A stretch of 64,000 bases of DNA from Trichobilharzia szidati (lineage: Eukaryota; Platyhelminthes; Trematoda; Strigeidida; Schistosomatidae): positions 30,246,865 to 30,310,864 of the forward strand of contig OX235275.1 of NCBI GenBank assembly GCA_944472155.2, read 5' to 3'. Shown in pieces: positions 1-64,000 of this stretch. Position numbers and translations under genes: made by a program. Every line of letters starts with the position of its first letter. Within the stretch, counting starts at the first letter, position 1. The notes beneath the pieces were generated by a model. It searched no databases. It saw nothing but the letters and a program-made list of their open reading frames with translations, and had not been told where the DNA came from.

Positions 1-1208
1 ATGCTGCCAAATCCCACAATTGATTGAAACAGATTCCCAGTATTCCTTGTTGCATTTCCCAATCTTCTCTGGTTGAATTCACCCACTGATCAAACCTGTA
101 CACAAGAAAATCCTCGTGGACCAAAACTAGACAACTAGATGAATTTCAGTCTGTCAGTTAGCAGGTATTCCTTTCATTAGGTTTGAAGTTTGATGACGTG
201 ATGAGTTGAGTTAAATTGAGATGTTAGGAGAGTGTTTTCAAACTAAGAAAGTTATAGTGAGAGGTGGCATTTAGTGACTCTTCAAAGGCCATTATATCGT
301 CAGTACATTGTGGGTTACTTCACAAACGGACTTCACTAATGCATAATTCACTAATACACAGACACAGTGCCAGCTGCTGATCAGGTGGCTCAGTTTACAA
401 ATCAATAACATTGATGTGGTGAAATGTTACACAGACGCAGTATCACATGTGAAGGCCTAATTGTGTGATAAATACGTCCTGAGTGACCCAATCACGAAAA
501 TGTTGCATATTTGGATGTTTCGATTACCCTTGTGATCATTATCCTATTTACCCTTAGACTGCATATCATTGTGATGGCCTTCGTAAATCACATGTTGACC
601 AGATCCTGATTCTTTGATTTTCGAGGTGTCAAATCTCTAACTGTGATGCTTCTCCGTGTGGTTGTGTGATGATGACATTAATGTTGTGCATCATACAGTG
701 ACTTACAGTCACAAGCCAGCATTTTCTTTTGATAGAACTAACAAATAGGCGTACTAGCAGAGCAGTCTAGTTCATTAAACACTTAAAAATCAACAGGTGC
801 AGACACAACAAGTAGCAGCGGATGCATTCAGTTCAGTTCAGTTCACTAAATACATACACTAATCTTCCCTATTATGACGGTTGGAGTTTGACCGACTAAT
901 TGTGATCCACACCACTCGTTTACTACTCGGAACTTATCTGTTATTCACAGCTGCCCAACAGCACTGTTCGTGTAGTTTTGGTTATTGAAATTATCAATAG
1001 TGAATAGAATGTGGTGGATTTTTCGGCGATTAACCATCTTCTCGTTGCCTGTGGAGAGTGTTGTGGCTGTGTATTTCTCAAGGAATTCGTGGATACACAG
1101 ACATACAGTAGGACACGAGGATTGTTTCTCTGACTTCAAACGACAATCAGTAGACTTCCTGTGAATAATCACATAGAAATGAAAACACGGTGAAGGTATT
1201 ACTGGAAG

Positions 1209-1214
1209 TTTATT
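1209..1214 (-). terminator. Polyadenylation signal AATAAA, copy 1
   Basis: Complement tttatt, 55 bases past the stop codon of MEG-like gene copy 1. The same signal in the same context occurs in all five copies. Confidence 0.6.
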
Positions 1215-1269
1215 TACTCAACTCAGTGAACAGATATGAGAATAGGAAAGAGCTGGGTGGTCGTTGTAA

Positions 1270-3407
1270 TCACAGATTAATAAGAATATATACACACAAA
1301 ATGGGTTGGAAGAAACACACCCACCACATATTATGAGCCATTCGCTGTGTAGCTTTGCGTCTTTCGCCAGACACATCGACTTCTTTATCTGGAAGGAATA
1401 CAGAGAAGAGCATGATCAAAATGACGCAGCATTCACACACTGACATTTTGAGAAATAATCAACCACTCTGTCTTCAGGATTTCATCATGAACTGGCATCG
1501 GTGATAGAAGCGTTGGAAAAGCAGCCAGAGTGAGAACATAAACCTGGTTGGTCAGGCTGGATTGATAGTTCGCTCTACCAGCACACTCACAACACAAGGT
1601 TTCGATGCTGGGAGCTTCCGGTTTTAAGCGAGCTCACACAACATTGAGCCACTGGGTTCCAGTCCAATGACCATCACATCAGTTCTCAAATTCACCGATC
1701 CATAATATGTTACTAGAGACGGACACAAGACAGTGTCGTCAGTGAAGAACATTTCTCCTCACATCCGACCTACTCTTCCTCATTGATCATGACTCTCTAC
1801 TAGAGCATGAAACACTGGAACGGGAGTTAACCGCTCTCCAGAACGCTCTGTCTCTGGCTATTCGATCGTTCTCCAATCAATGTCAGTCCATTATGAATTC
1901 ATGAAATCAATCAATTCACTGCTAACCAACAGCTGCAGCTTCTTTTCTGATTCAATAATGAAATTTTGAGCGAATATATACATATATGCAGATATATTAT
2001 TATTATTTCCTTTAGTTCCTAGAGAAACATAGGGCTTCAGCCATGCGTCTCCATTGCATTCGGTTCTCTGCTAGAGTTTTCACCTGGCTCCAAGTCTGCC
2101 CACACGTTTTCATCTCCTCTTCACATGATCTCCTCCAGGTCACCCATGGACGACCAACTCGTCGCTTCCATTTCGGGTTCCACTCGAGCAATGGCTTGTC
2201 TAGTGATGTCACTTGATGGTTTCCTCAGATTTTGGCCAATCCATCTCCATTTCTTCCTGCCTATTTGTTTCACAATTGGTTCCTGGTTGGTTCGCTCCCA
2301 GAGATCTTTGTTGCTGATCCTTTCCGGCCATCTGATCTTGAGTATTGAGCGAAGACAACTGTTAATGAATGTCTGTAGCTTGTTTGAGGTGCTCTTTGTG
2401 ACACGCCAAGTCTCTGATCCGTATAGTAGTACTGACTTCACATTGGAGTTGAAAATCCCGATCTTATTTTCCTTTTTATGCTGAATGTTGTTGACCTCCA
2501 CATAGACTTGAGAGTAATGAAAGCTTGCCTTGCTTTCCCGATCCTTGCTTTGATATCCTCGTCAGTTCCGCCTGTAGTTGAAACAATGCTTCCCAAGTAG
2601 GTAAAAGAGGTAGTTTCTTTCAGGTTCTTTCCATTTATGCTGATTGCTGTCTGTTGTTGTTGCTGTGGCTGTTGGTGTTGGCCAGGAATCTTCATCACCT
2701 CCGTTTTCTCTATGTTCACCTGGAGTCCTATCTTCTCTGGATGCTTCTTCTACCAACTTGTTCCTTTTCACTTACATATCTTCCGACTTGTGGGAAATCA
2801 GACATATATCATCGGCGAAGTCCAGATCCTCCAAGTTTTTTGTGTGAGTCCATTTTATGCCTGTTTCCTCATTGCCCGCTATTTGTCGCATTATCCGATC
2901 TACTGCAATCACCTCTCGATCGACGCTGTCGAAGGCCTTTTCAAAGTCAATGAAGTTGAGATAGAGAGGTGACATGCAGATATATATTTCAAATTATTTC
3001 ATCATTCAATATATGTGAATAACATCAAGATTGATAGCGCAAATGTGGAAACTACAAGTAGGATTGCACCAACATACATCGCTACAATACACAGTGACTG
3101 GAGAAAGTCTGCTTCACACAATCAACTAGTACATGATTCGTGCAAACAAACACATATATATGCATATATATATATTTATTTATCTATTTCAGATGTACAC
3201 ATACTAAAGTTCAACTTACGTTTGAGAGTGGAATTGGGAGCAACATAAACTGCAGCGGCCGTGGTGGTATCTGGAATACTCGGGTTCATAATCGCACCGT
3301 CTGCAACCGAAATCACCACAAGTGTAACAAGCAGATAGCAGATCTAAAGAGAAATAGCGTGAACCAACATGATCATCAAATCTCCTACACACACACACAC
3401 TCACCAT
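1270..3407 (-). CDS. MEG-like small secreted protein, copy 1 (long-intron form)
   Basis: Predicted 81-residue secreted protein of unknown function. Coding exons on the minus strand: 3,405-3,407 (ATG only), 3,220-3,343 (124 bp) and 1,270-1,388 (stop included). Introns are 61 bp (3,344-3,404) and 1,831 bp (1,389-3,219), all GT-AG. Exon 2 gives a hydrophobic leader ([16 protein letters not shown]) and then a Thr/Ala/Pro-rich stretch with an NST sequon at about residues 37-39. The terminal exon gives a basic segment and a C-terminal tail starting MWWVCFF that could be a membrane segment or GPI signal. The sequence shows frame, splice sites and leader; membership of the schistosome MEG class is inference. 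Against copy 2, exon 2 has three differences, all synonymous. A decayed RTE lies in intron 2. Further micro-exons in intron 2 cannot be excluded. Confidence 0.68.
1998..2973 (-). mobile_element. 5'-truncated RTE-clade LINE in intron 2 of copy 1, internally deleted
   Basis: Flanked by a 12-bp target duplication (atgcagatatat at 1,986-1,997 and 2,974-2,985). Read on the minus strand it starts inside the reverse transcriptase palm ([11 protein letters not shown]), includes LDFADDICLIS, the fingers-to-thumb segment with [13 protein letters not shown], and the RTE C-terminal part with WNP...KRRVGRP. It ends in a (AAT)n-like tail. Relative to the copies at 29,466 and 56,552 about 180 bp between the palm start and the QGCLLSP motif region is missing, with a short shared aatca at the junction. 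Several frames are broken, so it is a pseudogene copy. Confidence 0.85.
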
Positions 3408-3480
3408 TCTCACTGAATTGGAACAACAACACTCGTCGATGATGAAGCCGATGATGATGATATCACAGGAAACATTCACG

Positions 3481-3490
3481 TGTATATATG
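3481..3490 (-). promoter_or_regulatory. TATA-like box of MEG-like gene copy 1
   Basis: A short TA run (tgtatatatg on the plus strand) lies about 75-85 bases upstream of the ATG, leaving room for a short 5' UTR. It is shorter than in the other copies. The proximal promoter, including a CCAAT-like pentamer (complement attgg at 3,618-3,622), is kept. Everything further upstream is displaced by a 251-bp insertion. Confidence 0.4.
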
Positions 3491-3632
3491 CCATGCAGGA
3501 TGAGTGTGATGCGGACATGTGTTTCAGTTGGTCGTCCAGTGTGACCAATGGAAACACACTCTCATCTTGACTGAGTATGTGATTGTGTGAGTGGATGAGA
3601 GAGAAATGGAGTTGATGATTGGTGAATCGATA

Positions 3633-3883
3633 AACATTATCAGGGCGAGGCGTATGCAAATAACACACAGCCTTCTTCAAACCTTGCACACAACCATTAG
3701 GTCGCGTACTGTCCCATCGCCCTTGGCAGATCTGGCAACAAAAGTCACGAGAACACCATCAGAGCATATGACAGGTTAGGTACCCTTGATATGATTATGA
3801 GCAATAAATTGTGCTCGAAACGTCATCAGTAAATATTACTGTATAACACTGTGAGACTCTATCAAAATAAAATTTACCCATAA
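3633..3883 (-). mobile_element. 251-bp insertion with 13-bp target duplication upstream of copy 1
   Basis: Target duplication tggtgaatcgata at 3,620-3,632 and 3,884-3,896. Units 2 to 5 have a single copy of the site and no insert. The insert has no coding capacity I recognise. It contains a palindromic stretch (atgagc ... gctcgaaac) that faintly resembles the hammerhead-like cores reported in Penelope-like elements and schistosome SINEs, but core bases are off. The element family is unidentified and the strand is uncertain. It lies about 230-480 bases upstream of the ATG of MEG-like copy 1. Confidence 0.7.
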
Positions 3884-4039
3884 TGGTGAATCGATAGATA
3901 ATAATTCAGTGAGTGTGTGTGCAGTCGATGGTGTTTCTGTGTCAGTGTGAGATGAGTGATGTCATTTTCACATTTCACTGTGTGTGTGACTTATACACCT
4001 TGAATGATGTAAGTGAAATACTGAGTTTTTTTGCTGCTT

Positions 4040-4660
4040 CTCACAGTGTTTTACTGAGTTGTGGTGTTCATCACTTAGAATTTTCACTTCAACTGGTTGC
4101 TGTGTTAAATCTGAGGGTCCACTGGAGCCCTGGTGGAACAACATCAGTATGAAGTTGCCTCTCACCCATTTTCTCTCCAAGCCGTTTGTTGAGCCAATCA
4201 GTGAGGACAGATGTTGATGGAATTCTGAAGTTCATTTGTGTTCAGCAGCCTCATGAGCTTCACTTAACAATGTGTCGTACGCGTGTCACTGATTTTTCGT
4301 CAAAGCAGTATTCACTCCGTTGTTTGATGAGCTGCATACTGAAGTCAGCTGCTCCTTTCCTTGTTCACTGGTTGCTCGTCCGCTTAGACATTCATCTCTT
4401 CGGAATGCACTTCTACGTAACCAAAAGAAGCCAATAATGCTTGTGCTTGCAACTGTATATAGGACAAGGATACATTTCTCACAGTAAAGGTACTATAAAG
4501 TACAACGGATCTGAATTGAATACTTTTTCTTTGTTGCTAATTTGCTTATCTTACGTCCTTGAGCGACTGTGATGATTGAAGCATTTATGGAATCTTTTTT
4601 CACTGAGTAGAGATTCGGGATAAAATGTCGTCTTCGCAATTTCGTGTCAGACAAAACTCA
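4040..4660 (+). repeat. Direct repeat A flanking a CR1 fragment in unit 1
   Basis: This unit segment (from gttcatcacttagaattttc to caatttcgtgtcagac) is duplicated at 6,085-6,610. Sister units carry it once (for example 31,420-31,940). Copy A is the more diverged of the two, with unrelated-looking sequence around 4,390-4,600. Confidence 0.65.
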
Positions 4661-4739
4661 TCCCAGATAATTATGGATGAGGATATATCCAAGTGGTTTG
4701 AGCATTTTGCGCAAATCATTTCACCGGTGCGTGTTGACA

Positions 4740-6083
4740 TCTTCAGTCACTATAAATTTGAACTTCTTAATGTAAAATGTCAGGCGGAATATTTTACTGG
4801 AGATCGCTGAGACATGGGAAGACCAGGAGAGATCAGAAGACAGAATGAGTCCAAGATACTTAATTTCTGATTTAATTCCTATATCATTGTCATCAATCTT
4901 ACAACTGTCATGAGAATCGACGGCTTCTTTTAAATGTCGTTTACATCTTATGCTGAAATTAACAGTTTGACATTTAGAAGGATTCAGTTTAAGACCGTCA
5001 AACTCAGACCATTTACTGACTTCCGACAGAAAGCTATTTATTTTGATACAATCTAGCTGGGAGTTAACAGCCATTGAAACAGTGAAATCATCAGCGTACT
5101 TCACAAAGTTTATTTCATCAGACTGAGGCAAGTCATGTAAGAAGAAGGAAAAAAGAAAAGGAGAAAGGACAGCGCCTTGAGGGACACCACTTTAGTAGGT
5201 AATGAAGTCGAAGACTTCCCTTTATACATGGTGTACTGCTTTCTTCCTGAGAAATAAGAATGTAACCAGTTAACAGCCCAACATTTTGTTTGACTTGCAA
5301 CAAGTTTATTTAATAAGATGTCCCTAGGGACCGATTCAAAAGCAGATGTATAGTCTAGGAAGGCACAACGAACAAATTTAGCCCCTTTGTCTAGATTGGC
5401 AGCAATGTTATGATATAAGACGGCGGCTGCATCTAAAGTGCTTCTACTGTGCTTATAGGCAAACTGTTTTGGGTCATTAAAGGATTTAAGAGAGGGTACA
5501 AGACTAAGTGAAAGTAGTTTCTCCATAGTTTTGAAAAAAGGAGAGGTAATAGCAATGGGTCTAAATTTGACACCTGCTCCAGTGGACGATTTAGGTATGG
5601 GTACAACTTTAATGTCTTTCCAAACAGCAGGCACAATTTTACTGGAAAAAGATTTATTAAACAGATCAGTGAGAGGGTAACATAGAATATCAGAACATTT
5701 TTTGAAAATAATACTAGTTACATGATCTGGACCTAAGCTCTGGGAAGGGTTCAGAGACTTGAGGCACTTTTGAACATCATTTGTGTTAAAACCTGGAAAG
5801 GGGCTATTATTAACACTAGTGATACTGGGAAGCATGGAATTTGAGGGAGAATAAATAAAAGATTTATTAAGAGTACATGCATCAGAAGAATACGGAATAT
5901 TGTTAATCTGCTTACCACCAGTGATTTCCTTAAATAGTTTCCACATATTAGAAGCATTTTTGCAGGATATGAATTTCTGGTTATATATAACATTTTAATC
6001 TCTGCATTTCAGACTTGATAAGGAAGTTAGTTCTTTTTACACCACCTTTATCTTTCATTTTATATAGCTTTTCCTTCTCTCTG
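4740..6083 (-). mobile_element. CR1/Jockey-type LINE fragment in unit 1
   Basis: Minus-strand RT sequence homologous to the element at 18,775-21,549. Part 1 (5,110-5,946) covers WKLF.EITGG, SLGPDHV, KFRPIAITSPFF and FLDYTSAFESVPRD. A frameshift follows around 5,120-5,190. Part 2 (4,721-5,131) covers FVKYADDFTVS, GLKLNPSKCQTVNF and IKYLGLILSSDLSW. Both ends are truncated and no tail or target duplication is seen. It is dead. Confidence 0.82.
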
Positions 6084-6084
6084 T

Positions 6085-6610
6085 TCATCACTTGGGATTT
6101 TCACTTCAACTGGTTGTTATGTAAAATCTAGGGGTCCACTGTAGTCCTGGTGAAATGACTTCAGTATTAAGTTGCCTCTTACCCATGTTCTCCGCAATCT
6201 GTTTTAGTTGGCTTGGGTGTGCAGCCAGTCAGTGAGGATAGCTGTTGATGAACGTGTGTAGTCCATTTGTGTTCAGCAGACTCAATTCTGATCAGCCTCG
6301 ACAGCTTCACGTCTTAGTGTGTTGAAATATTGTCATTGAGTTTTCATAAAACCATTCAATACTATGAAGTGAGCCACTTCTATTTCTGCTTGCAATGATT
6401 TATAAAACGAGCAAACAATTCCTGCAGCACCGTTACACGAAAGAACAACTGATCTCAGTTGAACATCTCTTCGTTGATACCACTCTGTGCCTCCGAAATA
6501 CACCAATAAAAGTACTCATGGAGGGATTTGTGGACTTAATTTTTTTCACTAGCCAGTGTTCCGAGATAAAATCTCGTCTTCTCAATTTCGTGTCCAGCAG
6601 AATGCGAATA
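6085..6610 (+). repeat. Direct repeat B flanking the CR1 fragment in unit 1
   Basis: Second copy of the segment at 4,040-4,660. It keeps the same order as the intact units (ctgttcatcac through caatttcgtgtccagcag) and continues into ordinary unit sequence. The CR1 fragment therefore sits between two copies of a host segment, not within a short target duplication. Confidence 0.65.
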
Positions 6611-9249
6611 AACGTTCTAAATTATGACTGGAAATTCACCAGAATCGAATTCAATTTCACTATCACTTAAACGTCTTAAACATTACTGATCGCATTTCAT
6701 AGTAAATATCGTCCTCCATCCCATGTTCTGAATTTTTAGACGGTTTGAAGTCTTGGATAAGTGGAACTACCCTCAAAGCCGTGATCAGTGTTCTTGCTGT
6801 CCTTCTTCCAAAGAATGTCCCTACAGTGTTATAGTTACCACTTCTGTATGTGACAACATGAAATGATTTCCGAAATATGAGAACGACACAGAAATATTCT
6901 TTCCAGTGACTTCATCCATAAGCACCATTATATCACAAAAATATATATATTAGTATCTAGCCAACTGTCTTGGCAGCATAATGAATAATTCTAAGGATGT
7001 GTCATAAGAATTGCCAATCTCAGATAAGGAAATTCGCTAGTCTGTACGAAACTCAAATGAGATAATTAAGCCAGTTAAGTGAGGTCATCCAGCTGACAAG
7101 GTTGGGAAGATCTCAACCTGGATGATAATTGAATAGAGTGAGATTCAAGGTAACAGTAGTGGTAATAAAGACGAGAGATTGAATAGGCCACGTTGGTGTG
7201 GGAACAATATCATACAATTGGGAAAAGAACTAGCAAGCAGAGCACAAGGCGAGAGTTTCGATTTGATGTCAAGATAAGTCATGATGATTTCAGATTCAAT
7301 CAAATGAGCAAACCTCTTCTGTATGCAGAGTTGAGGATTAAACATGTGAATCCCAATTGCTTCTGCGGTTCGAAGAAGTTTGATTCGTACGATTTTAGGA
7401 GAATACTCACGTATTCCACATTTAAATGTGGAGCTGTTTTGTGTAGTAGTGATAAAATACACATGTGTTGCACAACCCTTACACTCTCCTACATAAAAGC
7501 AAAACAGGAGGCGAGTGATCGATGGTATAGTTGGATAACGAACACTGTGCACGGTCACAACACGTAGCTCCACATGACCAGGTGAATCAGTGAGGCACAT
7601 TGACGAAGCCAGCTAACATTGACAGCTTATGTTTCCTTCACGTTCACGTTAAAGCAAATCATATAGAAGGTTTGAAGAGAAGATCATAATGACAGAGCTG
7701 GTAGATTGTGCGTTCCATGTCAGCTTTCTGTAGATGGATCTTCCGCAGACTAGCATCGTGTTCGCGCCTTGTTAGATGGATTTCCAGGAAAATATATTTT
7801 CGTGTCGGTATCCTTCCCTATTTTCAGTGGATTACTGGATGTTAGCCGTTCTATAGTCTAGGATGTCCTCAAAATTATCCTGTTTACAGGAGATAATGAA
7901 AGTGACATCCACGTATCTCTTGTTCAAAATAAAGTTGTGGGTTCAGAGTGGACTTGATCATAACTCTTGCTTCGTCCTGTTCTTGCTTGTTCCATTCTCA
8001 ATTGCATCATGTTTTTGTCACACCACCGTTACCAATTCAATCTCTCGCCTTCATTACCACTCTTGTTACCTTGACTCTCACTCCACTCAATAAGCATCTC
8101 AACCCCGTCATTTAAATCACCTCGCTCAACTTGAGTTTCCGATTGACTAGCGAAATTTGGTATATGCGATTCAGTGATTCCATGACACATCATTTCGCTA
8201 TGCATACTTTTACATATGTGCAAATGTACAGTTTGGAATGATATCACAGCAAGGAATATCTCTTCAATCAACACCCATTTTTTCATATGACTCAATGAGA
8301 ATTTTCAAGTCACTCAATGCCTGCAACTCTGACATTATCAGTCTTCTCCAGTAAGCGAGATGTGCTACAACCGGCGATATTACACTTTCACTAAAAACGA
8401 GAACACAGTCAATTTTCCTTGCAAACTACTTGAGGATAACATGAAAACCTATTGCACGTCAACTCTGAATTGTACGCCTTCTTCGACTATACAAAAAACA
8501 ACAGCAAGTCTCTAGATTACGCCCAACGCGCAATGATTGTCAATGTGGATGCGACATAAATGTTCGGAAAAACCTAGCAATTAACTAACTAACTTCACGA
8601 TCAGCAATTTTCTATGCCTAAGCTGTTTCAAGCAGGTTGACTGAAATTTGCATTATTCAAAAGACCGTTAATTTCTGTGACAGCAAACAAATAATTACAC
8701 TTCTATGCCAATTCTGTGTGCAATTAACTGAAAATGTATGTCTGCTCTGACTGATCGGAATGCAGCTAATTAATGAACACGATGTTGTCGGCATGAACTT
8801 TTGTCGACAAAAGCTCTAGTGAAATTCAGAAAGGCGCTTTCATCTCGCCCCGCCTCATCATCAGATGTTTTTCTGTCATTTGAGGTCAAATCAGAGAGAA
8901 AGAATGTAAAGTGAGTTGGCCATAATTTTTCTGCATTGATTATTTTCATTAATAATGGATGACTGCCAAATTGGCGCTTTCCTTCACCTCATTGTCATGC
9001 ATAGCCTGTCTGACATTTCTACTCACAAATGAAAGTAGCAGAGCAAATTACCATCTGATTGAGTAACAGGCTGATTTGAATCTCTCGTTGAGTGCCCATT
9101 CACGCATTAGTCATTATTGTCATTAATGTTCCCTTGGGCTCCGAGTGAAACATGGGTCAGCAAAAGCAATTCGTCTATTTCCTACTATTCTGCTGTGACA
9201 GACATACGTTTGAACACAATCTCTATTCTCTTCCTTCGCCAGCAATCTC

Positions 9250-9487
9250 CTCCATGCCAACCTCTCACTAATGATGAACTCATCGTTTCACTTACGGGTT
9301 CCTCTTCAGCATCGATCTCTCGACGGTCTCATTCGAATTTAATCAGTCCATCTCAATTTTATTATTCACATTCGTCAAGCAGTCGACTGTGCCTCCATTT
9401 GTTCCACTGCAGAGTGTGTTGTTGGAGAATGCTTCCTGCTGGCCGTCTGCTCGCAAATATTTTATCACTGAAAGCAGTTTCTGTATA
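9250..9487 (-). mobile_element. Degraded RTE 3' fragment at the end of unit 1
   Basis: Reverse-complement sequence aligns with the RTE segment after the RT domain (shared blocks such as aaaattgagatggac). A stop replaces the tryptophan of the EMDW motif seen in the equivalent frames of units 3 to 5. The fragment ends where loop 1 begins. Confidence 0.55.
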
Positions 9488-9940
9488 AGTTGTCTATGAA
9501 GAAGCAGTTTGATATCGCGATTCAAATGATCAGCTTCAACATGATGATTCTAGGATGCACTATGAATTTGCACTTCACATTTATCAAACTTTGATAAACA
9601 CAACTCGATGGTGTCACGATGAATTCTACACTGGGTTCGATTTTTGGGCGGATTTATTCCTTGCCAAGTTCCAGAATGCTTCACTAAAATGAGTTCTAGA
9701 TAAAATGGATTGCCATTTCCATCATCTTGATAATGTGTTTGTAAATCTTGATAAGAAAGTTGAAGATGAGGATTTGTTAGTACAATTTGATGATGCACTG
9801 CATCCCTCACATTCAGTCATGAAGAAGAAGCAGGATATGCTCGTTGATTAAACTTCGTTGATGTTGAATAGAAGTAGAAGAAAGGAGGGTCCATTGAGAA
9901 GAGGTATGAATACAAGATCACGTCTGTAGGCGAATACACA
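9488..9940 (-). other. Loop 1: central spacer of the unit 1 / unit 2 palindrome
   Basis: A ~450-bp single-copy spacer between the arms. It recurs in the same orientation at 39,095-39,555, between units 3 and 4. On the minus strand an 86-codon frame (9,550-9,810) looks protein-like, for example NPHLQLSYQDLQTHYQDD and HRDTIELCLSKFDKCEVQ. In the 39-kb copy the frame is broken by small indels. No RTE, CR1, Penelope or BEL motif is recognisable. It could be a captured fragment of a host gene. I do not recognise the protein. Confidence 0.5.
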
Positions 9941-10110
9941 CACGACGATGAGTTCAGTAGTAGTCAGAGATTGGCATGAAGGGGATTGCTGGCGAAGGAA
10001 GAGAATAGAGATTGTGTTCAAACGTATGTCTGTCACAGCAGAATAGTAGGAAATAGACGAATTGCTTTTGCTGACCCATGTTTCACTCGGAGCCCAAGGG
10101 AACATTAATG
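9941..10110 (+). mobile_element. Degraded RTE 3' fragment at the start of unit 2
   Basis: Inverted counterpart of the fragment at the end of unit 1, corresponding to unit 4 from about 42,256 onwards. The palindrome junction lies inside this RTE tail on both sides of loop 1. Confidence 0.5.
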
Positions 10111-11770
10111 ACAATAATGACTAATGCGTGAATGGGCACTCAACGAGAGATTCAAATCAGCCTGTTACTCAATCAGATGGTAATTTGCTCTGCTACTTTC
10201 ATTTGTGAGTAGAAATGTCAGACAGGCTATGCATGACAATGAGGTGAAGGAAAGCGCCAATTTGGCAGTCATCCATTATTAATGAAAATAATCAATGCAG
10301 AAAAATTATGGCCAACTCACTTTACATTCTTTCTCTCTGATTTGACCTCAAATGACAGAAAAACATCTGATGATGAGGCGGGGCGAGATGAAAGCGCCTT
10401 TCTGAATTTCACTAGAGCTTTTGTCGACAAAAGTTCATGCCGACAACATCGTGTTCATTAATTAGCTGCATTCCGATCAGTCAGAGCAGACATACATTTT
10501 CAGTTAATTGCACACAGAATTGGCATAGAAGTGTAATTATTTGTTTGCTGTAACAGAAATTAACGGTCTTTTGAATAATGCAAATTTCAGTGAACCTGCT
10601 TGAAACAGCTTAGGCATAGAAAATTGCTGATCGTGAAGTTAGTTAGTTAATTGCTAGGTTTTTCCGAACATTTATGTCGCATCCACATTGACAATCATTG
10701 CGCGTTGGGCGTAATCTAGAGACTTGCTGTTGTTTTTTGTATAGTCGAAGAAGGCGTACAATTCAGAGTTGACGTGCAATAGGTTTTCATGTTATCCTCA
10801 AGTAGTTTGCAAGGAAAATTGACTGTGTTCTCGTTTTTAGTGAAAGTGTAATATCGCCGGTTGTAGCACATCTCGCTTACTGGAGAAGACTGATAATGTC
10901 AGAGTTGCAGGCATTGAGTGACTTGAAAATTCTCATTGAGTCATATGAAAAAATGGGTGTTGATTGAAGAGATATTCCTTGCTGTGATATCATTCCAAAC
11001 TGTACATTTGCACATATGTAAAAGTATGCATAGCGAAATGATGTGTCATGGAATCACTGAATCGCATATACCAAATTTCGCTAGTCAATCGGAAACTCAA
11101 GTTGAGCGAGGTGATTTAAATGACGGGGTTGAGATGCTTATTGAGTGGAGTGAGAGTCAAGGTAACAAGAGTGGTAATGAAGGCGAGAGATTGAATTGGT
11201 AACGGTGGTGTGACAAAAACATGATGCAATTGAGAATGGAACAAGCAAGAACAGGACGAAGCAAGAGTTATGATCAAGTCCACTCTGAACCCACAACTTT
11301 ATTTTGAACAAGAGATACGTGGATGTCACTTTCATTATCTCCTGTAAACAGGATAATTTTGAGGACATCCTAGACTATAGAACGGCTAACATCCAGTAAT
11401 CCACTGAAAATAGGGAAGGATACCGACACGAAAATATATTTTCCTGGAAATCCATCTAACAAGGCGCGAACACGATGCTAGTCTGCGGAAGATCCATCTA
11501 CAGAAAGCTGACATGGAACGCACAATCTACCAGCTCTGTCATTATGATCTTCTCTTCAAACCTTCTATATGATTTGCTTTAACGTGAACGTGAAGGAAAC
11601 ATAAGCTGTCAATGTTAGCTGGCTTCGTCAATGTGCCTCACTGATTCACCTGGTCATGTGGAGCTACGTGTTGTGACCGTGCACAGTGTTCGTTATCCAA
11701 CTATACCATCGATCACTCGCCTCCTGTTTTGCTTTTATGTAGGAGAGTGTAAGGGTTGTGCAACACAGGT

Positions 11771-12091
11771 TTCAAGGAACTTAGCCCTATGTTCCTATTG
11801 TAATGAAGACGTTTTCGTTTTGAACCGATGAGTACTATGTGTGTGTCTCAACTTTAAATCCACAACACCAGTATTCCTTGAACGAAATTATATTGTTTGA
11901 CAATTAAAGCGATGCAAAATACAAGGTCTACAAACAAATGTTAAGTACAAATGAAGTTATAAAGTACTTTTATTCGTATTTGCTCCAGTCTTCATTCAAC
12001 TTGCAAGCGATCGACCATTCGCGCCTTCGAGTTGTCCACCAATGGCTGCCAGTTCCAACAAACAAACGTTCAATGTTCACGTTTATTGACA
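11771..12091 (-). mobile_element. Solo LTR of a BEL/Pao-type element in unit 2
   Basis: A 321-bp insertion flanked by a 6-bp target duplication (acaggt at 11,765-11,770 and 12,092-12,097). Read on the minus strand it starts TGTCAATAAAC and aligns along its length with the LTR at 36,721-37,027. Shared blocks include the (aaa)gtactttata region, caaacaatataac/attt, gaatactggtgtt and gctaagttccttga. Units 1, 3, 4 and 5 show the empty site near 7,463, 32,827, 44,030 and 59,915. It most likely arose by LTR-LTR recombination. Confidence 0.85.
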
Positions 12092-12553
12092 ACAGGTCTA
12101 TTCTATCACTACTACGCGTGAACCCAGCAACCAGGTCCACATTTATCTGTGGAATACGTGAGTATTTCGATAAAACAGTACGAATCAATTCTGCACACAG
12201 AAGAGGGTTGCTCATTTGATTGAATCTGAAATGATCATGACTTATCTTAACGTCAAATCGAATCTGTTGATTTGCACTCATCTTGCTAGTTCCTTTCTCA
12301 ATTGTATGACATTGTTCCCACACCACCGTGGCCCATTCAACCTCGCTTTATTTACCACTTTTGTTACCTTGACTGTTACTCTATTCAGTTTCCATTGAAA
12401 GTGAGCTCCTATCAACCTCGTCAGGTAGATGACGTCACTTATGTGGCTTATTTATCTCATTTGAGTTTCTTGCAGACTAGGGAATTTCTTTATCTGAAAT
12501 TCACAATTCTTATTACACATCCTTGGAATTATTCATTTTGCTGGCAAGATCCT

Positions 12554-12577
12554 AATATATATATATATATATATATT
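12554..12577. repeat. (AT)n microsatellite
   Basis: Pure AT run in unit 2. Equivalent positions in other units carry AT runs of different length (32,278-32,302 and 44,548-44,572). Confidence 0.9.
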
Positions 12578-13731
12578 ACCACTTATGGATGAAGTCACTG
12601 GAAAGAGTATTTCTATTTCGTTTCTATATTTCGGAATTCTTTTCATGTTGTCACATACAGAAGTGGTAATTATAACACATTAGGGACATTCTTTGGAAAG
12701 AGGACAGCAACAACATTGGTCATGGCTTTGTGGGTAGTTCCACTCATCCAAGACTTCACTCCGTCAAGCAACTAAAATCATGGGATGGAGGACGACATTT
12801 CCTGTTAAATGCGATCAGTAATGTTTAGGATACCTGAGTGATAATGAAATGGCATTCGCTTCTGGTGAATTTTCAGTAATACTGTAGAAATTCTATTTGC
12901 ATTCTGCTGGACACGAAATTGAGAAGACGAGATGTTATCTTGGAACACTGGCTAGTGGACAAAAATGAAATACAAAAATCGCTCCATGAGTACTAATTTT
13001 AGTGAAGGTCGAAGACACAATGTGGTATCAACAAAGAGATGTTCAACTGAGATTTTAGTTTCTTTAATGTAGCGATGCTGCAAGAGGTGATTGCTCCTTT
13101 TTGAATAATTGCAAGCAGAAGTAGCATTGGCTCTCTTCATAGTGGAAAATGTTTCTATGAAAATTCAATGACAATATTTCAACACACTAAGACATGAAGC
13201 TGTTGAGTCTGATCGCAATTGAGTCTGCTGAACACAAATGGACTGCAGACGTTCATCAACAGCTATCCTCACTGACTGACTGCACACTCAGGCCAACTAA
13301 AACAGATTACAAGGGAACATGGGTAAGAGGCAACTTAATACTGAAGTCGTTTCACCAGGACCCCAGTGCACCCGCAGATTTAACAGAACAACCAGTGGAA
13401 GTGAAAATTTCAAGTGATGAACACCACAACTCAGTAGAACACTGTGAGAAACAGCAAACAAACACAGTATTTCACATACATCATTCAAGGTGTATCAGTC
13501 ACACACACAGTGAAATGTGAAAATGACATCACTCATCTCACACTGACACAGAAACACCATCGACTGCACACACACTCACTGAATTATTATCTATCGATTC
13601 ACCAATCATCAACTCCATTTCTCTCTCATCCACTCACACAATCACATACTCAGTCAAGATGAGAGTGTTTCCATTGGTCACACTGGACGACCAACTGAAA
13701 CACGTGTCCGCATCACACTCATCCTGCATGG

Positions 13732-13743
13732 CATATATATACA
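13732..13743 (+). promoter_or_regulatory. TATA-like box of MEG-like gene copy 2
   Basis: The motif catatatataca lies about 75-85 bases before the ATG. A CCAAT pentamer is at 13,602-13,606, about 130 bases further upstream. The whole stretch from about 13,560 to the ATG is strongly conserved in the five copies. The element is inferred from position and composition only. Confidence 0.45.
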
Positions 13744-13816
13744 CGTGAATGTTTCCTGTGATATCATCATCATCATCGGCTTCATCATCGACGAGTGTTG
13801 TTCCAATTCAGTGAGA

Positions 13817-14946
13817 ATGGTGAGTGTGCGTGTGTAGGAGATTTGATGGTCATGTTGGTTCATGCTATTTCTCTTTAGATCTGCTATCTGCTTGTTACAC
13901 TGGTGGTGATTTCAGTTGCAGACGGTGCAATTATGAACCCGAGTATTCCAGATACCACCACGGCCGCTGCAGTTTATGTTGCTCCCAATTCCACTCTCAA
14001 ACGTAAGTTGAACTTTAGTATGTGTACATCTGAAATACATAAATGTATATTTGAGTTTGTTTGCACGAACCATGTACTAGTTGACTGTGTGAAGCAGACT
14101 GTCTCCAGTCATTGTGTATTGTAGCGATGTATGTTGGTGCAATCCTACTTGTAGTTTCCACGTTTGTGCTGTCACTCTTGATGTTATTCACATATTTTGA
14201 ATGATGGCATAATTTCAAATATATATCTACATATATGCATGTAATCGCTCAACATTTCATTTCTGAATCAGAGAAGAATTTGCAGCTGTTGATTACCAGG
14301 GAATTGATTGATTTCAAGAATTCATAATGGACTGACATTGCTTGGAGAACGATCGGCCAGTCAGCGACAGAGAATTCTGGCCAATGCTTAACTCCTTGTC
14401 CAGTGTTTCATGCTGTAGTGGGGAGTCGTGATCAACGAGGAAGTTTAGATCGGATGTTAGGAGGAACATTATTCACTGATGATACTGTCTTGTGTCTGTC
14501 GCTAGTGACATATTATGGATCGGCGAATTTGAGAACTGACGTGATGGCCATTGGACTGGAACCCAGTGGTTCAATGTTGTGTGAGCTCGCCTTAAAACCG
14601 GAATCTCCTGGCTTCGAAAGCTTGTGCTTTGAGTAGACTCGTGGAGCGAACTGACAATCTAGCCTGACCAACCAGGTTTTGATTACTCCCTCTGGCTACT
14701 TTTTCAATGCTTCTCTAACCGATGTCAGTTCATGATGAGATCCTGAAGACAGAGTGATTATTTCTCAAAGTGTCAGTGTGTGAATGCTGCGTCATTTTGA
14801 TCATGCTCTTCTCTGTATTCCTTCCAGATAAAGAAGTCGATGTGTCTGGCGAAAGACGCAAAGCTACACAGCGAATGGCTCATAATATGTGGTGGGTGTG
14901 TTTCTTCCAACCCATTTTGTGTGTATATATTCTCATTAATCTGTGA
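13817..14946 (+). CDS. MEG-like small secreted protein, copy 2 (short-intron form)
   Basis: Exons: ATG at 13,817-13,819 directly followed by a GTGAGT donor; 13,879-14,002 (124 bp) after a TTTCTCTTTAG acceptor and before a GTAAGT donor; 14,828-14,946 after a polypyrimidine tract and CCAG. Introns are 59 and 825 bp. A codon is split C/AT across intron 2 and gives His43. The product is 81 residues: leader residues 1-15 with a plausible SVA cleavage site, then a short mature chain with an NST sequon, a basic stretch around residues 52-61 ([10 protein letters not shown]) and a hydrophobic end. The stop is 55 bases before AATAAA. This is the simplest copy, with no retroelement in intron 2, and is the reference for the model. 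No homologue is recognised by name. Confidence 0.72.
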
Positions 14947-15001
14947 TTACAACGACCAACCAGCTCTTTCCTATTCTCATATCTGTTCACTGAGTTGAGT
15001 A

Positions 15002-15007
15002 AATAAA
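15002..15007 (+). terminator. Polyadenylation signal AATAAA, copy 2
   Basis: AATAAA within gagtaaataaacttcg, 55 bases past the stop at 14,944-14,946. It closes a short 3' UTR conserved in all copies. Confidence 0.65.
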
Positions 15008-15414
15008 CTTCGAATAATGCCTTCATCGTGTTTTCATTTCTACGTCATTATTCACAGGAATAATATAGGACTTGTGAAGAGAGTAGGATGTGCATCCACC
15101 GAAGTCGACTGATTGTTGTTTTAGGTCAGAGGAACAATCCTCTTATCCTACTGTATATCTGTATATCCACGTCTTCCTTGAGAAATGCACAGCCACAACA
15201 CTCTCCACAGACATCGAGAAGACGGTAATTTGACGAAAAATCTACTACATTCTATTTACCATTGGTAACATCAATGACCAAAATCTACATGAACAGTGCT
15301 GTTAGGCAGCTATGAATAAGAGATAATTTTGGAGTAGTTAATAAGTGGTGTGGACCACAATTAGTTTGCCAAACTTCAACCGTCATCATAGGATACAGTA
15401 GTGTATGTATGTAA

Positions 15415-15436
15415 TGAACTGAACTGAACTGAATGC
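15415..15436. repeat. Short GAACT/TTCAG tandem run
   Basis: Three to four copies of a 5-bp motif, also at about 832-846, 28,287-28,308, 47,383-47,401 and 55,376-55,391. Copy number varies slightly between units. Confidence 0.7.
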
Positions 15437-16639
15437 ATCCGCTGCTACTTAATGTGTCTGCGCCTGTTGATTGTTGAGGTATTAATGAACTGGATTGCTC
15501 TGCTAGTACGCCAGTTTGTTCGTTCTATCAAGAGAAAATGCTGACTTGTGACTGTAATTTATTGTATGACGCACATTATCATTGTCATCGTCACATAACA
15601 ACACGGAGAAGCATCAGGATTAGAGATTTGACAGCCGGAAAATCAAAGAATAAGGATCAAATCAACATGAGATTTACGAAGGCCATCACAATGATATGCA
15701 GTCTAAGAGTAAATAGGATAATGATCACAAGGGTAATCGAAACATCCAAATAAGCAACATTATCGTGGTTGGGTTACTCAAGAAGTATTTTTCAAACAGT
15801 TAAGCCGTCACATGTGGTACTGGGTCCGTTTAACATTTCACCACATCAATGTTATTGGTTTGTAAACTGAGCCACCTGATCAGCAGCTGGCACTGCGTCT
15901 GTGTATTAGTGAATTATGCATTAGTGAAGTCCGTTTGTGAAGTAACCCACAATGTACTAACGATATAACGGCCTTTGCAGAGTCACTAAATGCCACCTCT
16001 CACTAAAACTTTCATAGTTTGAAAACACTCTCCTAAAATCTCCCTTTAACTGAACTCATATCGTGATCAAACCTCAAACCTAATGAAACGAATACCTGCT
16101 AACTAAAGGATTGTAATTCATCTAGTTGGCTAGTGTCGGTCCACGAGGATTATTTTGTGTACAGGTTCTATCAATAGGTGAATTCATCCAGAGAATCGCT
16201 GGAAAGGCTACAATGAATACTAGAAATCTGTTTCAATCAATCATGGGATTTCCCAGCATAGTACTAATTAGGTTCTAAATGTTATTCGTATTTAACTGCA
16301 TACACGAAGCTGTGTGTGTGGAGTGATAATCGCTGATGACATTAGTAGCATAATTTAGAATTCACACGTGATTGATATCGTCTCAGTGGCTGATGGATGG
16401 GCGTGTTCAACATGTCACCTGCATGTTCTGCGTCGTTTCCCTGTTGATGCATAATGTGCATAGTTTTCAATGGTTCCTTAATTGACATCAGTTCTTGAAG
16501 AAACTTGAAGCGGTATCTTAGTTTTTCTTGATACATTCTGCACACAGTAGAAATTGACACGGTTCTGCAATCTTCAGTATTATTTGTTAATAAACAATCC
16601 AACTGAGTTCCGAGTCGAACAGTGGGGCTTCAATAACAT

Positions 16640-18774
16640 ATCTTCACTTCGTCATATCTTCTACTGCCCATTCAGCTTCGACCGCGAGTGACAACAATGT
16701 CTCATCTCCTCCTGCGCTGACGATCTTCTCCATGCCAACCTCAATGTCACGACTCACTCGTCGTTTCCCATTGAAATTCCACTCGACCATCGGCCTGCAT
16801 CGAGTGCGATGTCATTCGACATTCGCCCTAATTCATGCTCGACCGATCTATCCATCTCCATCTTCTCCTACATATCTGTAGATCGGCGATTGGCTCTCAC
16901 CTGTTGGTTTGTTACAAGGCAGAGTTTCGTGTTCCTGAATCTTTCTGGTTTGCTGTCTCATCGTCAGTAGGGAGACATACAGCAGATGTGGCAGCTGTAG
17001 ATGAAAGTCTTCAACAGGCTGTTGGCAATCCGTTTTGTGACACGCACGCCGGCTGGCCAAGTTTTTGTCGCTTATAGCAAGACCGATTTTAAATTGATGT
17101 GAAAATGCGAATCTTGTTCCTCATGCTGATTGAGCTATTGCAGAAGATTTCCGAATTGGTTTCCGGTAGATAAAGGCGTATCCCGCTTTTCCGATTCTCA
17201 CCGGCTGTGACATCTTCCTCCGTTCCACCGCCTGTAGCTGAAACAATGGTGGATGAAGCAAGCAACCTCTGTGAAATCTTCCTACGTCGATAGTGACTGG
17301 TGCTGGTTGTTGTTTTGGCTTAGTTTGGTGTTGTTTGTTTACCTTCATCACATCCGTTTTCCCTGTGTTCCTCTGGAGTCCTGTCTTCACTGCCAGCCAG
17401 CTGGCCATCCTCTTCGGCCAGTTTGTTAGTTTCCGCCTGCCAGCCTGCTGCCTGCTAGTCTTCAAGTTTCTGTGACGTTAAATGAAGATCATCCACGCTT
17501 GAAATCTAGATCTTCTAGAGTCTTCTCATCGGTGGTCCAGCCTACTCCTGTCTACCGAATCCCAAGCACAGCCTCACGCATAACTCAGTCCACCACAATT
17601 AGGAATATCAGTGGTGATGATAGACAGCCAGTTTGCCTTACTCCCGTGTTCACTTCGACTGACTCCGTGGGTTTCACGTTGTAAGTCACCTGACAAGTGG
17701 CATGGTCATATGGCCAGCTGTTGAATGAGGTCATAGAAGACTTGGGCACTGCACACCTTGGTGTTGCAGTAGTTTCCACATTACAGCTTGGTCAACGCTG
17801 TGTGTCGAAACACTTCTCGAAGTCGATGAATTTGTTGAGGTAGAGGTTTGACTGCGATTCCATGCTTTGTTCTGTGATGACGACGATGCGTGGAGTTTCA
17901 ACTTCATCCTCACATGATTTACTCTACATGAATGCACTTGTTTTCGAGTGTGTCTGGGGGAGTTCTGTATCCATCCGGTGCATCTTATATTCTCCGCAGC
18001 GTGATGCGACTTGGCGATTTACTTGGCGTGAGTGTACAACAGCATTATTTCACGCTACTCAGTTATTGCACAGGCCTAACTCAGTCGCCTTTCTTTGGCA
18101 GCTTGACGAGGTAGCCAGCCTTTCTTACAGTCAATAGGAACATTTCCTTCCCTCGAATCTCTTCGTTTGTATGGTATGAGCACATCTGCTGCAGTCACTG
18201 CATCCGTTTTCACTGCTTCGTTGTCTCATCTTTCTCACTAGAACCTGTGTACATGTTATTTTGAACGTCATTTCATGTGAGTTAATTCCATCATCCTCCC
18301 ATGCAGGCTTCTGCAGTGTTGCCACCGTCTGTCTCCCGCCGAATTCACTCCAATCTGATGGCTGTATTGAAGGCAGTAGCACCCGCTGTACTATTGTCTT
18401 TTAGTTTGTGAATATTGAACTTGAATTCTACTTGGTTGTCTCCAGTTGTTCTGAAGGATTTCAGCTTCACCTTGAATGTTTCGTGAACCAGACTGTGGTC
18501 TGTCCATTTGCATATCTGCTTCTGTTCTCGACACTATGTCCAGCTGATTGTCTATGTCTCCTCCACTAGAGAAGCACTGAAATGAAATCTATCTTGTTCG
18601 TAGTGTATCCATCAGGCGATACACATGTTGATATCCTTCTGCGTATCCTTGTGCTTATACACGCTGCCACCAATCAAAAAATCATTGAGAACGCGTTAGT
18701 ATGCGAATAATCCTCGATTCTCATTCATTTCACCGAACGGCAGCCTTTCGACTGAGGATGAGTTCTCTTTCTGT
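16640..18774 (-). mobile_element. Old RTE-clade LINE, endonuclease end to C-terminus, heavily decayed
   Basis: Read 5' to 3' on the minus strand. Endonuclease C-terminal part at about 18,774-18,590 (NENRGLFAY, then ISTCVSPDGYTTNKID). Linker at about 18,480-18,130 (VEFKFNIHKLKDN, AFNTAIRLE). RT palm at 17,779-17,585 with TCQVTYN ... VRQTGCLSSPLIFLIVVD. Segment KTDVMKV ... KPKQQPAPVTIDVGR ... VRIGKAGYAF at 17,465-17,121. Tail at 16,900-16,640 (KRRV-type). Many stops and shifts. The 5' continuation resumes at 21,550 beyond the CR1 insertion. Confidence 0.75.
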
Positions 18775-21549
18775 TTTTTTTAATAATAATAATAATAATT
18801 TGCTTTATTCCAAAACAGTACTTGTGATACAGAATGGAATTCTCAGCATTTTTACTACAGTATTGCATCCAGTTAGTACATTGTCAATAAATAGAATTCT
18901 ACATAGATTGAGGAAACCACAGTTCATTATTACAACAATACATTGGCATGTTCAGTAGCAAAGGTAAAGCTGAAACAGTGTTTGAAGGTGTTAGAAAAGT
19001 GGGAGCTGTCTTATTAACTGGCGTAAGCGAAAGAAAGAGACAAAGCAGCACATAACGGAAAAAGAAGAGAGAGAAAAGGAACAGAAAGAAAGGAAATGTT
19101 GAACCTATTGATGAAGTGGGTTGGAAAGATGAGATCCAGTTGTACTAATGACTATTTAATGAATTATAGGTGTCACGCCTAATGCTTTCTTTATCACACA
19201 GAACGCGAGCTAAGTAGGGTATGGTAGAGTTTTTGTACTTGCTGGTGCGAGCATATAGTTTTCTATATTGGCTTCTGGTTTTGCCTGATGAGATGCAAGG
19301 GGAGAGTTGTGAGTGAAGAGGGTGGTGTGAGTTAGATAAAATGGACTTGGCCCATTTTTCACATGAGTCCATGTGCCTGTCAACCAAAATATTAACAAGC
19401 TGGTTAAGTGGCACGTTGCTTACTCTGCTGACAACATTTAACATCCTGCGTAATATGTTATAGTCTTTCTTCAGTAGCCCAGGAAAAACTAAGGGGGAAC
19501 AATAGAGAATAATAGGCAGGATGCGAGAATTAACGAATTGTAGGAGTAGGGGTTGGGTAATACCAGAATGTTTTAACTTCTTAATGTAGAAGGCAAGACG
19601 GAATATTTTCTTAGAAATTGCTAAGATATGAGACGACCAGGAGAGATCAGCAGATAGAATGACACCTAGGTATTTAATTTCCGATTTAGTTTCTATTTCA
19701 GTGCCGTCTATTTTGCATACCTCGTGAGAGCCAAACAGTTTGTTTAGGTCGGATTTATGCCTAAAGGTGAAATTGACTGTTTGGCATTTGGAAGGGTTTA
19801 GAGTAAGACCATTTTCCTTGGACCACTGGTTGATTTCTGACAGAAAGCCATTAAGTTTAGAGCAGTCGCTTTGACATTTGATAGGCAAAGATACAGACAG
19901 ATCATCAGCGTATTTGACAAAATTAATTTCATTTGAAGATGGTAAGTCATGTAGAAAGAAGGAAAAGAGAAGTGGGGAGAGTACAGCGCCTTGGGGGACT
20001 CCGGCTTCAGTGAGTGCAGCAGAGGATGATTTACCTTTGTATACAGTGTACTGCTTTCTGTTAGAGAAGTAGGAGTGCAACCAGTTAGTGACCCAGGACT
20101 CAGTTTTCGTCAAAGAGAGCTTATTTAGAAGGAGACATCTAGGAACAGAGTCGAAAGCAGAAGTGAAGTCAAGAAACGTGCAGCGGACGTATTTAGCACC
20201 TTTATCTAATGATGAGACGATGTTGTTGTGTAAGACAGCTGCAGCGTCTAATGTACTCCTACCCTGTCTATAGGCAAATTGTTTTGGGTCTTCGAAGTTT
20301 TTAAGGGAGGGTTCGAATTTAAGAAGTATTAGTTTTTCCATAACCTTTAGAAACGGGGAAGTGATGGCAATGGGTCTGAACTTTACGTTCTTGCCATTTC
20401 CAGGTTTAGGGACAGGGACAATTTTGATGTCTTTCCATGCATCAGGTACGATATTTTTGGAGAAAGAGGCATTTAGGATGTTGGTTAGTGGAGAACACAA
20501 CACATCTGCACATTGTTTTAGAACATAGGCAGGTATGCCATCAGGACCTAGGCTACGTGAGGGCTTGAGTGTTTTAAGACATTTTAGAACATCGAGAGTA
20601 TTAAAGTCATGAAAGTTTTCAGCAACATGATAGGTAACATTAGAGGTAGTTAAAGTAGAAGGACAGCGTATAAAAGACTGATTAAGAGCATTAACATCAT
20701 AAGAGGGAAAAGTATTACAACGCTTACTATTACCAGTAATTTCATTAAAAAGTTTCCACATACTGATTGGAGATTTACATGATAAAAGTGTATCATTATA
20801 GATAGCATTAAGATTTTTGATTTCATATTTGATCTGAGCATTAATCTTTTTGAGTCCTAACTTGTCTTTGGATTTGTACAAAGTTTCTTTTTTCCTGCGA
20901 AGTTGTTTGAGATAAGGGGATGAGAAGCGGTCGAGACGTTTGAATAGAGTTTGTTTGGGACAACATATATCAAGGCAAAACTTGAGATAATCCGTTATAT
21001 TGACGATTGTGTCATCTAATGAACTTTCATGGAATAAGTCCCAGTTAGTATTTTGTAACATGCACCTTAGATTGAGTAAGTTTTCGGATGAGTAGCATCT
21101 TTGTTGTGCTTTCATAGACAGATGCGAGAAGACTTTAATATGTGTTTTGCTGTAAATTTTTGGTAGAACACGAACAATAGAGTGATCAGAGTTGAGGATC
21201 GGTGCACGTTTACGTGCTTCATAGATTCCTTCGTCATTTGTAAAAACTAAATCCAGTGTTTTGTCTAGTCGAGTGGGAAATTTGACAATGTTAGAGTGAC
21301 CAAGTGCTTCAAGGAAGGAGCAATCTGACGAGTTGAAGTCCCCAGTAATAACAGACAGAGAGTTGTCGAAGTTGGCAGCGGCGAACATGGTGAATTCATC
21401 GGCAAAATTTGAAAGATTAGATAGTGAGCAACTTGGAGAAATGTACATGTTTGTGATAAAGGTGTGTTTATATTTGGGGAGATGTTTGGGACGACATTTG
21501 ACGGTGATTCAGTCTATGAAGTCATTTGAGAATGAGAAGCAAACATTAT
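18775..21549 (-). mobile_element. CR1/Jockey-type LINE inserted into the old RTE
   Basis: Boundaries come from the empty site at 49,870-49,910, where gttctcttcctgtattatctactccc is continuous. The 3' end (plus-strand side 18,775) has AATAAAGCAAATT followed by ATT repeats and an A run; the 5' end is truncated within the endonuclease. A long intact frame covers most of it. No clear target duplication could be read. It is absent from loop 2', so it inserted after the two loop 2 copies separated. Confidence 0.87.
19145..21448 (-). CDS. CR1/Jockey-type LINE ORF2, partial endonuclease plus complete reverse transcriptase
   Basis: 767 codons without interruption. Endonuclease C-terminal motifs GDFNSSD (36-42) and NSDHS (86-90) come first. 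The RT follows: GPDGIP (301), KFRPIAITSPFLKVMEKL (356-373), FLDFTSAFDSV (425-435), GVPQGAVLSPLLFSFF (483-498), catalytic YADD (513-516), GLTLNPSKCQTVNF (547-560) and IKYLGV (591-596). A thumb and C-terminal region with CEKWAKSIL follow. Upstream in the same frame, KCRPKHLPKYKHTFITN continues the endonuclease back to one in-frame stop at about codon -21, so the first Met is simply the first after that stop. Much of the endonuclease including its N-terminal catalytic residues is missing, so the copy should be unable to retrotranspose alone. The open frame shows the insertion is recent. Confidence 0.88.
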   Translation of the reverse strand: MYISPSCSLSNLSNFADEFTMFAAANFDNSLSVITGDFNSSDCSFLEALGHSNIVKFPTRLDKTLDLVFTNDEGIYEARKRAPILNSDHSIVRVLPKIYSKTHIKVFSHLSMKAQQRCYSSENLLNLRCMLQNTNWDLFHESSLDDTIVNITDYLKFCLDICCPKQTLFKRLDRFSSPYLKQLRRKKETLYKSKDKLGLKKINAQIKYEIKNLNAIYNDTLLSCKSPISMWKLFNEITGNSKRCNTFPSYDVNALNQSFIRCPSTLTTSNVTYHVAENFHDFNTLDVLKCLKTLKPSRSLGPDGIPAYVLKQCADVLCSPLTNILNASFSKNIVPDAWKDIKIVPVPKPGNGKNVKFRPIAITSPFLKVMEKLILLKFEPSLKNFEDPKQFAYRQGRSTLDAAAVLHNNIVSSLDKGAKYVRCTFLDFTSAFDSVPRCLLLNKLSLTKTESWVTNWLHSYFSNRKQYTVYKGKSSSAALTEAGVPQGAVLSPLLFSFFLHDLPSSNEINFVKYADDLSVSLPIKCQSDCSKLNGFLSEINQWSKENGLTLNPSKCQTVNFTFRHKSDLNKLFGSHEVCKIDGTEIETKSEIKYLGVILSADLSWSSHILAISKKIFRLAFYIKKLKHSGITQPLLLQFVNSRILPIILYCSPLVFPGLLKKDYNILRRMLNVVSRVSNVPLNQLVNILVDRHMDSCEKWAKSILSNSHHPLHSQLSPCISSGKTRSQYRKLYARTSKYKNSTIPYLARVLCDKESIRRDTYNSLNSH

Positions 21550-22200
21550 TATTTATCTGCTCCCAGTTCGGTTACCGTTCATAAAGCCCATGAGGATTTT
21601 CATGTCAATATTTAGGATGATGTCCATGACTGTCTCTCGTTGACAGTCATTGAGAGAAGACACATCAGCAGGCTTACTGGCTTCCTGAAGGCTGGGTTAC
21701 ACCAGCCTGCGGCATCACCTTTCCTCTACGATTTCAACGAAGAATGCGATCGTTCTATTTTGTATTGTCAATATATTTTATGTGTGTTGAATTCTTTCCA
21801 TTGGTTTCATATGTTTAGTGGTGAAGGTTGAGTAGTCCTGCACCCAACTATCCTTCTTTTCTCGGGCTTCGGAGCGGCTACGAAACTGGCAACATAGTCA
21901 ACTAAGCGATGTCGCAGTTTTCGATGGTAAGATTCAATCACTGGTGATTGCAGGCAGTTTTCATCAACATCTGTCTCCTCCAGCGCCTCCATACTGAAGT
22001 TCACATGACCAGTCAGGGAGAAATAGACGGCAAGCACTTTAGGAAGGCAGCAGCCAGACACCCAAGAACCACTCTTCGTCCACACAATCAATATGCAGGA
22101 GTGAATGAAGACGGGTGGTTTGAATATATACTTTGTTAGAACAAGACATATTGGTGAACAACACAGACAGTGACGTTTACAGATTCTCAGAGTTTCCGTG
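21550..22200 (-). mobile_element. 5' continuation of the old RTE (endonuclease)
   Basis: Minus-strand reading gives IDMKILMGFMNGNRTGS, matching the RTE endonuclease block that precedes the NENG..FA region. It is collinear with 49,900-50,400 in loop 2', where the CR1 is absent. Heavily degraded, with no open frame of note. Confidence 0.6.
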
Positions 22201-22730
22201 AATATCATAAAAGTAAGAAACTAGTCGAAGGTGGGGAATGTGAGTTGGAAGAAATGGTATTCAAGCACTGGGAATATGCGGAAGCCGATGGAATGACAGT
22301 CGACTCACATAATTGTCAACAGGAGAGTGATTAATTTTTTCTAGTCATCAAAAAGACAATCCCAATATGACAGAGGGTGTTGCAATGATGATAATACAAA
22401 CGGAAACGAAGGCCATGATACAATGTGAGGCTATCTCAGCCAGGATAATGACCGCCGGATTCAACTCAACGGAAGGAAATTGACAATTTTTCAATTCTGT
22501 GCACACACAAACAACGCATAATAGAAAGAAGAGTTCTACAGACAACTACAAACAACAATGGACAGTATTCCAGTCGGTGACGCTATATTCCTAATGGTTG
22601 ACATGTTGGAAACAACACAGGGAGAGATCTCATTATGGCAAACAAAGTATATCTTCACTGCAATCATATTGAAGAAGGCGGAGACACAAATGAACACGCG
22701 CGATGAGACCTGAAAGAGTTGTGGAGTAAA
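22200..22730. other. Loop 2 sequence without a recognisable gene
   Basis: The stretch is collinear with 50,400-51,050 of loop 2'. Short open frames (for example 22,348-22,545, minus, beginning MSVELFFLLCVVCVC) have counterparts at 50,665-50,865 but diverge freely. Probably decayed RTE 5' sequence; nothing firm can be said. Confidence 0.4.
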
Positions 22731-23740
22731 CCCTGTATAGAAGTTCTGGGCAGAAAGAAGGGACAGGACAAACAGTGAAATGCCAAGTATTCCGCAACGG
22801 GAAATTCACGGAGTCCTTCGAAACGAAGCCGGGAGTAAGACGAGCTGGCTGTCTACCATCCTCAATGATTTTCTTGACTGCGGTAGACTAGAAAACGTGA
22901 CAGAGAGGGGGCAACGAAGAGACTAGCATAAAATGAGAGCTCAAGAAATACTTGGAGGATGTGGACTTTCCCGATGATATGTGTCTGATATCCCACAAAT
23001 TGTAAGATATACAAGTGAATAGCAAGATTTTAGCGACAGAATAAGAATCAAGGATAGGTTTTGAGGTGAACATAGATAAAACACAGATGATGATGATTCT
23101 TTGCCAACAGCTACAACAACAACAGACAAAAGTCAGCATCAATAAGTGAATTGGAAGGGGGTAGCCTTCTTTACTCACCGACCTGTGAAGCACCATTTCA
23201 ACTAAATGCATCAAAGCAACGATCGGGAAAGCAAGGCAAGCTTTCATTTCTCTCAAGTTCGTGTGGTGGTCATGATGATGCGGACAATATACGCATTAGA
23301 GGCTTGACTCTTCATGAAAGCCACTTCGAATAAAACTACAGACCTTCATCAACAGCTGTCTTCGCTCAATACTACTCAAGATTAGATGTCTGGCCGGTAA
23401 GGGTCAGCAACAGTGATCTCTGGGAGCTAATCAACTCAGCAGGAATCAATTGTGCAACAAATAAGCAGAAAGAAATGAAAGTGGTTTGAATGGTCATACT
23501 CTGGAAAAGCAATCCATCAAGTGACGTCACACGACAGGCCATCTCTCGGGTGAGACCCAAACGAGAAACTTCGTGTTTGTCGTCAGTGCTAGGGTGAAAT
23601 GTTGGAGCAGGTCATGAGAAGAGGAAATGGAAGCGTATGGGTAGATGTGAAGGGATGTGAAGAGGTTGTCAAAGAACCAAAAGCAATGGAGACGTGCGGC
23701 TGAAGCTATGTGTTCCTCTAGGAATGAAAGGAAACGATAA
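22730..23740 (+). mobile_element. Second decayed RTE copy, plus strand, in loop 2
   Basis: Plus-strand translation reads KCQVFRNGKFTESFETKPG then RRAGCLPSSMIFLTAVD, the RTE palm. Next come a FPDDMCLISHKL-like box, a CAACAA-rich stretch matching the QQQQQ region, and a tail with DVTRQAISRVRPK. It ends with aggaaacgataataataatga, the usual RTE 3' end. Frames are broken many times. The homologue in loop 2' is at 51,080-52,110. Confidence 0.72.
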
Positions 23741-23759
23741 TAATAATGATTAGATTCGC

Positions 23760-24780
23760 TGGATTGGGTGTGCTACGAACTCCAGCATTTCTGAGGTCTC
23801 TTCGAATTCAGCTTATGATGTCAAAAATCTCTATGGTTTTGTGATGATTTCTTTACCGTCCTTTTCTTATCATTCTCTAGTATTACATTCTCTTTGATCC
23901 TCCTCGTCCTCCTTCTCCTTAGATTATCTACGATAAATACGTTTGGTTTGTTGCTGTTGAGTAACATTTTGAATAAGACACTTATTTCTCTGGTGTAGTT
24001 GTTCGAAGTCTGCCTACTCTGTTTTCCACCACTTGTATTAACCTTCGTTTCACTGTGGTGAGTGGATGAGCTGAGTAATTGATTGATAATCAGGGACGTT
24101 GCACTTGATGATCACAAGCTTGACAGCTGCTCAGCTAATTGAAACAGTTAGTTACTGATTTCCAAGTTGACGACAGCTTCGCAACAGAGCTGTGGAGGCT
24201 AGGGAAGGCTACGCTCTTTTTCTGTATATCGTCGTCTAAATTCTGTCAACTGTTTTTCTTCTCTTCACACTGCAGTCGAAACCAGTCGTCCAATACTCAC
24301 TGGAGTTGAGTGGTTCCTCACTGTGACTCGATTCGTGATTATGCTATCCATAAATCAATCAAATCGCTGCCAGTCAGAATTCGAATTGTAAAATGGATGA
24401 TATGCCAATGAACAAATTCACCTGGCTGCGTGACCAGTATCGTGATTCTCTAGAATCAGTTTCACACTACTTGAATAACTCAGTAGTATTATTGTTTTGA
24501 ATGGAATATTTTGTTTCCAGTCTAATATAATTCAACAATTGAAGAATGTATGATTTCTAGTTGGACGTTTCGTGCACCACTAGCCTATGTTCACTCAATC
24601 TGACCTTCGCCTGTCTACTATTCTCCCCCATACAGCAAGCTTCACATTCTGAATTTTTTAATGCTGTCTCCTAGTTTTGTGAAATTTTCGGAACCATGTC
24701 TCTGACATTCACCAAAGCTCTCTCTGAAGAATTAGAGTGCTTGAAATAGACTTTAATATTGTATGAAGCCAGTAGTCCTT
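23760..24780. other. No recognisable feature
   Basis: AT-rich sequence after the RTE 3' end. The first ~100 bases match 52,125-52,320 of loop 2'; then the two loops diverge. No supported frame or RNA gene. Confidence 0.4.
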
Positions 24781-26170
24781 GAAGTTGTTCAGCTGTCTTC
24801 TTTCAACATGGAGTGGTTTTTGCCGATAAGCAAGACTTTTCAATTTTCTGTTTCCTTTCTGCTCATTTCATTGATAATATTGTCTTGCAGCCTTTTCGGA
24901 TAGCCACTTCCAATCAGAATTTGTTTAATACTGGATATCTCGGTCTCCATATCATCATCACGATTATCTGTTATTATGCTTTCAGCTATGTTGACGAGAT
25001 TTGAAACTACTGAAACTCTCATTCCTATTGGATTATCTGATTGAAAATTTAAATACCTGTTGAGGTGCGTACATTTCCTGTATATTGTGAACTTTAGATT
25101 TCTCGTCAGTTTATTGTTTTTCAAGACAACATAGAAAGTTTAGACTTTCCTCATCCGATTCTACTTCATACGTAAACCAGATATATATTCTGAGACAAAG
25201 TTAACCTGTGTTGGAAGGTTCTCCTTGTCAGCTTTCTTCATGATGACAAATGTGTCATCTGCATTTCTGCACCATATTCTAGGATGACAACTGAAACGTG
25301 TCAGTGCTTTTCTTTCTTCAGCTTTCATATGCAGATAAGCTACAATTGGAGATGCTGGTGAACCCAGCGCAACTCCTTTAGTCTAACAGCACAGTTTTCC
25401 TTTAAAGGTCAAATAATAGGTAGAGTCTAAGCAAACTTTGAAGCATTTTGTTACGTTTTCCATTGAGAATGATGACTGAGCTAATATATCCTGATTGTTT
25501 TCAAGCTCATATTTCATGGTATCAAGCGAATCACCTAAGGGATACCAGCGAATAGTGAAACTACATCAAAACGTGCCACAATTTCGTCTCACTCAGTCGT
25601 CATTTGCATCACATTTCTTTCAAATTCCTCAATATTTTCAATTTTCAAAGGAATATTGTATTGAGGTGCTGTCACTATTGTTTATGTGTGTTTTGAAGAA
25701 GTGTTTGTCACTGAATTGGTGAAATCAATTATTGGTCTCAAGGGCAACAGTTATTTTGTGGATTTTCGTCCTTCCACAAAATCTCTCGGCCAAGTTCGTT
25801 TGATCAGTTATTATAAAGCAAACTGAATTCTCATATTTTGATTTGGGTTCTCTGAGTAGATTACAATCATGTGCTTTCACTTTGTTCATAGTACTCGATA
25901 TTTCGTTTATTGGTAGTATTGCGCATGGACCTGCTTCGATGTCTTCTAAAGATTTCGTGTTATAGTCATCTTTATTCAGAACGACAGTGAAATTGCCTTT
26001 GTCAACATCAGTGATGACAATAGATTTGTCTCATCTAGGTGTTTGTAATGCATGACGTTCGTTTTTTGAAATATTCGGGATGACCTATTTTCGATTCGAC
26101 AGAATGCATCCAACCTTTCCGGAAGGGAGACGCGACGTGCTACAATGTGTGCGTGTGTGTGTACATACAC
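24780..26170 (-). mobile_element. Penelope-like element fragment (RT region)
   Basis: Minus-strand translation gives DKGNFTVVLNKDDYN around 25,990-25,940. LAERFCGRTKIHK follows at about 25,795-25,755. GVALGSPASPIVAYL follows at about 25,380-25,335. The box ADDTFVIMKKAD is near 25,275-25,240, and YRKCTHLNRYLNF lies in an open frame at 24,840-25,124 ending in the SGYPKRL segment. This motif order is that of Penelope-like reverse transcriptases. Stops and shifts interrupt it, and no GIY-YIG domain is visible. It is absent from loop 2'. Confidence 0.78.
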
Positions 26171-26870
26171 AATGTGTTGTTTGGGATCGTGGAAACTACG
26201 GATTGGGACATTAGTAATTAGAGAACACGAAGTTCATCAAACATGTTTTTAGGTGATCTTTTTTTTCAGAAGCTGTACAATCGTCTGTAAATGCATAAAT
26301 TTACATGGATACAATTATTATTTGATTCCACACCATTATGGAAGCGAATGAAAGGTACATGGATGAGAACTGGACACTGTGTTAGAGTATAACATCATTG
26401 TGGATAAGAATGTTTTTCCATAAATTTTGTGCTTTCGTTGGGTCTGACTGGACTGCTGGTAAATGTATCGTCCATATCTGTGTTATTTATGTCTAGTCAA
26501 TTATATTGCCTGTATTGGGTGTAGCAGGCTCAATGAACCTGGATTCAGTAATCAAACTCTCTCCATCTCCACCTATCTATATTACTTTATGGGATTTCAA
26601 CTCTGTTCCACTCAACTTATTTTGTGGTTGTGTGTTAATTCATGCAGTGGTGTTGTCCACTTTTTTTTACAAATTACTTATCTTCTTGAGGTAATCATTC
26701 CAATCTTGGCTAAACTCTTATGTTCTGACAGTCTGTTCGTCCCTGTCCCACAAGTTCGACCTATCTAGTTGACCCAACTCACAGTCATTGCAAGGTATCT
26801 TGCAAATTATATTATATCGTTTTGTTTAATTAGGTCAGTGTACAGGGTCATTCAGCCTACAGAGCTCGTC
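26170..26870. other. Stretch without a supported feature between Penelope fragment and unit 3
   Basis: Short open frames at 26,463-26,768 show no family signal and no splice context. It may include the 5' flank of the Penelope-like element. Confidence 0.35.
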
Positions 26871-26879
26871 CTATCTGAG

Positions 26880-27135
26880 ACAGTTTGTAGGCGCGAATGT
26901 CGAATGACATCGCACTCGATGTAGGCCGATGGTCGAGTGGAATATCAATGGGAAACGACGAGTGAGTCATGACATTGAGCTTGGCATGGAGAAGATCGTT
27001 AACGCAGGAGGAGATGAGACATTGTTGGCACTCGTGGTCGAAGCCGAAGAGACAGTGGAAGATATGACGAAGTGGAGATGTGTTGTTGAAGCCCCACTGT
27101 TCGACTCGGAGCTCAATTCGATTGTTTAGTAACAA
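26880..27135 (+). mobile_element. Decayed RTE C-terminal tail at the start of unit 3
   Basis: A 66-codon frame (26,929-27,129) beginning VEWNINGKRRV and containing MTKWRCVVEAPLF. It lines up with the RTE tail pattern WNPKGKRRV ... [10 protein letters not shown]. Counterparts: 48,558-48,758 (minus) and 54,034-54,234 (plus). It is not an independent gene. Confidence 0.6.
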
Positions 27136-28710
27136 ATAATACTAAAGACTGCAGAACCGCGTCAATTTCTACTGTGTGCAGAATGCATTAAGAAAAACTA
27201 AGATACCGCTTCAAGTTTCGTCAAGAACTGATGTCAATTAAGGAACCATTGACAACTATGCACATTATGCAGCAACAGGGAAACGACGCAATACATGCAG
27301 GTGAAATGTTGAATACGCCCATCCATCAGTCACTGAGACGATATCAATCGCCTGTGAATTCTAAATTATGCTACTAATGTCATCAGCGATTATCGCTCTG
27401 CACACAAAGCTTCGTGTATGCAGTTAGATACGACTAACATTTAGAACCTAATTAGTACTATGCTGGGATATCCCATGATTGATTGAAACAGATTTCTAGT
27501 ATTCCTTGTTGCATTTCCCAAGATGCTCTCATTGAATTCACCTATTGATCAAATGTGTAAACAAGAAAATCCTCGTAGACCAACACTAGACAACTAGAAG
27601 AATTTCAGTGCGTCAGTTAGCAGCTATTTGTTTCATTAGGTTTGAGGTTTGATCACGATATGAGTTCAGTTAGAGGGAGATTTTAGGAGAGTGTTTTCAA
27701 ACTATGAAAGATTTAGTGAGAGGTGGCATTTAGTGACTCTACAAAGGCCGTAATATCGTTAGTTCTTTGTAGGTTACTTTACAAACGGACTTCACTAATG
27801 CATGACTCACTAATACACAGACGCAGTGCCAGCAGCTGATCAGGTGGCTCAGTTTACAAACGAATAACATTGATGTGGTGAAATGTTACACGGACACAGT
27901 ACCACATGTGACGGCTTAATTGTTTGAAAAATACGTCCTGAGTGACCCAACCACAATAATGCTGCTTGTTTGGATGTTTCGATTACCCTTGTGATCATTA
28001 TCCTGTTTACCCTTAGACTGCATATCATTGTGATGGCCTTCGTAAATCACAAGTTGACCAGATCCTTAATCTTTGGTTTCTAGGCGATAAATCTCTAGCT
28101 GTGATGCTTCTCCGTGTGGTTGTGTGACGATGACATTGATAATGTGCATCATACAATAAATTACTGTAACAAGCCAGCATTTTCTCTTGATAGAAGGAAC
28201 AAATAGACGTACTAGCAGAGCAGTCCAGTTCATGAAACTCTTTACAATCAACAGGCGTAGACACAACAAGTAGCAGCGGATGCATTCAGTTCAGTTCAGT
28301 TCAGTACAAACATGCACTACTGTATCCTATTATGACGGTTGTAGTTCGGCCAACTAATTGTGGTCCACACCACTCGTTTTCTACTCGAAACTTAACTGTT
28401 ATTCATAGCTGCCTCACAGCACTGTTCCTAAAGTATTGAGTTATTGATATTATCTGTGATGAATAGAATGTAGTAGATTTTTCTTGAAATAATTGTCTTC
28501 TCGGTGTCCGTGGAGAGTGCTGTGGCTGTGCATTTCTCAAGGAAGTCGTTGGTATACAGACATACAGTATTATACGAGGATTGTTAATCTGACCTAAAAC
28601 GAAAATCAGTCAACTTCGGTGGCTACACATCCCACTCTTTTCACAAGTCCCATACTATTCCTGTGAATAATCACATAGAAATGAAAACACGGTGAAAATA
28701 CTCCCCGAAG

Positions 28711-28716
28711 TTTATT
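28711..28716 (-). terminator. Polyadenylation signal AATAAA, copy 3
   Basis: Complement tttatt in the conserved 3' UTR context, 55 bases beyond the stop codon of copy 3. Confidence 0.6.
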
Positions 28717-28771
28717 TACTCAACTCAGTGAACAGATATGAGAATAGGAAAGAGATGGGTGGTCGTTGTAA

Positions 28772-30783
28772 TCACAGATTAATAAGAATATATACACACA
28801 AAATGGGTTGGAAGAAACACACCCACCACATATTATGAGCCATTCGCTGTGTAGCTTTGCGTCTTTCGCCAGACACATCGACTTCTTTATCTGGAAGGAA
28901 TACAGAGAAGAGCATGATCAAAATGACGCAGCATTCACACACTGACAATTTGAGAAATAGTCACTCTGTCTTCAGGATTTCATCATGAACTGACATCGGT
29001 TACAGAAGCATTGGAAAAGCAGCCAGAGGGAGTACACAAACCTGGTTCGTCAAGCTGGAGTGACAGTTCGAACCCTGGAGCTCTCGGTTTTAAGGCGAGG
29101 TCACCCAACATTGAGCCACTGGGTTCCAGTCCAATGACCATCACATCAGTTCTCCAATTCGAGGATCAATAATATGTCACTAGAGACGGACACAAAACAG
29201 TGTCGTCAGTGGAGAACATTTCTCCCCACATCCGACTTACTCTTCCTTATTGATCATGACTCCCCCACTATAGCATAAAACACTGGAACGGGAGTTTACC
29301 GCTCTCCAGAACGCTCTGTCGCTGGCTATTCGATCGTTCTCCAATCAATCTCAGTCCATTATGAATTCATGAAATCAATCAATTCCCTGCTAACCAACAG
29401 CTGCAACTTCTTGTCTGATTCAATAATGAAATTTTGAGCGAATATATACATACATGCAGATATATTATTATTATTTCCTTTAGTTCCTAGAGGAACATAG
29501 GGCTTCAGCCATGCGTCTCCATTGCGTTCGGTTCTCTGCTAGAGTTTTCACTTGGCTCCAAGTCTGCCCACACATTTTCAATTCCTCTTCACATGATCTC
29601 CTCCAGGTCACCCTTGGACGACCGACTCGTCGCTTCCCTTTCGGGTTACACTCGAGCGATGGCTTGTCTATTGATGTCACTTGCTGGTTTCCTCAGAGTG
29701 TGGCCAATCCATCTCCATTTCTTCCTGCCTATTTGTTTCACGATCGGTTCCTGGTTGGTTCGCTCCCAGAGATCTTTGTTGTGATCCCTTCCGGCCATCT
29801 GATCTTGAGTATTGAGCGAAGACAACTGTTAATGAATGTCTGTAGCTTGTTTGAGGTGCTCTTTGTGACACGCCAAGTCTCTGATCCGTATAGTAGTACT
29901 GACTTCACATTGGAGTTGAAAATCCCGATCTTATTTTTGACGCTGAATGTTGTTGACCTCCACACAGACTTGAGAGTAGTGAAAGCTTGCCTTGCTTTTC
30001 CGATCCTTGCTTTGATATCCTCGTCAGTTCCGCCTGTAGTTGAAACAATGCTTCCCAAGTAGGTAAAGGAGGTAGTTTCTTTCAGGTTCTTTCCATTTAT
30101 GCTGATTGCTGTCTGTTGTTGTTGCTGTGGCTGTTGGTGTTGGCCAGGAATCTTCATCACCTCCGTTTTCTCTATGTTCACCTGGAGTCCTATCTTTGAT
30201 GCTTCTTCTGCCAACTGGTTGCCTTTCGCTTGCATATCTTCCAGTTTGTGGGAAATCAGACATATATCATCGCCGAAGTCCAGATCCCCCAAATTCTTTG
30301 TGTGAGTCCATTTTATGCCTGTTTCCTCATTGCCCGCTGTTTGTCGCATTATCCAATCTACTGCAATCAGGAAAATCATTGGCGATAGTAGGCAACCCTG
30401 TCTTACTTCTGTCTTCACTTCGAAGGATTCCGTGAGCTTCCCGTTGTGGATTACTTGGCATGCAGCGTTGTCATACAACTGTTGGATGAGATGTATAATT
30501 GTCGGCGGCACCCCGTAGTAGCGAAGTAGTTGCCAAATCACCTCTCGATCGACGCTGTTGAAGGCCTTTTCAAAGTCGATGAAGTTGAGATAGAGAGGTG
30601 ACATGCAGATATATATTTCAAATTATTTCATCATTCAATATATGTGAATAACATCAAGATTGATAGCGCAAATGTGGAAAATACAAGTAGGATTGCACCA
30701 ACATACATCGCTACAATACACAATGACAGTATGTTTCACACAATCAACTAGTGCATGGTCCGTGAAAAAAAACTTGAATATAC

Positions 30784-30814
<31 letters not shown>

Positions 30815-31046
30815 CAATTATTCATTTCAGATGTTCACATAGTAAAGTTCAACTTACGTTTGAGAGTGGAATTGGGAGCAACATAAACTGCCGCGGCCGT
30901 GGTGGTATCTGGAATACTCGGGTTCATAATTGCACCGTCTCCAACTGAAATCACCACCAGTGTAACAAGCAGATAGCAGATCTAAAGAGAAATAGCATGA
31001 ACCAACATGACCATCAAATCTTCCAACACACACGCACACTCACCAT
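28772..31046 (-). CDS. MEG-like small secreted protein, copy 3 (long-intron form)
   Basis: Exons on the minus strand: 31,044-31,046 (ATG), 30,858-30,981 and 28,772-28,890. Intron 1 is 62 bp, slightly longer through extra GT repeats; intron 2 is 1,967 bp and contains a 1,137-bp RTE in the same orientation. The protein equals copy 2 except Ala to Gly at the presumed signal cleavage site (SVG instead of SVA), which still suits a signal peptidase. The fourth-from-last codon is CTT instead of CTC, both Leu; one alanine codon in the Thr/Ala-rich stretch is GCG instead of GCT. Frame and splice sites are intact. Confidence 0.68.
29466..30602 (-). mobile_element. 5'-truncated RTE-clade LINE in intron 2 of copy 3
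   Basis: A 1,137-bp insertion between 12-bp target duplications (29,454-29,465 and 30,603-30,614). A 288-codon frame (29,738-30,604) covers the RT from [11 protein letters not shown] through [12 protein letters not shown], a catalytic box reading FGDD, and YLGSI to the segment after LYGSETW. A single-base deletion then shifts the frame before the C-terminal WNPKGKRRVGRP part (29,480-29,680). The 3' UTR is only a few bases and ends in AAT repeats. The endonuclease is absent, so the copy cannot move on its own. Confidence 0.88.
30784..30808. repeat. (AT)n microsatellite in intron 2 of copy 3
   Basis: AT run about 50-75 bases inside intron 2 from the exon 2 donor. Equivalent runs at 46,026-46,056 (longest) and 57,877-57,894 differ in length; copy 2 has nearly lost it. 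Confidence 0.9.
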
Positions 31047-31122
31047 TCTCACTGAATTGGAACAACACTCGTCGATGATGATGAAGCCGATGATGATGAT
31101 GATATCACAGGAAACATTCACG

Positions 31123-31132
31123 TGTATATATA
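31123..31132 (-). promoter_or_regulatory. TATA-like box of MEG-like gene copy 3
   Basis: An alternating TA run (gtatatatat on the plus strand) is at the same distance from the ATG as in the other copies, within a conserved upstream block that also holds a CCAAT-like motif. Confidence 0.45.
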
Positions 31133-32277
31133 TGCCATGCAGGATGAGTGTGATGCGGACACGTGTTTCAGTTGGTCGTCCAACGTGACCAATGGAAACA
31201 CTCTCATCTTGACTGAGTATGTGATTGTGTGAGTGGATGAGAGAGAAATGGAGTTGATGATTGGTGAATCGATAGATAATAATTCAGTGAGTGTGTGTGC
31301 AGTCGATGGTGTTTCTGTGTCAGTGTGAGATGAGTGATGTCATTTTCACATTTCACTGTGTGTGTGACTGATACACCTTGAATGATGTATGTGAAATACT
31401 GTGTTTGAGTGAGTTTTGCTGTTCATCACTTAGAATTTTCACTTCAACTGGTTGTTATGTAAAATCTGGGGGTCCACTGGAGTCCTGGTGAAACGACTTC
31501 ACTATGAAGTTGCCTCTTACCCATGTTCTCTGCAATCTGTTTTAGTTGGCCTGAGTGTGCAGCCAGTCAGTGAGGATAGCTGTTGATGAACGTCTGCAGT
31601 CCATTTGTGTTCAGCAGACTCAATTCCGATCAGACTCAACAGCTTCACGTCTTAGTGTGTTGAAATATTTTCGTTGAGTTTTCATAGAAACATTTTCCAC
31701 TATGAAGAGAGCCAATGCTACTTCTGCTTGCAATTATTCAAAAAGGAGCAATCACCTCTTGCAGCATCGCTACATTAAAGAAACTAAAATCTCAGTTGAA
31801 CATCTCTTCGTTGATACCACATTGTGTCTTCGACCTTCACTAAAATTAGTACTCATGGAGCGATTTTTGTATTTCATTTTTGTCCACTAGCCAGTGTTCC
31901 AAGATAACATCTCGTATTCTCAATTTCGTGTCCAGCAGAATGCGAATAAACGTTAAACTGTATGACTGGTGATCTACCAGATACGAATTTAAATTCACTA
32001 TCAATGAAGCACCTTGAACATTACTGATCGCATTTCACAGTGAATGTCGTCCTCGATTCCATGTTCTCAGTTGTTTGAGGGAGTGAAATCTTGGATAAGT
32101 GGAACGACCCGCAAAGCCGTGATCAATGTTCTTGTTGTCCTTCTTCCAAAGAATGTCTTTGCTGTGACAGAGTTCCATTTCTGAATGTGACAACATGAAA
32201 AGATTTCCGAAATATAAAAACGAAAAGGAAATCCTCTTTCCAGTGACTTCATCCATAAGTGGTATAATAACACACAA

Positions 32278-32302
32278 ATATATATATATATATACATATA
32301 TA
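32278..32302. repeat. (AT)n microsatellite in unit 3
   Basis: AT run interrupted by one C, homologous to 12,554-12,577 and 44,548-44,572. Confidence 0.85.
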
Positions 32303-34559
32303 TCTTAGTATCTAGGAAACTGCGTTGGCAGCAAAATGAATAATTCCAAGGATGTGTAATAAGAACTGTGTATCTCAGATAAGGAAATTCGATAGTCTGT
32401 AGGAAACTAAAATGAGATAAATAAGCCAGTTTAGTGAGGTCATCTCGCTGACGAGGTTGATAAGAACTCATTTTGGATGGAAACTGAATAGTGTGACAAT
32501 CAAGTTTACAAGAGTGGTAAATAAAGCGAGATTGAAAAGGCCATGGTGATGTGGGAACAATATCATACTAATGAGAGGGGAACTAGCAAGCAGAGGACAA
32601 AGCAGTAGATTCGATTTGATGTTAAGATAAGTCACGATAACTTCAGATTCAGTCAAATGAGCGAGCCTCTTCTGTATGCAGATTCGAGGTTGGAACATAA
32701 GAATCCCAATTGCGTCTGATGTTCGGAGAAGTTTGATTAGTACTACATTAGCAAGATACTCACGTATTCCACAGATAAATGTGGGGCTGTTTTGTGGGTT
32801 CACGCGTAGTAGTTATAGAATTGACCTGGGTTGGACAACCTTTACAGTCTCCTTCAAAAAATCATAACAGGAGGCGAGTGATCGATGGTACGGTTGGATA
32901 GCGAACACTGTGTACGGACAACACACCCAGCTCCACATGACCAGGTGAATCAGTGAGGCACATTGACGAAGCCGGCCAACATTGACAGCTTATATATCCT
33001 TCACGTTCACGTTCAAGCGAATCATAGAGAAGGTTCGCAGAGAAGATTATCCTCACAGAGCTGGTAGGTTGTGCGTTCCATGTCAGCTTTCTGTAGATGG
33101 ATCTTCCACAGACTTGCATCTTGTTCACGTCTTGTTAAATGGACCTCCAGGAAAATATATTTTCGTGTCGGTATCCTTCTCTATTGTCAGTGGATTACTC
33201 AATGGAAGCCGCCTAAAGTCCAGGATGTCCTCAAAATTATCCTGATTACACGAGGTAATGAATGTGACGTCCACGTATCTCTTGTACAAACTAAAGTTGT
33301 GTGGCTTTTGTAGTTCACAGTGGACATGACCATAACTCTTGCTTCGTCCTGTTCTTGCTTGTTCCTTTCTCAATTGCATCATGTTCATGACACACCACCG
33401 TTACCTATTCAATCTCTCGCCTTAATTACCACTCTTGTTACCTTGACTATCACTCCACTCAATTTCCATCCAAGTTGAGCTCTTGTCAAACCTGTCAGCT
33501 AGATCACCTCGCTCAACTTGATTTACGATTTCGATGACACATCATTGCACATACATCGCTTCTGTCGCTATGCATACTTTAACATACATGCAATTGTACA
33601 GTTCGGAAAGGATATTGCTGGAAGGAATATTTCTTCACACAATACCCGTTTGTTCACATGACTCAATGAGAATTTTCAAGTCACTCAATGCCTGCAACTC
33701 TGACATTATCAGTCTTGTTCCAGTAAGCGAGATAAATGTGTTACAACCGGCGATATTACACTTTCACTAACAATGAGAACACAGTCGATTTTCTTTGCAA
33801 ACTACTTGAGGGTATCACGAAAACCTATTGCGCGTCACCTCTGAATTGTAGGCCTTCTTCGAATACACATAATGCAACAACCAGCCTCTAGGTTACGCTT
33901 AACGCGCAATGAATGTCAATGTGCATGCGACATAAATGATCAGAAATAACTAAAAACTGAGCAACTAACTGCACGATCAGCAACTTTCTATGCCTAAGCT
34001 GTTTCAAGCAGGTTGACTGAAATTTGCATCATTCAAAAGACCGTTAATTTCTGTGAAAGCAAACAAATAATTACACTTCTATGCCAATTCTGTGCGCAAT
34101 TAACTGAAAATGTATATCTGCTCTGACTGATCGGAATGCAGCTGATTAATGAACACGATGTTGTCGGCATGAACTTTTGTCGGCAAAAGCTCTAGTGAAA
34201 TTCAGAAAGGCGCTTTCATCTCGTCTCACCTCAACTCCACCTACATTCAGATGTTTTTCTGTCATTTGAGGTCAAATCAGAGAGGAAGAATGTAAAGTGA
34301 GTTGGCCATAAGTTTTCTGCATTGATTATTTTCATTAATTAAGCATGACTGCCAACTTGGCGCTGTCCTTCACCTCATTGTCATGCATAGCCTGTCCGAC
34401 ATTTCTACTCACAAATGAAAGCAGCAGAGCAAATTACCATCTGATTTAGTAACAGGCTGATTTGAATCTCTCGTTGAGTTCCCATTCACGCATGAGTCAT
34501 TATTGTCATTATTGTTCCCTTGGGCTCCGAGTGAAACATGGGTCATCAAAAGCATTTCG

Positions 34560-35230
34560 TCTATTTCCTACTATTCTGCTTTGACAGACACACGTTGGAC
34601 CACAATCTCTCTTCTCTTCCTTCACTAACAGTCTCCCACATGCCAACTTCTGACTAATGATGAACTCGTCGTTTCACATACGTGTTCATGTCTAACATCG
34701 ATCTCTCGACGGTCTCATTCGAATTTGACCAGTCCATCTCAATTTTATTATTCACATTCGTCGAGCAATCGGTTGTTCCTCCGTTTGTTTCACTGCAGAG
34801 TGTGTTGATGGCAACTCCTTCCGGCTGGCCGTTCGCTCTCAAATATGTAATCATTGAAAGCAGTTGTTGAATACCTTGTGCAGTAGCCTGTTGAATATAC
34901 TCGTGGTGATTCACATCAGAGTTTCCAATCTATATTGAAGAAATGACTGACCGACTCGACATTTGTGTTGCAAATCCGAATTGTCATCTTCATGCTGGCT
35001 GAGTGAAGAAGATTTCACACTGACTCCAAATTGATGAATGTGCGTCTTGCCTTTCCAATTATGACTGGCGTTGACTTCTCCATGCGTCCCACAACCTGTC
35101 GTTGACGTGGTGCTTCCTAGCTAAGTAAAAGAAGAAACCGCTGCAAAACAACTCCAGTCGACGGCGATTGGAGGTCGCTGTTGACATCAGTCATACTCGA
35201 GATCCAGACATTTCGTCGTCTTCTCATCAT
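34560..35230 (-). mobile_element. Decayed RTE 3' half in unit 3
   Basis: Minus-strand sequence contains GKARRTFINLESV, NTNVESV and then blocks aligning to the RTE end (ggccagccggaagg, aaaattgagatggactgg). The 86-codon frame at 34,654-34,914 reads in a frame different from the RTE protein and is only a by-product. Homologues: 41,730-42,380 (plus) and 61,600-62,270 (minus). Confidence 0.65.
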
Positions 35231-35459
35231 TCCATGATTAGTTCTTGTAATATTTGCATTGTTCATTCACTCATTGCGTTTTGAGTGAACCACAAAGCTT
35301 CCTCGGAATACGCCCATCCAAGTCGACTTTCTGCTGTCACTTTGAGCTGGCTGCGCATAAGCACTTTAGAGATTTTTATCACATGAATAATATTGGAACA
35401 ATACATATTAGCGAAGAGTATCATTTTTCAATTAGATCTTCTTCAAACTGCTGACAGTT

Positions 35460-36720
35460 ATTCTGAAGTATTTCAGCTTCACCTTGTAGGTTTAATAGAA
35501 AACTAATCCACTGCAGACAGAGCTGTAGAATTCAAGTTCAGTATTGACGAACTGATGGACAATACTACAAATAGTGCTACCGCCTTCACTACAGCCATCA
35601 GATTGGAGCGAATTCGGCGGGAGACAGTAGGTGGTATCAATGAAGAAGCTTGCTTGGAAAGATATTGGAAATAACTCGCTGAAAGTGATGTTCAAGGGAA
35701 CGCATACAAATGTTTAAGCCAGGAAGGAGAGACTCGAAAAAGAATAGCTGACAATGGACATCAACCCGGACGCCAACCGAGTAGAGGAAAGGAGTTGAAT
35801 GGAGAAGAGGATGGTGAAATTGAAGATGACTACTCAATGCAAGGACGGGCAACAGTAGCAGAAGCTGAATTTAGCACACCCTGAACTGAATTAAGCAGTA
35901 GAGAAGAGATCAGGTCGATACCTATGCGCGAACAGATCAACGCAGATGACGAAATCGATATAAGATGTTCATGGGAACCGACTACAAGTCAGGGCAAACA
36001 AATCAAACAGTGGGTTGATTACTTCAATGGACTTGTCAATCGACCATCATCACCAACAAAATCACACACAGAACTATCTGTCAGTGGACACCGATCCTCC
36101 AACGAAAGCCGAGATTCCAAATGCGATCAAGTTAGTGAAGTCCAGTAAGGAATGCAGCAGGAGCAGATAAAATTCCCTTCGAAGCTTTGAAAAAGGTTCC
36201 AGAGACTGAAGCAGATGTCCTCACACTATTGTTGTTGTGAGAGCTATCTACTAGCCAAATTGGTAGACAGTAATTTACGTTCCCAAGTTTTGTCGTGAGA
36301 AAATGTGAACAAAGATTGATTCAAAACCGACCACAGCAGACTTTGCTTAGGCGGATGCAGTTAACAGATAGAGGATTTGACATTCAAGAAACAATCACAA
36401 ATAGATGAAAGATTAACTTTACGTGAGAAACAACCAATCGGAAGACTGTGTTTGTTTGCTTAAAAATCCATAGTAATGTACATGAAAATATATAAATATG
36501 CGTTGATTTCCTTAATAAATGATCTGTTGCCTGACTCTTGCCTTCTGTCGTTACATTGTAACAAAGTCTTTGGAAGGAAGAGGAGGTTCACACTGATTGG
36601 AAGAAAGGTTGGCTACCTCATCAAGCTGTCAGAGAAGCATGACCTAGGACTGTGTAACAACTGACTGGCGTGGAATAATGATATTGTACACTCACGGCCA
36701 GTAAAATGCAGGGTCACATC
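35460..36720 (+). mobile_element. Decayed RTE middle region in unit 3, cut by a BEL/Pao LTR
   Basis: Plus-strand fragments FTTAIRLERIRRETVGGI, NEEACLERYWK, KQIKQWVDYFNGLVNRPSS (35,924-36,148) and GRKVGYLIKLSEKHDLG match the RTE linker between endonuclease and RT. Homologous stretches: 40,340-41,460 (minus) and 62,480-63,700 (plus). The sequence runs straight into the LTR at 36,721. Confidence 0.7.
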
Positions 36721-37027
36721 TGTCATGGAATATGAACATTAAACATTGGTTCATTGACCTTGGTCGCCATTGGCGGGCAACCCGAAGGCATGAATGGTTC
36801 GATCGTGTGCGAATTGGATGAAAACGGAAGAATACGAATAAAAGTACTTTATAGTTTTGTCTAAAACATTTGTCTATAGACTTGTATACATTTTCGCTTT
36901 AATTGCCAAACAATATAACTTCGTTCACAGAATACTGGTGTTTTGGAGTTAAAGTCGAGAAAATGCATTATCATTATCGGTTCAAAGCGTCTTCCTTACA
37001 AAAGGAATTAAGCGCTAAGTTCCTTGA
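36721..37027 (+). repeat. 5' LTR of the BEL/Pao fragment
   Basis: About 307 bp, alignable to the solo LTR at 11,771-12,091. It contains an aataaaagta polyadenylation-like motif near 36,838. It is preceded by gtcacatc, matching the empty-site context of sister units. Confidence 0.75.
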
Positions 37028-39094
37028 TAGCTTTTATTCGTCTGTTCGTTTTCTGGAGCGCCTTCTGCAACTCTTCCGGGTGTACCTAATAGATCTGCAG
37101 CCAGATTCTCTTTGTACACGGATTATCAACGCAGTTTGGATCCTTTGGTGACGTTGGATAATGCCTGGGTCAAGGAAGGGACGTGGCACTGTGGAAGCAG
37201 TCAAAAAAGTAAGTAACGATGAGTTGCCTGGTAATTGTAATGATATTCATGATGCTCAGCATGGTGAGTGTTATGTTTACGCTTCGCCGTTTAGGGATAG
37301 TAGTGCCCCAAGGCTCCCTAAATTTGAACCTCGATACTTTGTTGGAAACTCAGCCGACTACCCACAGTTTATCGAAGAGTTTGAGGTTATGTTGAGTGGT
37401 TTTGTATTAAATGATGAAATGAAATTGATGTATTGGTTGAGGTATTGCACCGGTGTGGCTGCAAGAGCCATACAGAGCTGCAATTTTATGTCCCCGAACG
37501 AAGGATATACCGAGGCAATGAGGATACTACTTCAAAGGTTTGGGAAACCATTTTTGAGATCCCGTAGGATTTTCGAGAAAGGGAAAGGTAATGGATCACA
37601 GCTAAACGATAATTCATTGTAACTCGCAGAGTTCTTGGATAATTTAATGGTATACAGAAATACTCTGGTTTACTTTAACAATTTGGATGAGTTGAACTCA
37701 AGTTCTGTGCTTGAGACTGTTGCCAAGAGATTACAAAGGAAGTTCATAAAGGTCTGTTCATGTCTAGAGGAGGAGGGTTTAGAGCCCGGGTTAGATGACA
37801 TTGTGAGCCTGGTCAAGGACAGTGTCAACCAAGCTTTGAGCAAGTTTCCTAGTGTACTGCATCCCGTCCATGGAATGGAGAAATCAGAGAGCGAAACGCA
37901 ATCATTTATGATGAAAGGGTCTCAGCGTAGTGGATATCGAGAAGGCTTTATGGTGTCTAGTAATCCATACAAACCTAATGAGTTTGACAGCTTTAGTGGA
38001 ACGTACCCAACAGATAGGTTACAAGCTGCAAGACAAACACGGTTGTGCTTCGTCCATTTGCAAGAAGTGCGTACAAAAGCGAACTGTGAAGCAGTGAGCA
38101 AGCTTAGTGGTGAGCTAAATGTGAAGTCAGCGTCATCAAGCTCTGACTGTGAATCGTGTGACGATAATGGTGCGGTTAAGAAGCCTGTAGCTGCAACTGG
38201 TAAGCAGTTGTTGAATAGATTGTCACGCACGACACCACAGTTTGTGCAGAAGAAGAGGGTTACAGTTTCAGAGTCCACTTCTGACTTCACAAGTTTACAA
38301 GGTATTACTAGTCAGAGTAACAGTATAAAACCTTTAGGGATTTATGAGGAAGACCTCAAATCATCTACTGCTGTTATTGAAGAGGTTGAAAATGATGAAG
38401 TCGATCATACAAATGGCAATAAAGTGGATATTTGTGACAATGGTCAAGACAGTGCTCATTTATCTTTGGCTGATCATGATGAGATAAGCGGAATGCCTAC
38501 TACTACTGAGTTGAACAAATGTTCTGTACAGATTGAACGTGATGTAGAATTAAAGGCAGATGTGGTCGCAGTAATTATGGATACTCATGAGACCGTCAGT
38601 GTAAATGACCCGTTTGTAGTCCACTTATTGATGGATGTTAATTCTAAACTGGAGCTAATTATAAAGGATAGCAGTGGTTGTAATCCCGCGCTTAGACAAC
38701 TTCCTAAAGTTCAAAGAACATCAGCCTCGGATCCACTGCTAAGTTCATCAACCTGTTTCACTCAGTGGTCAGTGGTGTTGTCATCCACATTGAAGGTGAC
38801 TTCCACGAAGTCATGTGTCTTGCGCTGTGACTATGATAGTATCGGTCATTTTGAAAGGACGAAAGTCAATGGTCAGTGTAGTGAGGATAAGCCAACTGGG
38901 TATGAGAGTGTAACTGTTAAACTGACTTGTACGAAAAACGCATTTCAGTCCTTTAGCCTAAATAAAGTTTCTGCAAATTTCTTATCACTGAAACGATATC
39001 CGCTTATCCAAGTCGACTCTATTCCGATTCGTATTGCGGATATTTATCACGACAGGAATTTCCTGTTGATACACTCCCTGAGGATCTCATATTA
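36721..39094 (+). mobile_element. BEL/Pao-type LTR retrotransposon, 5' LTR and gag only
   Basis: 5' LTR at 36,721-37,027 (starts TGTCATGG, ends near ccttga), untranslated leader, then a gag-like frame. Reverse transcriptase, integrase and 3' LTR are missing: sequence after 39,095 is loop 1'. The uninterrupted target is seen at about 63,437 in unit 5 and about 40,543 in unit 4. Only the left side of the insertion is preserved. Confidence 0.8.
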
Positions 39095-39095
39095 G
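37161..39095 (+). pseudogene. BEL/Pao gag (and possible protease start), one internal stop
   Basis: A single reading frame of 644 codons broken once by TAA at 37,620-37,622; both sides stay in the same frame. Residues ~51-180 carry the BEL/Pao gag signature: LPKFEPRYFVGNSADYPQF ... FEVML ... GVAARAIQSC ... ILLQRFGKP. After the stop, LAEFLDNLMVYRNTL continues the same domain. The second half is Ser/Thr- and acid-rich; near its end VTVKLTCTKNAFQSFSLNKV may correspond to the protease region, but no catalytic DSG/DTG is visible. The frame stops at the junction with loop 1'. No zinc knuckle seen. The element is defective. Confidence 0.75.
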
Positions 39096-39555
39096 ATTTC
39101 GTTGTTTATGAAAGAAGCAGTTCGATATCGCGATTCGAATTATCAGTCTCAACATGATGCTTCTAGGATGCACTATGAATCTGCACTTCACATTCATCAA
39201 CTTTCGATGCACACAACTCGATGGTGTCACCATGAATTCTACACTGGGTTCGATTTGGGCGGATTTCTTTCTTGCTAAGTTCCAGAATGCTTCACTAAAA
39301 TGAGTTCTAGATAAAATGGATCGCCATTTCCATCATCTTGATAATGTGTTTGTAAATCTTGATAAGAAAGTTGAAGATGAGGATTTGTTAATACAATTTG
39401 ATGATGTAGATGCATCCCTCACATTCACTCATGAAGAAGAAGCAGGACATGCTGGTTGATTAAACTTTGTTGATGTTCGATAGAAGGAGAAGCGAGGAGG
39501 GTCCATTCAGGAGAGGTGTGAATACAAGACCACATCTGTGGGAGAATACACACAT
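39095..39555 (-). other. Loop 1': central spacer between units 3 and 4
   Basis: Direct copy of loop 1 at 9,488-9,940, with scattered substitutions and small indels that break the protein-like frame seen there. Its left edge abuts the BEL/Pao fragment and its right edge abuts 2.7 kb of unit 4 absent from unit 2. Confidence 0.65.
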
Positions 39556-39782
39556 TTCTCGAGTTTCTTACCTATCCGATACAAAATGAATTTAGTGAGA
39601 TGCTACATGAATAGAGCAAGAAGCATTTGTAGAGATGACTGATTGGAAAATGAATTAGGATACATCCTAACCTTGTTAGTTTAATGGTGTGATTTCAGGT
39701 AGATGCATCATTGTTTTGCACAGAACAGCGTTGAGCAAGAAGGTATTCCTTCCAGCGATATTATTCTCAGTGTGTACACTCA

Positions 39783-39870
39783 GACGTGCGTTGGTGGCAC
39801 AGTGGGTAGGACTCTAGCCGATAATGCACATGGTCCGTGGTTCGTTTCCCTGTCGACGCTCACCTGATAT
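39783..39870 (+). mobile_element. tRNA-like pol III promoter, probably a SINE head
   Basis: A-box-like TGGCACAGTGG at 39,795-39,805 and B-box-like GGTTCGTTTCC at 39,839-39,849, spaced 33 bp apart as in tRNA genes. I could not fold a convincing T stem or anticodon arm, so a tRNA-derived SINE or tRNA pseudogene is likelier than a functional tRNA. Confidence 0.4.
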
Positions 39871-40329
39871 CTATGGTTGGCCTGTAACATTTAGGCTAAC
39901 GATATCGCATGCTGAAAATTCCATACTTGTAGCAAATATTTACGGTGTAGAATCAAGCCATAATCAAGCTAAAAAATATAGGTGAAATATTTTTAGCGAA
40001 GTATCGTAGCGAAAGAAGCATGTGTCATGTGTCATTAGAATATTGACATCTGAGATAACTAAAATCGCTTATCGATCAGAAACTAACGTGAGAGCAAATA
40101 AGAATATATTAGCAGTGCTCAACCTAGATGGAAATTGCATGGAATGAAAGTTACGAATATTGGTAATAAGTGGGATAGGGTGAACAGGTCACGGTGGTGC
40201 TGGAACAGTATGATACAATTGAGAAAGGAACGAGCGAGAATAGGGCGAAAGAAAATTTACGGAATTTAGTGTTAATATTAATCAGGTTCATTGAAGATTC
40301 AATGATGGATTAAACACATTTCTGTGCAG

Positions 40330-41460
40330 AGTTTCAGAATTATCTGTGGAAAGGCTTCTCGAAGTAGATGAATTTGTTGAGGTAGTGGTTTGACCCCCAT
40401 TCTTCGCTTTGTTCTGTGATGATGACGATGCGCAGAGTTGCAATTTAATCAGCACATGATTCACCTAACTCGAATGCAGCTGGTTCCGGTGTGGCTCGGG
40501 TAGTCTTGTATCCAGCCGGTTCACTGTGTTTTCTCTCTTCAGGATAATGTGATTCGGTATTTTACTGGGCGTGAGTGTACAATATCATTATTCCACGCCA
40601 GTCAGTTGTTGCACAGTCCTAGGTCATGCTTCTCTGACAGCTTGACGAGGTAGCCAACCTTTCTTCCAATCGGTGTGAACCTCCTCTTCCTTCCAAAGAC
40701 TTTGTTACAATAGTGTGAGGATATCTGCTTCAGTCTCTGGAACCATTTTCAAAGCTTCGAGGGGAATTTCATCTGCTCCTGTTGCATTCCTTACTGGACT
40801 TCACTAACTTGATCGCATTTGGAATCTCGGCTTTCGTTGGAGGATCGGTGTCCACTGACAGATAGTTCTGTGTGTGCTTTTGTTGGTGATGATGGTCGAT
40901 TGGCAAGTCCATTGAAGTAGTCAACCCATTGTTTGATTTGATTGCCTTCATTTGTAATCGTTTCTCATGAAATTCTTTTATTGGTTTCATCATCTGAGTT
41001 GATTTATTCGCGTATAGCGACCGACCTGATCTCTTCTCTACTGCTTTATTCAGTTCAGGGTGCGCTAAACTCAGCTTCCGCTTCTGTTGCCCATCTTTGC
41101 ATTGAGTAGCCATCTTCAATTTCACAATCCTCCTCTACTTTCAACTCCTCTCCCCTCCTCGATTGGCGTCCAGGTTGGTGTCCGTTGTCAGCTATTCTTT
41201 TTCGTGTCTCTTCTTTCTGACTTAAACATTCGTACGTGTTCCCTTGAACATCACCTCCAGCGAGTTAGTTCCAATATCCTTCCATGCAGGCCTCTGCATT
41301 GATGCCACCTTCTGTCTCCCGCCAAATTCGCTCCAATCTGATGGCTGTAGTGAAGGCGGTAGCACTCTTTGTAGTATTGTCCATCAGTTCATCAATATTG
41401 AACTTGAATTCTACTGGTCTGTCTGAAGTTTATTGATTTTCTAATAAACCTCCAAGGTGA
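40330..41460 (-). mobile_element. Decayed RTE middle region in unit 4
   Basis: Inverted counterpart of 35,460-36,720. Minus-strand fragments include FTTAIRLE-type and YFNGLANRPS-type motifs. It retains the site where the BEL/Pao element inserted in unit 3, empty here. Confidence 0.65.
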
Positions 41461-41729
41461 AGTTGAAATACTTCAGAATAACTGTCAACAGTCTGAAGAA
41501 GATCAAACTGAAAAATGATACTCTTCACTAATATGCATTTTTCTTATATTATTCATATGATAAAAATCTCCAAAGTGCTTATGTGCAGGTTTGCAGCCAG
41601 CTCAAAGTGACACCAGAAGGTCGACTTGAATGGGCGAATTCAGAGGAGGCTTTGTGGTTCACTCAAAACGCAATGAGTGAATGAACAATGCAAATATTGC
41701 AAAAACTAATCATGGGATGATGAGAAGAC

Positions 41730-42380
41730 GACGAAACGTCTGCATCTTGAGTATGACTGATGACAACAACGAACGCCAATCGCCGTCGACTAGAGTTGTT
41801 TTGCAGCGGTTTCTTCTTTTACTTAGCTAGGTAGCATCACGTCAACTACAGGTAGTAGGACACACGGAGAAGACAACGCCAGTCATAATTCGAAAAGCAA
41901 GACGCGCATTCCTCAAATTGAAGTCAGTGTGGAAATCTTCTTCACTCAGCCAGCATGAAGATGACAAATGTCGAGTCAGTAAATCATTTTTTCAATATAG
42001 ATTGGAAACTCTGGTGTGAATCACCGAGTGTATAATCAACTGGCTACTGCACGAGGTATTCAACAACTGCTTTCAATGATTACATATTTGATAGCAAACG
42101 GCCAGCTGGAAGCAGTTGACAACAACACACGCTGCAGTGAAACAAACGGAGGAGCAGCCGATTGCTCGACGAATGTGAATAATGAAATTGAGATGGACTG
42201 GTCAAATTCGAATGAGACTGTCGAGAGATCGATGTTAGACATGAACTCGTATGTGAAACGATGAGTTCAGCATTAGTCAGAGGTTGGCATGGAGGAGACT
42301 GTTAGTGAAGGAGGGGAAGAGAGATTGTGGTCCAACGTGTGTCTGTCACAGCAGAATAGTAGGAAATAGACGAAATGCTT
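41730..42380 (+). mobile_element. Decayed RTE 3' half in unit 4
   Basis: Plus-strand counterpart of 34,560-35,230. A plausible-looking splice acceptor (tttttcaatatag at 41,988-42,000) precedes an open frame to 42,264, but the nucleotide sequence aligns with RTE and the frame is not the RTE frame. Confidence 0.62.
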
Positions 42381-44547
42381 TTGATGACCCATGTTTCACT
42401 CGGAGACCAAGGGAACAATAATGACAATAATGACTCATGCGTGAATGGGCACTCAACGAGAGATTCAAATCAGCCTGTTACTAAATCAGATGGTAATTTG
42501 CTCTGCTGCTTTCATTTGTGAGTAGAAATGTCAGACAGGCTATGCATGACAATGAGGTGAAGGACAGCGCCAAGTCGGCAGTCATGCTTAATTAATGAAA
42601 ATAATCAATGCAGAAAACTTATGGCCAACCCACCATACATTCTTCTTCTCTGATTTGACCTCAAATGACAGAAAAACATCTGAATGTAGGTGGAGTTGAG
42701 GTGAGACGAGATGAAAGCGCCTTTCTGAATTTCACTAGAGCTTTTGCCGGAAAAGTTCATGCCGACAACATCGTGTTCATTAATTAGCTGCATTCCGATC
42801 AGTCAGAGCAGAGAAACATTTTCAGTTAATTGCGCACAGAATTGGCATAGAAGTGTAATTATCTGTTTGCTTTCACAGAAATTAACGTTCTTTTGAATAA
42901 TGCAAATTTCAGTCAACCTGCTTGAAACAGCTTAGGCATAGAAAACTGCTGGCCGTTTAGTTTGTTAGTTATTTCTGATTATTTATGTGGCATCCACATT
43001 GACAGTCATTGCGCGTTGGGCGTGATCTAGAGGCTTGCTTTTGTATTTTGTGTAATCGAAGAAGGCGTACAATTCAGAGGTGACGTCCAATAGGTTTTCA
43101 TTATATCCTCAAGTAGTTTGCAAAGAAAATCGACTGTGTTCTCGTTGTTAGTTAAAGTGTAATATCGCCGGTTGTAGGACATTTATCTCGCTTACTGGAG
43201 AAGACTGATAAGGTCAGAGTTGCAGGCATTGAGGGACTTGAAAATTCTCATTGAGTCATGTGAACAAAAAGGTGTTGAGTGAAGAGATATTCCTTCTGGC
43301 GTTATGCTTTGCAAACTGTACAATTCCATATCTGAAAAAGTATGCATAGCGAAGTGTCTCAGCGACAGAATTGATGTATGTGAAATGATGTGTCATCGAA
43401 ATTGTAAATCTCATATACCGAATTTCGCCAGTCAATTATAAACTCAAGTTGAGCGAGGTGATCTAGCTGACGGGTTTGACAAGTGCTAAAGCCGGATGGG
43501 AATGGAGTGGAGTGATATTCAAAGTAACAATTGAGGTAATTATGGTGAGAAGTTGAATAAGTAACGGTGATGTGTACAAGAGATACGTGGACATCACTTT
43601 TGTAATCTCCTGTAAACAGGACAATTTTGAGGACATGCTAGACTTTTGAACAGCTACCATCCAGTAATTCACTGACAATAGAGAAGGACGCCAACACGAA
43701 AATATATTTTCCTGGAGGTCCATATAACAAGACGTGAACAAGATGCAAGTCTGTGGAAGATCCATCTACAGAAAGCTGACATGGAACGCGCGACCTACCA
43801 ACTCTGTGAGGATTATCTTCTCTCCGAACCTTCTCTATGATTCGCTTGAACGTGAACGTGAAGTATAGTCTATGTTCGCCGGCCTCGTCAATGTGCCTCA
43901 CTGATTCACCTGGTCATGTGGAGCTAGGTTTGTTGTCCGTACACAGTGTTCGTTATCCAACCGTACCACCGATCACTCGCTCCCTGTTATGCTTTCATGA
44001 GGGATAGTGTAGAGGTTGTCCAACTCAGATCTATTCCATCACTACTACGCGTGAACCCACAAAACATATCCACATTTATCTGTCGAATACCTGAGTGGTT
44101 TGCTAAAGTAGTACGAATCAAAATTCTCCGAACCGCAGAAGCAATCGCAATTCACATGTTCAATCCTCAACTCTCCATACAGAAGAGTTTCACTTATTTG
44201 ATTGAATCTGAAATGATCATGACTTATCTTGACATCAAATCGAAACTGTTGCTTCGCATTCATCTTCCTAGTTCCTTTCTCAATTGTATGATATTGTTCC
44301 CACACCACCGTAGGCTATTCAATCTCGCCTATTTTACCACCCTTGTTACCTTGACTCTCAATCTATTCAGCTTCCATCCAAGTTGAGCTCTTCCTAACCT
44401 CGTCAGCTAGATGACCTCACTTAACTGGCTCATTTATCTCATTTGAGTTTCTTACAGACTAGCGGATTTCCTTATCTGAGATTCATAATTGTTATTACAC
44501 ATCCTTGGAATTATTCATTTCGCTTCTAACGCAGTTATCTATATACT

Positions 44548-44572
44548 AATATATATATATATATATATATAT
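44548..44572. repeat. (AT)n microsatellite in unit 4
   Basis: Pure AT run, homologous to those in units 2 and 3. Confidence 0.9.
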
Positions 44573-45718
44573 TAGTGTGATATTATATCGCTCATGCTTG
44601 AAGTAACTGGAAAGAGTACCTCTTTTTCGCTTTTATATTTCAAAAATCTTTTCATGTTGTCATATACAGGAGTGGTAACTATAACACTGTAGTGACATTC
44701 TTTGGAAGAAGGACAGCAAGAACATTGATCACGGCTTTGCGGGTAGTGCCACTTATCTAAGATTTCACTCCGTCTAACAACTAAAAACCTGGGATGGAGG
44801 ACGACATTTACTGTGAAATGCGATCAGTAATGTTTAAGATGCTTGAGTGATAGTGAAATTGAATTCGTATCTGGTGAATTTCCAATCATACTGTAGAAAT
44901 TTTATATGCATTCTGCTGGACACGAAATTGAGAAGACGAGATGTTATCTCGGAACACTGGCTAGTGGACAAAAATAAAGTCCACAAATCCCTTCATGAGT
45001 ACTATTATTAGTGAAGGTCGGAGACACAATGTTGTATCAACGAAGAGATATTCAACTGAGATCGGTTGTTCTTTCGTGTAGTGATGCTGTAGGAGGTGTT
45101 TGCTTGTTTTATAAAACATTGCAAGCAGAAGTAGTATTGGCTCACTTCATAGTGAAAAATGGTTCTATGAAAACTCAATGAAAATATTTCAACACACTAA
45201 GACGTGAAGCTGTTGAGGCTGATCGGAATTGAGTCTGCTGAACACAAATGGACTGCAGACGTTCATCAACAGCTATCCTCACTGACTGGCTGCACACTCA
45301 GGCCAACTAAAACAGATTGCAGAGAACATGGGTAAGAGGCAACTTCATAGTGAAGTCGTTTCACCAGGACTCCAGTGGACCCCCAGATTTAACAGAACAA
45401 CCAGTTGAAGTGAAAATTCTGAGTGATGAACAGCACAACTCAGACAAACACAGTATTTCACATACATCATTCAAGGTGTATCAGTCACACACACAGTGAA
45501 ATGTGAAAATGACATCACTCATCTCACACTGACACAGAAACACCATCGACTGCACACACACTCACTGAATTATTATCTATCGATTCACCAATCATCAACT
45601 CCATTTCTCTCTCATCCACTCACACAATCACATACTCAGTCAAGATGAGAGTGTTTCCATTGGTCACGTTGGACGACCAACTGAAACACGTGTCCGCATC
45701 ACACTCATCCTGCATGGC

Positions 45719-45731
45719 ATATATATACACG
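45719..45731 (+). promoter_or_regulatory. TATA-like box of MEG-like gene copy 4
   Basis: The motif atatatatacacg lies about 70-80 bases before the ATG, in the same context as in copy 2. The CATCAT-rich 5' UTR is a few codons shorter in this copy, showing length variation outside the coding exons. Confidence 0.45.
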
Positions 45732-45796
45732 TGAATGTTTCCTGTGATATCATCATCATCCTCATCATCGACGAGTGTTGTTCCAATTCAGTGAGA

Positions 45797-46021
45797 ATGG
45801 TGAGTGTGCGTGTGTAGGAGATTTGATGGTCATGTTGGTTCATGCTATTTCTGTTTAGATCTGCTATCTGCTTGTTACACTGGTGGTGATTTCAGTTGGA
45901 GACGGTGCAATTATGAACCCGAGTATTCCAGATACCACCACGGCCGCTGCAGTTTATGTTGCTCCCAATTCCACTCTCAAACGTAAGTTGAACTTTACTA
46001 TGTGTACATCTGAAATGAATA

Positions 46022-46056
<35 letters not shown>

Positions 46057-46915
46057 GTTTGTTTGCACGAACCATGTACTAGTTGATTGTGTGAAACATA
46101 CTGTCTCCAGTCATTGTGTATTGTAGCGATGTATGTTGGTGCAATCCTACTTGTAGTTTCCACATTTGTGCTATCACTCTTGATGTTATTCACATATATT
46201 GAATGATGAAATAATTTGAAATATATATCTGCATATATGTATATATTCGCTCAACATTTCATTATTGAATCAGACAAGAAGTTGCAGCTGTTGGTTAGCA
46301 GGGAATTGATTGATTTCATGAATTCCTAATGGACTGACATTGGTTGGAGAACGATCGGATAGCCAGGGGCTGAGCATTCTGGAGAGCGGTTGACTCCCAG
46401 TCAAGTGTTTCATGCTCTAGTGGGGAGTCGTGATCAATGAGGAAGATTAGGTGAGGTGTGGAGAGAAATATTCTCCACTGATGACACTGTTTTGTGTCCA
46501 TCGCTAGTGACATATTATTGATCGGCGAATTTGAGAACTGATGTGATGGTCATTGGACTGGAACCCAGTGGCTCAATGTTGGGTGAGCTCGCCTTAAAAC
46601 CGAGAGCTCCAGGCTTCGAACTGTCACTCCAGCTTGACGAACCAGGTTTGTGTACTCCCTCTGGCTGCTTTTCCAATGCTTCTCTAACCGATGTCAGTTC
46701 ATGATGAAATCCTGAAGACAGAGTGATTATTTCTCAAAATGTCAGTGTGTGAATGCTGCGTCATTTTGATCATGCTCTTCTCTGTATTCCTTCCAGATAA
46801 AGAAGTCGATGTGTCTGGCGAAAGACGCAAAGCTACACAGCGAATGGCTCATAATATGTGGTGGGTGTGTTTCTTCCAACCCATTTTGTGTGTATATATT
46901 CTTATTAATCTGTGA
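45797..46915 (+). CDS. MEG-like small secreted protein, copy 4 (short-intron form)
   Basis: Exons: 45,797-45,799 (ATG), 45,859-45,982 and 46,797-46,915. Introns are 59 and 814 bp. The intron 1 acceptor reads TTTCTGTTTAG, one base different from copy 2. The protein has the Gly variant at the cleavage site, like copies 3 and 5. The terminal exon differs from copy 2 only at one third-codon position (CTT for CTC, Leu). Intron 2 has a long (AT)n run near its 5' end and no RTE. The gene points into loop 2', towards copy 5 in convergent orientation. Confidence 0.7.
46026..46056. repeat. (AT)n microsatellite in intron 2 of copy 4
   Basis: The longest AT run of the set, about 45-75 bases downstream of the exon 2 donor. 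Confidence 0.9.
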
Positions 46916-46970
46916 TTACAACGACCACCCAGCTCTTTCCTATTCTCATATCTGTTCACTGAGTTGAGTA

Positions 46971-46976
46971 AATAAA
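46971..46976 (+). terminator. Polyadenylation signal AATAAA, copy 4
   Basis: AATAAA 55 bases past the stop at 46,913-46,915. Confidence 0.6.
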
Positions 46977-48557
46977 CTTCGGGGAGTATTTTCACCGTGT
47001 TTTCATTTTTTTGTGATTATTCACAGGAATAATATGGGACTTGTGAAAAGAGTGGGATGTGTAGCCACCGAAGTTGACTGATTGTCGTTTTAGGTCAGAG
47101 AAACAACCCTCGTATCCTACTGTATGTCTGTATATCCACGACTTGCTTGAGAAATGCACAGCAACAGCACTCTCCACAGACACCGAGAAGACGGTTATTT
47201 GGAGAAAAATCTACTGCATTCTATGCACCTTTATTAAGATCAACAACCAAAACTACACGAATTTTGCTGTTAGGTAGCTATTTATAACAGATAAGATTCG
47301 AGTAGAAAACGAGTGGTGTGGACCACAATTAGTTGGCCAAACTACAACCGTCATAATAGGATACAGTAGTGCATGTTTGTACTGAACTGAACTGAACTGA
47401 ATGCATCCGGTGCTACTTGTTGTGTCTACGCCTGTTGATTGTAAAGAGTTTCATGAACTGGACTGCTCTGCTAGTACGCCAATTTGTTCGTTCTATCAAA
47501 AGGAAATGCTGGCTTGTAACTGTAATTTATTGTATGATGCACATTATCAATGTCAACGTCACACAATCACACGGAGAAGCATCACAGCTAGAGATTTATC
47601 ACCTAGAAAATCAAAGATTAAGGATCTGGTCAACTTGTGATTTACGAAGGCCATCACAATGATATGCAGTCTAAGGGTAAACAGGATAATGATCACAAGG
47701 GTAATCGAAACATCCAAACAAGCAGCATTATTGTGGTTGGGTCACTCAGGACGTATTTTTCAAGTAATTAAGCCGTCACATGTGTTACTGCGTCCGTGTA
47801 ACATTTCACCACATCAATGTTATTCGTTTGTAAACTGAGCCACCTGATCAGCTGCTGGCACTGCGTCTGTGTATTAGTGAGTCATGCATTAGTGAAGTCC
47901 GTTTGTAAAGTAACCTACAAAGAACTAACGATATTACGGCCTTTGTAGAGTCACTAAATGCCACCTCTCACTAAATCTTTCATAGTTTGAAAACACTCTC
48001 CTAAAATCTCCCTCTAACTGAACTCATATCGTGATCAAACCTCAAACCTAATGAAACAAATAGCTGCTAACTGACAGACTGAAATTCCTCTAGTTGTCGA
48101 GTGTTGGTCCACGAGGATTTTCTTGTGTACAGGTTTGATCAATAGGTGAATTCAACCAGAGAAGCCTTGAAAATGCCACTAGGAATACTAGAAATCTGTT
48201 TCAATCAATCATCGGATTTCCCAGCATAGTGCTGATTAGGTTCTAAATGTTAGTCGTATCTAACTGCATACACGAAGCTGTGTGTGCGGAGAGATAATCG
48301 CTGATGACATTAGTAGCATAATTTAGAATTCACAGTCGATTGATATCATCTCAGTGGCTGATGGATGGGCGTATTCAACATGTCACCTGCATGTACTGCG
48401 TCGTTTCCCTGTTGCTGCATAATGTGCATAGTTATCAATGGTTCCCTAATTGACCTCAGTTCTTGACGAAACTTGAAGCGGTATCTTAGTTTTTCTTGAT
48501 AACTCATGCGCACAGTAGAAATTGACGCTGTTCTGTAGTCTTTAGTATTATTTGTTA

Positions 48558-48925
48558 CTAAACAATCCAAATGAGTTCCGAGTCGAACAGTGGGGCTTCA
48601 ACAACACATCTCCACATCGTCATATCTTCTACTATCCCTTCAGCTTCGACCGCGAGTGACAACAATGTCTCATCTCCTCGTGCGCTGACGATCTCCTCCA
48701 TGCCAACCTCAATGTCACGTTTCACTCGTCGTTTCCCATTGACATTCCACTCTACCATCGGTCTGTATCGAGCGCGATGTCATTCGACATTCGCCCTAAT
48801 TCATGCTCGACCAATCTGTCCGTCTCCATCTTCTACATATCTGTAGATCTGCGGTTTGCTCACACCTGTTGATTTGTTATAATGCGGAGTTTCGTGTTAC
48901 TGAATCGTTCTGGTTTGCTGTCACA
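48558..48925 (-). mobile_element. Decayed RTE C-terminal tail at the end of unit 4
   Basis: Inverted counterpart of 26,880-27,135. A 66-codon frame on the minus strand keeps the KRRV and MTMWRCVVEAPL segments. It is nearly identical to 54,034-54,234. Confidence 0.6.
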
Positions 48926-50400
48926 TCTGAGTAAAACACATAACGATTATTATATTAATTATTTTTATTTCTCCACAAGTAGGAATATCAGTGGTGAAGA
49001 TAGACAGCCAGTCTGTTTCGCTCCCGTGTTCAATTCGAGTGACTCGCTGGGTTTTGCGTGTGGCTGGGGGCGTCCTGTATCCATCTGGTGCATCTTGTAT
49101 TCTCCACAGCGTAATGCGACTTGGCGATTTACTTTGCATGAATGTGCAACAGCATTATCTCACGCTAATCAGTTATTGCACAGACCTAACTCAGTCACCT
49201 TCCTTTGGCAGCTTGACGAGGTAGCTAACCTTTCTTGCAGTCAATAGGAACATTTCATTCTTTCGAATCACTTTGCTAGAATGATAAGAACACATGTGCT
49301 GCAGTCACTGCATCCGTTTTCATTGCTTCGTTGTCTCATCTTTCACACTAGAACCTTTGTGCACGTTATCTTGAACATCAACTCCAGCGAGGTAGCTGCA
49401 ATATCCTTCTATGCAGGCTTCTGCAGTGATGACACTTTCTGACTTTCGCCAAATCTGCTTCAACCTGATGGCTGTAGTGAAGGCGATAGCACTCGTTGTG
49501 GTATTGTCCTTCAGTTCGTGAATATTGAACTTGAATTCTACTGGCCTGTCTACAGTTGTTCTGAAGGATTTAAGCTTCAATTTAAAGGTTTCGTGAACCA
49601 GATTGTTGTCTGCTCATCTGCAAATCTGCTTCTGTTCTCGACACTGTGTCCAGCAGACTCTCTGTGTCTCGCCTTACTTGAGAAGCATTGAAATGAAATC
49701 AATCTTTTTCGTAGTGCATCCATCAGGCGAAACCCATGTTGATGTCATTGTGCGTATCCTTGTGCTTGTACACGCTGGCACAAATAGATGAATCATTGAG
49801 AGCGCGTTAGTCTGCGAATAATCCTCGATTCTCATTCATTTTGCCGAAAGGCAGCATTTTGTTTGAGGATGTGTTCTCTTCCTGTATTATCTACTCCCAG
49901 TTCGGTTACCATTCATATTGCTCATGAGGTTTTTCATGTCAATATTTAGGATGTTGTCCGTGACTGTCTCTCGTTGATAGTCATTGAGAGAAGACACATT
50001 GGCTGACTGGCTGGCTTCCTGAAGGCTGAGTTACACCAGCCCGCGGCGTTACTTAGGCTCTACGTTTTCAGTGAAGAATGCGATCGTTCTTTTTTGTATT
50101 GTCAATATATTTCCTGTGTGTTTAATTCTCTCCATTGATTTCATATGTTTGGTGGGGAAGGTTGAGTAGTCCTCACCCAACTATCCTTCTTCTCTCGGGC
50201 TTCGGACTGGCTAGGAAACTAGCAAGATAATCAACTAAGCAATGTCGCAGTTTTTGGTGATCAGATTCAATCACTTGTGATTGCAGGCAGTGTTCATCAA
50301 CACCTGTCTCCTCCGGGGCCTCCACACTGTAGACCACGTGACCAGTCAGGGAGAAATAGATGACAAGGACTTTTGGAAGGCAGCAGCCAGACGCCCAAGA
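48926..50400 (-). mobile_element. Old RTE copy in loop 2', without the CR1 insertion
   Basis: Collinear with 17,850-18,774 plus 21,550-22,200. The minus-strand frame at 49,320-49,580 gives VEFKFNIHELKDN and AFTTAIRLKQI (linker). The endonuclease region runs through about 49,680-49,930 and continues without interruption, providing the empty site for the CR1. Heavily decayed. Confidence 0.68.
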
Positions 50401-51080
50401 ATAACTCATCGTTCACACAATCAATATGCAGGAGTGAATGAAGACAGATGGTTTGAATATCTTCACAGTAGGAACAAGACATATTAGTGAGCAACACAGA
50501 GGGTGATGTTTACAGATACTCAGAGTTTCCATGAGCATCACAAAAGTAAGAAAGTAATGGAAGGTGGAGAATGGGAGTTGGAAGAAATAATATCCATACA
50601 GAAGCAGATGGAATGACAGTGAACTCACATAATTGTCAACCGCAGAGTCATTAATCCTTTCTAGTCACCGAAAAGACAACCCCGATATCACAGAGGGTGT
50701 TGCAATGATGAAATTACCGATGGAAAGGAAGGCCGTGATACAATGAGAGGCTATCTCTACCAGAATAATGACCGCCGGATTCAACCCAACAGAAGGAAAG
50801 TGACAATTATACAATGCTAAGCACACACAAACAACACAGAAAAGAAAGGAGAGTTCTACAGACAACTACAGACAACAATGGACAATACTCCAGTCGATGA
50901 CATTAAATTCCTAATGGTTGACATGAATGGAAACTGAGAACAGACAGCACAGGGAGAGATCTCATTATGGCAAACAAAGCATATCTTCACTGCAATCATA
51001 ATGAAGAAGGCGGAGACACAAATGAACACGCCCGAGGAGAACAGCGTTGAATAGTACTGGAACAGCCTGAAAGCGGTGTA
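50400..51080. other. Loop 2' sequence without a recognisable gene
   Basis: Collinear with 22,200-22,760. Open frames are short and not conserved. Confidence 0.4.
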
Positions 51081-52110
51081 GAGTCAAACCTGCACAGACG
51101 TTCTGGGCAGAAAGAAGGGACAGGACAAGCAGTGAAATGCCAAGTATTCCGCAACGGGAAACTCACGGAGTCCTTCGAAGTGAAGCCCGGAGTAAGACGA
51201 GCTGGCTTCCTACCATCCTCAATGATTTTCTTGACTGCGGTAGACTAGAAAATTCGACAGAGTGAGGGCAACGAAAAGACCAGCATAAAATTAGCCCTCA
51301 CGAAATACTTGGAGCATGTGGACTTTGCCGATGATATGTGTCTCATATCCTACAAATTGGAAGATGTAGAAGTGAAAGCCAAGATGTTAGCGATAAAAGA
51401 GTCATCAAAGATGACCTTCAGGTAAACATAGCGGAAACACAGATGATGATGATTCTTGGCCAACAGCTACAACAACAACAGACAAAAGTCAGCATTATTG
51501 AAGGAATTGGAAGGAAGTAGCCTTCTTTACCTACCGACCTGTGAAGCACCATTTCACCTAAATTCATCAAAGCAACGATCGGTAAAACGAGGCAAGCTTT
51601 CATTTCTCTCAAGTTCGTGTGGTGGTCAACTGCACTCAGCATGAAAAGAAGATGCGGACACTATACGGATTAGAGGCTTGACTCGTCATGAAAGCTACTT
51701 CGAACAAACCACAGACCTTCATCAACAGCTGTCTTCGCTCAATACTATTCAAGATTAGATGTCTGTCCAGAAAGCGTCAACAACAGTGATCTATGGGAGC
51801 TAATCAACTCAGTACGAATCAATTGTGCAACAAATAAGCAGAAAGAAATGAAAGTGGATTGATTGGCCATATTCTGAGAAGGTAATCTATCAAGTGACAT
51901 CACACGACAGGCCGCCTCTCGAGTGGAACCCGAACAGGAGGGCTTCACTTGGCCGTCAGTGAGAGGGTGACAAGTTGTTGGAGGTCATGCAAAGAGGAGA
52001 TGGAAGCGTGTGGGCAGATGTGAAGGCACATGAATGCGTTGTCAAAGAACCAAACGCAATGGAGACGTGTGGCTGAAGCAATATGATTCTCTATGAATTA
52101 AAGGAAACAA
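51080..52110 (+). mobile_element. Second decayed RTE copy, plus strand, in loop 2'
   Basis: Direct counterpart of 22,730-23,740: [35 protein letters not shown], then a FADDMCLIS-like box near 51,330, a CAACAA-rich stretch and the RTE tail ending in aataatgataataataataatga at about 52,095-52,130. Confidence 0.7.
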
Positions 52111-52239
52111 TAATGATAATAATAATAATGATTAGATTCATTGGATTAGGTGTGCTACGAACTCCAGTATTTTTGATGTCTCTTCGAATTCAGCGTCTGA
52201 TGTCAAACGTCCCTTTGGTTTTGTGATGATTTCTTTACC

Positions 52240-53450
52240 ATCCCCTTCTTATCAGTGTCTAGAATAACATTCCCTTTTGCTGCTACTCGCCCTCCTCCTG
52301 CTTAGATTATCTTTTGGAATGTGTTGATTATTTATAAACGCTAGTTTGCAGTTTACCTTCATCTACTCATGTTATTTTGCAATCCAACATAGCTAATTCT
52401 CCTAGTTCATTTTCCGAATCAAGTGTGAATTTTTTCTCCTTTAGTGGTGAGTTTTTATGTACCAGGAGGCAAGAGATATTTTCTGCTTTCAAAACAGTGA
52501 ACGCGTATCCATCTCTTCACCAGTGCTCATCCAAGACGCAATGTCAACGAAATATCGTGTGCTGAATGTGCTGTCGACTAGATGATCAGTAGAAATAGGC
52601 GTGAATGAATAACATTAACGTCTAACTAAAGGTCATCCCACAGTACAATACACAAAGGTACAATGATTTAGAAATATATTCGCCTAAAGCATAACATACA
52701 CGGGACACCGGTGACAGCATTGATTGAGACAACATTGGTATTCCGAACTCTAAAATTAGCAAATGAATAGAAAGACTGCTAATGATGATATCTGCATTCG
52801 TTGGGTTTACGCCGAATTCATGTAGCGTGGAGAACTCAATGCAGTTTTTCACGACCCGGATACACAATAGCACATGAACAGAAAATGTACTCCACATGAA
52901 TATATCAATACAATTCATGAATGTGTGAAATGAATGACAACAATTGCAACAGACAGTGTGTCACACTGTCACACTGACATTTATGGTTTGGAAGTCTTCA
53001 CCAGTGCACATCGAAGTCACTACTGTGAACTGAATCTTCGAACTACACATTGTGTCTGAAATCATCCGACTGCCTATTACACTGCTTGGAAATGATATTC
53101 TACTGGTGACTGAGCTCTGAATGCAGGATGAAATTGACTGAAGTTCAGCTGGGAATTTGTGAGTGGTAGGCAGTGGCGAGTTGTGTTGGAACGGATGCAC
53201 ACTACAGTTACCACTGACTGATAATTGCATCATGTATACATAAGCACATACAGAATTTGCGAATTGGCAGAACTTTTAATTCACTTACTGAGTGAATTTG
53301 ACCAACGAAGAAACAGTCGTCGTCCAGCTCTCGCTGGTTTCTGATGATTCTTAGAATAGTATAGCTCTCTGATGATTTCACTCACTTGAATTCAACTTTG
53401 TCACTTTTGTCACGTAGTTGACATCATCTTCAAACTCTAAGCGAATAGTG
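52240..53450 (-). other. Unrecognised protein-like block in loop 2'
   Basis: On the minus strand two open stretches, 52,961-53,233 (90 codons, Ser/Thr/Cys-rich, e.g. HKFPAELQSISSCIQ) and 52,622-52,918 (98 codons), lie in the same frame with only one stop close to the end of the first. No transposon motif is visible and loop 2 of period 1 has no counterpart. It may be a decayed exon or chance. No function is proposed. Confidence 0.3.
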
Positions 53451-53459
53451 ACTAAGTGA

Positions 53460-54235
53460 GCGGAGAGAATTCGTCAAATTTCGCCTCCAGAGGAACACAG
53501 AGAAAACGGACGTGGTGGAGGTGAACAAACGACAGCAAAATAAGCCGAAACAACAACCAGCACCAGTCGCTATCGACGTAGGAAGATTTCAAAGAGGTTG
53601 CTTGCTTCATCCAGCATTGTTTCAGCTACAGGCGGAGGAACGGAGCAAGATGTCACAGCCAGTGAGAATCGGAAAAGCGGAAACAAATTCGGAAATCTTC
53701 TGCAATAGCTCAATCAGCATGAGGAACAAGATTCGCATTTTCACATCAATTTAAAATCGGTCTTGCTATACGCGTCAAAACTTGGCCAGCCAGCGTGCGT
53801 GTCACAAAACGGATTGCCAACAGCCTGTTGAAGACTTTCATCCACAGCTGTCATCTCTGCTAGGTGTCTCCCTTCTGAGGATGAGACAGCAAACCAGAAC
53901 GATTCAGTAACACGAAACTATGCCTTGCAACAAACCAACAGGTGAGAGCCATGTAGAAGAAGATGGAGACGGATAGATCGGTCGAGCATGAATTAGGGCG
54001 AATGTCGAATGACATCGCGCTCGATACAGACCGATGGTAGAGTGGAATGTCAATGGGAAACGACGAGTGAAACGTGACATTGAGGTTGGCATGGAGGAGA
54101 TCGTCAGCGCACGAGGAGATGAGACATTGTTGTCACTCGCGGTCGAAGCTGAAGGGATAGTAGAAGATATGACGATGTGGAGATGTGTTGTTGAAGCCCC
54201 ACTGTTCGACTCGGAACTCATTTGGATTGTTTAGT
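53460..54235 (+). mobile_element. Decayed RTE at the start of unit 5
   Basis: A plus-strand frame at 53,512-53,754 reads VEVNKRQQNKPKQQPAPVAI then VRIGKAE and MRNKIRIF, the RTE segment after the catalytic box. The tail frame at 54,034-54,234 follows. It is the inverted counterpart of 16,640-17,470. Confidence 0.68.
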
Positions 54236-55796
54236 AACAAATAATACTAAAGACTACAGAACAGCGTCAATTTCTACTGTGCGCATGAGTTATCAAGAAA
54301 AACTAAGATACCGCTTCAAGTTTCGTCAAGAACTGAGGTCAATTAGGGAACCATTGATAACTATGCACATTATGCAGCAACAGGGAAACGACGCAGTACA
54401 TGCAGGTGACATGTTGAATACGCCCATCCATCAGCCACTGAGATGATATCAATCGACTGTGAATTCTAAATTATGCTACTAATGTCATCAGCGATTATCT
54501 CTCCGAACACACAGCTTCGTGTATGCAGTTAGATACGACTAACATTTAGAACCTAATCAGCACTATGCTGGGAAATCCGATGATTGATTGAAACAGATTT
54601 CTAGTATTCCCGACGCTTTCCTGGATGAATTCACCTACTGATCAAACCTTTACACAAGAAAATCCTCGTGGACCAACACTCGACAACTAGAGGAATTTCA
54701 GTCTGTCAGTTAGCAGCTATTTGTTTCATTAGGTTTGAGGTTTGATCACGATATGAGTTCAGTTAGAGGGAGATTTTAGGAGAGTGTTTTCAAACTATGA
54801 AAGATTTAGTGAGAGGTGGCATTTAGTGACTCTACAAAGGCCGTAATATCGTTAGTTCTTTGTAGGTTACTTTACAAACGGACTTCACTAATGCATGACT
54901 CACTAATACACAGACGCAGTGCCAGCAGCTGATCAGGTGGCTCAGTTTACAAACGAATAACATTGATGTGGTGAAATGTTACACGGACGCCGTAACGCAT
55001 GTGACAGCTTAATTACTTGAAAAATACGTCCTGAGTGACCCAACCACAATAATGCTGCTTGTTTGGATGTTTCGATTACCCTTGTGATCATTATCTTATT
55101 TACTCTTAGACTGCATTTCATTGTGATGGCCTTCGTAAATCACATCACTTGATCCTTTTTCTTTGATTTTCCAAGTGTCAAATCTCTAACTGTGATGGCT
55201 CTCTGTGTGATTGTGTGACGATGACATTGATAATGTGCATCATACAATAAATTACAGTTACAAGCCAGCATTTTCTCTTGATAGAAGGAACAAATAGACG
55301 TACTAGCAGAGCAGTCCAGTTCATGAAACTCTTTACAATCAACAGGCGCAGACACAACAAGTAGCACCGGATGCATTCAGTTCAGTTCAGTACAAACATG
55401 CACTACTGTATCCTATTATGACGGTTGGAGTTTGGCCAACTAATTGTGGTCCACACCACTCGTTTTCTACTCGAAACTTAACTGTTATTCATAGCTGCCT
55501 AACAGCACAGTTCCTAAAGTATTGAGTTATTGATATTATCTGTGATGAATAGAATGTAGTAGATTTTTCTTGAAATAATTGTCTTCTCGGTGTCCGTGGA
55601 GAGTGCTGTGGCTGTGCATTTCTCAAGCAAGTCGTTGGTATACAGACATACAGTATTATACGAGGATTGTTAATCTGACCTAAAACGAAAATCAGTCAAC
55701 TTCGGTGGCTACACATCCCACTCTTTTCACAAGTCCCATATTATTCCTGTGAATAATCACAAAAAAATGAAAACACGGTGAAAATACTCCCCGAAG

Positions 55797-55802
55797 TTTA
55801 TT
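55797..55802 (-). terminator. Polyadenylation signal AATAAA, copy 5
   Basis: Complement tttatt, 55 bases beyond the stop codon of copy 5. Confidence 0.6.
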
Positions 55803-55857
55803 TACTCAACTCAGTGAACAGATATGAGAATAGGAAAGAGATGGGTGGTCGTTGTAA

Positions 55858-58130
55858 TCACAGATTAATCAGAATATATACACACAAAATGGGTTGGAAG
55901 AAACACACCCACCACATATTATGAGCCATTCGCTGTGTAGCTTTGCGTCTTTCGCCAGACACATCGACTTCTTTATCTGGAAGGAATACAGAGAAGAGCA
56001 TGATCAAAATGACGCAGCATTCACACACTGACAATTTGAGAAATAATCACTCTGTCTTCAGGATTTCATCATGAACTGACATCGGTTAGAGAAGCATTGG
56101 AAAAGCAGCCAGAGGGAGTACACAAACCTGGTTCGTCAAGCTGGAGTGACAGTTCGAAGCCTGGAGCTCTCGGTTTTAAGGCGAGCTCACCCAACATTGA
56201 GCCACTGGGTTCCAGTCCAATGACCATCACATCAGTTCTCCAATTCGAGGATCAATAATATGTCACTAGCGATGGACACAAAACAGTGTCGTCAGTGGAG
56301 AACATTTCTCCCCACATCCGACTTACTCTTCCTCATTGATCATGACTCCCCCACTATAGCATAAAACACTGGAACGGGAGTTTACCGCTCTCCAGAACGC
56401 TCTGTCGCTGGCTATTCGATCGTTCTCCAATCAATCTCAGTCCATTATGAATTCATGAAATCAATCAATTCACTGCTAACCAACAGCTGCAACTTCTTGT
56501 CTGATTCAATAATGAAATTTTGAGCGAATATATACATACATGCAGATATATTATTATTATTTCCTTTAGTTCCTAGAGGAACATAGGGCTTCAGCCATGC
56601 GTCTCCATTGCGTTCGGTTCTCTGCTAGAGTTTTCACTTGGCTCCAAGTCTGCCCACACGTTTTCATCTCCTCTTCACATGATCTCCTCCAGGTCACCCT
56701 TGGACGACCGACTCGTCGCTTCCATTTCGGGTTACACTCGAGCTATGGCTTGTCTAGTGATGTCACTTGCTGGTTTCCTCAGAGTGTGGCCAATCCATCT
56801 CCATTTCTTCCTGCCTATTTGTTTCACGATCGGTTCCTGGTTGGTTCGCTCCCAGAGATCTTTGTTGTGATCCCTTCCGGCCATCTGATCTTGAGTATTG
56901 AGCGAAGACAACTGTTAATGAATGTCTGTAGCTTGTTTGAGGTGCTCTTTGTGACACGCCAAGTCTCTGATCCGTATAGTAGTACTGACTTCACATTGGA
57001 GTTGAAAATCCCGATCTTATTTTTGACGCTGAATGTTGTTGACCTCCACACAGACTTGAGAGTAGTGAAAGCTTGCCTTGCTTTTCCGATCCTTGCTTTG
57101 ATATCCTCGTCAGTTCCGCCTGTAGTTGAAACAATGCTTCCCAAGTAGGTAAAGGAGGTAGTTTCTTTCAGGTTCTTTCCATTTATGCTGATTGCTGTCT
57201 GTTGTTGTTGCTGTGGCTGTTGGTGTTGGCCAGGAATCTTCATCACCTCCGTTTTCTCTATGTTCACCTGGAGTCCTATCTTTGATGCTTCTTCTGCCAA
57301 CTTGTTGCCTTTCGCTTGCATATCTTCCAGTTTGTGGGAAATCAGACATATATCATCGCCGAAGTCCAGATCCTCCAAATTCTTTGTGTGAGTCCATTTT
57401 ATGCCTGTTTCCTCATTGCCCGCTGTTTGTCGCATTATCCAATCTACTGCAATCAGGAAAATCATTGGCGATAGTAGGCAACCCTGTCTTACTTCTGTCT
57501 TCACTTCGAAGGATTCCGTGAGCTTCCCGTTGTGGATTACTTGGCATGCAGCGTTGTCATACAACTGTTGGATGAGATGTATAATTGTCGGCGGCACCCC
57601 GTAGTAGCGAAGTAGTTGCCAAATCACCTCTCGATCGACGCTGTTGAAGGCCTTTTCAAAGTCGATGAAGTTGAGATAGAGAGGTGACATGCAGATATAT
57701 ATTTCAAATTATTTCATCATTCAATATATGTGAATAACATCAAGATTGATAGCGCAAATGTGGAAAATACAAGTCGGATTGCACCAACATACATCGCTAC
57801 AATACACAATGACTGGAGACAGTATGTTTCACACAATCAACTAGTGCATGGTCCGTGAAAAAAAACTTGAATATACATATATATATATATATATGTATAT
57901 ACAATTATTCATTTCAGATGTACACATAGTAAAGTTCAACTTACGTTTGAGAGTGGAATTGGGAGCAACATAAACTGCCGCGGCCGTGGTGGTATCTGGA
58001 ATACTCGGGTTCATAATTGCACCGTCTCCAACTGAAATCACCACCAGTGTAACAAGCAGATAGCAGATCTAAAGAGAAATAGCATGAACCAACATGACCA
58101 TCAAATCTCCTACACACGCACACTCACCAT
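55858..58130 (-). CDS. MEG-like small secreted protein, copy 5 (long-intron form)
   Basis: Exons on the minus strand: 58,128-58,130 (ATG), 57,945-58,068 and 55,858-55,976. Introns are 59 and 1,968 bp; intron 2 holds the same 1,137-bp RTE insertion as copy 3. Exon 2 equals that of copy 3 (Gly variant). At the variable Leu codon near the end this copy has CTG, the third synonymous state at that site. In the alternative frame of the terminal exon the same change creates a stop, which supports the frame chosen here. Confidence 0.68.
56552..57688 (-). mobile_element. 5'-truncated RTE-clade LINE in intron 2 of copy 5
   Basis: Same length, boundaries and target duplication (56,540-56,551 and 57,689-57,700) as the copy in unit 3, with the same frameshift and the same FGDD box. 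The 288-codon frame (56,824-57,690) differs from that copy at only a few residues. This is one insertion inherited through duplication, not an independent event. Confidence 0.88.
57877..57894. repeat. (AT)n microsatellite in intron 2 of copy 5
   Basis: A shorter version of the AT run near the exon 2 donor in copies 3 and 4. Confidence 0.85.
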
Positions 58131-58203
58131 TCTCACTGAATTGGAACAACACTCGTCGATGATGAAGCCGATGATGATGATGATATCACAGGAAACATTC
58201 ACG

Positions 58204-58213
58204 TGTATATATA
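58204..58213 (-). promoter_or_regulatory. TATA-like box of MEG-like gene copy 5
   Basis: This TA run (gtatatatat on the plus strand) is equivalent to that of copy 3, at the same spacing from the ATG at 58,128-58,130. Confidence 0.45.
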
Positions 58214-61200
58214 TGCCATGCAGGATGAGTGTGATGCGGACACGTGTTTCAGTTGGTCGTCCAACGTGACCAATGGAAACACACTCTCATCTTGACTGAG
58301 TATGTGATTGTGTGAGTGGATGAGAGAGAAATGGAGTTGATGATTGGTGAATCGATAGATAATAATTCAGTGAGTGTGTGTGCAGTCGATGGTGTTTCTG
58401 TGTCAGTGTGAGATGAGTGATGTCATTTTCACATTTCACTGTGTGTGTGACTGATACACCTTGAATGATGTATGTGAAATACTGTGTTTGTTTGCTGTTT
58501 CTCACAGTGTTTATCTGATGTGTGGAATTTTCACTTCGACTGGTTGTTGTGTTAAATCTGGTGGTCAAGTGGAGTCCTGGTGAAACGAATTCACTATGAA
58601 GTTGCCTCTTACCCATGTTCTCTGCAATCTGTTTTAGTTGGCCTGAGTGTGCAGCCAGTCAGTGAGGATAGCTGTTGATGAACGTCTGCAGTCCATTTGT
58701 GTTCAGCAGACTCAATTCCGATCAGCCTCAACAGCTTCACGTCTTAGTGTGTTGAAATATTGTCATTGAGTTTTCATAGAACCATTCTTCACTGTGAAGT
58801 GAGCCAATGCTACTTCTGCTTGCAATTATTCAAAAAGGAGCAATCACCTCTTGCAGCATCGCTACATTAAAGAAACTAAAATCTCAGTTGAACATCTCTT
58901 CGTTAATACCACATTGTGTCTTCGACCTTCACTAAAATTAGTACTCATGGAGCGATTTTTGTATTTCATTTTTGTCCACTAGCCAGTGTTCCAAGATAAC
59001 ATCTCGTATTCTCAATTTCGTGTCCAGCAGAATGCGAATAAACGTTAAACTGTATGACTGGTGATCTAGCAGATACGAATTTAAATTCACTATCAATGAA
59101 GCACCTTGAACATTACTGATCGCATTTCACAGTGAATGTCGTCCTCGATTCCATGTTCTCAGTTGTTTGACGGAGTGAAATCTTGGATAAGTGGAACGAC
59201 CCGCAAAGCCGTGATCAATGTTCTTGTTGTCCTTCTTCCAAAGAATGTCTTTGCTGTGACATAGTTCCATTTCTGAATGTGACAACATGAAAAGATTTCC
59301 GAAATATAAAAACGAAAAGGAAATCCTCTTTCCAGTGACTTCATCCATAAGTGGTATAATAACACACAAATATATATATATACATATATATCTTAGTATC
59401 TAGGAAACTGTGTTGGCAGCAAAATGAATAATTCCAAGGATGTGTAATAAGAACTGTGTATCTCAGATAAGGAAATTCGATAGTCTGTAGGAAACTAAAA
59501 TGAGATAAATAAGCCAGTTTAGTGAAGTCATCTCGCTGACGAGGTTGATAAGAACTCATTTTGGATGGAAACTGAATAGTGTGACAATCAAGTTTACAAG
59601 AGTGGTAAATAAAGCGAGATTGAAAAGGCCATGGTGATGTGGGAACAATATCATACTAATGAGAGGGGAACTAGCAAGCAGAGGACAAAGCGGTAGATTC
59701 GATTTGATGTTAAGATAAGTCACGATAACTTCAGATTCAGTCAAATGAGCGAGCCTCTTCTGTATGCAGATTCGAGGTTGGAACATAAGAATCCCAATTG
59801 CGTCTGATGTTCGGAGAAGTTTGATTAGTACTACATTAGCAAGATACTCACGTATTCCACAGATAAATGTGGGGCTGTTTTGCGGGTTCACGCGTAGTAG
59901 TTATAGAATTGACCTGAGTTGGACAACCTTTACAGTCTCCTTCAAAAAATCATAACAGGAGGCGAGTGATCGATGGTACGGTTGGATAGCGAACACTGTG
60001 TACGGACAACACACCCAGCTCCACATGACCAGGTGAACCAGTGAGGCACATTGACGAAGCCATGCAACATTGACAGCTTATCTATCCTTCACGTTCACGT
60101 TCAAGCGAATCATAGAGAAGGTTCGCAGAGAAGATTATCCTGACAGAGCTGATAAGTTGTGCGTTCCATGTCAGCTTTCTGTAGATGGATCTTCCACAGA
60201 CTTGCATCTTGTTCACGTCTTGTTAAATCGACCTCTAGGAAAATATAATTCCGTGTCGGTATCCTTCTCCAGTGTGAGCGGATTAATCGATGTCAGCCGT
60301 TAAGAAATCTATGATGTCGACAAAATGATCCTGTTTGCAGGAGATATTGAAAGTGACGACCACGTATCTCTCGTACAAACTAAACTTGTGTTTTCGAGTT
60401 CACAGTTGACTCTTGCTTCGTCCTGTACTTGCTTGTTCCTTTCTCAATTGCATCATGTTCTTGCCACACCACTGTTACCTATTCAAACTCTCGCCTTCAT
60501 TACCACTCTTGCTAACTTGACTATCACTCCACTCAATTTACATCTCAACCCCGTAAGCTAGATCACCTCGCTTAACTTGACTTACGATTTCCATGACACA
60601 TCATTGCACATACATCGCTTCTGTCGCTGAGACAATTCACTATGCATACTTTTACATATATGCACTTGTACAGTTTGGAAAGGATAACGACGAAAGGAAT
60701 ATCTCTTCATTCAACACCCATTTGTTCACATGACTCAATGAGAATTTTCAAGTCACTCAATGCCTGCAACTCTGACCTTATCAGTCTTCTCCAGTAAGCG
60801 AGATAAATGTGTGTGTGTTATGTTTCACTAACAACGACAACACAGTCGATTTTCTTTGCAAACTACTTGAGGCTATCATGAAAACCTATTGCACGTCACC
60901 TCTGAATTGTACGCCATATTCGATTACACAAAATACAACAGCAAGCCTCTAGATCACGCCCAACGCGCAATGACTGTCAAAGAGAATGTTACATAAATGT
61001 TCAGAAATAACTAGCAACTAACTAACAAACTGCGCGATCAGCAATTTTCTATGCCTAAGCTGTTTCAAGCAGGCTGACTTAAATTTCTGTTAACTCCTGT
61101 GACAGCAAACAGATAATTACACTTCTATGCCAATTCTGTGCGCAATTAACTGAAAATGTATATCTGCTCTGACTGATCGGAATGCAGCTAATTAATGAAC

Positions 61201-61599
61201 ACGATGTTGTCGGCATGAACTTTTGTCGGCAATAGCTCTAGTGAAATTCAGAAAGGCGCTTTCATCTCCTCCCACCTCATCACTAACTACATTCAGATGT
61301 TTTTCTGTCATTTGAGGTCAAATCAGGGAGAAAGAATGTAAAGTGAGTTGGCCAGAATTTTTCTGAATTGATTATTTTCATTAATGAAGCATGACTGCAT
61401 GGCGCTGTCCTTCACCTCATTGTCATGCATAGCCTGTCTGACATTTCTACTCACAAATGAAAGCAGCAGAGCAAATTACCATCTGATTTAGTAACAGGCT
61501 GATTTGAATCTCTCGTTGAGTGCCCATTCACGCATGAGTCATTATTGTCATTATTGTTCCCTTGGGCTCCGAGTGAAACATGGGTCATCAAAAGCATTT

Positions 61600-62270
61600 C
61601 GTCTATTTCCTACTATTCTGCTATGACAGACACACGTTGGACCACAATCTCTCTTCCCCTCCTTCGCTAACAGTCTCCTCCATGCCAACCTCTCACTAAT
61701 GCTGAACTCATCGTTTCACATACGGGTTCCTCTCCAGCATCAATCTCTCGACGGTCTCATTCGAATTTGACCAGTCCATCTCAATTTCATTATTCACATT
61801 CGTCGAGCAATCGGTTGTTCCTCCATTTGTTTCACTGCAGAGTGTGTTGTTGTCAACTGCTTCCGGCTGACCGTTTGCTCTCAAATATGTAATCATTGAA
61901 AGCAGTTGTTGAATAAGTTGTGCAGTAGCCTGTTGAATATACTCTTGGTGATTCACACCCGAGTTTCTAATCTATATTGAAGAAATGACTGACCGACTCG
62001 ACATTTGTGTTGCAAATCTGAATTGTCATCTTCATGCTGGCTGAGTGAAGAAGATTTTCACACTGACTTCAAATTGATGAATGTGCGTCTTGCCTTTCCA
62101 ATTATGACTGGCGTTGACTTCTCTAGGCGTCCCACCACCTGTAGTTGACGTGGTGTTAACTAGCTAAGTAAAAGAAGAAACCGCTGCAAAACAACTCCAG
62201 TCGACGGTGATTGGAGGTCGTTGTTGCCATCAGTCATACTCGAGATCCAGACATTTCGTCCTCTTCTCAT
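61600..62270 (-). mobile_element. Decayed RTE 3' half in unit 5
   Basis: Counterpart of 34,560-35,230. The frame at 61,708-61,956 is a by-product of the RTE sequence. Confidence 0.62.
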
Positions 62271-62479
62271 CATTCCATGATTAGTTCTTGTAATATTTGC
62301 ATTGTTCATTCACTCATTGCGTTTTGAGTGAACCACAAAGCTTCCTCTGAATTCGCCCATTCAAGTCGACTTTCTGCTGTCACTTTGAGCTGGCTGCATA
62401 CCTGCACATAAGCACTTTAGAGATTTTTATCATATGAATAATATAAGAAAAATGCATATTAGTGAAGAGTATCATTTTT

Positions 62480-63700
62480 CAATTAGATCTTCTTCAGACT
62501 GTTGACAGTTATTCTGAAGTATTTCAGCTTTACTTTGGAGGTTTAATAGAAAACCAATCCACTGCAGACAGACCAGTAGAACTCAAGTTCAATATTCAAG
62601 AACTGATGGACAATACTTCAAAGAGTGCTACTGCCTTCACTACAGCCATCAGATTGGAGCGAATTCGGCGGGAGACAGTAGGTGGTATCAATGTAGAAGC
62701 CTGCTTGGAAAGATATTGGAACTATCTCGCTGGAGGTGATGTTCAAGGGAACGCGTAAGAATATTTAAGTCAGAAAAGAGGGACTCTACAATGAGTAGCT
62801 GACAACGAACACCAACCTAGATGCCAATCGAGGAGAGGAGAGGAGTTGAGAGGAGAGGAGGATGGTGAAATACAAGATGACTACTCAATGCAAAGATGAG
62901 CAGCAGGAGCAGAAGCTGCGTTTAGCGCACCCTGAACTGAATAAAGCAGTAAAGAAGAGATCACGTCTATCGCTATGCACGAATAGATCACCTCAGATGA
63001 CGAAATCATTATAAGATGTTCATGGGAACCGATTACAAATGAGGGCAAACAAATCAAACAGTGGGTTGATTACTTCAATGGACTTGCCAATCAACCATCA
63101 TCAACACCGATAGCACACACAGAACTATCTGCCAGTGGACACTGATCCTCCAACGAAAGCCGAGATTCGAAATGCGATCAAGTTAGTGAAGTTCAGTAAG
63201 GAATGCGACAGGAGCAGATGAAATTCCCCTCGACGCTTTGAAAATGGTTTCAGAGACTGAAGCAGAAATCCTCACACTATTGTAACAAAGACTCTGGAAC
63301 GAAGAGGTGGTTCACACCGATTGGAAGAAAGGTTTTCTACCTCATCAAGCTGTCAGAGAATCATGACTTAGGACTGTGTAACAACTGAGTGGCGTGGAAT
63401 AATGATATTGTACACTCAGGCCCAGTAAAATACTCAGTCACACCATCCTGATGAGAGAAAACACAGTGAACCGGCTGGATACAAGACAACCTGAGCCACA
63501 CCGGAACCAGCTGCATTCGAGTTAGGTGAATCATGTGCTGATTAAATTGCAACTCTGCGCATCGTCATCATCACAGAACAAAGCGAAGAATGGGGGTCAA
63601 ACCGACACCTCAACAAATTCATCTACTTCGAGAAGCCCTTCCACAGATAATTCTGAAACTCTGCACAGAAATGTGTTTAATCCATCATTGAATCTTCAAT
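62480..63700 (+). mobile_element. Decayed RTE middle region in unit 5, uninterrupted
   Basis: A plus-strand frame at 62,462-62,758 gives VELKFNIQELMDN, AFTTAIRLERIRRETVGG and EACLERYWNYL. Further fragments KQIKQWVDYFNGLANQPSS and GRKVFYLIKLSENHDLG follow. This copy shows what the region looked like before the BEL/Pao insertion in unit 3. Confidence 0.7.
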
Positions 63701-64000
63701 GAACCTGATTAGTAATAACACTAAATTCCGTAAATTTTCTTTCGCCCTACTCCCGCTCGTTCCTTTCTAAACTGTATCATAGTGTCCCAGCACCACCGTG
63801 ACCTGTTCACCCTATCTCACTTATTACCAATATTCGGAACTTAGATTCCATGCAATTTCCATCTAGGTTGAGCACTGCTAATATATTCTTATTTGCTCTC
63901 ACGTTAGTTTCTGATCGATAAGCGATTTTAGTTATCTCAGATGTCAATATTCTAATGACACATGTCACATCCTTTTTTCGTTACGATACTTCGCTAAAAA

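Follow-up and report, generated by a model that had tools for sequence, protein, structure and literature searches.

Sequence comparison confirms that five related stretches in one window of the genome of Trichobilharzia szidati, a bird schistosome (bird blood fluke), are copies of a real, easily missed gene whose family is larger than first described. The window is the whole stretch of 64,000 nucleotides that was analysed (C5:30,246,865-30,310,864); the assembly searched comprises 1.11 Gb in 907 contigs, among them those labelled here C1, C3, C4, C5, C7, C8, C462 and C708, with the window lying on C5. Individual gene copies or loci of the family carry the labels c1, c3, c13 or L-numbers, and database proteins carry P-numbers. 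Comparison of the letters demonstrates the gene structure, the constraint on the exons, the sharing of a 5′ cassette across chromosomes and the existence of a relative in T. regenti. We favour, with a probability of about 65%, the reading that these are working three-exon genes within a superfamily built on that cassette, and that they encode co-regulated, small secreted and probably membrane-seeking proteins. The family appears, so far, only in Trichobilharzia.

Gene model and copies in the window

An earlier note, made from the window alone, described a complete gene at 13,732-15,007, and the letters match its exons, splice sites, stop and AATAAA exactly (Table 1). The spliced product has 81 residues, encoded by 246 coding bases (3 + 124 + 119) and ending at a TGA at 14,944-14,946. 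The focal ATG directly abuts the donor GTGAGT, and the relatives that were read have the identical exon-1 layout, with ATG as the sole codon before the donor.

Table 1. Coordinates of the focal gene and of its four further copies in the window.
Feature	Position	Strand	Remark
ATTGG, which we take to be an inverted CCAAT box	13673..13677	+	In 13 of 15 aligned representatives on six chromosome-size contigs; absent from c13 and L034
TATA-like box of focal copy, TATATATA	13734..13741	+	Read in the sequence
Exon 1, coding part	13817..13819	+	ATG alone, final codon of exon 1
Intron 1	13820..13878	+	59 bp, GT..AG
Exon 2	13879..14002	+	124 bp; leader and beginning of variable spacer; ends in phase 1
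Intron 2	14003..14827	+	825 bp, GT..AG; 14,003-14,707 evolves freely
Exon 3, coding part	14828..14946	+	119 coding bases including TGA; spacer end, conserved tail, stop
AATAAA polyadenylation signal	15002..15007	+	
Copy 2, ATG of exon 1	45797..45799	+	
Copy 2, exon 2	45859..45982	+	
Copy 2, exon 3 coding part	46797..46915	+	Placed by offset from focal copy
Copy 3, exon 3 coding part	1270..1388	-	
Copy 3, exon 2	3220..3343	-	
Copy 3, ATG of exon 1	3405..3407	-	
Copy 4, exon 3 coding part	28772..28890	-	
Copy 4, exon 2	30858..30981	-	
Copy 4, ATG of exon 1	31044..31046	-	
Copy 5, exon 3 coding part	55858..55976	-	
Copy 5, exon 2	57945..58068	-	
Copy 5, ATG of exon 1	58128..58130	-	

The four further copies were all found where the note had placed them, beginning at 1,209, 28,711 and 55,797 on the minus strand and at 45,719 on the plus strand. 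The figure of five holds for the window but not for the total, as the surrounding cluster (C5:30.195-30.486 Mb) contains 11 complete models among 13 places inspected. Of the remaining two places, L012 is a copy for which the stretch read yielded no exons 1-2, and L010 has downstream similarity only. All five window copies retain GT/AG at both introns, the stop and AATAAA, and together encode only two distinct proteins, with A or G at residue 15.

Intron 2 measures 1,831-1,968 bp in the minus-strand copies versus 814-825 bp in the two plus-strand copies, and in copy 4 the extra part contains a reverse-transcriptase fragment (29,738-30,622). An open frame in intron 2 of copy 5 (56,824-57,708) is near-identical to this fragment. 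Reverse-transcriptase frames (PF00078) in the window lie at 19145-21508, 5110-5994 and 29738-30622, all on the minus strand, and probably derive from LINE-type elements. Query positions 767-1035 also matched on C1-C5; we attribute these matches to an interspersed repeat within intron 2 and disregarded them.

Several observations concern the surroundings of the genes. Towards the middle of the cluster, gene orientation mostly alternates at a spacing of ~10-17 kb, as if an inverted pair had undergone repeated duplication. The window also holds an inverted pair of ~1.8 kb (7461-9286 and 9945-11770) with 99.5% identity, apparently far younger than most nearby duplications, many of which are 84-94% identical. 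At 37152-39095 on the plus strand, two adjoining open frames, 156 and 490 aa when counted stop to stop, drew no Pfam match and are possibly one interrupted mobile-element gene.

Constraint on the exons

Variable columns were counted in an alignment of nine close copies from the cluster surrounding the focal gene. Exon 3 is the best kept part, with 3 variable columns of 122 (coding, 14,828-14,949), followed downstream by 8/61 in the 3′UTR and 230/585 beyond it. Exon 2 shows 16/121, the first part of intron 2 (14,003-14,707) 289/672, and the last 120 positions of that intron 17/120. Towards the 5′ end, the counts are 10/59 for intron 1, 4/85 for the TATA/5′UTR part and 10/132 upstream. The difference in variability from intron 2 gave Fisher p values of 1.8e-22 for exon 3 and 6.4e-11 for exon 2, the columns not being wholly independent because the copies are kin. 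With exons that vary so much less than intron 2, the observation lies far beyond chance.

The splice dinucleotides, the stop and AATAAA are kept in 9/9 close copies, and the sole coding indel among them is of 3 bases, intron 2 having indels of many lengths. Over all pairs of the nine copies, which are non-independent, pN/pS is 0.30 for the whole coding sequence and 0.09 for exon 3, where synonymous changes are nearly absent among close copies too. Between the focal copy and more distant ones, dN roughly equals dS (dN 0.317 and dS 0.311 against c1; 0.513 and 0.575 against c13), the two being close outside the leader, so that constraint at the protein level is weak at that depth. Moreover, the promoter, the UTRs and intron 1 are about as conserved as exon 2, so that regulatory constraint or gene conversion may also act; gene conversion could account for part of the pattern.

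A cassette shared across the genome

The 5′ cassette, comprising the upstream region, the ATG-only exon 1, the short intron 1 and the leader exon, is repeated across the genome. The exon-1/donor pattern, allowing at most one mismatch, gave 102 genomic matches versus 2 for a reversed control. Of the 100 matches listed, the pattern fits 64 exactly and 36 with one mismatch, and 8 of these 36 have lost the ATG or the GT donor. With 40 of 103 candidates scored, the 391-bp cassette has at least 42 matches, on C1, C3, C4, C5, C7, C8 and C462.

A second sub-family shares promoter, ATG exon, short intron and leader with the window genes and has a different mature part (SSLQ|GGDKHSGLQYH, then KR). It came to light first on C5, at 3.56-4.0 Mb and 12.02 Mb, and later across C1, C3, C4, C5, C7, C8 and C462. 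Exon 2 is 109 bases long in 17 of its 18 models, the other having 112, and TATAAATA stands at the TATA-box position in 11 of 12 aligned rows.

Twenty dispersed loci were read (L031-L050). The leader exon is present in all 12 of those from the cassette search (L031-L042), a sample biased towards success, and in 6 of the 8 from the pattern list (L043-L050). L045 and L047, which match the exon-1 pattern and have no leader exon, were rejected as family genes. Within the stretches read, L034 has no terminal exon and L049 no convincing one. From these proportions (12/12 and 6/8) among the 102 pattern matches, we would put the family at some 75-100 members, a rough guess rather than a count.

L024 and the FHWG group are visibly truncated, without the Trp-rich tail. 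The latter (L035, L037, L039, L041, L046 and L048, on C1, C5, C8, C462 and C708) consists of second sub-family members ending early in FHWG, and represents either a truncated form that has spread or a tail-less variant. On C1, exon-1 matches stand head to head ~0.5 kb apart at 46886531 (-)/46887040 (+) and at 46892181 (-)/46892690 (+), as if family genes shared a divergent promoter region.

Relatives in T. regenti and in the databases

Family-alignment searches of the protein database, word-based and of limited reach, returned only Trichobilharzia proteins, six of them distinct: A0AA85ISA4 (P0004), A0AA85J9L4 and A0AA85IXT4 from T. regenti, and three unnamed T. szidati products, one partial. 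These uncharacterized proteins have a leader and a layout as in the window gene, and the sources listed give neither a function nor a family name for them. A tail of WWxC or WxC type occurs in A0AA85ISA4, A0AA85J9L4 and one T. szidati entry (P0006), A0AA85ISA4 alone belonging to the window's own sub-family.

P0004 (84 aa) aligns end to end with the 81-residue window product, across the exon 2/3 join, with 48 of 84 positions identical and a single 3-residue gap. Identity amounts to 15/18 in the leader, 15/44 in the spacer and 15/19 in the tail, and within the mature part it is concentrated in the tail (permutation p 0.001). Another T. regenti entry, P0005, runs on into intron 2.

The note had also claimed that genes of this design are easily missed by gene finders. 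In keeping with this, no T. szidati protein of the window sub-family surfaced in the protein searches of limited reach; database proteins of the second sub-family do exist for this species. A single-sequence homology search of the protein database with the 81-residue product gave no match, Pfam held no family for it, and no solved structure matched at E up to 1. Two weak Pfam matches, each to one other of nine members scanned (Fungal_trans, E 0.0046; Herpes_UL56, E 0.1), were taken as chance. A full-text literature search with the leader strings found no paper, and a search on family expansions found nothing on this Trichobilharzia small-protein family.

The protein and its possible roles

The product consists of a leader and a fast-changing spacer, with sequons in some members, followed in the window family by a basic stretch and a Trp-rich tail. 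The leader is a putative one, as judged from the hydrophobic N-terminal sequence and a low-confidence fold. The hydrophobic tail was found as the note describes it, and in the window family it has a 15-residue hydropathy of 2.19 starting at residue 65. The proposed N-glycosylation sequon is present in the focal product but is not constant, being absent from c3, c13 and P0004.

A tail of the type WWxCxxxPIxC occurs in many, not all, family members. The divergent copy c13, with its acceptor positioned as in the focal copy, has WWKCLLAPIFC, and others read WWTCLFQPILC (c1), WWTCLITPIFC (L042), WWVCLITPIFC (T. regenti P0002), WWICVLLLGFC (L040) and WWIFFISPFWY (L017). The strict pattern WW.C...P[IF].C matches 14 of 33 proteins tested, 9 of these being near-identical cluster copies. 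The predicted fold of P0004, a weak one (mean pLDDT 61, pTM 0.24, four sequences), places helices at 2-20 (the leader) and 40-83, between which the chain appears disordered, residues 21-39 being below pLDDT 50.

In the favoured reading, the unit of the superfamily would be a conserved 5′ cassette, namely ~200 bp before the ATG with the TATA box, the ATG-ending exon, an intron of 51-62 bp and the leader exon, after which the variable spacer and terminal exon come. The leader would route the product into the secretory path and the spacer would form its exposed, fast-changing part. The Trp-rich hydrophobic tail, a low-confidence helix, may lodge in a membrane of the worm itself or of a host cell. 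With a common promoter, all copies would be switched on jointly in a single stage or gland, and their number may supply both dose and variety at the host interface.

An unlikely alternative is that these are anchored surface glycoproteins, the tail acting as a glycolipid-anchor signal or lone membrane span and the spacer being displayed on the surface of the worm or egg. In the window family, the C-terminus is indeed hydrophobic and follows a spacer that is polar and sometimes glycosylatable. This is missing in some relatives, however, several having a charged or polar C-terminus instead (IARQI, LVWEIE). What evolution preserves in an anchor signal is its character rather than its letters, yet this tail has 15 of 19 residues identical between species.

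Slightly harder to credit is a pre-propeptide, cut at dibasic KR sites ahead of the tail to release a short Trp-rich peptide. In 16 of 18 second sub-family models, KR stands at residues 53-54 (55-56 in L026), abutting the tail where there is one, and may be a dibasic cleavage site. In the window copies, however, RRK lies ~10 residues ahead of WW, P0004 has KK and QR instead, and L039 and L041 are without a dibasic site.

The note had likened the gene to the schistosome micro-exon genes (MEGs), and as a small, split, leader-bearing, multi-copy gene it does resemble them. That these are true MEGs with overlooked micro-exons is nevertheless very improbable. The setting would suit it, given a schistosomatid genome and a secreted type of protein with a rapidly changing middle and hydrophobic character. 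In addition, the accessible part of PMC6362228 reports 10 MEG transcripts from T. szidati and 4 from T. regenti, identified by similarity to six reference MEGs, and mentions MEG transcripts considered Trichobilharzia-specific. The structure tests already contradict this reading. PMC5825161 puts ~80% of the coding sequence of MEGs in symmetric exons of 6-36 bp. In the window gene, exons of at most 36 bp account for 3 of 246 coding bases (1.2%), and neither exon 2 (124) nor exon 3 (119) is divisible by three, which runs against MEG symmetry and exon skipping. A search of intron 2 in the nine copies for hidden micro-exons gave no conserved in-frame candidate; it required invariant AG and GT, a gap-free length of 6-81 bases divisible by three, and invariance of at least 90% of columns. 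A short linear motif following the signal peptide is described for MEGs in the available part of PMC10526429, and its literal pattern, itself unvalidated on known MEGs, occurs in 0 of 33 proteins tested. Membership among the MEGs thus fails, because of the 1.2% micro-exon coding, the asymmetric exons 2 and 3 and the lack of a micro-exon candidate in intron 2, and the likeness is one of flavour only.

Least credible of all is that there is no gene, and that a frame arose by accident in a repeat cassette or in tracts of gene conversion: the dispersal of copies over many contigs and the conservation of promoter, UTRs and intron 1 at about the level of exon 2 would fit, but splice sites and stop persist in 9/9 close copies, the lone coding indel is of 3 bases, pN/pS is low, a T. 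regenti protein spans the join, and second sub-family proteins of T. szidati stand in the database.

Significance

Avian schistosomes cause swimmer's itch. According to PMC4749378, orphans rank among the most highly transcribed larval genes of T. regenti, taking 10 of the top 20 places in cercariae and 8 of 20 in schistosomula. This sizeable and largely unnamed family, with its small secreted-type products and one common promoter, is an obvious place to look for part of that orphan set. The family would show a second route, beside MEGs, to variable small secreted proteins in blood flukes, and the gene models supply exact junctions (13,819/13,879 and 14,002/14,828) that can be looked for in existing RNA-seq.

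Comparison with known systems

The start-codon exon recalls the flatworm spliced-leader RNAs. The introduction of PMC12582326 states that all reported flatworm spliced leaders possess a terminal ATG, and in the available part of its survey AUG precedes the GU donor with a few exceptions. Exon 1 here likewise ends in AUG right before a GU donor, the difference being that a promoter of its own stands in cis to this exon. Since exon 1 closes with the start codon, an AUG-ending spliced leader could replace that exon in frame; joined at the intron-1 acceptor, it would yield the identical protein by a second route, an idea drawn from the layout.

More tentatively, and with the odds clearly against the scheme as a whole, one may picture a portable cassette of promoter, ATG exon and leader in up to ~100 copies, carrying quickly diversifying mature parts, many with a Trp-rich, membrane-active tail, as a Trichobilharzia counterpart of the MEGs that varies through gene copies instead of micro-exon skipping, with a two-route start via a spliced leader.

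With the MEGs, the window gene shares a small secreted-type protein, a putative leader, multiple copies, fast evolution and one very short exon. The signal part of MEGs evolves more slowly than the mature part, according to the portion of PMC4350168 available, and the same holds for the window gene family. PMC5825161 describes amphipathic helices or hydrophobic C-terminal regions in several MEGs, to which the hydrophobic tail of the window gene may be compared. Unlike MEGs, it has three exons only, next to no micro-exon coding sequence, asymmetric exons 2 and 3 and no MEG motif.
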